A DNA stretch of 64,000 bases from contig OW568879.1 of the NCBI GenBank assembly GCA_938743325.2, forward strand, positions 310,001 to 374,000, given 5' to 3'. Source of the DNA: Pycnococcus provasolii. Its lineage: Eukaryota > Chlorophyta > Pseudoscourfieldiophyceae > Pseudoscourfieldiales > Pycnococcaceae. The translations under genes and the position numbers were made by a program. Positions 1 to 64,000 of this stretch are shown here, one piece after another; position 1 is the first letter of the stretch, and the number at the start of each line of letters is the position of its first letter. The notes under the pieces are model-generated. The model searched no databases. It worked only from the letters and a program-made list of their open reading frames with translations, and was not told the DNA's origin.

Positions 1-293
1 GTTGCCAACTTCTTTCGCTCGCTCTTGCAAGGCTCGGATTCTCGGAACACCAGCCACTTGGCAAGTGGCAACACGGGTACACTAGACTATCGTAGGCGGC
101 CGGCCGGCTGTTGTGTTCTTGGGCCTTGGGAAGGGAAATTCCGAACAAACAACTTGCACACGACTTGCACACCACCTCGTGTTTTCACTCTTATCTCTCC
201 CATCACTCCCTCCTCATTCTGTCATTTCACTTGCTTGGCCCTTCTTCTGTTCCCTTGCTCACTTGGCAACTCTACAGTAGTTAGCTTGCAAAC
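1..293. other. 5' flank of the subtilisin gene, no gene seen
   Basis: This leader is rich in C/T and CTTG words, with no convincing coding frame of its own. It probably holds the promoter and 5' UTR of the protease gene that begins at 294. No TATA box or telomere-like repeat was seen. Confidence 0.5.
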
Positions 294-3200
294 ATGGCTC
301 CTGGTGGTGGTGGTGGTGGTGGTCTCCATGAGTCCTCCTTCACGCTTTCCCGCTCCATGTCAAAAATCACGCTCGCCAGACTGCCCGAAGAACTCAGAAG
401 CAAACTCGCGCGCTTTGACAAGAACGGGAACGGTGTTCTTGACGTTGACGAAATTCCTATCGCCGACAGGGATGACGCCATCTCCATCAAGGCGTTCCCG
501 CCTGCGTTCCAGAAGTCGTGCAGCGTGTTCGACAAAGACGGGGACGGAACCGTCAACATGAGCGAGCTCGCCGCCGCCGCGGAAATGTACGAAAAGTCAA
601 AGCGAACAACCAGGCGACTTGCGATCCTGTCTACCACGCTCTTCTTCGTGCTCTGCCTCCTCGTCGGCGTCATCGTTGGACTCACAGCCGTTGTCGTGGA
701 GGAGAGCAAGGAAAGCAAGGCGACCTCGAAGAAGGCGAACGGAGGTAGCGAGAGCGCAACCATGCGACTCAAGACGAACCAGTCCGTCGTCATGGCCGCC
801 ACCTGCGCCGACCCGCGCCTCTCCACGCTCGAAGAAGTGCAAAAGGAAACCGTCAAGCTTGCGGAGAAACTGCTCATTGGCATGGTTCCCCTGGAAGAGA
901 AGGAAAACAAGGAGGCTGACGGCACCGTGGGTACGAAAGAGGGCGTCTACTCCTTCTACTTCAACGAGCCTGTGGACAACGCGATGGTGAAGCAGCTATG
1001 CGCCAAGCTCGCGGGAGGCGACAGCCGGTACAGCGGAAAGTGCTTATCAGAAGACACGAGCTCGATTAGCGTGATAGACGTCAAGATCACGCGCGCGGAG
1101 CTTCAGAAGATGCGCGAGGCTCTCAAGGCTGATTCGAAGTGCGCGAAGGACGGCACCCACGGCGCGTGGACGTGCGGCGTCCAGTACGGACTGAAGAAAA
1201 TTGTCGAGAAGGCTGTCATTGCAGCAACCTCGCACACTTACGTCCCTGATCACCATCACGATCCCGTCTTGCACCGCCGCCGCCTGCAGGCGCTCGATTC
1301 GTACATCCTTCTCAAAACTCCCGAAGGGCGGGAGCACGCTCGACGCCGCCTCGCCGAGATGGAAGCTGAGAGCCGTGCAGCGAGGAGCTTGCTGCAGTAC
1401 AACGCCGACGGCTTGGACATGCTGAAGAACGTGGAACTCGACCCGTGCTACAACAGCCAGACGAAGGGCACCGACTTCAAGGGCACCGTGAGCAAGACAT
1501 ATGAAGCTGAGACCTGCATGGAGTGGGAGGACACGGCGGGGTATTCGTTCACAGAGAATGGAAAGGAATTCACGTTCAGCGCCTTCAAAGATCAGGTTTC
1601 TAAGAACCATTGCCGGAACCCCACCGTGGATGGCGAAACCTTGTTTAGCAAACCGTGGTGCTTCTATAAAGAGAGTACTGGGTCAGTATCCCTTGCCACG
1701 TGCGAGGTGGAGAAGTGCGGGCAAAACTTAGAAAAAGCTTACTCCGGCCGCCAAGGGCCCGGCGTTTATGCTGACAAACCGGACTGGAACTGGGGAAATG
1801 ACCTGATTGACGACCGCAATCAGGCGTTCTCAGTGACGAATACGAACAAGTTTCGAAACATACTCTGTGGCAAAGGCGTCACAATCATGGTGTTCGACAC
1901 TGGCGTGCGCGGGACTCACGATGAGTTCAAGGACGAAAACGGAAACAGCCGCGTTGTGTATTCTAAGGATTACCGAGGATGTGAAACAACAGCTGATGCG
2001 GATCAGAACGGACACGGAACTCACTGCGCGGGCACAGCAGCTGGCAAGAATTGGGGTGTCGCACCCTGCGCCAAAATCGCCAACTTCAAGGTTCTTACTG
2101 CTAAAGACGAAAAATGCACTGAAGACAACTGGAATCAGGCAATCGATGATGCCATCGATTATTACAACAAAGAATTGAAGCCAAAAGGCGAGCGTGCAGT
2201 TGCTAGCATGTCCCTTGGCACGGACGAGAGGTGTTTTTACGCTGATTCTACGACGCAGAAATTAGTCAAGGCTGGGATTCCAGTTGCGGTTGCTGCCGGC
2301 AATGAAGATAGGGACGCCTGCGGTTCTAGCCCAGCTGCGGCGACCATGAAAGCTGATTCGACGGAGGAGGCGGGAGATATCAGCGTTATGACTGTTGCAT
2401 CTACGCAATTCGACATGTCGAAGAGCCTCTTCAGCAATTGGGGCTCGTGCGTCAGCATCTATGCTCCAGGAAGTGCGATCAAGAGTTCTTACTACCAGTC
2501 GGATGACACATACGAGACCATCTCTGGAACTTCTATGGCAACCCCGTTCGTCGCCGGTGTGATGGCACTTGTTCTTGAAGCGAATAATAAACTAACGCCG
2601 GCTCAGGTTGGGAGATGGATCAAAGAAGCAGCGGTGAAGGGTAAGGTGCATGCGTTCACGAAGCCTGGATATGATCAAGATGTGGAAAATGAGAAACAGA
2701 ATATCAAGGATACCGCGAATAAAATGCTGTACGTGGCTGCTGAGGCTTGGAAAGCACAGGGTACTAAAGGACTAACTAATGCCGTGCCAGTGAACAATGT
2801 CCCGGCAACAACGACGATGCCGCCGCCGACAACGACGACGATGCCCCCGACGACGACGACGACGATGCCACCGTCAACAACAACGACGATGCCACCGTCA
2901 ACAACAACGACGACAACAACAACGACAACAACAACGACGACAACGACGACGACAACGACGACGATGCCACCGACGACGACGATGCCTGTCTACGACCCGA
3001 ATAATCTCCCAACCTGCGACGCAAAGACTGGCTATATTACTCCCTACGAAGCCGTTAGCCAAGCGTGTCCAGCTGTGTCTGCCTTAAACCCAATCTGCGG
3101 CAAAGCCACTGCCACGGCGTATCTCATAAGCGGTACTTCCGTCGAGGTTCAAAGGCCATACCTTCACACGTATTCGATGTGCATGCCCTACTTTGACAGC

Positions 3201-4334
3201 TTGGGACGTCCTATGTGCCAATGTGCGTCAAATTACGTTTACTACACAACAGACGATGCCAATGGACATGTCGTCTACATTCATGACAAGGTGGAGAAAT
3301 GCAAAGGTTCTTACACGATCAAGCCAAGCTGCGGCAAGCCTTTCGCGGTTGTGAAGGAACTTACCGACTTCGTCGGGAAGATGTACACATACGTGCCGTC
3401 TTCTGATGGAGAATCGTACTCTGTGAAGAAAACTCAACTGCGTGGCACGGGCGTTCCAGCGTCGTATGAACTTCCATATCCTTCGTACAGCACCTGGAGC
3501 ACTGCTCTCTCAATAGACAATCTTGGATTCATAGACAGTTCTCTTTCTGAACCATTCGTTATGTATGGCATGTCCCACAACGCCATACGCATTTTCAGCA
3601 CGGGTTACATTGCATTTGATGGCAACGAGGCTGGATATCCTATTACTAGTTATGAAGGAGATTTCTACAAGCTCTACAATCACTTCCGCCCCCGGTATGG
3701 AAAAGATGGCTTCGCCGCACTTTTCTCTGTGCTGCTCCAACACACTGGCACTACGTACTTAGGCATTACTGAGAAAGCGAATGGAGGCAAGGTGGCTGTC
3801 ATCACATTCGAGAATATGAAGATCTGGAGCGCTGAAGCGCCTGCGGCTGACGTTGATCCGGCACCAGAGAACACATTCCAAATGATTTTGCATTTGGGTA
3901 CGGGGAATGGCGGCGGCACAGTGCAGGTCGCCTACCAGAGCCTTTCACCCGTTGCCAAGGACAACGCGGTTGTTGGAATTCGCCATGCGCCGGTCGGGTC
4001 ACCTGCATGTCAAGCCACGGACGCGGACTGCCAAGCACTCGAGGCAGCGTGGAACGCTCAGGAAAATCAAGGAACTCTTCTGCAGTATCCATACAAAAAT
4101 GCCGGTACTTTGTCCAAGTTGTCAAGTATTCACCCTGCGAAGTACTTCAAGGACCCGTCGCCATCAATGAACGCAATGTCTCTGTCGGACAAAGGAAACC
4201 GCGAGAAAGGGTCTTCTTGTGGGGACTCTGAAGATTGCATGCCGCACTTGATGTGCTCGCCTTTTGGCAAGTGTGAAGACCCGGGAGTTCCGGATGAGGA
4301 GGAAGAGAAAATGGCGGCGATTACCAGGTTGTGA
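294..4334 (+). CDS. Membrane-anchored subtilisin-like protease with EF hands and a kringle domain
   Basis: A 1346-residue serine endopeptidase of family S8. Order of parts: two EF-hand loops (residues 42-53 DKNGNGVLDVDE and 80-91), one membrane helix (about 109-135), a prodomain-like stretch (about 190-340), a six-cysteine kringle (385-475, with CMEW, CRNP and PWCFY), then the S8 domain with Asp535 (DTG), His574 (GHGTHC), oxyanion Asn670 and Ser747 (GTSMATP). A Thr-Pro linker (about 839-898) leads to a C-terminal region with a beta-sandwich look (resembling NIDO-type modules, unproven) and a small Cys cluster near the end. All catalytic residues are present, so activity is expected. Inferred topology is type II: EF hands in the cytosol, protease outside or in the lumen, which would allow calcium inside the cell to influence an external protease. 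The start at 294 is the first ATG of the frame. The protease call is very sure; the kringle call rests on cysteine spacing and motifs. Confidence 0.95.
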   Translation: MAPGGGGGGGLHESSFTLSRSMSKITLARLPEELRSKLARFDKNGNGVLDVDEIPIADRDDAISIKAFPPAFQKSCSVFDKDGDGTVNMSELAAAAEMYEKSKRTTRRLAILSTTLFFVLCLLVGVIVGLTAVVVEESKESKATSKKANGGSESATMRLKTNQSVVMAATCADPRLSTLEEVQKETVKLAEKLLIGMVPLEEKENKEADGTVGTKEGVYSFYFNEPVDNAMVKQLCAKLAGGDSRYSGKCLSEDTSSISVIDVKITRAELQKMREALKADSKCAKDGTHGAWTCGVQYGLKKIVEKAVIAATSHTYVPDHHHDPVLHRRRLQALDSYILLKTPEGREHARRRLAEMEAESRAARSLLQYNADGLDMLKNVELDPCYNSQTKGTDFKGTVSKTYEAETCMEWEDTAGYSFTENGKEFTFSAFKDQVSKNHCRNPTVDGETLFSKPWCFYKESTGSVSLATCEVEKCGQNLEKAYSGRQGPGVYADKPDWNWGNDLIDDRNQAFSVTNTNKFRNILCGKGVTIMVFDTGVRGTHDEFKDENGNSRVVYSKDYRGCETTADADQNGHGTHCAGTAAGKNWGVAPCAKIANFKVLTAKDEKCTEDNWNQAIDDAIDYYNKELKPKGERAVASMSLGTDERCFYADSTTQKLVKAGIPVAVAAGNEDRDACGSSPAAATMKADSTEEAGDISVMTVASTQFDMSKSLFSNWGSCVSIYAPGSAIKSSYYQSDDTYETISGTSMATPFVAGVMALVLEANNKLTPAQVGRWIKEAAVKGKVHAFTKPGYDQDVENEKQNIKDTANKMLYVAAEAWKAQGTKGLTNAVPVNNVPATTTMPPPTTTTMPPTTTTTMPPSTTTTMPPSTTTTTTTTTTTTTTTTTTTTTMPPTTTMPVYDPNNLPTCDAKTGYITPYEAVSQACPAVSALNPICGKATATAYLISGTSVEVQRPYLHTYSMCMPYFDSLGRPMCQCASNYVYYTTDDANGHVVYIHDKVEKCKGSYTIKPSCGKPFAVVKELTDFVGKMYTYVPSSDGESYSVKKTQLRGTGVPASYELPYPSYSTWSTALSIDNLGFIDSSLSEPFVMYGMSHNAIRIFSTGYIAFDGNEAGYPITSYEGDFYKLYNHFRPRYGKDGFAALFSVLLQHTGTTYLGITEKANGGKVAVITFENMKIWSAEAPAADVDPAPENTFQMILHLGTGNGGGTVQVAYQSLSPVAKDNAVVGIRHAPVGSPACQATDADCQALEAAWNAQENQGTLLQYPYKNAGTLSKLSSIHPAKYFKDPSPSMNAMSLSDKGNREKGSSCGDSEDCMPHLMCSPFGKCEDPGVPDEEEEKMAAITRL
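2809..2988 (+). repeat. ACA/ACG trinucleotide tract coding for a Thr-Pro linker
   Basis: Imperfect ACG/ACA repeats with interspersed ATGCC(A/G)CC units encode Thr runs broken by Met-Pro-Pro. It separates the S8 domain from the C-terminal module and resembles an O-glycosylated mucin-like stalk. Codon choice is mixed, so the Thr run seems kept at the protein level and is not only a DNA microsatellite. Confidence 0.8.
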
Positions 4335-4484
4335 GTGTTGACGTCTTAACGTCTTTCACTTCTCCGGGTTCAAGTATTTGGGCGGGAAACATTTTGACAT
4401 TTCAAAGATTCAGTAAATGAACGGGGGCATACAAGAGGTGGTTATGTGTTTCCCGTTACTTCCCAAATCCCAAAAAGTACAAAA

Positions 4485-7394
4485 TCAGTCGAGGTCGTTG
4501 ACTGTTGATCGACGCAAGCCCTCGCCACTAGGGAGCAACGACATCTCGCCGTCAGTGCAAAGGCGCGTCACTTGCGCCTGAAGCTGCGCCACTTGCGCCT
4601 GAAGTGCATTGCGCTCCTCACGCACAAGTTTCATCTGCCGGCGAAATGCAGCCATCTGCTGCCTGGTCATGTACTCGGAGCGTAGGCTTGCGAGGTATCC
4701 AGAAGCGAACGAGGGCGCATCGTTCAACAAGGAGGCGACGCCTGATTCGTTGAATTCATCAACATCGCACAACACATCACAGACTATGTCTGTGACCGTG
4801 TCCATGTCGCGTGGCGCATCTTGGTGGAAGATGGCATCCATGGAATACTCGTCTGGTGCTAGATAGCGATCGACTATTGCTTCACGAGCCATCGTCCGAA
4901 CTTTGCATTTCGATACACCCCGAGTCTTCGCCCAGAGCACGTCGAGTGGTTTCATCCCATTTGTTGGAATGCCAAAATTTGTTGTGCTCAACGGAGTCTC
5001 AAGACGGAGTACACCGGTCGTAGGTGCGCACAAAGAGCTTTCATCTGCATAGTTGGAGAGCGCCAGCACGAGTTGTGTAGCTGCCTTGGTCTGTTCCTTG
5101 AGATCGTGTGCCGAATCCGTGCGACGCTGAGAGACCAGGCGGCCCTTTGCGCTGAAGAGGAAAGATGTAGAGATGCGGAGTGCGAGGTGACCACCTGCTG
5201 CAGCGTCGAGCTTCTCGGCTACGATGCGATACAACGACTGCTGATAGTTGATGCTCAGCATAATCGTCAGAAGCTTCATCACCATGCATCGCAACTTCAT
5301 CGACGATGTTGGCGAGGCGAGGCAAGAAAGAAGCTGGGGCGCAAAGGATGCGAGGTGTACATGAATCCAGGTGGAACTGTGTCGAACCACGACCATGAGA
5401 ATCCCGCAGGCCTTGATCCTCTCTTCCGTCGTGAATCGTTCGTCCAAGCCTTTCAAAAGTTCGATGAGAACGAAATGGTTCAGACGATCCCATCCAGTCT
5501 TGATGAGCTGATGAATTAGTCGACTCTGTGCACATTCAAAGCTCTCGGCTTCGTCGTAGACATCAAACACTTCCTCTTCGTCCCACAGCCAGCCATTCTG
5601 CACGACGTCGCCAAGCGATCGCCACCAAGATGCATGAGTACGAGGCAACATCGAAACCACGAATCGTGCAATCTGCCTCATCAAATGATCGTCATCACAC
5701 TGCTCGCGAAGCGATGTCATGAGCAATCGGTAAGCCACCTCACGGACGTGGTTGGGCTGAAAGATGCCGACGGTCCACGCAAATGCACCGCTGATTCCCT
5801 GATCGAGAACGAGAGGTTCGCTGAAGATGCTCACAAGCTCACGTGAAATGCAGTCACCGTCGTCGTCGTCGTCGTCGTTCTTTTCCTCGTCCTCCTCCTC
5901 CTCGACCTCCTCCTCCTTGAGGAATGCGAGCACGGCCTGATGGTATCGAACACGCGAAGCGACGTACCGAAATGCCGACTCCACGAAGTACGCAAAGCGG
6001 TAACTAAGGGCTGGACGATCTTCCCCTAAGCTTTTTACCTTCTCCGCAGCGCGTTCAAGCATCCACTCAAAGTCTGACACCAACTCAGAGAGCCAGTCGG
6101 GCTCCTCTGCGTGCTTGATAAGTTCTATCTTCACGTTGGCAGCCGACAAGGTCTTGTCACCCACAGAAATCTGAAACGCATCCTTCTTTCTGTTTGCGTA
6201 CGCGAGAAAGCTTTCGTTGCCAAGCGGCAAAATCCGTTCAGCACAAGGTTGTGATGCGACAAGGTGCCATAAGGCGAAGCCCTTGGAGCACAACACCTGT
6301 GGATTGTCTGATGTAGACTGTCCTTCCAGGAAGTCAAGGCTGTGATGAGCACAGACGCGGCATATCTGAGGGAAGTGACCTCCCTCAGTATCAAAGTCGA
6401 AGATGGACCCGAAGCGATTCGCCAATGCGTGGTTTGGCAGTGACGATGATGACGAGAATTCCAAGAATGCTTTGAAGATGTCACGCATGAGATGGCGACG
6501 GAGCGCACCTCGTCGTGCCATACTGATGATCGCCAGATGCCATTGAGAGAGCCAAAGCGATTGCTGTTGCTCTTTCTGTATGGTCGAAAGGTGGAGTTGG
6601 ATCACCGCGTCAGGTGTGATTTTCTGCTTTTCTTCACCGCGCCATGTCCTTGCTCGGAATTCGGGAAGGTGCGTGAAATTGACGTCTTTCAGAAATTTGC
6701 GCAGGTTCCCACCCTTCGTCTCGAGCGGCGCGTCGTCCGCGGATGCATCATCCTCTTTCGCTGGCGGCGGCGACCAGTAGTGTGCGACTGCCTCTGGTTT
6801 TCGCAAGTCCTCGTTTGTCGCGCGCAGAAATGGCGTCACGTACAGCATGTCTTCGTTGTCATAAACGACCTCGCGCCATTGTTTGCAAACACACGCACAC
6901 CTGGCTGTTGTTGACGGCGAAGCGGCGGTTTCGAGAATATATGTGAGTAGCGTCGTGGGAATATTCTCCCACTGCGGATGAGAGGGACTCAGAGGAAAGA
7001 AATGTGTAAACGCTGGACGAGGAGAGGGATGAGCTCGTACGTGCTGGTGAATCGTGTGTCCGTCGTCCATCATCACCACTGGAGTATCAAGGTCGAGTTT
7101 TCGAGTTATTCCATCACGACGTGACGGCAAGGATCCGTAGAAGTAGCAGATCCTAATGAGATCCTCGGTGACTTGAATGCCAGCTGCGACGAGCACATCT
7201 TTGACCGTGTCGCCATTCCTCACGCGACCAACACGAGTCTTACCTTCCGAGGTCTTCACAAAGATCTGTATATCCTTCGCTTCTGCGTCTGTGGCTGCGT
7301 CTGTGGCTGCGGCTGTGGCTGTGGCTGTGGCTGCCCCTGGATGGAACGCGAGACGCTCCGGCTGAGGAAATGCGCGTCGAAGTGCGTCGTCCAT
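4485..7394 (-). CDS. Ubiquitin-like / F-box protein with helical-repeat body
   Basis: A predicted protein of 969 residues. After a low-complexity Ala-Thr stretch comes a ubiquitin-like fold (about 42-120, IQIFVKTSEGKTRVGRVRNGD), then an F-box (about 142-178: WENIPTTLLTYIL followed by CACVCKQWREVVY). The long remainder is helical, possibly ARM/HEAT-like, with an acidic EEEVEEEEDEE insert and a C-terminal coiled coil (MKLVREERNALQAQVAQLQ). F-box proteins recruit substrates to SCF ubiquitin ligases, so a role as an SCF substrate receptor or adaptor is inferred. A Ubl and an F-box in one chain is an uncommon pairing. The frame opens at a TTG at 7415; the first ATG is at 7394. It converges with the protease gene, about 150 bp between stops. 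Substrate is unknown. Confidence 0.85.
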   Translation of the reverse strand: MDDALRRAFPQPERLAFHPGAATATATAAATDAATDAEAKDIQIFVKTSEGKTRVGRVRNGDTVKDVLVAAGIQVTEDLIRICYFYGSLPSRRDGITRKLDLDTPVVMMDDGHTIHQHVRAHPSPRPAFTHFFPLSPSHPQWENIPTTLLTYILETAASPSTTARCACVCKQWREVVYDNEDMLYVTPFLRATNEDLRKPEAVAHYWSPPPAKEDDASADDAPLETKGGNLRKFLKDVNFTHLPEFRARTWRGEEKQKITPDAVIQLHLSTIQKEQQQSLWLSQWHLAIISMARRGALRRHLMRDIFKAFLEFSSSSSLPNHALANRFGSIFDFDTEGGHFPQICRVCAHHSLDFLEGQSTSDNPQVLCSKGFALWHLVASQPCAERILPLGNESFLAYANRKKDAFQISVGDKTLSAANVKIELIKHAEEPDWLSELVSDFEWMLERAAEKVKSLGEDRPALSYRFAYFVESAFRYVASRVRYHQAVLAFLKEEEVEEEEDEEKNDDDDDDGDCISRELVSIFSEPLVLDQGISGAFAWTVGIFQPNHVREVAYRLLMTSLREQCDDDHLMRQIARFVVSMLPRTHASWWRSLGDVVQNGWLWDEEEVFDVYDEAESFECAQSRLIHQLIKTGWDRLNHFVLIELLKGLDERFTTEERIKACGILMVVVRHSSTWIHVHLASFAPQLLSCLASPTSSMKLRCMVMKLLTIMLSINYQQSLYRIVAEKLDAAAGGHLALRISTSFLFSAKGRLVSQRRTDSAHDLKEQTKAATQLVLALSNYADESSLCAPTTGVLRLETPLSTTNFGIPTNGMKPLDVLWAKTRGVSKCKVRTMAREAIVDRYLAPDEYSMDAIFHQDAPRDMDTVTDIVCDVLCDVDEFNESGVASLLNDAPSFASGYLASLRSEYMTRQQMAAFRRQMKLVREERNALQAQVAQLQAQVTRLCTDGEMSLLPSGEGLRRSTVNDLD

Positions 7395-9511
7395 GATGAG
7401 AACGTCACGATTCAAAATGTGAAAAAAAACGCACGAGTGAAATGGAGAGGCATTTTCGTCGAGAAAAGATTTCGGGGAAAAAAAATCGTATCTGATAGTG
7501 TGCCCTTAACGAAGGTTATTTATGGACGGACGCTGTACGCACATACATGTGCGCGCACACTGTATATACTGTATCCACGTTCCGTACTTCATACGTACGT
7601 GGCAAGTCAAACTGAGCTGAAGACGCGATACGACGTTAAAAGCTTATTCACAAATAAAACAAAACGTCTTGCAAGTCCAGCTATAAAGTCAAGCCCTTTA
7701 TGCGGGATGGGATAATGTGGAGTGGAAGGACGCTGGTGAGCGACACGCAAGGCATGGCACAGCATTGCACGGCGTGTGGCAGATTGAGACGAAATGGGGG
7801 AGACGAACCGTTTCCCTCGTCGGAACTCGGAGGGACTGATGGAGGGAGAACAACAACGTCAAACCAAACGTCTTCAGGAACGTCGTGCGGGACGGGACAC
7901 CACCTCGTAAGGACTACTAAATTTTACTGTAGGGTGGTATGAACTACATAGAGTACCTTAGGAAGCGAGTGCGTGGTTTCCGTGCGTGCATTTCAGTGGT
8001 AGACTATTGATGTTGACAGTCGCTTGCTGTTTCACAGTTCACACACACAAGCAACACGCACACACACACGCACAATCAACACGAACACGTCAGAAGAAGC
8101 TTGCAAAAAAAAAAAAAAAAAAAACGGAATGGAAACTTGGCCAGAAGCGGAAGAAAATAAAGTTTGCCGTAAGTAGAATGGGGAAATGCGCGCGCAAATG
8201 AATTAAGATGCCTCCTTCCTACCCATAGCTATCGTAGTTGGTAGAATTTGTACCACATGCAAGATGCGTGTTTGTAAAGGACTTTTAAGGGAGATATTGC
8301 TTGCGCGTTGCGCTCGTCCTCCCCACCAGAAAATTACCTACTGTATGTACCTAGAAAAAGGAGGGAAGGAGCCATGGACCTGAGCCATGGCGCGAACCTA
8401 CATACCTTTTTTTAATACACTCCGTCCGACCGTCCATGGAGGCATGATTCATGGAGACGCGTAAAGTTTACAAACCATCCTCTTTGACCAAGCTAGCTAG
8501 TGGTACGTACTACTTTACCACCTATGTACTTTACCGCCTACTTTACCGCGTACTTTTTTCACGCTTTTCACAAATCCGCACGGCGGAGTGCTGTTGATAT
8601 TCAACCGATGGCTCACAGAGCTTCTGAGCGAAAAGCGCGCGCTCCCTCCGCCGAATAGAAGGTTCCACGCGTTGTCGTTTTCGCCGTGGCAAGGCTCTCT
8701 TTGGGCCAAGGCAGGCTGGCAAGGCGCGCCCCCCACGCCTAGGAACCTACCGTCCACGTAGACGTCCTCCTCCTCTTCCAGGCCAGCCACCAGCCTATAG
8801 CGTGTTCCGACTTGACGCGGCAAAACTTCCGTTTTTTCCCATCCCAGCCCATCCTCTCGTTCCCAGTCTCACTTTTCATCCTCACTCTCACTCTCAGCAC
8901 TTGCCTCAGCATTTTAGACTCTACGCTTTCTTTCTTTCTTCGTGTGTCAGTGTGTGTGTGTGTACTGCATACATAGACTACCTTGGCATTTATCACCAAC
9001 CCTCATTTTGCTCGCTGGCCTGCTTGCTCCATAGCAACGAACACGTGTCACAAGTCTGTGAATTCCAATCCGTGTGGCACTTGAACTTGCATTGTACATT
9101 GAACTTTCATAGTACATTGCGGGGAACTTGCATTATTCTTGCACACTGTATCTGCGTGTGAATTTGCCTAGCTAAAGTACCCTAAACGGGGCCTAAAGGC
9201 ATTCACAGGACACAGGGAGGCTCCCTGGATTCCGTATCAGACTGATATCAGAGAACTTGGCAAAAACCACCAAAAACTAAAAAACTTTTGAGTTTTTTTT
9301 TTCCCGCGAAAAACCAAATCCGGAAAAAAAAAAAAAAAAAAGGGATTCTCAAAAGGTATTCTCAAGTTCAGTTCCAACCGACACGTCAGCCTTTTTTGCC
9401 TCCTCCCCGAAAACGCGTTTTTCCCCGGGACGTGTCGAATAATCCGCGCGTCTTCCGAACCGAACCGCCTGCTCCGCCATTCCCACTTTCCCTGCCTACT
9501 CGAGTACTCCG
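7395..9511. other. Intergenic stretch of about 2.1 kb with simple repeats, no gene recognised
   Basis: This spacer lies between the divergent F-box and Rieske genes and should carry both promoters. It holds an A20 run (8105-8124), an A18 run (9324-9341), CA-rich words near 8040-8090, and short TACGTAC/GTAC motifs. Frames of 60-180 codons occur on both strands but show low-complexity translations, no recognisable domain and no codon bias, so none is called. No tRNA-like B box was seen by eye. Confidence 0.5.
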
Positions 9512-11506
9512 ATGCTCCTCATCAAGGGCATGCCCGCGCTTCGCGTGAGCAACAAGAATCGTGCTACTGGCAATCACCGTGTTGGGATTCTTTCCAACAC
9601 GCGCCGCCGCTCACACGCCAAAACTGTCGTGAACAGTCTCAACAACAAGAAAAGCAGCAGCCCCACTTCTACAAATGACGTGTCGTACGCGCGAGTGCTC
9701 CCTCTGCCAACGAAAACACCAAACACGTCTTCTGAGAATGCCGCGAACACGCTGACCACCGCCTCGACCACGCCCTTCACGTACGCATTCATGCACTCGT
9801 TTGGCTGTGGCGTCGCGGGAGGCGGACTCAACGAGGTGGTGGAAAGCATTCGCAACTTTGCGGCACTCACTGCTCAGTACGGACTCGACGCGCTGCTCAC
9901 ACGCCTTCCTGACCGCACGCTCTTTCGCCTGCACTGGACGGAAGATCACGTGATTGGCATCTGCGTATTTGCTCTCATCTACATCATCGAAGTGTTGGTT
10001 CTGAGCGTGACGTTACGCGACGAACAAAACAAAGATGCACAGGCTGTCGCAGCATCATCCAAACCATCCATGGCGGGAATGACTGCCGCTTTTGTCGACA
10101 CACCCGTCGTTGTCGATCAACAGCAGCAGCAGGATACAATCGTCGACGCATCCATCATCACCACAGAGAAAAATAGGAACACGGCGCCAACCACCACGAC
10201 AGCCACGGACACCAAGAAAAATCGCTCGCGATATCTGACGCACGTGTGGTACGCGGTGGCTCTGTCGAGTGACGTCGCGATGGACAAGCCGCTTCCCATC
10301 GACCTGTGCGACGAAAAGCTTGTTCTTTTCCGCGGAACTGACGGCGACATCAACTGCACGAGCTCCATCTGCCCTCACCGTGGCGCACCTCTCTCGATGG
10401 GATGGACGAAAGAGGTGACAACGACGACGTCCTCGTCGTGCAGCGGTAGCGGTGGCAGCAGCAGCAGCAGCAGTAGCAGCAGCAAAGCGTCGTGCATCGT
10501 CTGCCCGTACCACGGCTGGGCGTTTGATGGCAAGGGACACCTTCTCGAAGTTCCCGCGGAAGGTAGCGATGCCACGCTCCCGAAGCGACCACTGCTGACA
10601 TCTTACCCCGTCCTCGAGCGAGGTGGCTTCGTGTGGGTCTTCTACGATCCAGCACGTACGCGCGACGCCAGTCTCTCGGCGACGGAAATCGCAAGCATGC
10701 CCGCGACGCCGATTCCAATGATTGCCGAGCTGCTCGCCGCACACAGCCCGGGAGGTCGAGCCACGCCAGACAGCCGCCAGCGTTGGACCGCGGTGCACGG
10801 AAGTTTCGAAATGAAAGCCCCTCACATGGCCGTATTCGAGAACGCCATCGACGTGAGCCACATTCACTTTTTGCACGGCGGCACGTTCGGTAATGAGGAC
10901 GTTCCCAGCATTCGCGACATGAAGCTACGCACGGTGGGAGACACTTCGGTGGAAGCACGCTTCGAGCTCACGAACAAAAGTCAGCCGTACTTCGAGGTGA
11001 TCCAGAAGCTCTACAAACAGATGAAGAATCAAAAGGACGTGGATGGCAAGCAGGATGGTGGCGAGGAGATTTCCATCACGGCCATTGCGATGCTTCCTTG
11101 TACGTCTGTGATTGCCTTCGAGCTGAGGGGTGGCCTACGCATGATTACATTCGTCAGCACGGTTCCATTGACAGCGACTACATCCGTCAACCGCTATGCG
11201 TTGATTCGCAACTTTGCGCACGCGCCGCAGCTCGACGACTACGTGCGTCGCAGCATGGAGAGCATCCTGACAGAGGATAAGGCTGTTGTCGAGCAGCTGC
11301 GTGCTGATTTGATGGACCAGGAGGTGAGCGTGCGGTCTGACCTGCCTCAAGTGGCATTTCGCAAGCTGCGCAATGCTCACATAGCACGTGGCCACAGCAC
11401 CGACGCGAACCTTCATCCAAACATGCGCCGGTACGAGCAGAGCGAGGCGGCAAAACTTGGCGGTTGGCTAAACGCACTCGATGGCATGGAGGGAGAGGCG
11501 ATTTGA
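9512..11506 (+). CDS. Rieske [2Fe-2S] oxygenase of the PAO/TIC55/CAO superfamily
   Basis: A 664-residue non-heme iron oxygenase. A basic, Ser/Thr-rich N terminus (possible plastid transit peptide) precedes a hydrophobic segment at about 147-168. The Rieske cluster is C287-P-H289 (CPHRGAPLSMGW) and C331-P-Y-H334 (CPYHGWAFDGKG). The mononuclear iron site follows the D-x2-H-x4-H pattern with N444, D447, H450 and H455 (ENAIDVSHIHFLH). This superfamily acts on chlorophyll catabolites and other plastid substrates. The C-terminal CxxC typical of pheophorbide a oxygenase is not visible, so canonical PAO is unlikely and the substrate is open. Odd point: a Ser/Gly/Thr-rich insert lies between the two halves of the Rieske cluster. 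Fold and metal sites are certain, precise function is not. Confidence 0.93.
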   Translation: MLLIKGMPALRVSNKNRATGNHRVGILSNTRRRSHAKTVVNSLNNKKSSSPTSTNDVSYARVLPLPTKTPNTSSENAANTLTTASTTPFTYAFMHSFGCGVAGGGLNEVVESIRNFAALTAQYGLDALLTRLPDRTLFRLHWTEDHVIGICVFALIYIIEVLVLSVTLRDEQNKDAQAVAASSKPSMAGMTAAFVDTPVVVDQQQQQDTIVDASIITTEKNRNTAPTTTTATDTKKNRSRYLTHVWYAVALSSDVAMDKPLPIDLCDEKLVLFRGTDGDINCTSSICPHRGAPLSMGWTKEVTTTTSSSCSGSGGSSSSSSSSSKASCIVCPYHGWAFDGKGHLLEVPAEGSDATLPKRPLLTSYPVLERGGFVWVFYDPARTRDASLSATEIASMPATPIPMIAELLAAHSPGGRATPDSRQRWTAVHGSFEMKAPHMAVFENAIDVSHIHFLHGGTFGNEDVPSIRDMKLRTVGDTSVEARFELTNKSQPYFEVIQKLYKQMKNQKDVDGKQDGGEEISITAIAMLPCTSVIAFELRGGLRMITFVSTVPLTATTSVNRYALIRNFAHAPQLDDYVRRSMESILTEDKAVVEQLRADLMDQEVSVRSDLPQVAFRKLRNAHIARGHSTDANLHPNMRRYEQSEAAKLGGWLNALDGMEGEAI

Positions 11507-11673
11507 CGAACGAATTGGGAGCGATTTCTTTTTTTCAATTTTTTGGCTAAGTTGTTGACGTACGCATTTTTTTTTGTTGGTGTGTCGCGCTTGTCTCCAT
11601 CTCTTTTTGTAATCAAAACACTTTCATGAATCACAATTTTCAAATCAATTTTACATCGTTCGTTCGACTTATA

Positions 11674-13920
11674 TTACACGATACCACTGCTTCCCGCATA
11701 GTTGCCCGTCACGTCCCAGAGATTCCCGTCGCCGTCGTCGCCGTCGCTGTCGTCACGACCACGACCACGACGAACAGTCAAGGGTGTGGTGCGCAGGGCA
11801 GTCGCTGTGGGAGTACGATCGCTCACTTCCTCGTCGTCGTCGTCGTCGTCGTCTTCATCACCTTCTTCCTGCTCCTGGTCATCTTCTTCATCTTCCTGTT
11901 CCTCATCGCCTCGATGCTTAAGAATTGCCATACCGCTTGGATAAATCAATTTCCCGGCATTCGAGGCTGCAAGTCGAACTGCATTTTCACGTAGTGCAAT
12001 CTTGGCCTTTCGCTCAGCTTCCACCTGCTCCTTTGCCTGCTTTTCCACCCAAGGATGGATTCGCAAGCCTGAAGCAACACTTGGGAGATTGATTTTTTTC
12101 TCCGTTTCAGCATCCTTTGCTTCCATGTTCTCGCTCTTCTCCGTCGCCTTCTCGCTCCGTGCCTCAGGCTCCTCGTTGGCGTCGGTGGGTAGTTCAATTC
12201 GGTACACTGACGGGCACCATCCGCTCAAGGATTTAGACTTAGCTTGTCTCGACTTCTCCTCTTCCTTTTTCTTTTCCTCCTCTCTTTTCCTCCTCCTCTC
12301 TTCCTCCTTCTGCTTCTCCTCCACCACCGCCGCTGCCGCTGTCGCCGCTTCCCCTCGCTCAGCACGCTTACGCTCCTTGAGCCGTTCAAACTCCGAGACT
12401 GCCAACGACTGCCATTGGCGCGCACCTCCATGAACGCGCTGGAGCTCCTCACGTTGCTGTCTCGCGCGCTCCGCGATGCTCATTGTCTTGGGCACTGCCG
12501 CCTCGGCTGTGACGGGAGATGACGAAGATTCAGGTTGATTTCTTGGAGTCTTCTGAATGGTTGATTTCTCCACGATGCGTTGTCGACAGATTGGACAAGC
12601 ATCCGATCGTTGGAACAGCCACGGCTTGATGCACTTTGCATGGTACTTATGACCACACGGCAGTTCGAGGAGGTCAGGTGACGCAACTTGCCCAGCTTTG
12701 CCAGCAAGCGACGACAGGCACAGGGCACAGTCGCCCTCCGCAACCTCGGCGTTTGGATGTGGGAGTGCGGCGACGAAGGCAGGTTCCGCGATAGGAAGTC
12801 GCGAGTTTCCCGGCGGTTCCGGTTGTGCAAGGAATGCAGCCCTCGCTGCCGCGGCAGTTTCCTCCGATCGCGCACTTGCGAGAGGTGGGAGCACCGTCGT
12901 CGCAGCCTGTGATGATTGATCCGACTCCGCCGCATTGGCGGTAGGCCGCAGCAACGCCTCGCGCCTCGATTCGGCGCACACGAACATGACGTTGCGGTCG
13001 CGCTCCTCCGCGGCATCACGAAGCCTTTGGCGGAACGATGAGAGCGATGCCTTGCGCTCGCGCTTGCGTCGGTCGTGGTACTCCTGCCTAGCCTCCATTT
13101 CGGCATCGCGGCCGCCGCGAGCCCAAGCCTCGGCGGCAATACGGTCAAGTTCCTCGACGGGATTGTCGTCGAGGAAAGTGAGCGGTTTGTGCGACGAGAT
13201 GACGATGCGCCTGTAGTTTGCGACGGTGCACACGTGGTTGCCGGTGAGGTAGAGCACTTTCACGATGGGAAAGGTTCGCGAGAGCATTTCCTGGAACGAG
13301 TCCATGTTACCTATGCGGTTCTCCTTGAGGTCGATGACGTCAGCGTTTTCGAAGACGCGCTTCGACGCGTTGTCCGTGGCATCTGGCGTAGGGTCCAAGG
13401 CTTCAGGCTGTGTCATGCGATTGCACGCGGCGACGAGCGTGCCGATGCGCGTCGAGCAGTGCTTGAGACTCCTTAGTTCGTTGTTTGACACGTCAAGGTG
13501 GCTGAGGTTGACGAGTGCGTCGTGCATCGTCTCTGGCAGCTGGGCAATCCTGTTATTCGACAGATAAAGCGTTCTCATTTCTTTCATGTGTAGCAAGCCG
13601 TCAAAGTTGTCGAGCAGGTTCTGCTCGAGGTGTGCGACGCGAACGCACACGTACTTTTCCAGGCATGCGACCTGTCGAAATCCGCAGCTTTGCAGTAGTA
13701 GGTGCGTGTTAACTGCGGGTGACCTCCACGCGTTTCTCGATCTCAGAATTCGCGTGACTTTCAATAGCGTCATGGTTCCGTCAGGCTTGGAGGTGTTAGG
13801 AGCATGATGCTCAGAGGCTGAGGCATCGCTTCCAAACTTAACATGGGAAGGTCGAGATGACGTGCCTTGCAGGTGTCGTCCCACCTCGAGGTCTTGTGCC
13901 GATGCCCAGAAGGAGGACAT
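11674..13920 (-). CDS. DNAAF1/ODA7-like LRR protein with a RING-H2 finger
   Basis: A predicted protein of 748 residues. The N-terminal third (about 67-240) carries leucine-rich repeats (MRTLYLSNNRIAQLP, LSHLDVSNNELRSL, VKVLYLTGNHV) and then YRRIVIS...LTFLDDNPV followed by AAEAWARGG. That cap is what one sees in DNAAF1/LRRC50/ODA7, a cytosolic dynein-arm assembly factor. Residues about 398-447 form a RING-H2 finger: CALC, LPCGHKYHAKC, CPIC, with all eight zinc ligands. A charged coiled coil (KEEERRRKREEEKKKEEE) and an acidic tail follow. The RING suggests E3 ubiquitin ligase activity, which DNAAF1 orthologues are not known for. The frame continues upstream into a GCAC microsatellite that reads as Cys-Val-Arg-Ala; the ATG at 13920 (MSSFWASAQ) is preferred. 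It may be a paralogue and not the true DNAAF1. Confidence 0.88.
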   Translation of the reverse strand: MSSFWASAQDLEVGRHLQGTSSRPSHVKFGSDASASEHHAPNTSKPDGTMTLLKVTRILRSRNAWRSPAVNTHLLLQSCGFRQVACLEKYVCVRVAHLEQNLLDNFDGLLHMKEMRTLYLSNNRIAQLPETMHDALVNLSHLDVSNNELRSLKHCSTRIGTLVAACNRMTQPEALDPTPDATDNASKRVFENADVIDLKENRIGNMDSFQEMLSRTFPIVKVLYLTGNHVCTVANYRRIVISSHKPLTFLDDNPVEELDRIAAEAWARGGRDAEMEARQEYHDRRKRERKASLSSFRQRLRDAAEERDRNVMFVCAESRREALLRPTANAAESDQSSQAATTVLPPLASARSEETAAAARAAFLAQPEPPGNSRLPIAEPAFVAALPHPNAEVAEGDCALCLSSLAGKAGQVASPDLLELPCGHKYHAKCIKPWLFQRSDACPICRQRIVEKSTIQKTPRNQPESSSSPVTAEAAVPKTMSIAERARQQREELQRVHGGARQWQSLAVSEFERLKERKRAERGEAATAAAAVVEEKQKEEERRRKREEEKKKEEEKSRQAKSKSLSGWCPSVYRIELPTDANEEPEARSEKATEKSENMEAKDAETEKKINLPSVASGLRIHPWVEKQAKEQVEAERKAKIALRENAVRLAASNAGKLIYPSGMAILKHRGDEEQEDEEDDQEQEEGDEDDDDDDDEEVSDRTPTATALRTTPLTVRRGRGRDDSDGDDGDGNLWDVTGNYAGSSGIV

Positions 13921-13980
13921 GTGAGAAACTAAAGTAAAGGTAACCTTAACTTTATATTTAAAAAATAATAAATAAATGGC

Positions 13981-14016
<36 letters not shown>

Positions 14017-14533
14017 CACGTACGTACGTCCGGACAGCCAGCCAGCCAGCCGCAGGTGTGAGGAAAGAAATCACCGGTGGTACCTTATGTATTGATGTGG
14101 TTCAGTGACGTCGTACAGTAAGTGCGATGGTCCCAGCCAAGAGGCAAGAAGATCATCTTGGAACCCCGAATCATCTAAGGTATGATTTCATCGCCAGCGG
14201 ACAAGCGGGACTACAAGGCCGCAGTACTGGGCCAGTGGCTTCTGGCCTTACATAGAGTCATAGACTAGAATATGTACCTTAGTATGTAAGAATAAAATTG
14301 CACGAGGACGAAGGAGGCCGGGCTGCCGGGAGGGAGGCGACGTCGTGAAGTCCATGACACCTGGTACCATGACACCACACAAATCCACTGTAACCACCAA
14401 ATAGAACTAAACCTTACCTTACATTCCCTTCCAATCCAATCAGCCATCAATCACCCTACGATAACCCAGCCCTAACGCGCCGCGCCATTCAGGAGATCAG
14501 CGGCCGCGCCCTTGTGATTCGTCAAGTTCCTCA

Positions 14534-14574
14534 AGCTCCCATCACTGCACAACATTGATGGAGTGATGGGAGCT
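14534..14574. repeat. Perfect 13-bp inverted repeat (hairpin 1)
   Basis: AGCTCCCATCACT at 14534-14546 is the exact reverse complement of 14562-14574, with a 15-base loop. Either strand would fold into a stable hairpin. It is 67 bp from a second perfect hairpin. Confidence 0.8.
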
Positions 14575-14640
14575 CCGGGCAGGGATCCCTGAAAGAGATG
14601 GCGGAAGGAAGACTGCGTGCGTGTGGAGAGAACAGAGGTG

Positions 14641-14669
14641 GAGATGGACCCTGAGAGAGGGTCCATCTC
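14641..14669. repeat. Perfect 12-bp inverted repeat (hairpin 2)
   Basis: GAGATGGACCCT at 14641-14652 pairs exactly with 14658-14669 around a 5-base loop GAGAG. Just downstream, CAGGGT...ACCCTG forms a weaker third stem. Together with hairpin 1 this may be part of a small RNA gene or a degenerate fold-back element. Confidence 0.8.
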
Positions 14670-14943
14670 ACAGGGTCCCACGGTGAGAACCCTGAGATAT
14701 GAACCCGAGCAACACAGTCACAGCTCACAGCTCAGCTTCCACAGGTCCCACCGCGTTTTCGTGCCTGCCTGATATCGAAGCCGGCCTGCCAGTCTGCACA
14801 ACAAACTCCCAGGCAGCGGACGGCGGGAAGGCACAAAGAGGTTTTCGCGTCTGGCATCTGGGGACACGTCTGGGGGGCCGTCCCCTCCCCTTCCGCTCCC
14901 TTCCCTTCACTCAGGAAAATACATACTCCCTCGCTCGCTCGTC

Positions 14944-16485
14944 ATGATGCCGCCTTCGTTGCCTTCTTCTGCAAAGGTCCAGAGTCAGAGACATCTGGCT
15001 CCTTGTGTGGCTCCTTGGCATGGGACGAGGAGGAGGTCGTATGCTCGAATTCGTTCCATCATCACAGTTCCATCACCATCAGCAGCATCAGCAGCCAAAC
15101 ACAGTAGTAGTAATACGAATCATACGAATCCTACGAATCGGCTAGTAGCGTGCAGGGCATCATCCACCGAAAAGTCGTCGGAAACTAGCTCAGGATCATC
15201 ATCAACACGAGGATCCAACACGCCACCGCAAGAAAACAACAACAACAACAACAACAACCAGAGTCAGCCCAAGTCGCCGTTCGACGGACTCGCAAACAGC
15301 GCGCGATCGCTCATCACGAACGTCACCAAGAGCGCCGTGCCCGGCGACGCCTCGAAAAAACAAGAAAAGGCGGCAATGGCGCAGGCGGCTCAGGAGGCGC
15401 AGGCAAGAGCACGCGCCGCAGCCGCAGCTGCTGCAGCAGCCTCCAAGACAACGGACAACGGCGCGTCGTCAACGGACATCGCACAGTCGCCCACACTGCC
15501 GCCGAACCTCCCACCCGCCACCGTGCCCAGAGGGTCGCGAGAAATGACCACCATGGAACTGCAGAAGGACGTGCGCGTGCTTCGAGCGGCTTTGCAGGTG
15601 AGCCGCAGCGACCTGAAACAGCAGAACGCCAGGCTACAAACTGCGAAGGAGGAACTGAGCATGGAGAGGCGCAAGGCTGCGCAGCTCAAGGCTTCGCTGC
15701 TGGAGAGCGAGACGGAGGTGACGGACCTGCGCGCCCAGCTCGCGGAGTCACGCACGTTCCTCCAAAGCAAGGACAGGCAGCTCGAGGAGGCGTACGCGGC
15801 GCTTTCGGAAGGCGCGAAGGAACGAGGGGTGCTGCGTAATGAGATTGACGCGCTCGAGGAGCAGCTAAGCACTTCCAAGAAGGAGGTCGCGGAGTGGGCG
15901 AACGAACTCATGGATCTCAAGGACATCATCGACGGCGACGAGGAGAGGCTGCTTTCGTCAGACAGCACGTCGTCAAGCAATATCGCCAAGACGGCACGCA
16001 AGGAGGCTGCGATCATGAAGGAGGAGAGGGAGACGTGGGAGAAGCTTGGGTCGCCGGCGGAGGTGTCGCCGGCGAAGGCTGTCAGCATCGAGCGAGGTGC
16101 AATGAGCGCGCTGAAGGATATGGTGGAGCTGAGCCGATCGGCGGCTGAGGAGGCGCGTCAGGACATATCCTCCAAGTTACCTGAACGAGCACCGATGAAC
16201 GATGACGTGGATGCTCGCGAGGCATGGGCCGCCCTTGGGCTTGATTACGATGGCGAGCTGGATGCCCCGGTGAGCGACGAGGAGGAGAGGGCTCAGGCAC
16301 TGGAAGCACTGGGATCGGAGCTAGATGGCAAGCTCGAGGTCCCGCTCACTGCCGATGAGGATGACGAAGGCGAAGACGACAGTGGTGGCGATACCAACGG
16401 TGCGGATAAGCGCCAGGAGCTCCTCGATCTTATGTCAGCTATAGAGAGCTTGGAGAATGGCGACAAGTCGTCAGACAAAGAATAA
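14944..16485 (+). CDS. Coiled-coil protein with a possible plastid transit peptide
   Basis: A 513-residue protein I do not recognise. The first 75 residues are rich in Ser, Arg, Ala and Thr with almost no acidic residues, as in a plastid or mitochondrial transit peptide. An Asn run (eight Asn) and an Ala run (about 157-165) follow. Residues about 200-330 form a long coiled coil (LQKDVRVLRAALQVSRSDL; LQTAKEELSMERRKAAQLKA). The C-terminal part is acidic, with two similar short units, EAWAALGLDYDGELDAPVSD and QALEALGSELDGKLEVPLT, each an Ala-Leu-Gly-hydrophobic-acidic motif. It could be a structural or thylakoid-associated protein, but no catalytic motif is visible. Confidence 0.8.
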   Translation: MMPPSLPSSAKVQSQRHLAPCVAPWHGTRRRSYARIRSIITVPSPSAASAAKHSSSNTNHTNPTNRLVACRASSTEKSSETSSGSSSTRGSNTPPQENNNNNNNNQSQPKSPFDGLANSARSLITNVTKSAVPGDASKKQEKAAMAQAAQEAQARARAAAAAAAAASKTTDNGASSTDIAQSPTLPPNLPPATVPRGSREMTTMELQKDVRVLRAALQVSRSDLKQQNARLQTAKEELSMERRKAAQLKASLLESETEVTDLRAQLAESRTFLQSKDRQLEEAYAALSEGAKERGVLRNEIDALEEQLSTSKKEVAEWANELMDLKDIIDGDEERLLSSDSTSSSNIAKTARKEAAIMKEERETWEKLGSPAEVSPAKAVSIERGAMSALKDMVELSRSAAEEARQDISSKLPERAPMNDDVDAREAWAALGLDYDGELDAPVSDEEERAQALEALGSELDGKLEVPLTADEDDEGEDDSGGDTNGADKRQELLDLMSAIESLENGDKSSDKE

Positions 16486-16677
16486 AATCCAAGCAGTACG
16501 CAAGATCACATTCATCCCTCTTCGTGCACCATACTTGCAAACAACAACAACATACAACAACATACAACATACAACAACAAAATGCGCCGTGGCTGGACGG
16601 CTTGAACAAGAGGGAAGAGGGGGTGTGTAGCAGCTGCATCTGTTTTTTTTTCGTTTTATTTGTTTTTTGTTTCTGTT

Positions 16678-17418
16678 TTAACAATAGCCTCGTCTTGATA
16701 GTTCGTCGAGGCCTAGAAATGCAGTCTGCACGCTTGGCGCGAGCATGTCGCCGCTTTTCACCAAACGTCTCAGTTCGTCGAGCGTCACCTGGCAAACGCG
16801 CATACGCACATCCTCCTCTTTATCTCTGGGAGGAGGATTCGCGTCAACATCTGCGCCCACGCATAGGAACGGATAAAATCGGTTGCGGCACCACTTGCTT
16901 TCGACCATGCCAGGGTGCGCGTTAACATCAACGAGGCACGTGAGCTCACCGCCGGTTAAGCGCGCCTCTTCCGCGAGTTCAGCGCGCGCAGTGTCGACGA
17001 TGGTATCGTGCTTACTGGCATCAAATCCTCCCGTGGGAAAGCCTACACATATTGCGTTGAGTCCCTGCGCATACTCCCACACAACTGTAGTCGTCACACG
17101 AGGTTGACCCTGACCGTTATCGCTTATGGAGACAGGCATCACGCACGCAAATTTGAAGGAGTTGCGAGGGTGGCCAACAACGTCGAACGAAAACTGCTGA
17201 ACTGCACTAGCAGATGACCCCAAAACTGAATCTGAACCCAAACCAGAACCAGAACCCCCTGAAGGTGAAGCCAAAGAAGATGATGATGAAGGAGCGAACT
17301 CAACACACGTGTCGTACACAGTCAGAAAACGACTATATGCCTTAACGGATGAGAGGACGCGAACGCCATCGTCCGACGTCGACGACGACGACACAGTTCT
17401 TCCACGGAAAAACTCCAT
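16678..17418 (-). CDS. Nudix-fold hydrolase with a divergent Nudix box
   Basis: A 246-residue protein. The Nudix box region reads FPTGGFDASKHDTIVDTA then RAELAEEARLTGG: the metal-binding E-x-x-E-E of the canonical REUxEE helix is kept, the Arg before it is replaced (R-E becomes A-E), and the usual Gly after it is Arg. Context resembles ADP-ribose or nucleoside-diphosphate-sugar pyrophosphatases (VVWEYAQGLNAICVGFPTGG before the box; C-terminal TLDELRRLVKSGD). It is expected to hydrolyse a nucleotide diphosphate linked to another group; the substrate is unknown. The next gene on the same strand, IPP isomerase, has the same fold. A CCCTAA repeat lies about 150 bp upstream. Start at the ATG at 17418. 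Confidence 0.8.
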   Translation of the reverse strand: MEFFRGRTVSSSSTSDDGVRVLSSVKAYSRFLTVYDTCVEFAPSSSSSLASPSGGSGSGLGSDSVLGSSASAVQQFSFDVVGHPRNSFKFACVMPVSISDNGQGQPRVTTTVVWEYAQGLNAICVGFPTGGFDASKHDTIVDTARAELAEEARLTGGELTCLVDVNAHPGMVESKWCRNRFYPFLCVGADVDANPPPRDKEEDVRMRVCQVTLDELRRLVKSGDMLAPSVQTAFLGLDELSRRGYC

Positions 17419-17988
17419 GGTGGAGAACTTCTCCTTCTCGAGCGAGAAACCCCGAACTGCCCTTGGAGGCCAGCAACAGCACAGGAGGTGGGGGGGGGGG
17501 GGGGGGGGGGGCGGAAACCGTTACCTACCCGGGTAGGGCTTTCTCCGGAATACCACAAAAAGCGACACCCTAACCCTAACCCGAACCCGAACAAAAACAA
17601 AAACAAAGGTCACAAGGTTTCAATTACTTGAATGAAATAATATCAACTATCTAATGCATGGATGATTTGTGTGTGTGTGTGTGTGTGGGAGGGAGTTACG
17701 CGTCAGTCAGTCCAGGTAGGTGGCTTTTCTTTTGATAGATAGATTCGCGTCAGCCGCTGGTGGTTCTTCTTTAGATAGATAAATTGTGACGATCTCCACA
17801 CATAGAATGCCAAGTTTTTGTACACGTTTGGCCATTCGGTCCGCCCGTCACTGCAAAACTTTCATCATCAGAAGAATCCAAAACCAATCAATACTCAAAA
17901 TCAATATCAATATCAATGTCAACAAGAAAAACGTACCGGCTGGAATTGCTGTATGGGCGATCCCATACAGACAGCCTAGGGGCACTAG
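17419..17988. other. Spacer with a G22 run and telomere-like repeat
   Basis: This holds the promoter of the Nudix gene and the 3' flank of IPP isomerase. It contains an uninterrupted G22 tract (17490-17511), CCCTAACCCTAAC then CCGAACCCGAAC (17567-17592), a GT microsatellite (about 17670-17688) and two copies of a GATAGATA word (near 17735 and 17775). No gene seen. Confidence 0.5.
17567..17592 (-). promoter_or_regulatory. Telomere-like (TTAGGG) motif upstream of the Nudix gene
   Basis: Read on the minus strand this is GTTCGGGTTCGG followed by GTTAGGGTTAGGGT. It lies about 150 bp upstream of the ATG at 17418. It resembles the plant telo-box (AAACCCTAA family), a promoter element of growth and translation genes. 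Confidence 0.55.
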
Positions 17989-19233
17989 CTAGGGGCGACG
18001 GCGGCCTGTAGCACCGTCGATGTCACCGAGCTCCATGTTGCGAACTTCATCACCCGGCAGGCCATGCGTCTTCGGCACGAGGTCACCGGCTGCCGCGTGT
18101 TCCCACCATGGCGCAAGCAGACGATCGGCAATGAGCCGAAACCACGGTGAGATCTTCAGGCCATTCGCGTCGCCATCTTCGCAGGCATCCGCTTCCGCCA
18201 GCAGCTCTCTCAGCTCGTCCAGCGTGACGTTGCGAACAGCCTCAACCTCCTCTGGATTGGGACGAAGCGGGACCTCGCCACCTGACGCGTCCCCGCCGCC
18301 AAGAGCGTTTGCTCCCATGGCGCCACCTCGCGGCTTGCACAAGAAGAGGTAGTCCACCTCATGTTCTCCCCACGTGTCGTCAGATGGAGCGCGGTAGTAG
18401 ATGCGCCCAAGAAAAGCGAAGCTGCTGACAGGCACGTCTTCCGGCGCTATGCCAAGTTCGTGCTCAAGCTTTCTGCGTGCCGCGCGTATGCATCCCAGCA
18501 CCGTGCTTCCCACCTCCTCGTCGCCTGGCAGGCGCCAGCGCTTCGCCGCCTCCATCTCGTCGTCACCGTCGACTCGTGCGCCGCTCACCTCGTCAGGAAT
18601 CTGCCCGTGCAGCGGGTGAGAGCAGCACGTATTTGTCCAAGCGAGCGGGAACGTCACCTTGGACGACGCTCTCTGCTGCAGGACGAGTTTGTTATCGGTT
18701 GTGAGCAGGAAGACGGAGAAGGCGCGGTGCGGCTGCTTGCTGAACGAGTCGTGCGTGAGCGTGTGACTGTTGTACTTGTTGTCGTGTCCGACGAGTTTGT
18801 CGTTCGTGTCGACGAGTATGCACTCGTCCTTGTGCATGAGGTCGAGCTGCGACAGTCCTTCTGCGGACCACGTTTTCAGCGAACGCACGACGTTGTTGCT
18901 CCCCGAGGTTTGTTGCAAGAAACCGGGCGGGTTCCCACCACCGGGCGTAATTCCTGCCGCCGCTGGTGCTGCTGGCGATGGTGGTGACGACATCCCTTCC
19001 CCAGGAATCCCTGAAGCCATAATCGAAGACGAAGACGAAGACACCAGGAAACGGCTAGCCAATGAGCTGCTCCGATTTGACCAACGCTGATGCTGATGAG
19101 TCCTAGGTAACCTAGGAGAACGAAACCAAGAACCTACTGAACGAACCAAGAACCTGAATGATTTACCTGAACCTGCAAGACTACTACTACGGTTGGTGAA
19201 GTATACCTTATGAAAGGTGCCACCACCGCGCAT
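17989..19233 (-). CDS. IDI: Isopentenyl-diphosphate delta-isomerase, type I
   Basis: Interconverts IPP and DMAPP, the building blocks of carotenoids, chlorophyll side chains and sterols. Type I (Nudix-fold) signatures: HRAFSVFLL, LQQRASSKVTFPLAWTN, then TCCSHPL with the catalytic Cys, and GEHEVDYLF with the catalytic Glu. The C-terminal domain matches (TLDELRELL, ISPWFRLIADRLL). Starts: an ATG at 19020 (MASGIPGEG) gives 343 residues; the ATG at 19233 (MRGGGTFHKVYF) adds an Arg/Ser-rich, acid-free leader that could be a transit peptide; the frame is open to 19656 but that part translates a 39-bp minisatellite and is probably untranslated. I use 19233. An Ala/Gly-rich insert lies between VDYLF and the final helix. 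Function is sure, start is not. Confidence 0.9.
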   Translation of the reverse strand: MRGGGTFHKVYFTNRSSSLAGSGKSFRFLVRSVGSWFRSPRLPRTHQHQRWSNRSSSLASRFLVSSSSSSIMASGIPGEGMSSPPSPAAPAAAGITPGGGNPPGFLQQTSGSNNVVRSLKTWSAEGLSQLDLMHKDECILVDTNDKLVGHDNKYNSHTLTHDSFSKQPHRAFSVFLLTTDNKLVLQQRASSKVTFPLAWTNTCCSHPLHGQIPDEVSGARVDGDDEMEAAKRWRLPGDEEVGSTVLGCIRAARRKLEHELGIAPEDVPVSSFAFLGRIYYRAPSDDTWGEHEVDYLFLCKPRGGAMGANALGGGDASGGEVPLRPNPEEVEAVRNVTLDELRELLAEADACEDGDANGLKISPWFRLIADRLLAPWWEHAAAGDLVPKTHGLPGDEVRNMELGDIDGATGRRRP

Positions 19234-19444
19234 CCAAGGTATCCTGAGGGAGATCGATCGCAAGCAAGCCAATGATCGACAAAACCGCCGGGGGAGGGGG
19301 AGGCGGAAAGAACAGGCGGAAAGATAGGGTTTGGGGGCGCGCCACCGGACCCTGTTATTTAGGTGTTGGGGAGAAAGCTTTGATTTTACCCCCCCCCCCC
19401 CCCCCCCCGGGCCCCGGGATACCTCTTCCCTCACTCCCTCGTAC

Positions 19445-19570
19445 GGGGATCCCCCTCTTGAACGGCCCTCTCCGCAGTCCAGGGGGGATCCCCCTCTTGA
19501 ACGGCCCTCTCCGCACTCTAGGGGGGATCCCCCTCTTGAACGGCCCTCTCCGCACTCCAGGGGAGATACC
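19445..19570. repeat. 39-bp minisatellite, about three copies
   Basis: The unit begins GGGGATCCCCCTCTTGAACG and recurs every 39 bp (the A of GGATCC lies at 19449, 19488 and 19527, and a degenerate copy at 19566). Because 39 is divisible by three it reads as a 13-residue repeat (RGGSPLECGEGRS) on the minus strand, in frame with IPP isomerase. Each unit carries a GGGGATCCCC palindrome. Confidence 0.9.
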
Positions 19571-19714
19571 CTCTTGACCGGATGAGCTTTTGAGTCGTAG
19601 TATCCCCTAGGTAGTTTGGAGTCGTGCAACTGAGTCGTGCACAAGTCAAGTGACACCTTATCAAAACCGGAGAATCAAATGAGTGCGTGCGGTCGAGACT
19701 CGAGAGTTAGCATG

Positions 19715-19731
19715 TCACGTGATTCACGTGA
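19715..19731. promoter_or_regulatory. Tandem TCACGTGA boxes (G-box/E-box pair)
   Basis: Two perfect TCACGTGA palindromes at 19715-19722 and 19724-19731, nine bases apart. CACGTG is bound by bHLH and bZIP factors and is typical of light-regulated plant promoters. They lie upstream of IPP isomerase. Occupancy is not shown by sequence. Confidence 0.45.
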
Positions 19732-20889
19732 TCATCAGCAATGAAGATCTAAGAAAATTCTAGAAAATTATGTTCAAAACAGAGGGGAAAAGAATTGACT
19801 GCCCAAATCCCGTGTATACAACCAAAACGCATATGGGATTTTTTTCCGGAGAATGATACAAGCCAAAAAGTAGGAGAAGAAACCTCTGGGACTCAAACTG
19901 TCTGAGGGAAAATCAGATATGAAACGTGAGGAAAAAAACTCTCAAAAAACCAGAAAGACGCAAAAAGACGGAAAAATTGGAAAAATTGGAAAAATTGGAA
20001 GTTTTTGACAGTTTCAGAAGACAAAAACATGCGGCAAGGGAACAGGCGCAAGTGCGAAACAAAATGTCGACAAGTGCGTCGAATCGGTCGAAATTCAGAC
20101 AACGCGTTTCCGAAATTCCTCGCTCGCATGTGCACGTTTGGCGGCACGTTTGTGCACGTTTGGAGGCTTGTCGGAGGGTGTCCGTACCGATATGCGACTT
20201 GTGAGACGCTTTTGGTCCCTTGGGGAAGGTATAGGGACGCAGCAAAACCATCGGCCGCAGGAGAGTGAGGAAAAAGGCCGGTTTGCGAGGTCGAAGATGC
20301 TGCGAGAAGGCCTTGAAGGACGAGAGGTGTCCCGCAAAGGGGAGGGGAGGGCAGGCCGGCGACGCGTAGAAAACTGGAGTGCTTTTCCGTGGCACGCCAT
20401 TCCTTGTTTTCCATCACACATCCTGCCTCAGTGTCATCTTGTGTGTCTCTTGTGTTGGTTTTACCGTAGTAGCACTATCTATACTTCGGAGACACTTTTA
20501 AGGGCTTTATCACGGCGACGCATAAGCTTATCTTGTATAAGTTAGTTAAGGCTCGGCTCGTTATCGTTAAGCTTGCTTAAGGGGTTGTCTCGCTCCTTTT
20601 TTTCTTTCAAAAAAATAAGGAGGCTCCTGTGAAGCTTTCAACCTTCGGCTTTGTCTTTTAAGGCTTACCTTGCGTGCGTGTTCACCTGCTCGTGCTCCTT
20701 GAAAGAGTGAGTGCTGCCTCTTTCAGAGTGCTCCCAAAAAACAAAAAACAAAGTGGAGTTTTTCAAGTTGTGTCAGGCAAGATAGGCAGATAAGTCTAAC
20801 GCTGTTAAGTCAGATAACCAGCGCAAAAAAACTGAACTTCCCCTTTTTTTCCTGAAGCTTCAGCAAAAAAATAAAATAGTAGTAATACG

Positions 20890-21507
20890 ATGGTTGCACC
20901 GCTCAACGAGGAGTTTGCGGCCACGAAAGACGACGTGGGCATCGCGATGATCAAGCTCCTTATCAGGCAAAGGTGGTGCTTAAGCTCGTCGACGAAGGTG
21001 GAGCTCACCCGCGATGGCAAAACCACGGAGTGGTTTTGCATACCCGAGGCATGGAACCTGCTAAACACAGGTCACGCGAAGCTCATCTCGCTCCCCCTCG
21101 ACTGCAACAAGATCGACGACCAAGGTGCCCAAAAGCTCGCCGCATGTCTCAAGAAGAAGAACGGTGCGCTGAAGAGGCTCATTCTCGACGGCAACCTCAT
21201 CGGAGACGAGGGCGCCTGTGCACTCGCCGCTGCAATTAAGAAGGGGCGTTGCGCGCTCAAGGCACTCGACCTAGACGGCAACCAAGTTGGTGACGACGGT
21301 GCCAAGGCGCTGGCGGAGGCTCTGAGTAGCCCGAAAGTTGCGCTCGAACAGTTATATCTCGGCAACAACTGCATCGGCGACGATGGCGCGGTCGCCTTCG
21401 CCAAAGCTCTGCAGACTGGCAAGTGCGGCCACCTCAAGAATCTGGAGCTGTGCGGCAACCGCGTCGGCGACCACGGCGCGAAGGTGCTCGCGCAGGTGGC
21501 GTATTAA
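20890..21507 (+). CDS. Small leucine-rich repeat protein, ribonuclease-inhibitor type
   Basis: A 205-residue protein. An N-terminal stretch of about 70 residues is followed by four to five RI-type LRRs of 28-29 residues: KLISLPLDCNKIDDQGAQKL, LKRLILDGNLIGDEGACALA, LKALDLDGNQVGDDGAKALA, LEQLYLGNNCIGDDGAVAFA, LKNLELCGNRVGDHGAKVLA. Such repeats form a curved protein-binding scaffold. No catalytic domain is attached, so a role as an adaptor is the only inference. The start at 20890 is the first ATG. The repeats are regular and unbroken, so the gene looks intact. Confidence 0.85.
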   Translation: MVAPLNEEFAATKDDVGIAMIKLLIRQRWCLSSSTKVELTRDGKTTEWFCIPEAWNLLNTGHAKLISLPLDCNKIDDQGAQKLAACLKKKNGALKRLILDGNLIGDEGACALAAAIKKGRCALKALDLDGNQVGDDGAKALAEALSSPKVALEQLYLGNNCIGDDGAVAFAKALQTGKCGHLKNLELCGNRVGDHGAKVLAQVAY

Positions 21508-21822
21508 CTCACATAACCAATCACCCATGCTCACAACAAGCTGTATTTTTCACTTCTAAGTCAACCCATTAATTCTAACTACCTAATTATATGCATCAAG
21601 TAGACGAGGCTTATTTCTATTTCTATTTCTACAAATGAAATAAGGGAGTTTATTTTGTATTTATTCAAATTTAATCCAAATTCAATCCATTTTATATTAA
21701 GCTTACTGGTATATATATGTATACACACACGTAAATCACCTGACATCAAGGCACTTCACTTCACGAGACACAGACAATAGACTGACAGACGCGGCGACTC
21801 GGTTGAGGTGGCGCTCAGGCAC
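21508..21822. other. Convergent 3' spacer, AT-rich
   Basis: About 315 bp between the stops of the LRR and sialyltransferase genes. It contains TTTCTATTTCTATTTCTA and TATATATATGTATACACACAC repeats. No gene seen. Confidence 0.5.
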
Positions 21823-23156
21823 TCAGTCAGGGCCGAACAAGTCCACGAAGCCTTCGCGTTTCAGGTCCTTGTACAGACGCACCTCGCCGCGGAAGGGGTG
21901 CACCTTCTCGCGTCCCTTCTTCGGACGCTCCCAGTCGTAGTAGTGAGGGCGAGAATTGCGCGAGAAGTACGTGTTGTACGCGAAACCGTACACCTTCACG
22001 GAGGCGCAGCTACGAAGCGCAAGCACGATGCCGACGAGACCGCTGCTCGGCTTTTCGCCCTTTCTCTGCACCCAGTCATGCACGTGGCAGAGAAATTCCG
22101 GGTCAGCCATGACGTATGGCCCAAGGCTCATCGACCGGTTGTACGACGCACGAACGTAGTCGCGGATGACGTCCCAAGTGCGAACTGTGAAGATTGTGGT
22201 CTCGTCCGGGCTGCGAGACGACGGCGAGCCAGATCTACGCGGATCGCTCTTCGTGAATCGCGCGTCGACGGTGTTGACGATGCGAAAGCTCGTGCGCCAT
22301 CCGACGAACTGCTCGAAACCTTCTGTCACCGCGTTGTTGAAGCGAATCACAACCTCAGCTGCATCGATGTCTGGCCCATATTGCGTCTCGAGAAGACTCC
22401 CAGAGTTCCCAACCACGGCGCACGTCTTGAAGACGTGCGGGCGGCCAGCCGCGTCCAGATTCGGCGCGCCTGATCTTCTCATCATTCGCTCGTCGAGAGC
22501 AAACGGATCGCCGTGAGGGAGCACGTCGCTGAGGTGCGTCACCTGGCGCAGCTCGCCGTATCGCTTAAACTTCACGACGTGCGTTCCTCCGCACGTGAAC
22601 CACTCGCGACTTCGAAGTGCACGCCGCGTCAAGACAATTGGCACCGTCGCATTCAGGAGCTCGGTTGCGAACTGGTTGAAAGGCTTTGGCTTTGGGCGAA
22701 ATTCGTCCAACTCGCCGTCCTCGCCCTCACCATCGCCGTCTGCGTCGCGGCCGTCGTTGTCACTGTCGATGTCGCCACCCTCGCCGTCAACCTCGCCACC
22801 CTCGCCATCGGAGAAGCGTGTGATACCGCCTTCCGTCGACGACTCGTCGTCTGAGCCTCTTTCGTCGTCTTCCCTGCTCGTTACCGCTCTATCGTCGAAG
22901 CTCGTGGCTTGACTGGCACCGAGTCCTAGACGGTTTCGTATTCTTCCCATGCGCGCCCTGATGTGCCCCGGGTGCCGCGTCTCCAGGTCTTGCACACGTG
23001 TGAGCAGAGTGAACAGGCTTGTGGTGAAACATAGCGCGAATACAACGTATGCCACCAATCTGTCGTCGTTGTCGTCGTCGTCGTCGTTTGTTGTTGTTGT
23101 GTGTGGGTTTAACTTTGCCGTGAGTACCTTGCAGCTCACCCACCGTCCCTCAACAT
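21823..23156 (-). CDS. Sialyltransferase-like glycosyltransferase (GT29)
   Basis: A type II Golgi-type enzyme. Sialylmotif L: CAVVGNSGSLLETQYGP...VVIRFNNA; sialylmotif S: PSSGLVGIVLALRSCASVKV; the VS-type motif HYYDWE follows. A membrane helix (LVAYVVFALCFTTSLF) lies near the N terminus, followed by an acidic Asp/Gly-rich stem. GT29 enzymes transfer sialic acid from CMP-donors; in plants and algae the donor may be a related sugar such as Kdo. The open frame has no ATG before the helix (it begins with GTG at 23139). A two-exon model fits exactly: exon 1 at 23156-23140 (MLRDG plus two bases), an 80-bp GTGAGC...CAG intron (23139-23060), exon 2 at 23059-21823, total 417 residues. The family is sure; the first exon is inference. 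Confidence 0.85.
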
Positions 23157-24516
23157 CCAGTTGTCATCTCAAACAACACAACGCACCTCGGCAACGACAT
23201 ATGTGAAAGCTCTCTCTGTCTCTCTCACTCTCCGAAAGCCGCTGTGAGACTTCCTGACACCTCTTTACGAAGAAGGCCCACCGCAGCCTACACCTACTCC
23301 AAAGCCTTAAGCCAGAGCTCTTGGCGAGTCAGCCAGTCAGCCAGTCAGCCAGTGGCCACTCAGACGACGACAGTTAACCCTGGAGTCAACACTGACGGCC
23401 TGGCCTGGCTGTTGTTGACGACGACGCACGATGATCCGAGTTTTGTCAAACGTGCCAATCCTCCTCCTCCGAGCTGCGAGCTCCTCCGCAGATGTACGAA
23501 ACTAACGAAAGATGGGCACGGGACGAACGAGCTGCTTACTGGAATGGGAGCGGCGGAGACTTGAGAGGAAAGGAATGATTCAAGGAAGGGATCCCAACAC
23601 CTGATCCCAACGCACATCCAGTACACATACACACGATCACGACGTGGTTGACCACCTTGCACAACGCTTGCTTGTATCGTAAAAACTTTTTACCGTGTAA
23701 CCGTGCTGGCCATCAATAGATCAATTCCTCAAAATGATCCATTCCAATCAAGCAATCAGCTGATCAGTCAGCGTGAACCCTTTGACTGACATTATTACCT
23801 TATTACCTTGCACACCGTAACCCTTGCACTGGCGATGCATCGTCCACGACGAGCGCCGACCTAATAGGCCGCGATATGGTACGGTAAAATGACTCTGGTG
23901 ACTACCTTTAAGGTGCCTTTACGAGAGTCACGGACTTGATTCGCACTTCGTTCCACACGGTCAAGCCGTAAGAATACTGTAAAGGTGTCGCTTTGGAAAG
24001 AACGGAGGTACGACTACCACCTGGCGAGTGCCTTTTTTCATTTCATTTTTTCAAAGGACAGCTGGGACCAACCACCTTGACCACGTCGATCTTGACGATC
24101 TGAGTTGGGAATTATCAAATCAACGGCATCTCCCTCCTCGCGAGTCGCGAGTCGCGACTTGCCACTGTCACTGATAGGGACAGGTGCTAGAGGTACGATT
24201 AGTACAGTAAGCAGGGTTGCGGCGTTATTTCGGTGTGGTTTGGGCGCGCCGATCTCCTGATCTCCTGGTCTCCCATCTCTTCCACCTCGTGGGTCCATCA
24301 AGCGCTCGTACTTGAGGCTCAAGGCGTCAAGAATAATGTGGCGGAATCATACGTACACTTACCTGTAGGTTCCATGGATTTGTGAGATTGATGTATCGTA
24401 GATTTCCAAAAATAGAATAAAAATGTGTAGTTACAAATCACAAAAGGCCAGTCGTAGGCCTGCCGCCTACGACTGGGATCGAGGCGTCTCTTGCTTGATA
24501 CGTTCACGTCTGTATT
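23157..24516. other. Intergenic stretch of about 1.36 kb, no gene recognised
   Basis: Between the sialyltransferase and WD40 genes. It contains GTCAGCCA tandem words (about 23329-23353), several ACCTT/AAGGT words, and a hairpin near its end (listed separately). Frames present are short and featureless. Confidence 0.45.
24448..24476 (-). other. Perfect 12-bp stem-loop in the 3' flank of the WD40 gene
   Basis: CCAGTCGTAGGC at 24448-24459 pairs exactly with 24465-24476 around a 5-base loop. It begins about 40 bases after the WD40 stop codon in the sense direction, so it would sit in the 3' UTR. It may affect mRNA end formation or stability, or be chance. Confidence 0.7.
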
Positions 24517-25797
24517 TCAAAGCACGTCCGCGACATTCACGTTGAGCGCGCACACGCCCTCCGCAAGACCGAGAGCGACGACGCTATCATCCTCGGCGAA
24601 CGACATGCCATGCACGGTGTCGCGCGCGTCATAAGATGCCTTAACGCGACCGGTGGACAAATCGAATATGCGGAAACGGCGACCTCCACCGGCACCCACG
24701 TGAAGTCGGCCCGACTTCTGAGTTAGGTGACGAGCGAAAGATGCGCAGTAAACGCGACCAAGCTCTGCACGTCCAGAAGGGACAAACTCGAACGCGTGCA
24801 GCGCCTCATCGGAGGTACCGCGCACGTCGTACACCTGCAGCTGCCGACACGTTCGCCAGCTTGCGGCAAGAACGTATGGACCGCTCACATCCACAGCGTC
24901 GCCACACACGTACGCGCCGATGGCTGTAAATGTTGGCTTGCCTGACCGCGTGTCCCAGACGCGCAGGGTGTTGTCCCAACCGGCTGACGCTATGACGTTC
25001 GCATCTTCGGGAGAAAACCGCACAGCGTTGATTCGGTTCGTGTGGCCGAACGTGAGTGCGCTCTTCTGCTTGAGCGTGCTCTCGTCGAGGAGACGCACGC
25101 ACGCGTCCTCGCATCCGAGCGCAAGTTGACCTCCCGAGGCGTCGATGTCCAAGCTGTACGCCGCGGTGCCGAGGCCGGTGGACGTGGATTTGAGCCTTCG
25201 CTCGGACGTGGCGTGGTATGCGTGCAAGGACGCGTCGGAGTAGCACGCGTACACGACGTGGTTCGCGGCACCGGGAGCTGGCGGTCGATATCTGAGGTCG
25301 AGGCACGCCGCGCCATCAGTACCCGCATCCAAGCTCGGCTGTGTGAATATGCAAGTTCCTGTGTTGGAGTCGAACGTGCGCACCGCGCCGTCGAAACATG
25401 CCGCCGTCGCGTGCGGCGCCCCATATGCGAGCCTGACGTTCGTCACGCCCTTCTGCTTTGGTAACTCCTTGTGAAATCGGCACTTCAGCTCCACGCAGTC
25501 CGTGTCGTCTGGCTGCGTCCCCGCCTCCGCCTCCGGTGCGGGCGGCGCCGCGGAAGCCGCGAGTGCGACTCGTTCCCGTTCCGACATCCCTCCTAGTTTC
25601 CCAAACCTCCACGCGTTGTCTAATGGGTTTGGTGGTTGATTGGGATCCATCAAGTCACCAGGTAGAATCACATCATTGGATTCACCATCAAGAGGATCTC
25701 CAAGGCCTCCTCTTGATGGTGATGGTGATGCTGAGGAGTCATCGTCATCGTCATCAGAGGAGGAGGAGGCGTACGTCGGCGTAGCGGTGAAGAACAT
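24517..25797 (-). CDS. WD40-repeat protein
   Basis: A 426-residue beta-propeller protein from the ATG at 25797 (MFFTATPTYASS). An acidic, Ser-rich N terminus of about 100 residues precedes the propeller. Visible blades: VRLAYGAPHATAACFDGAVRTFD, VVYACYSDASLHAYH, LALGCEDACVRLLD, NRINAVRFSPEDANVIASAGWDNTLRVWD, PYVLAASWRTCRQLQVYD, LHVGAGGGRRFRIFD. Repeat style recalls BUB3/RAE1-like propellers, but no diagnostic motif settles it. The frame is open to an in-frame ATG at 25989; the extra 64 codons have low third-position GC and look untranslated. It is transcribed away from the ABC-class ATPase gene with a TTAGGG-bearing promoter between. Confidence 0.85.
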   Translation of the reverse strand: MFFTATPTYASSSSDDDDDDSSASPSPSRGGLGDPLDGESNDVILPGDLMDPNQPPNPLDNAWRFGKLGGMSERERVALAASAAPPAPEAEAGTQPDDTDCVELKCRFHKELPKQKGVTNVRLAYGAPHATAACFDGAVRTFDSNTGTCIFTQPSLDAGTDGAACLDLRYRPPAPGAANHVVYACYSDASLHAYHATSERRLKSTSTGLGTAAYSLDIDASGGQLALGCEDACVRLLDESTLKQKSALTFGHTNRINAVRFSPEDANVIASAGWDNTLRVWDTRSGKPTFTAIGAYVCGDAVDVSGPYVLAASWRTCRQLQVYDVRGTSDEALHAFEFVPSGRAELGRVYCASFARHLTQKSGRLHVGAGGGRRFRIFDLSTGRVKASYDARDTVHGMSFAEDDSVVALGLAEGVCALNVNVADVL

Positions 25798-26013
25798 TGA
25801 GCAAGGGAGTTTGAAATTGAGCTGCGGCCGCGGGGAGGGAGCACTGAGCAAGGGGGTTATTAGTGCCCCCCCCTTGCACCGAGGCCTTGGAGGCCCATCA
25901 ATCCCCCCCTTGCCCATCACATCACCTTGCACTACCCTACATATTTTAACAAGCTCAAGCTTGGGTTCCATCAAAGCTCGCCTCATCATTTTATAAAATC
26001 AAGAGCTTGTTGT

Positions 26014-26051
26014 GTTAGGGTTTTCAGTTAGGGTTAGGGTTAGGATTAGGG
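26014..26051. promoter_or_regulatory. TTAGGG array in a divergent promoter (WD40 / ABC-ATPase)
   Basis: GTTAGGG at 26014-26020 and TTAGGGTTAGGGTTAGG continuing as ATTAGGG at 26028-26051. It lies 59 bp upstream of the ATG at 26110 on the plus strand and about 217 bp from the WD40 ATG at 25797 on the minus strand. Confidence 0.6.
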
Positions 26052-26109
26052 TCCTTTTCGTTTTTCTCCTTTCGAGGGAATTATCTGGTAGATTTAAGAT
26101 TTGGATCCG

Positions 26110-28068
26110 ATGTCCGGGCGTGGCGGCGGGCGTGGTGGTGAGTACTACAGGCAGAAGTATGGTGGTGGTGGTGGTGGTGGTGGTGGTGGTGGTGGTGGAC
26201 GTGGTGGTGGTGGACGTGGTGGTGAGTATTACAGGCAGAAGTACGGTGGTGGTGGACATGGTGGTGGTGGACGTGGTGCCGGTGGTGCCGGTGGATGGCA
26301 ACATGATGCTCCATCAGGAGGAGGCGAAGATAATAATCTCGCCGCATTCTTGCAGCAAATCGACGGGAGCCAGTATCCGGTGTATAAGCAGCTGAGCAGT
26401 CGCGGGCCGTGGACCGTCGCGCTTCCTGGTGCCGCCGCCGCCGCCGCGATCGCGTTCGACTACATACAGGGAGACCCGTTCGCACCGCCGTCGCGGCTAC
26501 GCGCACGCGTGCCAATGTCGTTCGTGAGACTTCCGACGCTCCTCTACTCGAGTGCCGCGCGCATGACGGCGGCGTGCGACTTTCTGACGCGCCGATTCGC
26601 CGACGGAATCGCAAGAAGAGGTGCCGACCAGGCGATGGAAGGATCAGGATGGAGTGGGCCGAAGGGCGGCGATGTCACCGTAGACCGGCCTGGACAGGAG
26701 GTCTTGAATCGCACGAGCTGCTTCATCGACGACTCGACAGTTGAGCTGCGATTCAGTGCCGCGCTACCCGCACGCGGGCGCACGATTCTCGGGCGTGCCG
26801 CTAGCGAACTTCTCACGCGCCACGTTCCCGCAGCCGTGGCGGAAGCTCTCACGCTTGACAGCGCAGCGCTTGCAAGCATGCAGCGTCACGTCGAGGTGGT
26901 GGAAGATGCACGTGCGATACGTGCGTGGCTATCGCAAAGCGGATTCGTCTCGTTCGTCGCAGATGGCTCGATTCTCCCCCGCGAATCTGGAGCAAGTGAC
27001 AGACCGCTCGATGCGCGTGTGGCTGTTCCGTTCAAATCGCCGGAAAGTCTTGCGGTGGAGGTGCAAACGCCAAATTCAGGAGTTGTGCGAGGCATGGGCA
27101 TCAGAGCCGGTGTGACTGTTATTGTTGGGGGTGGCTTCCATGGCAAGAGTACGCTATTGGCTGCACTGGAGAGAGGCGTGTACGAACACATCCCCGGCGA
27201 TGGAAGGGAATTTGTAGTGTGCGTCGAAAACGCCGCCAAGGTTCGTGCGGAGGATGGGCGCAACGTGTCCGGTGTGGATATATCCAGCTACATCACCAAC
27301 CTGCCGATGAACAAGGACACGTCTCACTTCACGTCGTCAGATGCCTCGGGGAGCACATCTCAAGCCGCCGCCATCGTCGAGAGTGTGGAGGCAGGAAGCC
27401 GATGCCTTCTCATGGACGAGGATACGTGCGCGACGAACTTCATGATCCGAGATGCGGCGATGGCGGCTCTAATCTCTGCAGATCGCGAGCCCATCACACC
27501 GTTCGTCGCACGAGTTCGTGGTTTGCTGGAGAATCTCGGAGTGAGCACGGTGCTTGTGATTGGAGGGTGCGGTGACTATTTCCATCGTGCGGATACCGTC
27601 GTGCGAATGGACGAGTACCAGGCGTATGACGTGACTGCCGAAGCGAGGGCGATCGCGTCGCGCATGCCTCCTCCACCTGACGCTGCTTCAGCACACAAAC
27701 CGCCACGCATGCGAGTACTGTCTGGTGTCTTGCCATCTGGTTTCGACGATCCCAAGGTGTCCATTCGTGTGACAGACCGCGCGAGCATCGGCGATAGTGT
27801 CGAGCTCGAGCTCGGCGGACTCTCGCAGCTCGTAAGTATCAGCCAGACACGTACTATTGTTGACGCGATTGTTTATTGCCACAGAGACATGCTTCGAGGT
27901 GGCAAGGGGAAATCGCTCACGCAGGTGCTCGACGACGTCGAAGCACTTTGGGATCGCGATGGCCTCGACGCGACGTCACTTCACGCCAAGTCTGGAAATC
28001 GCGCGCGTCCGAGGCGCATTGAGCTCGCGGGCGCGTTGAACCGCTTGCGTTCGTCGAGTTATGTGTAA
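26110..28068 (+). CDS. ABC-class P-loop ATPase with RGG tail (MRB1590-like)
   Basis: A 652-residue protein. The N terminus is an RGG/GGY-rich low-complexity region with two EYYRQKYGGGG units, typical of RNA binding. The rest matches the predicted ABC-class ATPase family (PF09818), whose trypanosome member MRB1590 takes part in mitochondrial RNA editing. Walker A is GGGFHGKS (residues 340-347, Lys346). Walker B-like LLMDEDTCATNFMIRD follows, and VSTVLVIGGCGDYFHRAD lies after it. The signature-like DASGSTSQAAAIVE occurs between them. An RNA-related ATPase role is inferred from family and tail. The frame starts at a TTG at 26101; the true ATG is 26110. A TTAGGG array lies 59 bp upstream. Confidence 0.9.
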   Translation: MSGRGGGRGGEYYRQKYGGGGGGGGGGGGGRGGGGRGGEYYRQKYGGGGHGGGGRGAGGAGGWQHDAPSGGGEDNNLAAFLQQIDGSQYPVYKQLSSRGPWTVALPGAAAAAAIAFDYIQGDPFAPPSRLRARVPMSFVRLPTLLYSSAARMTAACDFLTRRFADGIARRGADQAMEGSGWSGPKGGDVTVDRPGQEVLNRTSCFIDDSTVELRFSAALPARGRTILGRAASELLTRHVPAAVAEALTLDSAALASMQRHVEVVEDARAIRAWLSQSGFVSFVADGSILPRESGASDRPLDARVAVPFKSPESLAVEVQTPNSGVVRGMGIRAGVTVIVGGGFHGKSTLLAALERGVYEHIPGDGREFVVCVENAAKVRAEDGRNVSGVDISSYITNLPMNKDTSHFTSSDASGSTSQAAAIVESVEAGSRCLLMDEDTCATNFMIRDAAMAALISADREPITPFVARVRGLLENLGVSTVLVIGGCGDYFHRADTVVRMDEYQAYDVTAEARAIASRMPPPPDAASAHKPPRMRVLSGVLPSGFDDPKVSIRVTDRASIGDSVELELGGLSQLVSISQTRTIVDAIVYCHRDMLRGGKGKSLTQVLDDVEALWDRDGLDATSLHAKSGNRARPRRIELAGALNRLRSSSYV

Positions 28069-28512
28069 CGTGAACTATCATTGTTTGTTTTTGTCTACTA
28101 AATCTGAAAGAACAATAGTACTAAGTAAAGGGGTAGGACGGGATGGCGTCATCTTACTGTTGCAGAGAATTCGCAGCACACTTGGTGAATTACACAGCAC
28201 TACTGAGTAAAATCCATTTCTTTCCTGCATTGCATTGCCAACTCACCGTTCACCAAAAAAAAAGTCGCTCACTCACACACACACACTCTCTCTCTCTCTC
28301 TCTCTTAGAGGCTGAGCTGCACTGAAACGCGCATTTCTGCGCAACAACTCAACTAAAACCAGCCTCACACCCACTCACCCTCGATCCCACGTCACGAATT
28401 CTTTTTCCTTCCTGCTGCGGTGAAACACCAACAGACGAAGATTCCCAGCGAGCAGGAGAAAAGAGAAACCCGATGACGCTCAAACTCCACCTATGCATAT
28501 AGTTCCACCGCT
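28069..28512. other. Convergent 3' spacer with a CT microsatellite
   Basis: Between the stops of the ABC-ATPase and SERBP1-like genes. It holds an A9 run and ACACAC(TC)n at about 28276-28306. No gene seen. Confidence 0.5.
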
Positions 28513-29357
28513 TCAGCCCAACGCCGGGAATGACGAGTCATTAACCTGGATCTGCATTCCAGGTCCACCTCGTCCACGTCCTCGGCCACCACCACCACCA
28601 CCACCCCTGCGGTCATCACCTCGCCCGCGACCGCGCCCTCTGCGGTCATCGTCGCGGTCTCGGCGAGCAGGCGCGTAGTCCGTCTCGCTCGCGACGCGGA
28701 ATGATGCCGCGAGCATCTGCTTCGTCTTCTCCTTCTGCGCCTTCTCCTTCAGCGCCTTCTCCTTGCGTCCAGTCGTCAGCTCAATACCGGTGATCTCCTC
28801 CTCGAGATCCGCCTTCGCAACGGCGGCCATACCGCTGAAGTCAGACTTGGCCGGAGCCACCGTCTTCTTCGATCCCATCATGTCCTCAATCGCCTTCTTC
28901 TTCTCCTCTCGCAGCTTCTCGAAGTCCTCGAGCGTCATCTGCTTCTCCTCCTTCTCGCGCTCCTTCCTGTCCTCTTCCATCTTCGCGAGCTCCTCCTCCG
29001 TGGGCTCACGGTCCTCCTCCTCAGCCACCTCCGCCGTGCCGTCCGCGTCACGTCCCCAGTTTCCCTTGCCCGCACCCCCACGCTTCACCCTCTCGTCCCT
29101 TCCGCTTCCGCTCTGTCGATCGTACTCGCGGCGCGGCGGGCGGTTCGGGCGCTCGCCGAGTGCCATCTCTCCGTTCTCGCCACGACGTCCGCCACGTCCA
29201 CCTCCACGTCCTCCTCCACGTTCGCCACGCCCACGGTCCTCACGCCCTCCACGCCCGCCTCGCTTGTCTCGTCGGCCAAGGTCATCGTTCATGGTGTCCC
29301 GTCCTCCCCCGTATCCTCCCGGTTTTTGTGCTGTTGTTGTTGTACAATGTTTTTTTT

Positions 29358-29396
<39 letters not shown>

Positions 29397-29905
29397 TGTG
29401 TGTGTGTGTGTTTACGTCAGTATATATATTTTTTTGTTTTCGCGTGTCTTTTTATGAGTGGGTTGTATTTCTTTTCTCTCCAGAAGAGACCATCGCCATA
29501 CACGTGTTGTCTTTTCCCTTCCCTCCCCAACCCACCACCTGCTGATGCCAACTTTGTTTTTGTTTTGTTTGGTTTTGGTTTGTTTTGGGTTTGGTTTGGT
29601 AGAGATGCTTGGAGACAGACACCACCAAACACAAACCAGACAAACCGACGTTTGCACCCACCCTATGCATCCATGGACGAAACTTCAGCGAAAGCAGAAC
29701 CGTTCAGATAAGTATCACGAAGCGTACCTTTTGATGTTGGGTTTCCCTGAGAAGCCTTCGCCCCTTGAGACGCCTTCGGTGCTGAGCCGCTGGTCGCCTT
29801 CGAAGACTGGAGACCACGAGGAGCGAGGTTTTCCGAAGAGGCCCCAGCACCACCTTCAGAGTTATCCTCCGCAAGCATCGCGAACATATTCGACATCCCA
29901 GACAT
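28513..29905 (-). CDS. SERBP1/Stm1-like mRNA- and ribosome-binding protein (two exons)
   Basis: Exon 1 is 29905-29728 (MSGMSNMFAMLAEDNSEGG...NPTSK) and exon 2 is 29330-28513; the 397-bp intron (29727-29331) starts GTACGC and ends ACAACAACAG. The spliced frame is open, total 331 residues. Exon 2 begins with QKPGGYGGGRDT and continues through RGG repeats, the HABP4/PAI-RBP1 motif RGGAGKGNWG, a TLEDFEKLREEKK helix and a final RGG block ending FPALG. Stm1/SERBP1 proteins clamp idle 80S ribosomes and bind mRNA. The short acidic first exon matches the N terminus of this family. The intron carries GA and GT microsatellites (29357-29412) and a TTTTG-rich stretch. A CCCTAA repeat lies about 130 bp upstream of the ATG. 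Confidence 0.88.
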
Positions 29906-30446
29906 GGCTCCAAAGACGAGCAGGTTTTCTCCGACGGCTCCGAGAAGAGAAAAAGAGGGGAGCAGAAAACAGGGGCCCCTTCCCTTATTCACAACAATAG
30001 GCACAAGGTGGCGGCGTCTTTGTGGAGAATAGAATAACCCTAACTGAAACCCTAACCTGATTCGGATAGAAAAGGTGAAGATCGAAAATCTCCCTGGGGT
30101 GGATCCAGTCCCCCTGGACCTACGATCTTCATTCGGGGTTCGACGACTATTTCGGGGTTTCATTTCACACCTGGTTTAGAACCTGGTTTCCCCATCCCTC
30201 TGAACTTTCGCCCTGATTCCCACCCTAGAGCGGATCCCCTGGGCTGGGAAACCTGTTTTTCCCCTTGATGGCAGCCTGGGGTTGTTTTCCGTTCCGTAGT
30301 TTTTTTTGGTTGTGTGACACTCCCCCTCTACTTCCTTAGACTATTTTCTGGTCTCTGGGGCGTTTTGTTTTGTCTACACGCGCCGCCACAGTTCATCATT
30401 CATATTCATTGTCAGACTTCTTCATCATTGACCAATTCATTCATTC
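29906..30446. other. Divergent promoter region of SERBP1-like and L28e-like genes
   Basis: About 540 bp between two starts on opposite strands. It has AACCCTAACTGAAACCCTAACC at 30036-30057 and CCCCTGG/GGGGTT words between 30090 and 30290. No gene seen. If the L28e call is right, both neighbours serve translation. Confidence 0.5.
30036..30057. promoter_or_regulatory. Telo-box-like motif (two CCCTAAC units)
   Basis: AACCCTAAC and AAACCCTAACC are separated by TG. The second contains AAACCCTAA, the exact plant telo-box core, known from promoters of ribosomal protein and translation genes. It lies about 130 bp upstream of the SERBP1-like ATG. Confidence 0.6.
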
Positions 30447-30938
30447 ATGAGTCCCACTTCCACCACGTTTGACAATAATCATGTCTCACCTGACCTCATC
30501 TGGCTCATCACGCGCAACAACATGAGCACGCGCAGAGTCAACGCCGCGATGCCCATCAACAAAAAAACACGACGCAATTCCACCGCGTCGGCGCCATACA
30601 AGAAAGGAAGGTCGTCGGGAATGCCGCGTGCGCCTCGCGTCAAAGCCATATTCGCGGCGGAACGAAACAATCCAACAGCCACGCACAGCTTCTCGTGCAC
30701 GGGAGTACGCAACGACTGCCCAGGCATTCGCATCGAGCAGAACCCTTTTCTAAACGCAATCACCGTCAACAAGAACGTCAACCTGCGCAAAAAGGGACGC
30801 GCGGCGATGCAGGCGATCGATCGCATGCTCGCTAGCGAAAAGTGCGACACGAAACGCGCGAATCTAGCCATGCCGGCGAAGCGTCGCGTTTCCGCTCTGC
30901 TGAAAGCCAACGCCAAGCGCAAAGCAATGAGCACGTAG
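30447..30938 (+). CDS. Possible ribosomal protein L28e-like
   Basis: A 163-residue, highly basic protein. DLIWLITRNN near the N terminus, FAAERNNPTATHSFSCTG in the middle and VNKNVNLRKKG...AIDRMLASEK...RRVSALLKAN at the end follow the order of eukaryotic L28e (W-x-x-V/I-R-N, E-x-N-N-L...S-F, V-N-K-N, K-K...R-x-S-A-L-L). The stretch after TRNN carries about 35 extra basic residues in place of the usual FLVKR segment, and the protein is longer than usual (about 140). Third codon positions are G/C-rich, which supports coding on this strand. It may be a diverged paralogue or a different basic protein; the opposite strand also has an open frame but without recognisable features. Confidence 0.5.
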   Translation: MSPTSTTFDNNHVSPDLIWLITRNNMSTRRVNAAMPINKKTRRNSTASAPYKKGRSSGMPRAPRVKAIFAAERNNPTATHSFSCTGVRNDCPGIRIEQNPFLNAITVNKNVNLRKKGRAAMQAIDRMLASEKCDTKRANLAMPAKRRVSALLKANAKRKAMST

Positions 30939-31495
30939 AAGGATGAAGAAGGAAGTTGCGATGATTGATCGATCGATGTTGTTGCTTGGTGTTTTGTTTT
31001 GCGCAAGAGATAGATGGGTTGCATGATTTCAGGAGTTGCTTTGCCTTGCGCGTGTAATAACAACAATACTGGCATCTCTCAACCCATTCTTCAGTTTTAG
31101 TTCATTGATAAAAAAAATAAACAAGCGTCTTCTTACTGTTTTCAATATCACAAAAGTATGTTCTTTTTGTGATTCAATCATCATTTATGTCCAATCTAAA
31201 AACAATGTTTCAGAGCGAGCAGTCTTCGTCGTCTGTTGCCATATCAACAAGCACGGCGTACAGCGCTGCTCAATACCACACACACACACTCTCTCTCTTT
31301 TTTTTTTCTCTCTTCCTCTTTCCTCTTTCCTCTCTCACTCTCACTCTCACTTTCTCTCACCACTCATTCTCACACAAATCTCACTCTCAAATCTCACTCA
31401 CATCCACGACACACACATCCAATACAAACACATACAATACTCCTCATATTATTAGATTTCGGCTGCTGTGATCATCCATCCAATCCATCCATCGG
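30939..31495. other. Convergent 3' spacer with CT/CA simple repeats
   Basis: AT-rich, then a long pyrimidine stretch with CACACACAC TCTCTCTC and CTCACTCTCACTCTCAC repeats (about 31277-31400). No gene seen. Confidence 0.5.
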
Positions 31496-33715
31496 TTAGT
31501 TGTTCATTGTGCCACCGCCCGTGGTAACGAGCACAGGCGCACTCGGACTAGGAAAGTCGAGCGCACCAGGCTCAAACACGTTCAGCACGTCCGCAGCTTC
31601 CGCCTTGTCCTGCCGCATTTGCTTTGCCGTCGTCGGGCCGTCACCAAGAACGGGTGGGTATACGGCAGAGTCGCCGTACGGCTTGTCACTCGCTCCCGTT
31701 CCATTGCTTGGCATGTCGCCGACGGCAAACGAGCCAAATTCCGCGTGATCGAAGGGACTTGGCAAACCAGCTGAGAAACCACCCGACGGGTGATCTCCAG
31801 CGGCTGCTGGAGGTGCGGCGCTAGGAACAGCCGTCCCACCGCCGCTGATGTGAGCGGGAATCGTGCTGTGGCTGTTCACGTGGTGATGCGTCTGCGGTGG
31901 AGGCGGCAGAGAATTGGGATGTCTCGCAGACGACGCGGGCTGTGCTGAACGTGGCGGAGGTCGAGGCGGCGGTGGGGCGATCGCTGCACCACCCGTCACC
32001 GTGCCTGGTCTGCAAAGCGCGGCGCGTGGTGGAGCGGGCAGAACGCCGCCAGTACTCGGTCGAGCGTACGACGTACCCCCCGCAGCCGTCCTGACATTCA
32101 CGCCACCAAGCGGCGGAGGTGGTAGGCGACCGAAGAAGGGAACAGAGTGCACGACTGGCCGTGCCGACACGCGCGCAGCCTTCACGGGCACATCCGATTT
32201 CGTTGGGTCGACCGGGATGAGAACGCTGAGGTCGTCACGCTTCACCGAACCCTTGCGCTGCAGAGGAGCTGGCCGAGAGCTACGAGGAGGAGGAGGAGGA
32301 GGAGGCCCATTTTGACCTGCGGCATGCCGCGCGGAAGGAGGTGGAGGAGGCGGAGCCGGTGCGTTCGATGGCGGCGGTGGCGGTGGCGGCGCGGCGGCAC
32401 CGGGCGGCGGCGGAGGAGGTCGAGATCGTGAGCCACCTGGCGGCGGCGGTGGCGGTGGGGGTTGCGCACCACCTGGCGGCGGCGGCGGCGGCGGCGCAGC
32501 ATTTTGCTCCATGCCAGGCGGTGGCGGTGGCCGGGAAGGACCAGCCGCGCCGTTAGCCTTCTTGCGGCTTCGGCTCGATGACGCCGCGCCAGATCGGTGC
32601 GCTGCCGTGCCGTGAGCGTGGCCATTCTGCATGCCGTGGTGCACGCCGTTTGGCATCAGCCCTGGTATGCCGTGGCTTGGCATCATGCCCGGCATCATGC
32701 CCGCCCCAAACGGTGCGCCGGTGGGAGATATCATGCCGCTCGTGCCAGGCTTCGCAACGTTGCGCCAGCGCGAGCTCGCGCCGGTTGGAGACGTGCGCTC
32801 CGCCATGACATCAAAAGCGGTGCACAGTGCCGCGTACGCCTTGTCCACCGGCTCGGGAAGACCTGGCGGACTCGGCTCGACACCTGCGAGATGCGTGAAG
32901 CGGCCGCCAACGACGAGTGGGCGAAATGCCTCAAGAGCATAGTTGAGGTTATTCATGAACGGTCCTTCCTCGCTCAGGCTCTGGTACGACGCGCCTTCGT
33001 CGTCGCTGCCGTCGCTCCAAAGGTGGGTCAGATCAGCCATATTGTTGCGCCGCCGCTTCTTCGCACGGCCGCCGCCGCCTGCGGCTGCACCGCCGCCGGC
33101 ACCGCCACCACCGCCCTGCAATACCTGCCAATCTGCGTCGGTGTACTTTTCCGTCTTGCGCTCGTTTCCAGGCTTGCGCCGGAAGCGGTGAAAGCGTGGC
33201 AGCAGCGCCTCCATGCCACGGGTTGCGTACTCGAGCATGCCACCGCCATTTGGCGCGAGAACCACCAGACCAACTTCCACGCCGAACTCCGTGCTCAGCT
33301 CCATCGCGCGCCGACACAGAGATCGGCGCTGCTTGAGGTAGCCTGGAGGCGCAAAGAGTGCTCCTGGCGGCCCTGGCGGAGCCGGTACAGCACCGCCACC
33401 ACGTGCGGCACCCCCTCCTGCAGCTGCACCTCCAGCTGCACCTCTAGACTTCGACTTGGTCGGTGGAGGCGGAGGAGGAGGCCACGCGGCGCCGCTCTGG
33501 CCAACGGCCATGTGCCCGTTGCGGTGAGAGCTGCTTCGTTTCTGCGCCTTCTTTGAGCCTGTTTGCGGTGGAGGTGGCGGCAGAGGGTGCGCAGGTATCA
33601 TCAGCTGATCTGCGGCTGCTGCAATGACGTCCTTCGGGTCTTCGTCGTCGAGGCCTGCACCATCCTCGGAGCCACTCAGAGTGCCGCCCATCAGCAAGCC
33701 GTGCGATGGCATCAT
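31496..33715 (-). CDS. Proline-rich protein with a half MADS (SRF-type) domain
   Basis: A 739-residue protein from the ATG at 33715 (MMPSHGLLMGG). Residues about 126-168 read KQRRSLCRRAMELSTEF, then VEVGLVVLAPNGG, then LEYATRGMEALLPRF, which lines up with the second half of an SRF-type MADS box (KRK...KKAYELSTL, V-L-L-V, ATRKLQPM). The first DNA-binding half (GRxKIxIxxIxN) is missing and replaced by Gly/Pro sequence. A downstream helix (NNLNYALEAFRPLVVGG) and a long Pro-rich region with PPPPP runs follow. It could be a diverged transcription factor or a domain reused for protein contacts. The frame extends upstream of 33715 without an ATG (it opens with GTG at 33796), so a short 5' exon is possible. 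Confidence 0.75.
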   Translation of the reverse strand: MMPSHGLLMGGTLSGSEDGAGLDDEDPKDVIAAAADQLMIPAHPLPPPPPQTGSKKAQKRSSSHRNGHMAVGQSGAAWPPPPPPPTKSKSRGAAGGAAAGGGAARGGGAVPAPPGPPGALFAPPGYLKQRRSLCRRAMELSTEFGVEVGLVVLAPNGGGMLEYATRGMEALLPRFHRFRRKPGNERKTEKYTDADWQVLQGGGGGAGGGAAAGGGGRAKKRRRNNMADLTHLWSDGSDDEGASYQSLSEEGPFMNNLNYALEAFRPLVVGGRFTHLAGVEPSPPGLPEPVDKAYAALCTAFDVMAERTSPTGASSRWRNVAKPGTSGMISPTGAPFGAGMMPGMMPSHGIPGLMPNGVHHGMQNGHAHGTAAHRSGAASSSRSRKKANGAAGPSRPPPPPGMEQNAAPPPPPPPGGAQPPPPPPPPGGSRSRPPPPPPGAAAPPPPPPPSNAPAPPPPPPSARHAAGQNGPPPPPPPRSSRPAPLQRKGSVKRDDLSVLIPVDPTKSDVPVKAARVSARPVVHSVPFFGRLPPPPLGGVNVRTAAGGTSYARPSTGGVLPAPPRAALCRPGTVTGGAAIAPPPPRPPPRSAQPASSARHPNSLPPPPQTHHHVNSHSTIPAHISGGGTAVPSAAPPAAAGDHPSGGFSAGLPSPFDHAEFGSFAVGDMPSNGTGASDKPYGDSAVYPPVLGDGPTTAKQMRQDKAEAADVLNVFEPGALDFPSPSAPVLVTTGGGTMNN

Positions 33716-35827
33716 AGCAGCTTGGCCGATGTACCCGCCGCGCCTCGTGCTTTGGTTTTGGCTGGTTAAACGGCCGTTGTTCGTGTTTACGGTCACTGCC
33801 GCACGGCTGTGTTGTGCGTGCGATGGCCTATGAAAACGTAGCGTTTTCGTTTTTCGTTCGAGTGGTGGGGGAAAAAGTCAACGTCAGTTAGGTACGATTC
33901 CCTTTTTGGTCACTCAGTGCGCCAACAAGCCACGTGTACAGAACGCGTCTGACAGTTTGCTCGCTCGGTATCTCGAAGTGCGAATTCGCCAACTTACCTC
34001 TTAGCACTTCCCATGTTCGTGTTAGACCGTCGATCGTCGTGCAAGCCCTTGCAAGCTGCGTCGGCGTCGGTGTCCCTGCTCCGCTGATCTGATACGGTAC
34101 AGAATTCAGATGGACGTCTTAAGCGTTGACGTCGTGGCGCGTTTTGCTGCCGTCTGCGTCGCCGTTCCTCTTCGCCTCAACTCCAGATCGCGACGTCACG
34201 CCGGCCGTGATGGCAGCCCCACCGCGTCGGACCGTACGTGTGAGGTGAGGATTTGGTAGAGGTGTCGTGAAACCCGTGAAACCTTGAGAAACCGTGAGAA
34301 AACGGGTATTTGGGTCGCCACAATTGCGCTATCGCCACACACGAGCGACTCACTCAGCTTTCAACCTGAGCACCAAACACAACAAGCACAACACACAGAA
34401 ACACGACACACACACTGACACACACTGACACACTGACGACGAATGAATGCTGTGACGCTCCAGAATGAATGAAAAAAAAAAACAATTTCGAGCAATCACT
34501 CACCCCCCAGGGCCTTAAGGGTGTGTTTCTTCCTTGGGAGGAAAATGTCGTCTTCGTGTTGTGGGATGGGACTTTGTTTTCTTCCTTGGACCCAACACTT
34601 CCCTTCGTCCTTCCTTCAGGTTCTTTCTTCTCTTTCTGTCGGAACGCAACTACCCTACGTCCTACGAGCACTCTCTTCTCTCCGTCAGTTCGTCTCGTCG
34701 CGATATCCTGTACGGCCGCGGACCCTTGACGCCTTGCCCTAGTCGTCGTCGTCGTCTGTCGTCTCGTTCGTACAGGGCTCGCTGGTCGCATGTACTCATT
34801 TTCTCATTGACTCATTTGTCGTTTTCTCGAAATTCCATCGAGAAATGTGTGAAAAACAATCACCGCATGAATTTCCTGAATTTTCTCGTTCCTGGTTCGT
34901 TCTGCTTGCACACATTTATGAATTCTGAGCTCAATACAAAATTACAACACGTTTCATTCGTTTTATGGACTTGGTTTTTATCGCTCTTCATGCTCCTCAC
35001 TTTTTTCCATGATCGTTTTCGCGTGAATTTTCCGAGAATTTCCAAGAGCTTTGTGCAATCGCATACACCTGAAGAGACGGTGCAAAAGAGTCAAAACCCT
35101 TGCCCGATTGACGGAGCGATACTCGCGCATTCGCTCTTTCGTGAATCTTGTCGATGTTTTTCACCTGAAATTCTGAAAAAGAATTTTCTGGAATCTCGAG
35201 ATGTTCCGACTTTCGTGCGTATGTTTCCCGCTGGTTGGCCAAGCTTGCCATTGCGTTTTGCTCCCTGGAAGCTCCGAAGCTGGAGCAAGCCGTTTGTTTC
35301 AACCGCCTTGAGAAGACGAGCCTGGGAAGAAAAAATGGCATGAAAAAAAAGGGGAATAAACGCATCAGACCAGACGTGTTTGCCGCAAGAGAACGAACCT
35401 CTTTTCACCGTCCACGTGCATTCGTTCCCCTCTGACCTCTGACCTCTCTGACGAAGACCAGCTGCAAGAGGGCAAGGAAACCGAGGAAACAAGCCGAGGA
35501 AACAAAAGCCGAAGCCCGAAGGATGTCCAAGGTCCATGAAAGTCGTCGGAGGACATGCTTCGCACGGGGCATGAACCAAAACATAACATTAAAACCCGCG
35601 ACGAGTAACCCTAACCCTAACCGAGTTCCCCCTTAAAAAACATCTCGAACCGAAACAAGACCGAAACCCGAAAGAAGCCAAAAAACGAAAACGTGGCGTT
35701 TGGGGGTTGGAAAGAACCTTGGACTCGCCTCGCCCTCCCCTCCCGGACCCGTCCCCGGAAGCCGACTTTTCAGGGCCACAGCTTCGATTCATTCATCGGA
35801 TCTGCTCCTCCAAGGGGTCGTCAAACA
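33716..35827. other. Intergenic stretch of about 2.1 kb, no gene recognised
   Basis: Divergent spacer between the MADS-like gene and the organellar RNA polymerase. The middle (34780-35360) is AT-richer. A 269-codon frame (34534-35343, plus) has no domain, mixed composition and no codon bias. The last 220 bp include AACCCTAACCCTAACC and the likely promoter of the polymerase gene. Confidence 0.5.
35606..35622. promoter_or_regulatory. CCCTAA array upstream of the organellar RNA polymerase
   Basis: TAACCCTAACCCTAACC at 35606-35622, about 205 bp before the ATG at 35828. Confidence 0.55.
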
Positions 35828-38800
35828 ATGGCGGCGGCTTCCATGCTTTTCTCGGCGGGTCTTCCCCTCGGTCGCGGTATTCTGTCTCGGCTTGGTTCTG
35901 GTTCTGGCTATGGTTCTGCTGCGGGCTGTTGGGTTGGTGTGGGTTCTGTTGTTGGGTTGCGTGCGTGCTCATCCTCGTCGTCCAGCTCGTCGTCCAGCGA
36001 TTCTGCTACTCCTCCTCCTGCTGGGCTTGCGGAGGGAGAGGGGGGGGATTTGTTGGCGCCTGAGGACTCGGACTCGTGGCACGCACGGCTCAGCCCGTCT
36101 CAACATGTCAGCCACTCTGCATCGCCGGCATCGGTGCAAGCAGCACGTACCAGCGAGAGTCCCCAGGAGAGTCCTCCTCCCGCTCGCCTGAAAACGACAT
36201 GTGACAAGCCATCATCGTCATGTGCAAGTGCAGCGTCAGAAGCCTACACCACCAACACCACCAACACCACCACTCAGTCCACTCAGAACGCTTTTAGCGG
36301 CGCCCTGCTTCCCACCAACGCTTCAGCATCGGGAGGATTGTGGGGACACGCCGCGAGCGTCTTCACAAACGATCGACAGCAGCAGCAGCAGCAGCAGCAG
36401 CAGCGTTCGTTCGCGTCGCCACCCCTACACGCTGCCGCGGTCAATTCGTCCATGGACTTGGAAGAGGAACAAGATGCCAACGACTCGACTTTGTTCGCTT
36501 CGTCCCTTTCGTATCAGCTTGACGACGAATATGAAGATAAAGAAATAACATACAAACTCGATCTCGAAGACTTCCGCTTGGGTAACATGCGACGAGAAGA
36601 GAATGAGGGGATGCGGCACGATGATTCACCATACGAGGATCCACCTCACGACCACGACATGCAGACGCGTTCTAATTTCGAAAGTTACACCGGAGACGCC
36701 TTCACCGATGCTCTCAGCGATACGAGGCAACTTCAGGCTGCGACACTCGGCGACGAACAGACGGCACAGGCAGCGCAGAACGCTACCGCAGAGTGGAGAG
36801 GGCTCGACGGTAAATGCATCGGTTCAGACTTCGTCGCCACGAAGTTTGATGAAAAAACCGCCAGTTACATGCCGATTCGTAATCCTGACGAGAGAAATCG
36901 TTCCTGGTGCTTCGAGCTGCTGGATGGGCCTGAATTTTCCAGTCTACCAGAAGAGAGTCAGGATGCCCTTACATCAATGCAGATAAAGTACGAGAACAGC
37001 CAGCTGAAGTACGCGTTGGCGAATTTCCAGGAGGAGAAGAGGGGAGAGATGAACCGAAGGGACTTGCGACAGACCGGAGTAGATATGTTCATGGAGCAGG
37101 ATGATATCAACATGCCGGTGAGCAGTGTATACGGAACAGCAGAAGGCAGGCTGTATGTGGATCACATTATGAGCGGTTGGGCGACAGGTCGAGCGAAGAC
37201 GATAGCTGATGGGTGGATGAAGCACCTGAGGAACGTAATTGAGGAAGAGCTCCCGATCGATGTGGAGCGTACCCCACGAACCATATCAGGTCATATACGT
37301 ACCCGACGAAGCATATCAGGCGAGGCGAAAGATCTAAAAGAAGTACGAATGGCCCTCCTGAAGAACAAAGCTGGCTACGACGTTGTCGCGGCGACGACAG
37401 TGCAAGCCTTGATTGCGCAGTTCTGCTCGACACCCCTGCACACTCATGCCGATAATCTCGACCCCAACTACGCGCACGTGCCAATGCTACAATTGACGCT
37501 TGGCCTCGGTCGTTCACTTCAGGCACAGGCAAATTATAAGCAGATGGAGCAGCTTTCGAAGATGAGCAGGAGGTCGACACAGATAGAAGGTGAAACGTCA
37601 AGCTTTAATGATGAGGAAAGGCTAAAAAAGACCATCATAGACGACACAGAGAAGAAATGTGAGGTGCTCTACACGAGAGAATTAGAAACGCTTGATTCGA
37701 GGGCTCGTGAGCTGCTAAAATCCACGTCGTCTTCTGATGGTGTACGCATATCAAAAGAGGAAACAACGACTGAACTGCTCACGGAAACTTCTGGCGATGC
37801 GGTGGATCTTTCCCATCTCGCAGGTGAAAACAACGAGGACAAGTACGCCAACTTCCCTGCCGTTGTTAGGAAGGAACTGTTGAGTATTGATAGGAGGAAG
37901 AATACTGTGGAAAATCTCATGAACAGCAAGCGCAATACAGGCAGGCAGTATGTGAAGAGCGTTCGCATATTTAAGCAACAGAGTGACGAGAAAAAAGGTG
38001 TTGATACGCTTACAGCTGTGGTGGAGTTCCGGAACGCGACCATCAGTGAGGATTTCCGGAATGGGCTCTTTCTTGAGCAATACATCGACGAGCAAGGCAA
38101 AACCGAACAGTATCCGCCCGGCGCCGTGAGACCGCATCCGAAGATCAACGTGGGTATGAATGCGGTGGTGGATAACTACCGAGTGGGAAAGATCTTGGAG
38201 AAGCAGTACAATGTGACGAAGAAGGTGCTCGGAGCTTCGGCGGCGGCCACAGCGATGCTGAGTCTATCTACGCAGAGAACAATTCACCAAGCCAAGCACG
38301 GAAAAGTGCCATCGACGCCAGTGGTCCCATTTGAAGAAGACACTGAGGACGAATCTCTCTGCTACGGCGTGGTTGAGCATCCCATAAATTCTGAACCTTC
38401 TCCGGCCACGGATTCGGAGAGTTGGTCCGTTACTACGGTGGTGAAGATTGGTGCAGCGATGATTAGCCTTATAGTGCGCGCAGTGGAAAGGGACGCAACT
38501 TTGAATGGCGCTATTCTCAAGATTGACCGTGCGGAAAGGATAGAAAAAGTTGGAGGCAGGTATACAAAAATAAAAACAGGTGTGCTGGGCATGAAGAGAG
38601 ACGGAGTCCTTGATGAATTGATTTCGAGCCCTCGCGCCTGGCGCGGTGGTACGAGTGCTGATACCATGCCAACCATTATTCCACCCAAACCTTGGGAAGA
38701 TCTGAATTCGGGTGCTTTCCAAATGATAAAGAAGTCCGCGATTCGTGCAAAGGGCAATTTTCGCGAGGTGGAAGGTATTTTCGATAATGGCACTGCCAAG

Positions 38801-40702
38801 CAGAAAGAAGACTTTCGTGACACGCTATCGGTGCTGAGCATGCTTGGCAATATCCCGTGGACAATCAATCGACCCGTGGCGATGGTTGCGCACCACATCT
38901 GGACCTCTGACAAGTCAAATAGGCGTGATTACGATACCATCCGTAATCAGGTTGGTATGCCGAGTCAGAAGTCGATCGTGCCTGAGAGCCTTCAGAAAAA
39001 TGAGCCCATGCTAAGTGAGCCTTTAGCCCGTGCCACTCCAACGGAGACCCATGGGTCGTTGGGGCCGCTTACTGTTAAGTTCTCGCACAATGCGTCGCAG
39101 ATATCGCCAATTCAAAAATTCGAAAGAAAACAGAAGGATCAAAAAAAGGCGGAAAGTGAGCGATACTCGTTAATGCGCGACATGGACTACAAGATTCATA
39201 TGGCGCGCGATCTGAGTCAGTTGAGCGAGTTCTACTATCCTCACAGTATGGACTTCCGCGGTCGCGCTTATCCAATGCATCCGCATCTCCAGCACATGGG
39301 CGGCGACGTGGCACGAGGGATGCTCTCCTTCAAGAGAGCAAAGCCGCTTGGCGAGCGCGGACTCCGCTGGTTGAAAATTCACCTGGCCAACCTTTGTGGC
39401 GAGAACAAGATTTCGCTTGACGAGCGTGAGGAGTGGGTGCAGAGACACGCAGATGATGTGTGGGACTCGGCAGAACGGCCGATCGATGGTCGGAGATGGT
39501 GGATGCAGCAGGAGGAGCCATTCCAGGTCCTTGCGACGTGCATCGAAATACGCAACGCGGAAATGCATCCGAACGGTCCGGAACAGTACCTATGCAGACT
39601 GCCCGTGCATCAGGATGGAAGCTGCAATGGGTTGCAGCACTACGCAGCAATGGGACGCGACGCCTTGGGTGGCGCGGCGGTGAATCTGACGAGCGCCGAG
39701 CATCCGAATGACGTGTACTCCAAGGTCATGGACCGAGTCAAAGCTAAGGTGGAGAAGACAGCAACTTCTGGCGAGGGCAGAATGAGTGAATTGGCAAGTA
39801 AGCTGCTTCCCGAGGTGAATCGCAAGCTCGTGAAGCAGACGGTGATGACTTCCGTTTATGGCGTGACATGGATCGGCGCACGAGATCAGATCGAGAGCCG
39901 ACTGCGTGAACGCGGATGGCCTGCGGGCTTAGAGCGAAGGGAAGTGGCACGGTACGCGACGGATATGACCATGTCAGGGCTCGCGGAGCTCTTTCAGGAC
40001 GCCCGCAACGTCATGGCATGGCTTGGCACGTGCGCATCGATCACCAGTAAAAACTGGAAATTCGAAAAAGGAGGAATCGAGATCGATCCGGAAGAGGTGG
40101 ATGAAAAAGAGTTCAGGAAAAGAAGCTTTAATCCAATGGTGAGAACACGCGATGTGGAAATGTGCAAGCAGCGCGAGCTGCATTCAAATGCGGATCGCGA
40201 AAAAGAAGAGATCGAGTGGGTCGACGATCCTAACTTGCACATCGGCCAGCCTATGAGATGGACGACCCCAATGGGCATGGTTTGTGTGCAACCTTATCGA
40301 AAGGTGGACAACAAGAAGATTAATACTGTGCTGCAGACAATCAGTGTCGACATCCACAGCGAAGCTTTGCCTGTGGTCTCAGCGAAACAGAGGTCTGCGT
40401 TTGCCCCAAATTACGTGCACAGTATCGATAGCGCGCACATGATGAAGACGGCTGAGGAATGCATCGGAAGAGGCATGGACTTTGCAGGTGTGCACGACTC
40501 GTTTTGGACTCACCCTTGTAGCGTTGACGAGATGAATGTGGTGCTTCGCGATAAGTTCGTGGAAGTCCACAAGGAGCCGCTTCTGGAGAAACTGAAAGCT
40601 GAGCTTGAGGAGAGGCACCCTCATCTCGCCTTCCCTCCTGTTCCGAAGTTCGGCGACCTGGATTTAGAAGGGGTGCGAAATTCAACGTACTTCTTCTCGT
40701 AG
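35828..40702 (+). CDS. Phage-type (T7-like) organellar RNA polymerase
   Basis: A single-subunit RNA polymerase of 1624 residues that transcribes mitochondrial (or plastid) DNA. The ATG at 35828 opens a leader free of acidic residues (MAAASMLFSAGLPLGRGIL), fit for organelle import; the frame itself opens earlier with GTG. The C-terminal third holds the core: YPHSMDFRGRAYPMHPHLQ, motif A with Asp1263 (HQDGSCNGLQHYAAMGRD), motif B with Arg1332, Lys1336 and Tyr1344 (same spacing as T7 R627, K631, Y639), and motif C VHDSFWTH with Asp1557. All catalytic residues are present. The protein is long: the first 500 residues hold Ser, Gln and acidic low-complexity runs. One copy is seen; whether it serves one or both organelles cannot be told. 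Confidence 0.96.
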   Translation: MAAASMLFSAGLPLGRGILSRLGSGSGYGSAAGCWVGVGSVVGLRACSSSSSSSSSSDSATPPPAGLAEGEGGDLLAPEDSDSWHARLSPSQHVSHSASPASVQAARTSESPQESPPPARLKTTCDKPSSSCASAASEAYTTNTTNTTTQSTQNAFSGALLPTNASASGGLWGHAASVFTNDRQQQQQQQQQRSFASPPLHAAAVNSSMDLEEEQDANDSTLFASSLSYQLDDEYEDKEITYKLDLEDFRLGNMRREENEGMRHDDSPYEDPPHDHDMQTRSNFESYTGDAFTDALSDTRQLQAATLGDEQTAQAAQNATAEWRGLDGKCIGSDFVATKFDEKTASYMPIRNPDERNRSWCFELLDGPEFSSLPEESQDALTSMQIKYENSQLKYALANFQEEKRGEMNRRDLRQTGVDMFMEQDDINMPVSSVYGTAEGRLYVDHIMSGWATGRAKTIADGWMKHLRNVIEEELPIDVERTPRTISGHIRTRRSISGEAKDLKEVRMALLKNKAGYDVVAATTVQALIAQFCSTPLHTHADNLDPNYAHVPMLQLTLGLGRSLQAQANYKQMEQLSKMSRRSTQIEGETSSFNDEERLKKTIIDDTEKKCEVLYTRELETLDSRARELLKSTSSSDGVRISKEETTTELLTETSGDAVDLSHLAGENNEDKYANFPAVVRKELLSIDRRKNTVENLMNSKRNTGRQYVKSVRIFKQQSDEKKGVDTLTAVVEFRNATISEDFRNGLFLEQYIDEQGKTEQYPPGAVRPHPKINVGMNAVVDNYRVGKILEKQYNVTKKVLGASAAATAMLSLSTQRTIHQAKHGKVPSTPVVPFEEDTEDESLCYGVVEHPINSEPSPATDSESWSVTTVVKIGAAMISLIVRAVERDATLNGAILKIDRAERIEKVGGRYTKIKTGVLGMKRDGVLDELISSPRAWRGGTSADTMPTIIPPKPWEDLNSGAFQMIKKSAIRAKGNFREVEGIFDNGTAKQKEDFRDTLSVLSMLGNIPWTINRPVAMVAHHIWTSDKSNRRDYDTIRNQVGMPSQKSIVPESLQKNEPMLSEPLARATPTETHGSLGPLTVKFSHNASQISPIQKFERKQKDQKKAESERYSLMRDMDYKIHMARDLSQLSEFYYPHSMDFRGRAYPMHPHLQHMGGDVARGMLSFKRAKPLGERGLRWLKIHLANLCGENKISLDEREEWVQRHADDVWDSAERPIDGRRWWMQQEEPFQVLATCIEIRNAEMHPNGPEQYLCRLPVHQDGSCNGLQHYAAMGRDALGGAAVNLTSAEHPNDVYSKVMDRVKAKVEKTATSGEGRMSELASKLLPEVNRKLVKQTVMTSVYGVTWIGARDQIESRLRERGWPAGLERREVARYATDMTMSGLAELFQDARNVMAWLGTCASITSKNWKFEKGGIEIDPEEVDEKEFRKRSFNPMVRTRDVEMCKQRELHSNADREKEEIEWVDDPNLHIGQPMRWTTPMGMVCVQPYRKVDNKKINTVLQTISVDIHSEALPVVSAKQRSAFAPNYVHSIDSAHMMKTAEECIGRGMDFAGVHDSFWTHPCSVDEMNVVLRDKFVEVHKEPLLEKLKAELEERHPHLAFPPVPKFGDLDLEGVRNSTYFFS

Positions 40703-40780
40703 GGTGTACCAAAATGAATGAGACATTAAATTGTGTAAAATTGCAACTTTGTAACAACAAATATGTAGAACAGAATAACA

Positions 40781-42277
40781 TCACATCAAAGAATCAAGAA
40801 CAACACCTGCACGTTGTGCGAGTAGAATTCCGGCAGCCTCCGCATAGCTTCGAACGCGAATTGCATTGGGTAAGTCGAGCAGCTCCGGAGTCACGTCCAT
40901 CACAGTCGTGTTGCTCTCCACGCAGATGCACAGCGCTGGTGGTTGTCCACGTCGCGCCTGCAATGCCGCCGTGGAGTTGCCGCAGAGGGCGAGCACGGCA
41001 GGCGAGCCGCATGCTGTGGCAGGCACCACCACTGCGTTGACATGCGCGGCAGTGAGCAAAGTTTCGTATCCGCCAGGTGTTGGCATTTTTTCAGGCATCG
41101 GTGGCATCGACGATGGCCGAGGTGGCTGATCTAGCGCACTCATGTAAGCGGCTGCGTTGAATCCCTCGCCTGGCCGTGCCATCAGCGCGGCATGCGACGG
41201 ATTCTCAAAATCGGACGACAGATCGTGGTCATTTTGAAGAGCAACGTACCGTGGCGCTAGAAAGTGCAAATTGCTGAGAACGCAGGGAAGGAACGTGTAT
41301 CCGAGCTCCTCCGCGGCTGCTTTGGGGTGCACGTCGTCGTCAACCTCCCATGGTGCGTTGCACGGCGCGTGCGCGCAGGGCACGCCTAGAGAGCTCACGA
41401 CGGCGTGGCTGATTGCCGCTTCGGCACCGCCGACGGGGTCGACGCCGTCGCCGTGTCGATATGCGCCGTCGTCCACGTCATCGGGGAAGCGCGTTACCAC
41501 CGCCACGGCGTCGCAGCCGTGTTTCGAAACCACGATCTCGCACGCCTCGAGCAGCGCCTCCGTGTTTGTGACTCCTCCTCCTCGACTGCTGCAGGCTGTC
41601 GTGTTTTGCTGCTCGTACTTTTCGTATCCCCCGCCTAGCTTCACGCCAAGCGGGCTACTCGTAACAACCGCCTCCGTCACGATATCTGCTCCCACGCTTG
41701 CACGCATCGCCTGAGCGACTTGGACGTGCCTCGTTCTCAGCTCCGGCTCGATAGCAGCGTCGAGAACGAGCCCCACCTTATTCGTGCGTCGGTTGAGTGG
41801 CGCGAGCGCCCACCTTCCCGTTGCGAACAAGTCAAGCGCCATTCCCTCGACGTACATGACGGACGAGGCGTTATCCCAAGCGTTTTGCGGTGGGTACAGC
41901 ATGGCAGCGTTCAGCACGTTCGGGTTTGTGATGAGTATGTCCGTAGCGTTTGCGAGAAGGCGAGCACAGGGCATGGCGTCGCCGGCGTATCCTCCGATGG
42001 ACGCGGCGATACCTGTGGGTACCACGCATACCGTGACGAACGGCGAGTCGAACGGCTGCTGCAACTGTACCATGGATCCCCCCACCCCAGGTCCAGCTAC
42101 CAAGCCAAACCCACCCAGATTGGAAGGAGTGCGAGAAGTAGAAGTAGCACGAACCAAAGAAACAGGGCGACCACGAAGGCCCCTAAGAAAGCCAAAGGAA
42201 CTCACAGCACGTCCAGGAGCACGTCCAGGAGCACGGTGACGTGGCGGCGTTACGTTCTGACACGGACATGCAGACAT
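40781..42277 (-). CDS. DUF3326 protein, plastid-type
   Basis: A 498-residue member of the DUF3326 family, found in cyanobacteria and plants, of unknown function. Conserved blocks are clear: CVVPTGIAASIGGYAGDA, ITNPNVLNAAMLYPP, YVEGMALDLFATGRWAL, ATRFP-like VVTRFPDD, YRHGDGVDPVGGAEAAISH, PCAHAPCNAP, AAEELGYTFLPCVLSNLH and a final LLDLPNAIRVRSYAEAAG. The first 50 residues are Arg/Ala/Pro-rich and acid-free, a likely transit peptide. It faces the RCC1-like gene across a 186-bp promoter carrying TTAGGG repeats. The family assignment is firm; no reaction is known to me. Confidence 0.92.
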   Translation of the reverse strand: MSACPCQNVTPPRHRAPGRAPGRAVSSFGFLRGLRGRPVSLVRATSTSRTPSNLGGFGLVAGPGVGGSMVQLQQPFDSPFVTVCVVPTGIAASIGGYAGDAMPCARLLANATDILITNPNVLNAAMLYPPQNAWDNASSVMYVEGMALDLFATGRWALAPLNRRTNKVGLVLDAAIEPELRTRHVQVAQAMRASVGADIVTEAVVTSSPLGVKLGGGYEKYEQQNTTACSSRGGGVTNTEALLEACEIVVSKHGCDAVAVVTRFPDDVDDGAYRHGDGVDPVGGAEAAISHAVVSSLGVPCAHAPCNAPWEVDDDVHPKAAAEELGYTFLPCVLSNLHFLAPRYVALQNDHDLSSDFENPSHAALMARPGEGFNAAAYMSALDQPPRPSSMPPMPEKMPTPGGYETLLTAAHVNAVVVPATACGSPAVLALCGNSTAALQARRGQPPALCICVESNTTVMDVTPELLDLPNAIRVRSYAEAAGILLAQRAGVVLDSLM

Positions 42278-42336
42278 ACCCGTAGTTTAGATTTGGAATG
42301 CGGAGGGGAGACGAGTTTTACACGTGGCAAAAACAT

Positions 42337-42388
42337 GTTAGGGTATTCCGGTTAGGGTTAGGGTTACGGTTAGGGTTACGGTTCGGGC
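42337..42388. promoter_or_regulatory. TTAGGG-type array in a divergent promoter (DUF3326 / RCC1-like)
   Basis: GTTAGGG at 42337-42343, then GGTTAGGGTTAGGGTTACGG, GTTAGGGTTACGG and GTTCGGG up to 42388. Variant units (TTACGG, TTCGGG) show decay of a perfect array. The two ATGs are 60 and 76 bp away. Confidence 0.6.
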
Positions 42389-42463
42389 TTTCAAGTTGTT
42401 CTGCTCTGCCCCTGGTGGTGGTGGTGCCCTTCATAGACTAGTTATCATATCATTTTTCCACAC

Positions 42464-43459
42464 ATGCCTTCTGACCTTGACGACAACAGTCTCCGCGATC
42501 GTGCCATCGCCGTCTGGCGTGACTGGCTCGTCGCGGTGCACAGGCCGCGGCGGATCGCAACTGTCAAGGAACGTAACGAGCTTCGCGAAAGAATGTCGCG
42601 AGCCAACGTGAACCTTGCAGCGGGTTGTGGCCACTCGATGGCGGTGCGACAAGACGGAAGGATCGCATGTTCGGGCTTGAACGACGTAGGCCAGGCGCCT
42701 CCTGCCGGCGTCGACGGCGACTTCGTCGCAGTTGCCGCGGGTCTCAATCACTCCATCGCGCTTCGACGCGACGGCAGCGTCGCGTGCTGGGGCGACAACG
42801 ACGACGGCAAGGCGCCTCCCGACGGCGTCGACGGCAACTTCGTCGCCATCGCCGGAGGTGGTAACCACTCGCTGGCACTTCGACGTGACGGCAGCATTGC
42901 GTACTTGGGACTCAATGACTTAGGCCAGGCGGTTCCCGAAGGCGTCGAGGGTGACTTCGTCATGATCGCGGCGGGTCACGATCACTCGCTGGCGCTGCGA
43001 CGCAACGGCAACGTCGCATGCTGGGGAGAAAACGGCGAAGGCCAGGCGCCTCCCGCCGGCGTCGACGGTGACTTCGTCGCGATTGCCGCGGGTATGTTTC
43101 ACTCGCTCGCGCTGCGACGCGACGGCGGCATCACGTGCTGGGGACGCAACGTCGAAGACCAGGCGCCTCCCGACGGTGTCGAGGGTGACTTCGTCGCAAT
43201 CGCCGGAGGTGGTGACCACTCGCTCGCGCTACGACGCGACGGGAGCGTTGCGTGCTGGGGAAGCAACCTCTCCGGCGAGGCGCCTCCCGCTGGCGTGGAC
43301 GGCGACTTCGTCGCGATCGCGGCGGGTCACGATCACTCACTCGCGGTGCGACGTGACGGCCGCATCGCGTGCTGGGGATGTGACGACGACGGCGAGGCGC
43401 CAGCGGATGTCGCACAACTCAACGCTGCGTCGTTCATGACGGAGATTGTAATTCTGTAA
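42464..43459 (+). CDS. RCC1-like seven-repeat beta-propeller
   Basis: A 331-residue protein. After about 60 residues there are seven near-identical 39-residue repeats of the form AAGxxHSLALRRDGSVACWG, then DNxxGQAPPxGVDGDFVAI. This is the RCC1 repeat in its compact form, predicted to close into a seven-bladed propeller. No other domain is present. RCC1-like proteins serve as exchange factors or binding scaffolds; the Ran-exchange residues cannot be judged by eye and the nuclear tail of RCC1 is absent, so the function is open. The nucleotide repeats are also very similar, which suggests recent homogenisation. Start at the ATG at 42464. Confidence 0.9.
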   Translation: MPSDLDDNSLRDRAIAVWRDWLVAVHRPRRIATVKERNELRERMSRANVNLAAGCGHSMAVRQDGRIACSGLNDVGQAPPAGVDGDFVAVAAGLNHSIALRRDGSVACWGDNDDGKAPPDGVDGNFVAIAGGGNHSLALRRDGSIAYLGLNDLGQAVPEGVEGDFVMIAAGHDHSLALRRNGNVACWGENGEGQAPPAGVDGDFVAIAAGMFHSLALRRDGGITCWGRNVEDQAPPDGVEGDFVAIAGGGDHSLALRRDGSVACWGSNLSGEAPPAGVDGDFVAIAAGHDHSLAVRRDGRIACWGCDDDGEAPADVAQLNAASFMTEIVIL

Positions 43460-43510
43460 TACATAGTCACACACAAGAAAGAAATCACTTCTCGCACCAA
43501 GGCACTACCC

Positions 43511-44197
43511 TTAAGGCCAACAGCTTAGTCGTCTCAGCGCATCTCGGGCCTCCCACTGCACGCCACTATCCATGGCGTGCGCGCGCCTGGCCTGCTCGAA
43601 CACTTCATGGGCGCCCAGCGCTCGTGCAGCTCTTTTATTGGTTGGACAGCAGAACGTCGCAACATTCAAGCACCAGCAGGCTTCTGCCTGAAGGGCCGCG
43701 TTCATCGTGTGAAGCTTCATTGTGTGCAGAACGGTCGCGACGCCGTCGCACGCGGCAAGCTTCTCCTTGTTGTCATTGTTCCCATACGCAACGCAGTGAA
43801 TCGCTTTCAGCACGCGCACGACGGTGTCGCCACCCAACGTCGCATCTCTTCGAAGTAATGCTATGAGGACTTGCACAGCGCCAGCCTGACCAAGCTTCTC
43901 ACGGTTACGTGCATGTTCGTCTAACTTCGTATCAGACGTTAAGTGCACAATTCGCTCAGAAAGGGCCGCCGTGTCGTCGCACACCTGCACCGCTGCGTCG
44001 CCTTCCCCACGTTGCATCTCCACGTGGTCAATACCTTCGCTCTGAACCTTTCCAATACATAAATCAGAAGGTGAGGAGGAAGGTAAGTCGCGGCGACCTG
44101 CTCGTGGTGCTGGTTGCGCGCCTTTAACAAGTGTGTATTGAAGGTCGGCGCACACAGACTCCAGCTCCCTCTTTAAAACTGCGACGTGCATGTCCAT
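43511..44197 (-). CDS. Small armadillo-repeat protein
   Basis: A 228-residue protein. The C-terminal 130 residues hold ARM-like helices: NREKLGQAGAVQVLIALLRRD, TVVRVLKAIHCVAYGNNDNKEKLAACDGVATVL and LQAEACWCLNVATFCCPTNKRAARALGAHEVFEQA. The N terminus (MDMHVAVLKRELESVCADL) may be helical; a polar linker follows. It is a likely protein-binding scaffold with no catalytic part. It converges on the RCC1-like gene with only 51 bp between stops. No closer homologue recognised. Confidence 0.8.
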   Translation of the reverse strand: MDMHVAVLKRELESVCADLQYTLVKGAQPAPRAGRRDLPSSSPSDLCIGKVQSEGIDHVEMQRGEGDAAVQVCDDTAALSERIVHLTSDTKLDEHARNREKLGQAGAVQVLIALLRRDATLGGDTVVRVLKAIHCVAYGNNDNKEKLAACDGVATVLHTMKLHTMNAALQAEACWCLNVATFCCPTNKRAARALGAHEVFEQARRAHAMDSGVQWEARDALRRLSCWP

Positions 44198-45546
44198 GGC
44201 TCACAGCCTTAAGAAGCCGCCACCGCCATCGTCGACACTTATCGTCCGTATAATAATTGTGCACAATAGAGTCAGAGAGATATGTTGTGTGACCGTCGAC
44301 GACGACACGAAAACCTTTCGTGTTGGTCGCATCAGGTGAGCTTACAGTACGTACAGTTCAAACCACAGGCGGGTCCCCAGAATGCCAAGAAACGCGACCG
44401 GTGAACCTGCACGAGTTGTAATTTCCACACGAGTTCACTTTATGAGTTGGTGAACGGCCTCCTCTCCTCTCCTCTCCCCCTCTCAGGAGTGGAGAGGCGT
44501 TTGGCAAGCTCGTCTCCTCAGGTCAGGTGGTGTCGTGCAGTGACCTGATATCAGATCATGACAACGACGACGACGACGACGACGACGACCCAACGCACCG
44601 ACACTGGACACACATCACCGGCTGGCTAGTCTTCGCCTTCCCTGAGATCTCGAGAGTCGAGACTACTACGATACCGTAGTAGGTGACCAGTGCACTCCCC
44701 CGCTGACTGCCTCGCCCTCTCGCAGCAACTGGTTGAGTGGTTGATTGGTTCATCCCTCCCACTCGCCCTCGCCCTCGCCCTCGCACTCGCACTCGCACTC
44801 GCACTCGCACTCGCAGGCAGTGGCAGCCGGCAGGTGACCATGAAACGAGATGAACGCCTATTCTCGCGCATCGCATCGCACCGCATCGCATCGCATCGCA
44901 TCGCTCCGATGCATCACTAAGTACTAGACTCTCGTAGTTACCGGGTACACGCCCATAAGAGCATCCCGATGCTCACGGTCGTTGCTCGGTTCACGTCGGT
45001 TCACGTCGGGACTGTCGGGAACGTCGGTCCAGACACGGCCACAGGCCACGGGTCCCACAGGCACAGGCACAGGTGACAGGCCTTTAAAGCCTTGTCGATG
45101 CCCATTGCACAGGTGTAGGTGTGTGCGTGTTCGACTTGTGCTGTTCTCCTAAACCTTTAAGGGGAGCATGTTGTCTCTCGCCACTTTGCCACTTGGTTGG
45201 GAGTTGGGAACACAACCAACCAAGGGACAGGTTCGACAGGTTTTGGCAGACGGTTCGTTTTGGCAGGTTTGGTGGGTGAGCCTCACCTCACCTCACCTCA
45301 CCTCACCTCAGGCCGACGCCCGAGAACGTGTCCTGAAGACCGCATCGCTTCAGCCATCAGTACTCGCCTACGTGTGGTGGTAGTAAGTACAGTACTACGC
45401 CTTAAGTCGTACCTTAAGACTGTTAAAGGGTGTTGGGTGTTGTCAAAGCCAACTCAGTCAGCTGTGTTCACTTAAGTTCAGCCTTAAGCTGCTTAAGTTC
45501 ACGTTTAAGTAGCTTAGCTTCTGTATTTGTTCAGGGACATCATATC
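44198..45546. other. Repeat-rich intergenic stretch of 1.35 kb
   Basis: Holds a CTCCT tandem (about 44459-44485), a (GAC)n run (about 44560-44588), a CTCGC(C/A) hexamer array (about 44762-44816), GCATC pentamers (about 44869-44904), and CCTCA pentamers (about 45280-45310). An 8-bp stem-loop (CTACTACG) sits at 44663-44682. No gene seen. Confidence 0.55.
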
Positions 45547-46458
45547 ATGGTGTTGACCAAGGGTGTCAAGGCCTCTGGGCGCTCGGGATTCGGCAACCAG
45601 CACGACAGCAAAAAGAGCACGGCGCCCAACTTCGGCTTCGGCTCCTCGGTGCGAGATGCGTCAAACAAACTGCACATCTCCAACGAGCACTCGAAGGTGA
45701 CGCCCGTGCGATTCACGCCAGGCGCAATCTACGAGTCAGCCTCGTGCATGGGAAAGCAGACGCTCAGCCAGACGGAGAGCGGCGCAGAGTTCAGCTTCGG
45801 CAGCCAGGCACGCCTGCCCAAATCGAAGGACAGCAACCTGCTCACACCTGGACCTGGCACGTACAAGACCAAGGGTGCAGTTGGGCCGCAGGTGGACAGC
45901 ACGCGTTCCAGTGCCGCCAACTTTGCGTTCGGAACGACAACCCGTAACGCGCAGGAGAAGGTGTTCCTCTCCGCCGACCACACGAAGGCTGACTTCGGAA
46001 AGGGAAGTCCAGGCCCGGCGGCGTATGGCGTGAAGAGCTCGATGGCGAAGCAGGTGAACAGCCGCCACTCCAGCCAACCGAGCTGGAAGTTGGGAACGGA
46101 CCAGCGCTTCGTGTACGACTACGTTGTGCGCGCCTCCAAGCTGCCCGGTGTGGGACAGTACCGGCACTACGGCAGCGTGGGTGCTCAGGTGGACAGCAAA
46201 AAGTCGACGCGCGCTATGTACACGTTTGGAACATGCAAGCGTGAGCAGCGCGAGCGCATGTACCTGTCTGCTGACCACGAGAAGGCGGCGTACGGCTTGG
46301 GCAGCCCTGGGCCCATGACGGCGAACGGGCAGAGCTCCATGTCAACGCAGGTGAACAGCCGAAAGAAGTCGGCTGCGGGCTGGGCGTTCGGCACATCAAA
46401 GCGCTTCACCGTCGACAAGAAAGCAATGACGACGCCCGGACCGGACGCGTACGACTAG
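45547..46458 (+). CDS. SHIPPO/ODF3-type PG-rich flagellar protein (STPGR repeats)
   Basis: A 303-residue protein from the ATG at 45547 (MVLTKGVKASGRSGFG). It contains spaced PGP motifs (TPGPGTYK, SPGPAAYG, SPGPM, TPGPDAY) and repeated xSxxxxFxFGTxxR units (NFGFGSSVRD, NFAFGTTTRN, MYTFGTCKRE, GWAFGTSKRF), the mark of sperm-tail PG-rich / ODF3 proteins. Repeats Q-V-(D/N)-S-(R/K)-x-S recur about every 50 residues. Such proteins bind ciliary microtubules, some inside doublets. The frame upstream of 45547 has no ATG and is taken as 5' UTR. Confidence 0.88.
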   Translation: MVLTKGVKASGRSGFGNQHDSKKSTAPNFGFGSSVRDASNKLHISNEHSKVTPVRFTPGAIYESASCMGKQTLSQTESGAEFSFGSQARLPKSKDSNLLTPGPGTYKTKGAVGPQVDSTRSSAANFAFGTTTRNAQEKVFLSADHTKADFGKGSPGPAAYGVKSSMAKQVNSRHSSQPSWKLGTDQRFVYDYVVRASKLPGVGQYRHYGSVGAQVDSKKSTRAMYTFGTCKREQRERMYLSADHEKAAYGLGSPGPMTANGQSSMSTQVNSRKKSAAGWAFGTSKRFTVDKKAMTTPGPDAYD

Positions 46459-46692
46459 CCGCTTTAACGCACCGTTGCCGTGGGTTGGGCGCAGCTGCAC
46501 TGTGCGCACCTGGCCCAAGAAGCCTCGGTGTGGTGTGTTAGGGTGATGGCATTCACGTGGACATTGCATTGCGTTGGGTTGGAGGAGTAACAGATCACCG
46601 TCAAAAAATTACAAATTACACGTGTACATGCCGACGCCACGACAGCGCGAGGTGCGTGCGCCGTTCTGCGCCGTCTTGTTGTCTCGCGAGCT

Positions 46693-47682
46693 TCACGACG
46701 GTGCGCCTCGCAGACGCGCGAGAGTCGGCCGGCGCCGCAGCTTCTCGCAGCCCCAAATGCAGTTGCGCCGCTCCTCCTCCAACCGCTCGTTCTGCGCGGT
46801 GATCTCCTTTCGCTTCGCGCGGAACACGCGCATGTACTGTCGCTTTTCGTGCGTAGCTTCTCGCGCCTGCGAGATTACGGCGCGCACGTCGTCTTTGTTG
46901 GCCCTAGATTCCTTGAGGATGGCGTCGCGCATTCCCTCAAGCGTCACGTTTTCCCCACTAAGGCCCTCGAGAATCGCCATCGCGCGCACGCGTTCGCGCC
47001 TCGCCGCGTCTGCGAGGTTTCTCCGGACGCACTTCTCCACAGAGCCATCTTCGAGCTGACACCGCCAAGCACAGGGTGCGACGTCGGCGTCAGCCAACGC
47101 CCGAGACGGTGTGAACGTTGCCCCATACATCTTCGTCGCAACCCATCCATCATTTTCAAGTTGCTGTTCGCCGCCGTCGCCAATTCTTTCCGCCGCCGCC
47201 GTCGCAAGTTCGCTTTGCTCCGCCTCGGCGGTAATAAGGCTTCGGACAAGCGCGTCTGTGATCCCGGTCCCGCCGTTCTCGCTCAGCCAGGCGTTGGCGG
47301 CGTCGGTCGCCTGTTTCGCGCACTCTTGCTCCCAGGCTTCCTCTTCCACCTGCTTGATTTCCCAGGCTGTTTTGATGGTTTTGACGTTCGCATCAACTGG
47401 CGTTTGCGCGGCGCCGTTTGCCCACGTAGTTCTGAGAGCAAGGATGAGTACCGTTCCCGCCGCAAGAGCGCAGAGGTATCCCATCGCCCGCCTTCGTCTC
47501 CCTGTGGATAAAATGTTGTTGCTGTTGCCGTTGTTCGCGCCTTGAGAGGGGTCGTCGAACAGGCTGACGCATCGTGTGTAGAGTAGTCGCGCTGGCCCTC
47601 TGGGGAGCGCCAGGCTGACTCTTCTGCTTAAGCTTAAGAGCGAGCTCGAGCTCTCACTACTACCGCTAGAGCTGCTGTTCAT
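46693..47682 (-). CDS. Single-pass membrane protein with coiled-coil tail, unknown function
   Basis: A 329-residue protein from the ATG at 47682 (MNSSSSGSSESSSS). A Ser/Arg-rich N terminus of about 65 residues precedes one hydrophobic helix (MGYLCALAAGTVLILAL). The remainder is helical and charged, with a Cys-containing middle part (CAWRCQLEDGSVEKCVRR) and a C-terminal coiled coil (EKRQYMRVFRAKRKEITAQN). The leader may target it to an organelle membrane. No family is recognised. The frame opens upstream with TTG, which is not used. Confidence 0.75.
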   Translation of the reverse strand: MNSSSSGSSESSSSLLSLSRRVSLALPRGPARLLYTRCVSLFDDPSQGANNGNSNNILSTGRRRRAMGYLCALAAGTVLILALRTTWANGAAQTPVDANVKTIKTAWEIKQVEEEAWEQECAKQATDAANAWLSENGGTGITDALVRSLITAEAEQSELATAAAERIGDGGEQQLENDGWVATKMYGATFTPSRALADADVAPCAWRCQLEDGSVEKCVRRNLADAARRERVRAMAILEGLSGENVTLEGMRDAILKESRANKDDVRAVISQAREATHEKRQYMRVFRAKRKEITAQNERLEEERRNCIWGCEKLRRRPTLARLRGAPS

Positions 47683-48408
47683 CGAGCAATCTGTATTAAG
47701 GCGCGGTAATCTCGCGCGAGATCTCGCGCGCAATCTTCGCGAGGCGCTTCAATCTTCACCAGGCAGGTGGTGGTGGAGTTGGCCGGCCGATGCCGATGAT
47801 GAGAGGCTGAGGTTGACGAGATTAGCCTCGCCGAATTCCTCATCCTGAGGCCCTTATGAATTTCATTATTAAAAGCAGCTCAGCGGTAGTAATGCGCCGA
47901 CTTCAACGGATGAGTTTTCATCCAAGGGCCGTAGTAATGCGCCCTATGGAATCGCATGAGGTTTCATCCAAGGGCGGTAGTAATGCGCCCTATGGAATCG
48001 CATGAGTTTTCATCCAAGGGCGGTAGGAATGCGACGCCTTGCATGAGCCTCGTCTGGAATCTGGATGTGAAATGTGAATAACATCAAGGTGCGGTAGTAA
48101 TGCGCCGACTTTTCCATTAAGGTTTTCTCAATTGATGGACATCACCACCCACCTGGACCTGGCAGCCTGGTGGAGGTGGCATCTCCTCCACTCAACGATG
48201 AAGGATGTTTTGCTGTAGGGCGACGGTTTTGCGTGAACTCCCTTCATTCCACCTCTGGTCTCTTTGGCAAAGACGTCTTGCCCTTGTTTTTTCCCGCCTC
48301 AATCAACCCACGCCCAATAAGGTTTGGTCCCGGCATCACTGTTCGTCGGCGGCATAACTTCATCAAGACGCGTGGCCGCATCACAGTCCTCACTGGTCAT
48401 CAGTGGCC
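47683..48408. other. Divergent spacer with a 46-bp repeat array
   Basis: Promoter region between the membrane protein and CEP120. The first half contains the GCGGTAGTAATGCGCC array listed separately. Nothing coding is seen. Confidence 0.55.
47883..48106. repeat. Array of GCGGTAGTAATGCGCC repeats, 46-bp period
   Basis: The 16-mer GCGGTAGTAATGCGCC or close variants start at 47883, 47928, 47974, 48020 and 48091, so spacing is 45, 46, 46 and 71 bp. The middle units share a further 30 bp (CTATGGAATCGCATGAG and TTTTCATCCAAGGG). Units read ATGCGCC and GCATGAG, which gives small dyad symmetry. Position between divergent genes suggests regulatory sites, but a plain minisatellite is possible. Confidence 0.85.
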
Positions 48409-51400
48409 ATGGCGGCCGCGGGGTGGGATGGGAAGGCGTCGTCGGCGTCTCTAGCCTCTCGGCCTTCAGCCTTAGCCGCGGTTCCGACCTACGAGCTTTG
48501 CTTATTTGTACACGCTGGTCTCTCCTTCCCGCTGACTTCACATCAAGGGGCTGCTGGGCACTCCTTGAACTCTCACGCGGAAAATACGCATATGACGCGC
48601 ATAGCTGCCACGTTCGGCGGTGAGACGTTATCGACGGTATGTATCCTTAGTGTGAGGCTCGCAGATTTCTCTCCCCTCCCTATTGTGATAACCTTGAACA
48701 CTTCCTTGTTGTTCGCCTCCTTGTTTCATATGCGTCAAAACAAACATATCAAGCACTCACAACAAGCGTCTCCACAAACACACAACACGATACACGCTCA
48801 TTGCTCGCAGGCAAACCCGCCGCGCGGGACGGCGACGAGGCCAACGTGGCATGGGGAGGAGCTCAGGTGGGTCATCAGCGCCGCGAACCTGAAGCGATAT
48901 CAGGCGACGGGGGCAACGGTCAAGGTGCAGGTGCACGTCGGCTCGCCACCAGGAGGGACGGGACTGCCAAACAACACGGGTGGACGACTCGGGTGGCTTA
49001 CACTGCCGCTACGCGCCGCCGCTGCGCCGTCCACCGCCGCACGCCGTGATGCCAAGTGGCTGCACGACAACGCTCAGTGGCACGAGCTCACGGGTGCGAG
49101 CGTCGGGAGCATTAGCGCCCGCGCGGAGACGCCCAAACTACTAGTCACATTCACGCTCTCAGCTGCCACGCCAACGTATGCATTTGGTGACGACGAGGAG
49201 GTGTTCGAGGATGTCGCGGACCGCGTGCGCCCTCGCGCGTCCAAACGCTCGGGGCGTGCAAGCCTTGACAGCCTCGCGTCGAATTCGAGCGAGCAACCGC
49301 CACGCATGTTGACACCAGCCACGAGCGCGGAGGCGCCGGCGCCAGCTTGGTCAGCGGCACTAGCCGGGGCGGGGGCGCCAGAGACTGTCGCGTCTGTGAA
49401 TGCCTCGCTGGCGGAACCACCCGCGCCTGAGCCGGCGGCTTCCGCTGATTTGGGAAAGTTCATCGGCGCCTCCGCGGCGGCTGCGGACGCGCGACGCCGC
49501 TCTCAGCCACCTCAAGCACCTACGAATGCAACCGCCACAGGCACGGCCAATGCCGCGCACCGCGTTACGCTGCGATTACGCAGCTTTGCAGCCGGAAAGC
49601 GCTTCCCCACCCCTCGAGCGCGCATTTTCGCTCGTGTGCGACTGCCAGCGGCAATCTACGCACTGCGTGCCGGCGCCGCCGGCGCATCTGGGGGAGCAGC
49701 GGCACGAGTCAGCGTTGATTCAAGTGGCGCGAATGTGCACACCACCCGCCCTGCGGTGGAAGTGTCACGCGCGGTCACCGCCGACAGCATGGCTGGCGCC
49801 GCAACTGCGCTTGAGAATGCCAACTGCCAAGTGATTGTTCACTGTGCTGCGGAAGTTCTCGCTCGTGCGCTAGCGGAAAATGCGTCTGCCATCGTGGAGA
49901 TCTGGATGCGAGACGACGAGGCGACGATCCCAGGTACGAAAGAGCGAAAGCTAGGGAGTGGTCGCGTGCCACTGAATGAATTGGCTGAGGAGGCTTGGGT
50001 CGATGGAACGGTTCCCATCTATGCGGGTGGCGAAGCTGACGGCAAGGCAACGGCGCTCGTGCAGATTGGCGTGCTGCAGGTAACCTTTAGTCTTGAGACG
50101 AGGCACGCGCCGGGAGCGCGATGGAGCCGAGCCTCCGTGGCGCGCAGGCAGCCTGCACCGGAACCAGCCACGGCCACGGCGGCGGCACCGCCGACGATCT
50201 CCACCACCCCAGGACCAGAGGAGTATCGTGTAGCGTTCGAGCTCGAGACTTGGAAGCGGGCGGAGCAGAGCAAATTTCTCGAGCATCTCGCTGCTACGGA
50301 GAGGAGCCGCATGGCGCAGCTTGAGGCTGCGTGGATTGAAAGTGAGGAGAGACGCGAAGCGCAGGTGGCGACGCTTCGCGCGGAGCATGCTGCACTCGAG
50401 GCGAAGCTGCAGGAGTCGATCGAACGCGCGGAGACGCGCGAGCGCCTTCTCACGACGGCGGAGGAGGCGATCCAGCGCAAGCGCCGCGACGAGGAGCGCG
50501 AGCAGGCGCTTCGCGCGGCTGAGGCGCAGGCTGCGGTTAGACGTCTACAGGAGGAGTGCGAGCACCAGCTTTCAATAGAGGCGCAGCGTTACGCGGAGCT
50601 GTCAGAGCGGCACGCGACGAGCACGGCGCGCACATCTGAGCTTGAGCGTCGGCTTGCGGACACCGAGGCGATGCTCGACGGCGCGAAACGCGCCCTGCAT
50701 GCGCCCGATAACGACGCCGTGCAGCTGCGCGTTCGCGTTTCTCTGCTCGAGGAGCGCAACGCCGCGCTCGTGTCGCGCGAGGCGTCGTCCGCGCAGATGG
50801 TGCAGCGGCTGAAAGCACGCGTGGTGAAGCTCGCGAGGGCTCTGCAGCACGTCTCTCGCGAGCGCACGGAACTCTCCGAGCAGCGCATGCAGGAGGAGTG
50901 GGGTCGGCTGCAGGCGTACGCCCTTGCGGTGCGCGCGGACGCCACGGCGCAGGACACGGCGCGCGACCGCCACGCGATGGATGAGGTTGACCACATTCTT
51001 GCGGGTGCGCAGGCTGACATGATGGCACAACAAAGAAGAGGCGAGAGCGAAGGTGCATCCATATCTCCCGGGACGATGCATCGGAGAGATTCGACAGGCA
51101 CGGCTGAGGACGAGTCTACGCTTGACGGCCTGAGCGACGTTCGTCTCGCTTCCAGTCGACCGAAGCAGCAGCCGACGTCCACGATGGAAGGCATGGTTCC
51201 TCCTCTGGCAATGGACCGCGTCTTGAACCATGCCTCATCATCATCCCCGTCCGATATTGATCCTGATGTGGGAGCGGGTGCGGACGTGCCAATGATGGTG
51301 ATGTCGGACGAGGCTGCGGCCGTGGCTGCTGAGCGTGACGCTCTGTTGGCAACGGGCGTTTACGGTCCGACTGACGCTCTTATAGAGGCGTTGGAGGCGA

Positions 51401-51504
51401 GGTTGCAAGCGTTTACTACAGGTAGTGCAACAACAACAACGACGACGACGACGACAACGACGACGACAGGATACGAAGATGAACTAGGAGGAGGAGGCAC
51501 ATAA
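48409..51504 (+). CDS. CEP120: CEP120 / UNI2-like centriole protein
   Basis: Two exons: 48409-48636 and 48811-51504, with a 174-bp GTATGT...CTCGCAG intron; 973 residues, close to human CEP120. C2A: YELCLFVHAGLSFP...AATFGGETLST, continuing after the splice into LRWVISAANLKRYQ, WLTLPLR and PKLLVTFTLS. C2B starts at HRVTLRLRSFAAGKRFP. A third C2 is CQVIVHCAAEVLARALAENA...LGSGRVPLNELAEE...LQVTFSLE. A long coiled coil (about residues 550-800) and an acidic, Thr-rich tail complete the CEP120 plan. CEP120 promotes centriole elongation and flagellar assembly; UNI2 is the Chlamydomonas member. Because the intron is divisible by three and free of stops, a naive reading keeps it as 58 hydrophobic residues inside C2A. 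Start at ATG 48409. Confidence 0.85.
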   Translation: MAAAGWDGKASSASLASRPSALAAVPTYELCLFVHAGLSFPLTSHQGAAGHSLNSHAENTHMTRIAATFGGETLSTVCILSVRLADFSPLPIVITLNTSLLFASLFHMRQNKHIKHSQQASPQTHNTIHAHCSQANPPRGTATRPTWHGEELRWVISAANLKRYQATGATVKVQVHVGSPPGGTGLPNNTGGRLGWLTLPLRAAAAPSTAARRDAKWLHDNAQWHELTGASVGSISARAETPKLLVTFTLSAATPTYAFGDDEEVFEDVADRVRPRASKRSGRASLDSLASNSSEQPPRMLTPATSAEAPAPAWSAALAGAGAPETVASVNASLAEPPAPEPAASADLGKFIGASAAAADARRRSQPPQAPTNATATGTANAAHRVTLRLRSFAAGKRFPTPRARIFARVRLPAAIYALRAGAAGASGGAAARVSVDSSGANVHTTRPAVEVSRAVTADSMAGAATALENANCQVIVHCAAEVLARALAENASAIVEIWMRDDEATIPGTKERKLGSGRVPLNELAEEAWVDGTVPIYAGGEADGKATALVQIGVLQVTFSLETRHAPGARWSRASVARRQPAPEPATATAAAPPTISTTPGPEEYRVAFELETWKRAEQSKFLEHLAATERSRMAQLEAAWIESEERREAQVATLRAEHAALEAKLQESIERAETRERLLTTAEEAIQRKRRDEEREQALRAAEAQAAVRRLQEECEHQLSIEAQRYAELSERHATSTARTSELERRLADTEAMLDGAKRALHAPDNDAVQLRVRVSLLEERNAALVSREASSAQMVQRLKARVVKLARALQHVSRERTELSEQRMQEEWGRLQAYALAVRADATAQDTARDRHAMDEVDHILAGAQADMMAQQRRGESEGASISPGTMHRRDSTGTAEDESTLDGLSDVRLASSRPKQQPTSTMEGMVPPLAMDRVLNHASSSSPSDIDPDVGAGADVPMMVMSDEAAAVAAERDALLATGVYGPTDALIEALEARLQAFTTGSATTTTTTTTTTTTTGYEDELGGGGT

Positions 51505-51883
51505 CTCTATAATACTTAAGGTAAAAGGAAACGTGTGACACTTTCTTCTTGGAACCCCTAAAGTTTACTCTTACGCCTTGGAATCCCCTCAGGCTCGTAA
51601 GGGACTTCTCGTCTTCTGCCCCTCCCCCTCCAGTGGGGAAGTTCCCCCCCTGGCTGCCTGGGGATACCGGTTCCGCTTCCCTCTCCCCTCTTCCCTCTCC
51701 TCAGTGACCTACCTTATCGCCTCCCTCTGTTTTCATTCTCCCGTCGTCATCTCTCCGCCATCCGCTTCGGTGCTTGTGTGTTTGTGTTTGTGTGTGTTAG
51801 TTTGTCTCAAGCACACGAGCGTGTATACATACGTCTTGTCTTGTCTTGTATCTTTGTTGTGTTACGTTGGTGTTGACTGTAAC
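51505..51883. other. Promoter/5' UTR of the ClpR-like gene
   Basis: About 380 bp of pyrimidine-rich sequence with TGTGTTTGTGTTTGTGTG near 51775-51798. The downstream coding frame is open into this region from a TTG, but no ATG occurs, so it is treated as untranslated. Confidence 0.5.
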
Positions 51884-52594
51884 ATGAGTCTACAAGGTTC
51901 CGTTTCTCAGATGAGGAAGAATCTGGGTGGGGGAGGAGCTCGTGGGAAGAGGAGTCAGAGGCTGGGAGGAGGAGGAGCTCGTGCCTCTAGGGGGGTGCGT
52001 GCCGTGGCGATGCGTAACCCGCCCATACCGCCCGCGATCGTGACGTCGCAAGGTGAAATGGACGACATCTCCTCCGTGCTGATGAACAACCGCATCATCT
52101 TCTTCGGGGGACGGCTGGACGATGGAATGGCGTCGAAGATTGTGGCGTCGCTGCTGGCGCTCGACGCGATTCCGTCGCCGACGGGGGATAACACCATCAA
52201 AATGTACATCAACAGCCCGGGAGCGCAGACATACAGCGCGTTTGGCTTGCTAGACGTGATGGACTACGTCAAGGCGGACGTGAGCACCGTCGGCATGGGA
52301 GCAGTGAGTGCCATGTCCAGCCTCGTGCTCGCGGGAGGGACGAAGGGGAAGCGGTACAGCATGCCGCACACGCGAATCATGATTTCGCAGCCGTTCGGAG
52401 GCGCGGAGGGTAGCACGGAGGAGGTTATGATCAGCGGACGTGAGCTCAGCCGACAACTCAAGGTGACTTGGCACTTGTACCAGAAGTACACCGGACTGGA
52501 CATGGACACGGTGCAGGAAGAAATCAACCGTGACAACTTCATCTCGCCGAAGCGCGCGCTCGAGCTTAATATCATCGATGGCATCATTGAATAG
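51884..52594 (+). CDS. ClpR-like, catalytically dead ClpP-family subunit
   Basis: A 236-residue ClpP-fold protein. The core aligns with ClpP: IKMYINSPGAQTYSAFGLLD, ADVSTVGMGAVSAMSSLVLAGGTKGKRYSMP, RIMISQPFGG and NRDNFISPKRALELNIIDGII. The nucleophile Ser is Ala143 (SAM in place of ASM) and the catalytic His is Ser168 (MISQP in place of MIHQP); their 25-residue spacing equals that of S97 and H122 in ClpP. The Asp is kept. Loss of Ser and His is the hallmark of ClpR subunits, non-catalytic members of plastid and cyanobacterial Clp cores. The first 45 residues are basic and Gly-rich, fit for organelle import. The stop is only 24 bp from the stop of the next gene. Confidence 0.9.
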   Translation: MSLQGSVSQMRKNLGGGGARGKRSQRLGGGGARASRGVRAVAMRNPPIPPAIVTSQGEMDDISSVLMNNRIIFFGGRLDDGMASKIVASLLALDAIPSPTGDNTIKMYINSPGAQTYSAFGLLDVMDYVKADVSTVGMGAVSAMSSLVLAGGTKGKRYSMPHTRIMISQPFGGAEGSTEEVMISGRELSRQLKVTWHLYQKYTGLDMDTVQEEINRDNFISPKRALELNIIDGIIE

Positions 52595-52618
52595 AAGTCT
52601 GTAACTGATCGTGATCGC

Positions 52619-53581
52619 TTAGTCTTCTTCTTCTTCCTCCTCCTCCTCTTCCTCCTCATCCTCCTTCTCCTGCTTGTCCGCCTCCTTCTCCTCAACCTTC
52701 TTCTCCTCCTCTGCTTTGGGGGCTGGTGTGACGGCCGCGGCGGGCGGAGGCGGCACGGCCGTCACTGACGGCGTTCCCGAGCGCGTCGCTGCGATGCCGA
52801 TGGCGACGACGTTGAACGCCCAGAGGGCGAGCGTGCCAGACCAACGGCCGCCAGTCCACTTCTGCAGCTTCTCCTCGAGACTTCCCGGAGGGGGCAACGG
52901 ACTTCCGACGGCATGCGCAATGCCGTAGACGCCACCAAGGCCGTTCGTGTTTCCCTGCGACTTGTCCATCACATATCCGGCCGTCATGCGTGTGCACAGC
53001 CCGGACTTGCCATCGAACGTGAGCGACACAGCTTCTGGGCCGCTCTTGTACTTGGCACCCGTTGCAGCAATTACCTTGCTTCCGAGGGCGAGCGGTGCCT
53101 TGTGCGTTCCTCGAGACACGGTGGTGAGCCAAACTTTGTACTCCTTGTCTGAGATCTTGTTGTCCCACTCGACGCGCAGGTCTTTCGCCTCAACGGTGTA
53201 GTCGGGGAATGCGTCTCGCAGGTTGAAGCTGCTCACCGCGGCACAGTACTGTTCCTTGTTCAGCGGACCAACAACAGGCCCCTCGAACGTGAAGTTGTCC
53301 GCGAGCAACGAGTTATCCTCCGCCCCGAACAGCGTGGCAACCATTCGCCGTGCGAGCGTCAACTGCGCGGCGTCGGGCAACACGCTGTTCTCGCTGTCCG
53401 CGAGGCTATTTTCAAGCTGTTGCGCTTGCGAGCGAAGCAGTGCGTCGTCAGCAGCGACGTGCGTCCGCATATTTCGTCGCGTCAGAAGACGAGAACCATT
53501 GCCACGGATCGCGTGACCAGGTTTGCAGGGAGGTTGGTACGCCACATGAGGACCTAAGGACGGAGAACGAGCGATCATCAT
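52619..53581 (-). CDS. NTF2/SnoaL-like fold protein with a membrane helix and acidic tail
   Basis: A 320-residue protein from the ATG at 53581 (MMIARSPSLG). An acid-free leader of about 40 residues (possible transit peptide) precedes a helix (LARRMVATLFG). A SnoaL/NTF2-like cone fold follows: LLADNFTFEGPVVGPLNKEQYCAAVSSF, FPDYTVEAKDLRVEWD, VWLTTVSRGTHKAPL, AVSLTFDGKSGLCTRMTAGY. Then come one hydrophobic helix (LALWAFNVVAIGIAA), a Pro/Ala hinge and a strongly acidic C terminus (EEEEEE). Proteins of this design occur in algal plastids; no reaction can be assigned. It converges with the ClpR-like gene, stops 24 bp apart. Confidence 0.8.
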   Translation of the reverse strand: MMIARSPSLGPHVAYQPPCKPGHAIRGNGSRLLTRRNMRTHVAADDALLRSQAQQLENSLADSENSVLPDAAQLTLARRMVATLFGAEDNSLLADNFTFEGPVVGPLNKEQYCAAVSSFNLRDAFPDYTVEAKDLRVEWDNKISDKEYKVWLTTVSRGTHKAPLALGSKVIAATGAKYKSGPEAVSLTFDGKSGLCTRMTAGYVMDKSQGNTNGLGGVYGIAHAVGSPLPPPGSLEEKLQKWTGGRWSGTLALWAFNVVAIGIAATRSGTPSVTAVPPPPAAAVTPAPKAEEEKKVEEKEADKQEKEDEEEEEEEEEEED

Positions 53582-54142
53582 CCTACTTAAGGAGGAAACG
53601 AAGTAAGAATGATTGGGAAAGAATGATGGTGGTGCAAGACCCTTAGACAAGCTGCGAGAAGAGAAGAGAAGAGAAGGTTGATGAAACCAACAAGGGCAAG
53701 ATACCTAAGATGTATACCCTAGCGGCCTAGTCTAACCTGTACTTTGCTACTTTGCTGTACTTTGCTGTAGCAAAGATCTATTATAAGACCGGGTCGCAAG
53801 ATACTAGCTAGATAGGAGGGTGGATCCACACACTATACAAATGCAAATGCAAATGCAAATGCGACCCTCAATCAATCTCGCGGGTGCATTAATATCTTCT
53901 CCTCAGAAAGTTCTTCAGAGTTCAGTTCTTCTTCTGTGATGTGATGTGTGAGTGCTTCACGTCCGACTTCTTCTTCCCCCGGGCCCGGGGGAGGTTTTGT
54001 TTTGGGGGAAGGCTTCGAAGGGAAGGTTTGTTAAGGGAAGGGAACGAAGCGAGCGTCTGTGGTCACACGGATTGATTGCCAAAAAACTGGAGGCTCAAAT
54101 CCAGCCTCCAGTGCCCTTCAACTGCCAGCCTAGACTCTAGAG
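53582..54142. other. Spacer with AAATGC tandem and a perfect hairpin
   Basis: About 560 bp between the NTF2-like start and the TPR remnant. It contains four AAATGC units in tandem (about 53839-53863, forming ATGCAAAT words) and a perfect 10-bp hairpin near its end. No gene seen. Confidence 0.5.
54086..54112. repeat. Perfect 10-bp inverted repeat with 7-base loop
   Basis: ACTGGAGGCT at 54086-54095 pairs exactly with 54103-54112 around the loop CAAATCC. It lies about 30 bp before the TPR remnant. Confidence 0.7.
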
Positions 54143-54682
54143 GCGGAGACGCTGTATCGCGAGGCGCGAGGCGCTCGTTGGTGATGCGCATCCAGACACA
54201 CTGACGTCCATAAACAATCTCGCGCTCTCACTCTATCGGCAACACAAGTTCGACGATGCGGAGACGCTGTATCGCGAGGCGCTCGATGGTCGTCGGCGCG
54301 AGTTGGGCGATGCGCATTCGGACACGCTCAGCTCCATCAGCACCCTTGCGAGTTGCGACCTTGCACAATTATCAAGGCAGATTCGACGACGCGGAGCGGC
54401 TGTACCGCAAGGCGCTCGCCGCTCGACGCTTGTCAACGTGAGCTTGGCGATGAGCATCCCGATTACGGCGATTCGTGCTACAACTACGCGGAATTTCTCA
54501 TGGAGCAAGCTCAGTTGGGCGAGTCTATTCGTTACTTCGAGCTCGCGGCGTATGCTTATGAGTGGAGCTACGGCGCGGATCACGACGAGACATTAGATGC
54601 GCTTGATCGTGCTAAGGAGGTTCGTCGCATGCAAGGTCAAGGTCAAGGAGGTCGCCGTCGTCGGAGGAAGCCTCGTCGTTGA
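54143..54682 (+). pseudogene. Decayed kinesin-light-chain-type TPR gene fragment
   Basis: Pieces of 42-residue TPR units appear in three frames: AETLYREA (near 54143), then GDAHPDTLTSINNLALSLYR and KFDDAETLYREALDGRRREL, then in another frame LHNYQGRFDDAERLYRKALA, then in a third ELGDEHPDYGDSCYNYAEFL and LDALDRAKEVRRMQGQ. Each frame change falls inside a repeat, and the first unit has an 8-base duplication (CGAGGCGC). No GT-AG intron explains the shifts. This is a gene fragment broken by at least three indels, lacking a start. Intact KLC-type TPR proteins bind partners through their concave face. Confidence 0.75.
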
Positions 54683-54929
54683 TTGATGCCATGCCATAGT
54701 ATTGTCACGGATCTTGCTAGATCCAAATATGTATCTTACTTTACTCTGTGGACGAGATGGAACGTGGAGTGTCCTGCCGCTATACATTTCACTCCATGAT
54801 AGTCTACACGATGTGATGGAACAGCCGCAAGTCTATCTATCCCCAGAGCTCACAGGAGGAGGGTTGGGTTTCATGCCGGTACACGTTTTCTCTTTTACAC
54901 TTGAAATTATGGCAACAAAACATATTTGT

Positions 54930-55631
54930 TCACTCGTCGACGCTTAACGTCCTCGCATCCCACCGTCGACGCGGCTTTGTGCACACAGGCGCGGCGTACT
55001 CCTGCACATACGACGTCAAGCGTGAGTTTGTCGCGCGGGCAGGATCGTCGACGTCCCCGCCTTGCTCGAGCGCCTGTGCTTCCACGGCGCGCTGAACGAG
55101 ACTTTTCGTCGCCGCCACGTTACTGTGTCCAGCCGTTAGGCAAGCGACGTCTGCACCACTCGCGTCGTCGACGTGCGCGTACTCGTCCTTCAGGTCAGAA
55201 GCCGCGCACGCCGTCTCGACGTCGCGCTGCTGCCTTCGCAGGAGAACCATTTTGTCGCCATACGCCATGGGCGTGTTGACGCTGTCGAACTTGTTGACGT
55301 CCTTGATTTCGTTCCACCTTGCTTCTCTCATATCTTTAGACGCGTTAGCGATGGCGTACTGGTCGCCGACATCGGTTGGCATTTGGTGGTTGCGTCGGAA
55401 GAGGCGCAGGGATTCCGGCTTATGAACGAGCGAGGCGGAAACAACTGCGGGTGCTGCAGCGGAAAAGGTTGACGAGTGCACTGATGCACTCCGAAACGAC
55501 GCGGTATCATCAAACGCCATAGCCGATGATGAGTCATCAGCATAGTCACCAGTCACCATGTTGTCAGCAGGTACTAGGACAGAATCCAAAGGCAAAGACG
55601 CATGGGACCCAGGCACCGAGCTGGGAGACAT
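54930..55631 (-). CDS. Hypothetical protein, charged and partly disordered
   Basis: A 233-residue protein from the ATG at 55631 (MSPSSVPGSHASLP). The first 80 residues are Ser/Ala/Asp-rich and likely disordered. The middle (about 85-185) is probably helical: QYAIANASKDMREARWNEIK and KMVLLRRQQRDVETACAASD. No domain is recognised. The frame opens earlier with TTG and so could have a 5' exon. It shares a 293-bp divergent promoter with the FAD oxidoreductase, and that promoter carries a TTAGGG array. Existence as a gene is supported by length and by that promoter context only. Confidence 0.6.
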   Translation of the reverse strand: MSPSSVPGSHASLPLDSVLVPADNMVTGDYADDSSSAMAFDDTASFRSASVHSSTFSAAAPAVVSASLVHKPESLRLFRRNHQMPTDVGDQYAIANASKDMREARWNEIKDVNKFDSVNTPMAYGDKMVLLRRQQRDVETACAASDLKDEYAHVDDASGADVACLTAGHSNVAATKSLVQRAVEAQALEQGGDVDDPARATNSRLTSYVQEYAAPVCTKPRRRWDARTLSVDE

Positions 55632-55776
55632 CCGGCTTCTGAACGACAAGAGCCGAGCTTTCTAACGTTTGCGAATAGTATGCCGGATGGGTATGGCGAC
55701 GCAATGACGAGCGGATTTCGAAGGTTCCAAGTTCCAACGACCCATGGGAAGTTGAGGGGAGGGGGGAGGGGAATTG

Positions 55777-55832
55777 GGTTAGGGTTAGGGTTAGGGTTAG
55801 GGTTAGGGTTCGGGGTATCGTGTGTTAGGGTT
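55777..55832. promoter_or_regulatory. Longest TTAGGG array, in a divergent promoter
   Basis: Five uninterrupted GGGTTA units (about 55777-55809), a variant GGGTTCGGGG, then GTTAGGGTTTT at 55823-55833. It lies 146 bp from the ATG at 55631 (minus) and about 93 bp from the ATG at 55925 (plus). Confidence 0.65.
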
Positions 55833-55924
55833 TTATGACACATATTACCCTACGATAATACTTCGAAGCCCTGTTTGGTATTTGTCGGAAACATCCGTGT
55901 ACAGTATTTTTTTATGTCGCGTCC

Positions 55925-57550
55925 ATGATGCGTCCGTCCACGTCCATCGCATTAGGCGATGCTCGTGCTCGTGCTCATCATCTTCGTTGTCATCTTCGTT
56001 GTCACTCTGCTCGTGGTCATGGTCATGCTCGTGGTCATGCTCGTGGTCATGCTCATGGGTTATCTACCTATGAACATGTGGGCGATCTCACCAAAGCACA
56101 TCCTCCAACACCTGACCCCTCCCTGGGTCAGAAGAATCCTCGTGATGACGCCTTCCAAACAAAAAAGATATCTTGCGTCTCCGGGCTCATCGCACAAGCG
56201 TCTTTCGAGCAAACGACGACAAAACCAACAAACTTGAACCTGCTTCTAGGGGGCATCGCCGTGCTCAGTGCCGTGCTAGCGGCGGCGGTGAAACTCACGC
56301 TGTCAAGAAGAACAAAGCACGCGTCTGAGAAGAAGAAAGTCGTCATCATAGGGGCGGGATTCGCGGGATGTCAAGTGGCACGCGACCTGAGAAACGCCTG
56401 TCACGTGACTGTCGTCGCAGAACGCGACTTCTTCGAGTTCGCGCCGGGAGTGCCCCGTGCCCTCGCAACAGGCGGACGTGCGGCGGATGGAGTAGTGCAA
56501 TCTCTCGAGGAGAAAACTCTCCGCGGGTGTACTGTGTACTACGCCGAAACCGGATCCGCTTACGAGCTCGCCAATGATCGTATACATTTTCAAGGTTGTA
56601 GTCGTGATGACAAGGCGAAGACAAGGACGACACTTTTGTTTGATCATCTCGTCGTTGCCACAGGCGCGCGCTACCGCGCACCCATTCAGCCTGATGATCA
56701 GCACATCACCACGCGAGCACGTTCCTCAGCCATGACGGAAAACGCGCACAAGTGGCGCTCTAAACGTGGCGACGACGACGATGACGCCCAACGCGTTGTC
56801 ATTGTCGGAGCGGGGGCCGTTGGCGTTGAGGCTGCCGCCGAGCTGGCGAGTGCTGGAGTGCCTGTATCACTATGTGACGCGGCACCGGAGATTCTGCATC
56901 GACTTGGCACGGACGCGGGTGCTACGTTCGCGCGGCACCGCGCCACTTCGTTTCTCGAAAAGAAAGGGGTGCGTATGCAGCTCGGCGCCCCGTCAAACAT
57001 AAGCGATGACGAAATGACGCTTTGGTGCGTTGGCGCGACGCCAAATGCATCAAGCATCCAACCGGCGGAAGGTCCGGAGGGCGTACGCCTCGCACGCAAC
57101 GGCGATCGTGGATACCTACGTGACGATCACACGCTGCGTGCGCTGACGACAGCGAGTGCTGACGCTCCACCGATGCCACACTCGCGCATCTTCGTTCTTG
57201 GCGACTGTGCGTACAAGCCACCTGCGCAGTGCCTCGCGAGTTTTGCGCACTGGGAAGCTGAGTACGCCGCATCGGCCATTCTACACGGCGGTCAGGCCGC
57301 GTACGATGCTCCTCCTGCGCTCGTCAATCTGTCCCTCGGTCGTTGGGATGGCGTATTCTTAGCATGCGATCCGAGCGGCTCTGGAAGCTGCCGTGTGCTG
57401 TGCTGGGGCGCCCTGGCAGCCTTCGTCAAGTGCGCGACGTGGTGGTGGTTCATGCGGTGGCTCCCCATTCCATACACCGTCGCTTCGTTCGTCGCGCGTC
57501 TGCTCCGCCGCGTTCGGGGGAATGCTGTTGCTCGTGCAGCTGCCGCATGA
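55925..57550 (+). CDS. FSP1/AIFM2-like FAD-dependent NAD(P)H oxidoreductase
   Basis: A 541-residue two-dinucleotide-binding flavoprotein. The FAD motif VVIIGAGFAGCQVARDL begins near residue 141 and the NAD(P)H motif VVIVGAGAVGVEAAAEL near 291. LLFDHLVVATGARY and the C-terminal FVLGDCAYKP (the T/R-x-F-V-x-G-D block that binds FAD ribityl) complete the class. A hydrophobic segment (LLLGGIAVLSAVLAAAV) precedes the FAD domain, and a second lies near the C terminus. Family members reduce quinones at membranes (FSP1/AIFM2; plant homologues exist). The first 60 residues include a His/Arg/Gly-rich repeat (HGHARGHARGHAHG). The TGA stop is followed, in the same frame, by a RAP-domain remnant. The true start may lie further downstream. 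Confidence 0.88.
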   Translation: MMRPSTSIALGDARARAHHLRCHLRCHSARGHGHARGHARGHAHGLSTYEHVGDLTKAHPPTPDPSLGQKNPRDDAFQTKKISCVSGLIAQASFEQTTTKPTNLNLLLGGIAVLSAVLAAAVKLTLSRRTKHASEKKKVVIIGAGFAGCQVARDLRNACHVTVVAERDFFEFAPGVPRALATGGRAADGVVQSLEEKTLRGCTVYYAETGSAYELANDRIHFQGCSRDDKAKTRTTLLFDHLVVATGARYRAPIQPDDQHITTRARSSAMTENAHKWRSKRGDDDDDAQRVVIVGAGAVGVEAAAELASAGVPVSLCDAAPEILHRLGTDAGATFARHRATSFLEKKGVRMQLGAPSNISDDEMTLWCVGATPNASSIQPAEGPEGVRLARNGDRGYLRDDHTLRALTTASADAPPMPHSRIFVLGDCAYKPPAQCLASFAHWEAEYAASAILHGGQAAYDAPPALVNLSLGRWDGVFLACDPSGSGSCRVLCWGALAAFVKCATWWWFMRWLPIPYTVASFVARLLRRVRGNAVARAAAA

Positions 57551-58281
57551 GCTGCAGCAGCTGCTTCTGCGGGTACAGACATCGTGCAGTCGCACAATCT
57601 CGTCGAAATTGAAGGTGTGGCTGAGCTGTTTGAGGAAGCAGCGGAAACTTGGGGTCACATGCTGGCGACGGAATTCCGATCGAGCACGTACGCCGAAGAT
57701 GTTGACAATGCGCTCCAGTCGCTTGGTTACCTTCTCGTGCGCGAGGATACGTTCTCTGGCCTCGCGGTGGACTTCATGCTGTACCTTGAGGGCGGAAATG
57801 TGGAAGTTGAGGTGTACGGGCCATCGCATCTCAATCGGACGACGCTTGGCCCGAACGGGCGAACGCGCCTCAAGCAGCGCATGCTGCGCTCGATGGGATA
57901 CAAACTCCTCTGCGGCTCTGCGTGCCTTACCACCACTGGGATTTGCTTCGGAGCCCGCAGGCGCAGACGGCATACCTCGATGAGCGACTCGTGGGTGTGA
58001 TGAGTGGCACCGACGATGGCACCGCGATTGATGCGGACGCACGAGCATGGGACGACGTTGGTGCGCGCTTGCTTGGCGAGGAACTTGCTGCTCGGCAGGG
58101 AGGGCCGATGGCAGGCGCAGGAGGTGGACGCACATTGCCCGCTGCTGTGGCAAATGCCAGAGAACGTGCGCGCCAGCAAGGCGGCGGTCGCAAGCCTAAG
58201 ATAGAGAGGGCTGGGTCGACATTGACCTCTAAGAATAAAGATGAAAATTCCTTGTACTGTAATAATCATGTGTATCTATAG
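57551..58281 (+). pseudogene. RAP-domain gene remnant with one frameshift
   Basis: Immediately after the TGA of the flavoprotein and in the same frame comes VAELFEEAAETWGHML, ALQSLGYLLVREDTFSGLAV then DFMLYLEGGNVEVEVYGPSH, then NGRTRLKQRMLRSMGYKLL. This is the front of a RAP domain, an RNA-binding module of organelle proteins (OPR, FASTK). Near 57910-57925 the frame shifts: the rest (VPYHHWDLLRSPQAQTAYLD) continues in another frame, followed by a Gly/Arg-rich tail to 58281. No ATG precedes it and the N-terminal repeats of such proteins are missing. It is a 3' fragment of a RAP gene, or its last exon with a sequence error. Confidence 0.75.
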
Positions 58282-58906
58282 TGTACGTGCGAGCATTGCG
58301 TTGATCGATGAAATCCGTGGGATAGTGACAGAGACCGTATTTTCGATTGCGCTGAAAGATGACGAGATTAGGTAGTTCCAGCGGTGCGTCGCCAACGGGT
58401 AAGCCTTCCTTCAACCTCTGTGTATTCCCCGAGCATTTGTTGTCACCTGGAAGCGCGATCAAATAGAGGTTTCACGCACGCACAGGGAAGAGACACGTAT
58501 CCCAAGCAAGGGGCAAAACAACATAAATGCGGCGACGTTATTAGCGCCTTTGATATTCAAAGTGCAAGCTTTGCATGACTTGTTGATTCAAGTAGTCCAG
58601 CCACCGAGCGAGCATCGGCGTGAGCGATTGAGCGTGCCGCTAGTGCTCATCGCGACGAGTGGCTTATTATCATCCTTGAGCATACTTTTTGTGGTGAGCA
58701 CGATCGTCGGCGTTCTCAGTGTCGTGATTGCCGCGGTCGTCCGTCGCTATGTACAACAAGCAACAAAGGAAGCGTGCGTGCGCGAGTGCGAGGAGCGTTC
58801 CGAAGCTTTTTGTTTTTGTTACGACAAACCTAAAATTCATATTATGCAACTAACTAAGCACCCACCCACCTGGGCAGCATCATTTATTATCACTCATCAG
58901 CATGCA
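58282..58906. other. Spacer of about 625 bp, no gene recognised
   Basis: Between the RAP remnant and the 3' end of the repeat-exon gene. A plus-strand frame (58550 onward) translates to a hydrophobic stretch (LSSLSILFVVSTIVGVLSVV) but begins at TTG, runs antisense into the last exon of the next gene and has no recognisable domain. It is not called. Confidence 0.4.
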
Positions 58907-60787
58907 TCAGAGGCATGCATTCGACGGGCATCGATTACTTGGCGACAAGAAGAGACCCAAGCCACCATCTGCTCCGCACACTGTGGAAGCATTGCTGTCA
59001 GAGCACAAAGGGTCGTCCAACACATTTCCAGTCACCAGCTCGCTGAGGTCCGCGTTGAGATCTGGTTGGTCTATTTGGTTGCCGATGCACACCGAACCTC
59101 CACTTTCAAGCTTGGATGCGCACAGCTTCTCCAGATTTGGGTTTTGAAGAACCTGTAAGGATGGAGGGAGGGATAGATTGTGATTTGTGAGTGAGAGGGA
59201 AAGGGCAGTGTACAATAGTGGTGATGGATTGTCACGTACAAGAAAAGCACCACTGGTTGTCGTAAGGCTGGGAAGGCTGATTTTCTTGAGGTTCGCATTG
59301 TCGAAGATCTGTTGTTTCGTTTGCATTGAGTTTGTAAGAAGAAGAGTGAATTTCACATGCAGTGAGTGATACGATTTGTTATGGAAGAACAAACAAATTC
59401 AAGGAATAATAAGACAAGAGAAAGTGAGACGTACGTCGACGATTCCCGCCTCCTTCAGCGCAGACAAGTCCACACTCGGGAGATTCGGGTTTTCGCGGAT
59501 CTGTTGTTGTTTCGTTTGTATTGAATGGTGGTACTGTAAGTTTTGGTGTTGTTGTTGTTGTGGTGACGATGAATCCATTTGATGATGGGTTGTCACGTAC
59601 CGTGAGGAAAGCCGCCACTGTCGTCAACTCAGAGAGCTTGACGTCGACGAGTTCACGATTGGTGACGATCTGTTGTTTTGTTTGTAGTTGGAGTTTTGTA
59701 GGAAAGAAGAGTGAGTGAGTAAATTTCACATCCAGTGAGTGATACGATTTGTTATGGAAGAACAAACAAATTCAAGGAATAATAAGACAAGAGAACAATG
59801 TGAGACGTACGTCGATCTCAAACGCCTCCATCAGCGCACACAAGTCCACCTCTGCGAGATTCGGGTTGCGTCGGATCTGTGTGTTTAGCCAGGGATGTTG
59901 TTTTGTTTGTATGGAAGTTTTGTAAGGAAGAGTGAGTGAGTAAATTTCACATGCAGTGAGTGATACGATTTGTTATGGAAGAACACACAAAAAGCAAGGA
60001 ATAATAAGACAACAGAGTGGTGTGTGAGACGTACTTTGATATCTGCCGCCTCCATCAGCGCAGACAAGTCCACGCTCGTGAGCATCGGGTTGCAGTCAAT
60101 CTGTGTGTTCAGGGAGGTGTGTGTTGTATATGTGTCGTTGAGTGGGTGAGTACATGGTGAGTTTTGTGCAATCAGTTGAAAAGTCGATTGTGCTTTTGAA
60201 AGGGATACGTACTTGGACGCTCAGGTTCGGGTTACCCACAAGACGAGGCGCGTAGATGCTCGTCAAAGAGCCTTCATTGAAAGGGTCCTCGAACTATTGT
60301 TGTTGTTATTATTTGTCGTTTGATGATACGAATGGTTGTATTGTTGTTGTGAATTTGTGATTTGGTTTGTTAGTGAGGTGCTACCAAATATTTTGTGTGT
60401 GTTCTGTCGAAGACACGCCATATTGTTGTAGAAGAACATAAGGCAGAACACCAAGAAGAAGATGAGAAAGGAAAGGAAGGAGGAGCGTACGTACCCTGAA
60501 CAAACTGTCCGGTCCTGTCTCCCAGTTGGCGAAGCGAACCTCCGCAAGATTTGGGAGTTCTCCAGATCCAAAGTCAAAATCGACACTCTGGGACGAGTTA
60601 GTCATGCACGGGAACGAGGTGATGGTGACGTTGGCAGGATCGCCGCCTAATCCTTCGATGTCCTCCGCGATCTCGTCGAGGGTGATCCTTTCTCCTGAGC
60701 CGAATGGCTCGGGGTCGCACGAGGTATACTTGGTACCAACCAGGAACCTACTTTCATCACAAGCAGTGCACTCCTCAAAAGCTTGCG

Positions 60788-60822
<35 letters not shown>

Positions 60823-61880
60823 GGTGCTGCTGCTGCTGTTGTTGTTGTTGTTGTTGTTGTTGTTGCTGCTGCTGTTGTTGTTGTTGTTGTTGTTGTGATG
60901 TCCTTGTGGGGAATGTCACGGTAGTCAATCTTGCTGAATTTGCTCGTTTCAACGTACGGTGGCTTCCCACAGTCGAGTGCCATGTGGTGTGGAATGCACT
61001 TTCCACCCTTTTGATGCGTTTTAAACGTAAGGATGCACTTTTCAGGTGTAGAATAGCCTCCTCCAAACCATCCAGCCATCGTACAAATTGCATTCTTGCG
61101 GCTGACAATCAAACATACCCACTTTTCATTGTAGTAGTAGTGATTCGTGAGAGTGAACGTCAAGCCATGCGCTTCTGACTTCGCATAGAAGTACTGAGTT
61201 TCGTATAGGGGCCTGTCGAGAAGCTGACGACGACGTCCGGGGGGAGTGTCGCACCCATTTTTCGCACCACCATGGCACCCACCACCACCAGAAGCGTGAG
61301 TGACAGTGTACCAAGTAGCTTCACTCGCATCATCAGGATGTCCCCAGAAGGGAAGACAGTGTTCTTCCTTCTTTACTTCGCAAGGACCAGAGTAGTAGTC
61401 AAACTTGGCATACTTGCGATACTTCCATGTAAACGGCGAGTACCACTTCGGCTTGGGGTAGAACGTGTCGCACGGGTAGTACTCGTCCTGCTCGTACTGC
61501 TTCCCATAGTACGGCCCAACTCCATATTTAGAGTCGTACTTGCTGTAGCCGTATCCAGAGTCGTACTTGCTGTATCCAGAGTCGTATCCAGAGTCGTATC
61601 CAGAGTCGTACTTGATGTCATTGTACTTGTTGCTGCTGTACTTCCACGTCCACGGCGCCCACCACTTGTACTTGGGATAGTAGCCTGTTTTGTATTCATC
61701 ACCGTAGTAGCCTGAGTTGTATTCATCAACGTACTTCGTCGTCTCATAAGTCGTCGTCGTCGATTTGTCTGCGCTCACACCACTCACGGCACTGAGCATT
61801 ACGACGACAGCAAGCAGAGCGACCAGAACTGATGACGCCGTGACGATCGATCGCATGTTCCTGACATTCGTCGTCATCAT
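58907..61880 (-). CDS. Secreted protein with one-repeat-per-exon leucine-rich C-terminal region (eight exons)
   Basis: Exons: 61880-60495, 60293-60213, 60100-60035, 59876-59811, 59669-59601, 59500-59435, 59308-59240, 59152-58907. All seven introns start GTACGT (60494 end: GTACGT; others alike or GTACG), end in AG and are phase 0; the joined frame is 682 residues. Exon 1 encodes a signal peptide (VLVALLAVVVMLSAVSGVSA, cleavage before DK), Tyr/Lys-rich repeats (YDSGYDSGYDSGYSKYDSGY), a Cys-containing domain (about 185-330; FTLTNHYYYNEKWVCLIV) and a Thr stalk. Exons 2-8 each encode a 22-27 residue unit such as IRRNPNLAEVDLCALMEAFEI, the N-P-N-L-x-x-V-x-L-x-x-L pattern of short leucine-rich repeats. 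Exon 8 ends with a Cys-rich tail. Probably a cell-surface or wall protein; the function is unknown. The exon model is by eye but consistent at every junction. Confidence 0.8.
59337..60030 (-). repeat. Near-identical intron repeats (three copies)
   Basis: A block of about 65-80 bp recurs inside three introns at about 59337-59400, 59724-59795 and 59948-60015. Shared words on the plus strand are GTGAGTGATACGATTTGTTA, then TGGAAGAAC and AAGGAATAATAAGACAA. Copies differ by few bases. They mark recent tandem duplication of exon-plus-intron units. Confidence 0.85.
60786..60897 (-). repeat. GTT/GCT trinucleotide tract coding poly-Thr/Ala
   Basis: GTT repeats broken by GCT triplets on the plus strand read as ACA and AGC/GCA-type codons: Thr runs with AAA interruptions on the minus strand. 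It forms the stalk of the secreted protein and keeps the frame. Confidence 0.85.
61503..61622 (-). repeat. Tandem YDSGY-coding repeats
   Basis: Repeats of TCGTA(T/C)CCAGAG (12 bp) encode YDSG units, mixed with YSKYDS units. Tyr-rich repeats like these are typical of extracellular proteins that can be oxidatively cross-linked. Confidence 0.8.
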
Positions 61881-62459
61881 CTTCGTTACTACCACTATTA
61901 TGGTATACTGTTTTATATGAGCCAATCAACAAACGCCTGCGCGCTGCCAATCTATCAGGTATGATGAGGACCAACCGACCAACGTGTGCAGTGATTGATG
62001 AGGACCAATCAATGAGCGAGCCAATCAATGAACGAAAGGAGCCAAGGTACCATACAAGCCTGCAAAAGAAGTAAGCTGCACTGACTACTCCGAACCACCA
62101 CTGGGCACCACATTCACAGCGTGACATGTTTCGCATGAGCCGGGAATGGCGAACAAATAACGGGCGGAGGGGCCGAGGGTGAAAAGGTCCTCGGCCAAAC
62201 AAACTCCCCCTTTTACCCACCCTTGGGGGATACACCGTTGCTTTGTGCATGTCTGGCCTGTCCTGTCCTTTGGGGTCCGGCTTGGGTTTTGGTTTCCCAA
62301 CGTCCGGACCATCCAACTAACCTCTCGGCACGCACGCTCCCGGTCACTCTTGAAACTTTTTGCTCTCGCAAAAATATTTTCTATTACTAATTTATTACTT
62401 AAAAAATTATATTAAATTATCTATAAATCTAACATAACATAACATACACGGGGTGTGTC
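61881..62459. other. Upstream flank of the repeat-exon gene, no gene seen
   Basis: About 580 bp. It has a TGATGAGGACCAA(C/T)C direct repeat (61959-61974 and 61998-62010), several CCAATCAA(T/C) words, and an AT-rich block (62366-62440). It probably holds the promoter of the secreted-protein gene on the minus strand. Confidence 0.45.
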
Positions 62460-62715
62460 TACCGTAGGCTTGGCGGTCTTACGTGTAGTGAAAGAGGACG
62501 GCTTGAGCTCGCCGCCACAGGGTCTGAGGCCTCCTGAGGCCTCCGGAGGCCGCTGTCCAAGAAGTAGACGTCCGTCCGGTCCCCTCGTCGCGCTCACCGG
62601 CAACCTGTTCACGACGATGATGAGGCGGTACCTCGACCCTCTCGTCGAGCTTCCCGTTCCCGCGGTGAAGTCCACTTCGCTTCCCGCGTCCTTTGAGTCC
62701 GACGCCAGGAGTCCG
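62460..62715 (-). pseudogene. Trehalose-6-phosphate synthase N-terminal fragment
   Basis: The minus strand encodes RYRLIIVVNRLPVSATRGPD then GRLLLGQRPPEASGGLRPCG, which matches the start of GT20 trehalose-phosphate synthases (RLxVVxNRLPVS...S-GGL). After SGGL the sequence diverges and meets a GTAAGA that could be a splice donor. Upstream there is a TGA and no ATG. No further GT20 motif is found before the next gene. It is either a single isolated exon or, more likely, a displaced fragment. Confidence 0.6.
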
Positions 62716-62736
62716 CTACTTCAGGGGGGACTGACA

Positions 62737-62794
62737 AGGGGAAAAAAGGGGACAGAGGGGAAAAGGGGACAAAGGGGAAAAGGGGAAAAGCAGT
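62737..62794 (+). repeat. Purine tract with seven GGGG runs
   Basis: Repeats of AAGGGGAAAA and AGGGGACA. At least six G4 runs spaced by 4-8 A-rich bases meet the usual G-quadruplex pattern on the plus strand. Confidence 0.7.
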
Positions 62795-63284
62795 ACTACT
62801 GTTGTATTAGCATCCGCCCGCCATTCCCAAAAGGCGAAAGGCGAAAGGGGAAAGGCGACTGTCGACCAGGAAGGGGGGGAGGAAGGTGGTCAAGAACAGG
62901 CCGATAACCACTACTAAGGAGGTCTACTAAAGGTGTCTACTAAGGTACTGTACATACCTGTATAAATTTACATGTACAGTACTTACCCGTCAGGCCGTCA
63001 AAAGTAGTCAAACGGACCAGGCCGGTTTCATTCCCCTCTTTAACTGCCTGTAATATTTTTTACACACTTCTTCGGCAAGGGGGATGGATGGGCATCCCTT
63101 ACCAACTATACTGTAAAGTATAAACTATCGTAAACTTCACGGTGATCTCGCTCTGATGGGGAAATAGACCCGCGACCTTATTTCCAAAATAGGGCTTCGT
63201 CGACAAGGTCTATCAGTCAATAGCAGTCAATGGGCGGAACTTGTTCCTTCCCAATCCTTCCCAATAATTCCCATCACTGTCCCA

Positions 63285-63358
63285 TCACATCACGGCCTCC
63301 ATCCCATCACGGCCTCCATCACGGCCTCCATCACATCACGGCCTCCATCACATCACGG
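63285..63358. repeat. CATCACGGCCTC minisatellite
   Basis: Four to five copies of (CAT)CACGGCCTCCATC with insertions of CACAT or CCCAT, giving unit lengths of about 12 and 17 bp. Confidence 0.8.
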
Positions 63359-63612
63359 ACGGACGGATCGCTCGGAGCAACTGATCTGTCTGGCCTACCC
63401 TTAAAATTAAGAGTACATATGTAGTGGCCTCAATGATCAATCCTTCCCATCATGCCATCGCTCGATCACCTCGCTCGATCGATCGGCATCATTTCACTTC
63501 GGCCTCATCAGCGGCCTTAATCAAGTTCAGCCTTTACAGTTTATAGTAACCAACCTTGCACCGGTCAGTCGTCCGGAGCTCCTTGTAGTAGTAACTGATA
63601 AAGGAAATCATC

Positions 63613-64000
63613 ATGTCCATGTCGCTGACGGTGTCTGCCATGCTCGCGGCGGAGTCGCACGGACCACCGCTCGACTACAGCTTCAAAGAACTTAAGAAAG
63701 TTACGGACATTCTCGACGACGTTCCGTTCTCAGGAACGACGCGAAGTCGAGCAGTAGCAAAAGCAAGTGAACAAAACAGGGAGGGAGATGGTGGCGATGC
63801 CGCGGCCGACGGTGTCAACTCGAGGCCGCACGAACTCATGGCACTGCCCTCCTTCAAGCGCGCAGAACTCACCAAGCTGAACTCCGTATGCCTGCGTCTG
63901 GGAAATAACCTCTTCAACACGCTCAAGGGACTCGACGGCGTCGCGAACGAAGTTCTCGACGACCCCGCGCGCCTGTACTGGCTCGACGTCAGCCACAACC
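63613..64000 (+). CDS. LRRC51: LRRC51-like leucine-rich repeat protein (partial, runs off the window)
   Basis: The first 129 codons from the ATG at 63613 (MSMSLTVSAMLAAESHG). GPPLDYSFKELKKVTDILDD is the signature of LRRC51/LRTOMT1 N termini, followed after a low-complexity insert by LTKLNSVCLRLGNNLFNTLK, GLDGVANEVLDDPARLYWLD and VSHN, which match the first LRR of LRRC51 (NNVLNDL, L-x-W-I-D-L-S-x-N). LRRC51 has a phylogenetic spread typical of ciliary proteins. The 3' part lies outside the window. Confidence 0.8.
   Translation, partial: MSMSLTVSAMLAAESHGPPLDYSFKELKKVTDILDDVPFSGTTRSRAVAKASEQNREGDGGDAAADGVNSRPHELMALPSFKRAELTKLNSVCLRLGNNLFNTLKGLDGVANEVLDDPARLYWLDVSHN

Follow-up and report, generated by a model that had tools for sequence, protein, structure and literature searches.

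Introduction

Jawless vertebrates already provide one example of modular, hypervariable LRR repertoires, and brown algae provide another, in which the shuffled exons lie in the germline. The VLRs of jawless vertebrates, as described in excerpts of PMC3308329, consist of LRR modules with caps, form patchwork mosaics and bind through the concave face of their strands; their somatic assembly places cassettes, from a flanking set of hundreds, into an incomplete gene. The closest precedent among the published cases that we found is the exon-shuffled LRR-ROCO family of brown algae. According to excerpts of Teng et al., 2024 (PMC11378527), each LRR (LxxLxLxxNxL) of these proteins is encoded by one 72-bp phase-2 exon and the LRRs are followed by ROC-COR; the exons are shuffled and alternatively spliced, loci with LRR exons only occur elsewhere in the genome, four concave-face sites are positively selected, and a role in recognition is proposed. 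The same excerpts cite earlier work on LRR-ROCO genes in Ectocarpus (Zambounis et al., 2012). A framework that is alike between repeats, with a few hypervariable contact codons, is described in partial accounts of fungal NLRs with high internal conservation (PMC12222747) and of PRDM9 zinc fingers.

The gene described here lies in a 64,000-nt stretch of DNA (the window), and its relatives are spread over a 32.3-Mb assembly. To the extent that the excerpts describe the brown-algal genes, both families have one repeat per exon, introns of a single phase, shuffling and repeat-exon-only loci; they differ in phase, which is 2 there and 0 in all 119 internal exons of the 27 genes modelled here, and in the Receptor-L-domain-like repeats, signal-peptide-like start and near-invariant N-terminal half of the present family. 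No ROC-COR domain was matched in Pfam scans of the window gene's exon 1, its constant-domain piece, its spliced repeat half or four repeat-half proteins. The host genome, unlike that of the brown algae, has RbcS genes (contig C2 has four strong matches and C14 one that is weaker), which we take to indicate a green lineage or a secondary green plastid. The C14 match is a RuBisCO small-subunit-like domain within a 545-aa open frame (C14:239973-240221), weaker than the C2 copies; contig C2 also carries an 18S rRNA gene with a group I intron inside (L046:60-405). VLRs are likewise modular LRR proteins with caps and a variable number of repeats, and in the present family two to nine internal exons lie between Cys-containing ends; its copies, in contrast, are complete germline genes with introns between the repeats. 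Fungal NLR and PRDM9 repeats are tandem within one exon. Compared with those systems, as far as they are covered above, in which the repeats lie within one gene, the present family has intron-separated one-repeat exons, copies on many chromosomes and a secreted-looking product. A full-text literature search, with poor coverage of subscription papers, gave no report of this gene family among the matches listed.

Results

The window gene has one repeat per internal exon

The window gene occupies positions 61880-58907 on the minus strand and comprises eight exons and seven predicted introns. Exon 1 (462 codons, 60495..61880) runs from a signal-peptide-like start, judged by eye, through Tyr/Gly/Ser/Lys/Asp repeats, a Cys-containing constant domain, a Thr/Ala-rich linker (60780..60899, coordinates hand-counted from the alignment) and an LRR cap to a first partial repeat. 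Six internal exons follow on the same strand, each encoding one repeat of 66-81 nt with the approximate pattern I..N..L..(V/I).L..L and a hydrophobic second-to-last residue: exon 2 (type F, 27 codons, 81 nt, 60213..60293), exon 3 (type A, 22 codons, 66 nt, 60035..60100), exon 4 (type A, 22 codons, 66 nt, 59811..59876), exon 5 (type B, 23 codons, 69 nt, 59601..59669), exon 6 (type A, 22 codons, 66 nt, 59435..59500) and exon 7 (type C, 23 codons, 69 nt, 59240..59308). Exon 8 (type Z, 81 residues, 58907..59152 with the stop included) encodes the last repeat and a Cys-containing C-terminal cap. The first-pass annotation of the window had proposed this eight-exon structure with its coordinates, the one-repeat exons of 22-27 codons and phase-0 introns opening with GTACG; all of these are borne out, with GTACG at seven of seven donors and phase 0 throughout the gene model. 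It had also called the gene secreted, and the feature that points that way is the signal-peptide-like start; no membrane anchor was seen when the protein was inspected by eye. Long single ORFs occur elsewhere in the window. One encodes an RCC1-repeat protein whose internal repeats are very similar (window:42464-43459), and a subtilase that combines EF-hand and Kringle domains with a Thr-rich linker lies at window:294-4334.

The spliced repeat half of the window gene matched the Pfam Receptor L domain (PF01030) with an E-value of 2.2e-6 and 28.2 bits, above the curated gathering score of 21.8. The same domain was detected, at E up to 1, in all four repeat-half proteins scanned (best 4.8e-7), the first of which scored 20.8 bits, just below the cut-off. 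What sets the family apart from the Receptor L domain as such is that each repeat has its own exon and that the junction codons are hypervariable. Six other L-domain matches in the genome fall within three long uninterrupted frames (C2:953889-956186, C20:203121-203279 and C2:874776-875000; 1677, 845 and 700 aa). Structure searches gave no significant solved-structure relative of the repeat half, so our mapping of residues to strands rests on the Pfam match and on the general geometry of L domains. We infer that the Cys-containing N- and C-terminal ends of the repeat array act as caps. Exon 1 yielded only sub-threshold Pfam matches (E 0.34 and 0.4) and NCBIfam matches of E 0.061 and 0.34, and its predicted structure (mean pLDDT 31) was too poor for a fold search. 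A search for viral relatives gave 16 pattern matches in viral_contigs, none upheld by tblastn.

A shared block belongs to the intron behind type A exons

Introns 3, 4 and 6, those behind the three type A exons of the window gene, contain a common block (59938..60016, 59717..59795 and 59344..59422, respectively, all on the minus strand). Pairwise alignments agree with the earlier description of a near-identical block in three introns: relative to 59344-59422, ungapped identity is 97% for 59717-59795 and 75% for 59938-60016, and with 59710-59800 as reference the third copy reaches 93% with gaps. When matches to the block across the genome were sorted by coordinates, 38 of 39 fell at loci of the gene family; the sole other match is 54 bp long at 89% (C24:237228-237282). 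The block is part of the intron behind type A exons. A transposon dispersed at random genome positions, which the first-pass annotation had named as the finding that would speak against its reading, is unsupported as the source, given these 38 of 39 matches.

That exons were copied along with their introns is upheld by the recurrence of the same exon and intron types within and between genes. Tandem copying of this kind could by itself account for a single expanding gene in which the variation has no special role, and within-gene copies of the A exon with its intron and of A-B pairs, together with the nine internal exons of the C7 and C11 members, suit such local duplication. We nevertheless regard it as an improbable account of the whole, for it leaves unexplained at least 29 dispersed copies that in 24 of 27 genes follow one order of exon types, as well as the hypervariable junction codons and the independent segment histories presented below.

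The gene belongs to a family dispersed over the genome

A genome search for the exon-1 domain, which gives a lower bound for large families, placed it at no fewer than 29 positions on 25 of 46 contigs; none of the 45 matched exon-1 pieces contains an in-frame stop. We analysed 29 loci (28 fetched plus the window gene) and obtained full gene models at 27. The two remaining exon-1 copies, on C29 and C26, showed no exon-1 donor and no repeat exons. The 27 models contain 146 introns, 145 of which open with GTACG, with acceptors CAG (117) and TAG (29). Each gene has between two and nine internal exons, which add up to 119. To be accepted as an internal exon, a stretch had to be free of stops, begin with I, V, M, F or L, measure a multiple of 3 and end at a GT-type donor. 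The exons fall into five types, which follow the order F, A, B, C, D, with some types left out or A present twice, in all members but C19, C11 and C7, and within each type lengths differ in multiples of 3, partly by construction since the finder required divisibility. The C20 member has a 2,941-nt intron with a 603-aa RVT_2 reverse-transcriptase ORF (L021:5005-6813), apparently within a type A exon, and in the C5 member an intron of 588 nt opens with GTATT; both genes may have been damaged by insertions, the one in C5 being probable.

A strict search of 26 family gene regions below 2.5 kb (the C20 member was excluded from the 27 models for its length) found 86 repeat exons, every one on the coding strand; the reverse strand and 20 shuffled versions gave zero, so the repeat exons are not a product of chance. 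Of the 146 introns, 125 contain a stop in frame or have a length that is no multiple of 3, and this comparative intron/exon pattern supports splicing at the predicted junctions. All modelled introns being phase 0, repeat exons could be skipped without loss of frame, and one gene might in this way yield diverse products by alternative splicing; splice variants are known for the shuffled LRR exons of brown algae, according to excerpts of PMC11378527. Such splicing is a reasonable minority possibility, and it would add to the variation encoded in the DNA, not replace it.

The first-pass annotation had suggested that repeat number could vary between strains; a variable number as such is supported by the range of 2-9 internal exons among the 27 paralogs of this one assembly. 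Its picture of a single gene that grows by copying exons stands in part: exons and introns are indeed copied together, but at least 29 copies, of which this gene is one, are dispersed over the genome. The main process, as read from the copies, is reshuffling and diversification among them at junction codons rather than the growth of one gene.

With the C17 and C26 pairs each counted once, the 27 loci lie on 25 contigs, against 19.7 ± 1.8 expected by length (P = 0.0024; the lengths of 16 of the 46 contigs were interpolated or averaged). The upstream flank of the window gene (~570 bp, 61881..62450, minus strand) is 91-92% identical to the three longest-matching members; the longest shared upstream flank per member is 318-866 bp, two values being truncated where the fetched sequence stops. 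Downstream, shared flanks extend to about 2.0 kb; their ends differ between pairs and in some cases are set by the limit of the fetched sequence. No common end sequence of the upstream homology was seen across family members. A reverse transcriptase ORF was seen in the C20 copy alone, as an insertion, the flanks of other copies not having been scanned for elements. The copies look like ectopic duplications and not like a transposon with fixed ends. A transposable element as carrier of the family does not fit homology ends that vary and an element gene seen at one copy. A subtelomeric family is likewise unsupported, many copies being mid-contig, and TTAGGG-type arrays, considered as insertion sites, occur at 8 of 27 members' loci at scattered distances and without a visible pattern. 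Such arrays are also present inside contig C1 and at its end, and the 24-mer has 1909 forward and 1897 reverse matches in the genome.

Nine further loci were fetched; four lack repeat exons and five (L037-L041) have them but no exon-1 constant domain. These orphan exons are possibly a cassette reservoir or decaying 3' ends of genes.

Variation is concentrated at the exon junctions

In the 19 type D exons, codons 1, 4, 6-10, 13, 15 and 17 are identical at the DNA level in every copy, and the adjoining intron sequence is invariant over 12 bases on the upstream side and 9 on the downstream side. Nine different codons occur at each of positions 2 and 21, six and seven at positions 3 and 20, and five at position 23, so that variable codons sit 3 bp from codons that never differ among the 19 copies. 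The layout of types B and F (72 nt) is very similar. In types A, C and F (81 nt) some inner codons vary too, type A varying mid-exon, and the contrast between a near-identical framework and hypervariable codons, clear in D, B and F (72 nt), is weaker there.

Across the 146 junctions, the residue at -2 is always hydrophobic, although this was no search criterion; the residue at +1 is so by construction. Positions -4, -3, -1, +2 and +3 have entropies of 3.0-3.6 bits, +4 is Asn in 120 of 146 junctions, and 139 of the 146 octapeptides made of the last four and first four residues are distinct. Alternation of buried and exposed residues before an Asn is what the strand of an L domain or LRR would be expected to show. 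The intron thus seems to interrupt the variable strand, and joining of the exons rebuilds a strand-like pattern.

These observations bear on the idea that the genes encode glycoproteins of the cell wall or matrix, with variation that stems from relaxed constraint and gene conversion and not from a role in recognition. The Thr-rich linker and Tyr-rich repeats would suit a matrix protein, as would the apparent lack of a membrane anchor; the linker, Thr-rich in many members, has no fixed length and is missing from some of them, and pN/pS at the variable codons is not far over 1. Relaxed constraint would, however, scatter changes and break frames, so the open frames and confined changes count against it: in type D the variation is limited to particular codons next to others that never change, and the hydrophobic residue at -2 is kept at every junction. 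We consider this reading unlikely, though not negligible.

The variable codons were first chosen by eye and then re-tested with a set fixed a priori (the first three and last five codons). At the chosen codons pN is 0.47-0.55, against 0.05-0.15 in the framework; pS is 0.26-0.52 and pN/pS 0.9-2.1, and third bases are fixed at several of them. Codons for the same residue differed more often at junctions (mean 0.151 over 47 columns) than at inner positions (0.028 over 91 columns; stratified permutation p = 0.0001 over all 138 codon columns). Junction silent sites are raised in five of six exon sets: D (158/679 same-residue mismatches at junctions versus 0/2331 inside), F (72 nt; 28/230 versus 0/802), B (92/458 versus 66/2409), C (66 nt; 57/163 versus 17/401) and F (81 nt; 19/131 versus 13/347). 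Type A is reversed (82/2108 versus 359/5972).

Selection on residues alone does not predict raised silent differences, which makes the selection step less certain than the anatomy. One way to obtain them would be targeted diversification, in which a mutator or templated copying acts on junction codons in germline or vegetative cells; a pN/pS near 1 and the five of nine further loci with repeat exons that lack the constant domain would agree with it. Type A behaves in the opposite way, fixed third bases at several variable codons are what selection on residues predicts, and the same pattern would arise if selection maintained old alleles next to DNA that is being homogenised; we rate targeted diversification as improbable. 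Adenine-specific mutagenesis, a trait of phage diversity-generating elements, was considered as many variable codons are NNC, and was rejected: codon 4 (Asn) is invariant in every type D exon (19 of 19) and every type B exon (20 of 20). A search for APOBEC_N gave no match and neither did its controls, which makes it uninformative. The junction pattern fits old variants kept by selection next to DNA homogenised in short tracts, and diversifying selection probably acts on the junction codons.

Gene copies are mosaics

Two parts of the constant half have median pairwise distances of 0.8% and 1.9%, a near-identity that includes silent sites. Median distances are 6% and 8% in the first two introns, 7% in 300 bp of upstream flank, 23% in the cap and 27% in the last exon. 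Intron divergence (median) is 3-9% in eight of ten classes and 14% and 18% in the other two, far below the diversity at junction codons. Within exon 1, silent divergence is 0-0.08 on the constant side and 0.12-0.25 on the variable side, with a sharp change past the linker.

Distance matrices of eight gene segments correlate at -0.09 to 0.25, with the exception of the last exon and the downstream flank (0.65). Even the left and right variable codons of the same exon are uncorrelated (Mantel r -0.01, 0.06 and -0.02; p = 0.57, 0.21 and 0.59 for types A, B and D, respectively). Five 12-nt exon starts are common to different exon types, and no 12-nt exon ends are. The largely independent histories of the segments argue that the gene copies are reshuffled mosaics.

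Discussion

The anatomy of the genes, their family, the location of the variation and the mosaicism were observed directly; secretion, the surface of the fold and selection as the driver are suggested by them. On balance we lean towards reading the family as secreted recognition proteins whose dispersed genes form a germline repertoire, kept diverse by recombination and probably by selection. Each gene would join a near-invariant N-terminal half to a variable half, a capped LRR solenoid of the kind seen in Receptor L domains. Since the intron would sit within the strand whose exposed residues vary, an exchanged exon would swap half a binding strip on each side and leave the frame intact. Recombination among copies on different chromosomes, by gene conversion or unequal exchange, would reassort the cassettes and at the same time keep the constant half and the repeat framework alike, while diversifying selection would hold the exposed junction codons different. 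The constant half could serve to tether or space the solenoid, with a Thr-rich stalk in many members.

A more elaborate version, a programmed system in which complete genes trade cassettes across chromosomes and junction codons are specifically mutated or templated to give a VLR-like repertoire, possibly specific to cell lineages, strikes us as a long shot. For the germline repertoire that we favour, the most likely role, judged from sequence, is extracellular binding of variable non-self or partner molecules. Recognition of microbes or viruses and cell-cell or mating recognition are the two candidates.

What appears to be new here is a phase-0, secreted-looking version of such a repertoire in an alga whose RbcS genes lie on a nuclear contig, with an antibody-like split into constant and variable parts. 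If the reading is true, it would suggest that one-repeat exons with an intron inside the binding strand are a recurring route to recognition repertoires. With about 27 complete genes and defined variable codons, the family offers a testable system.
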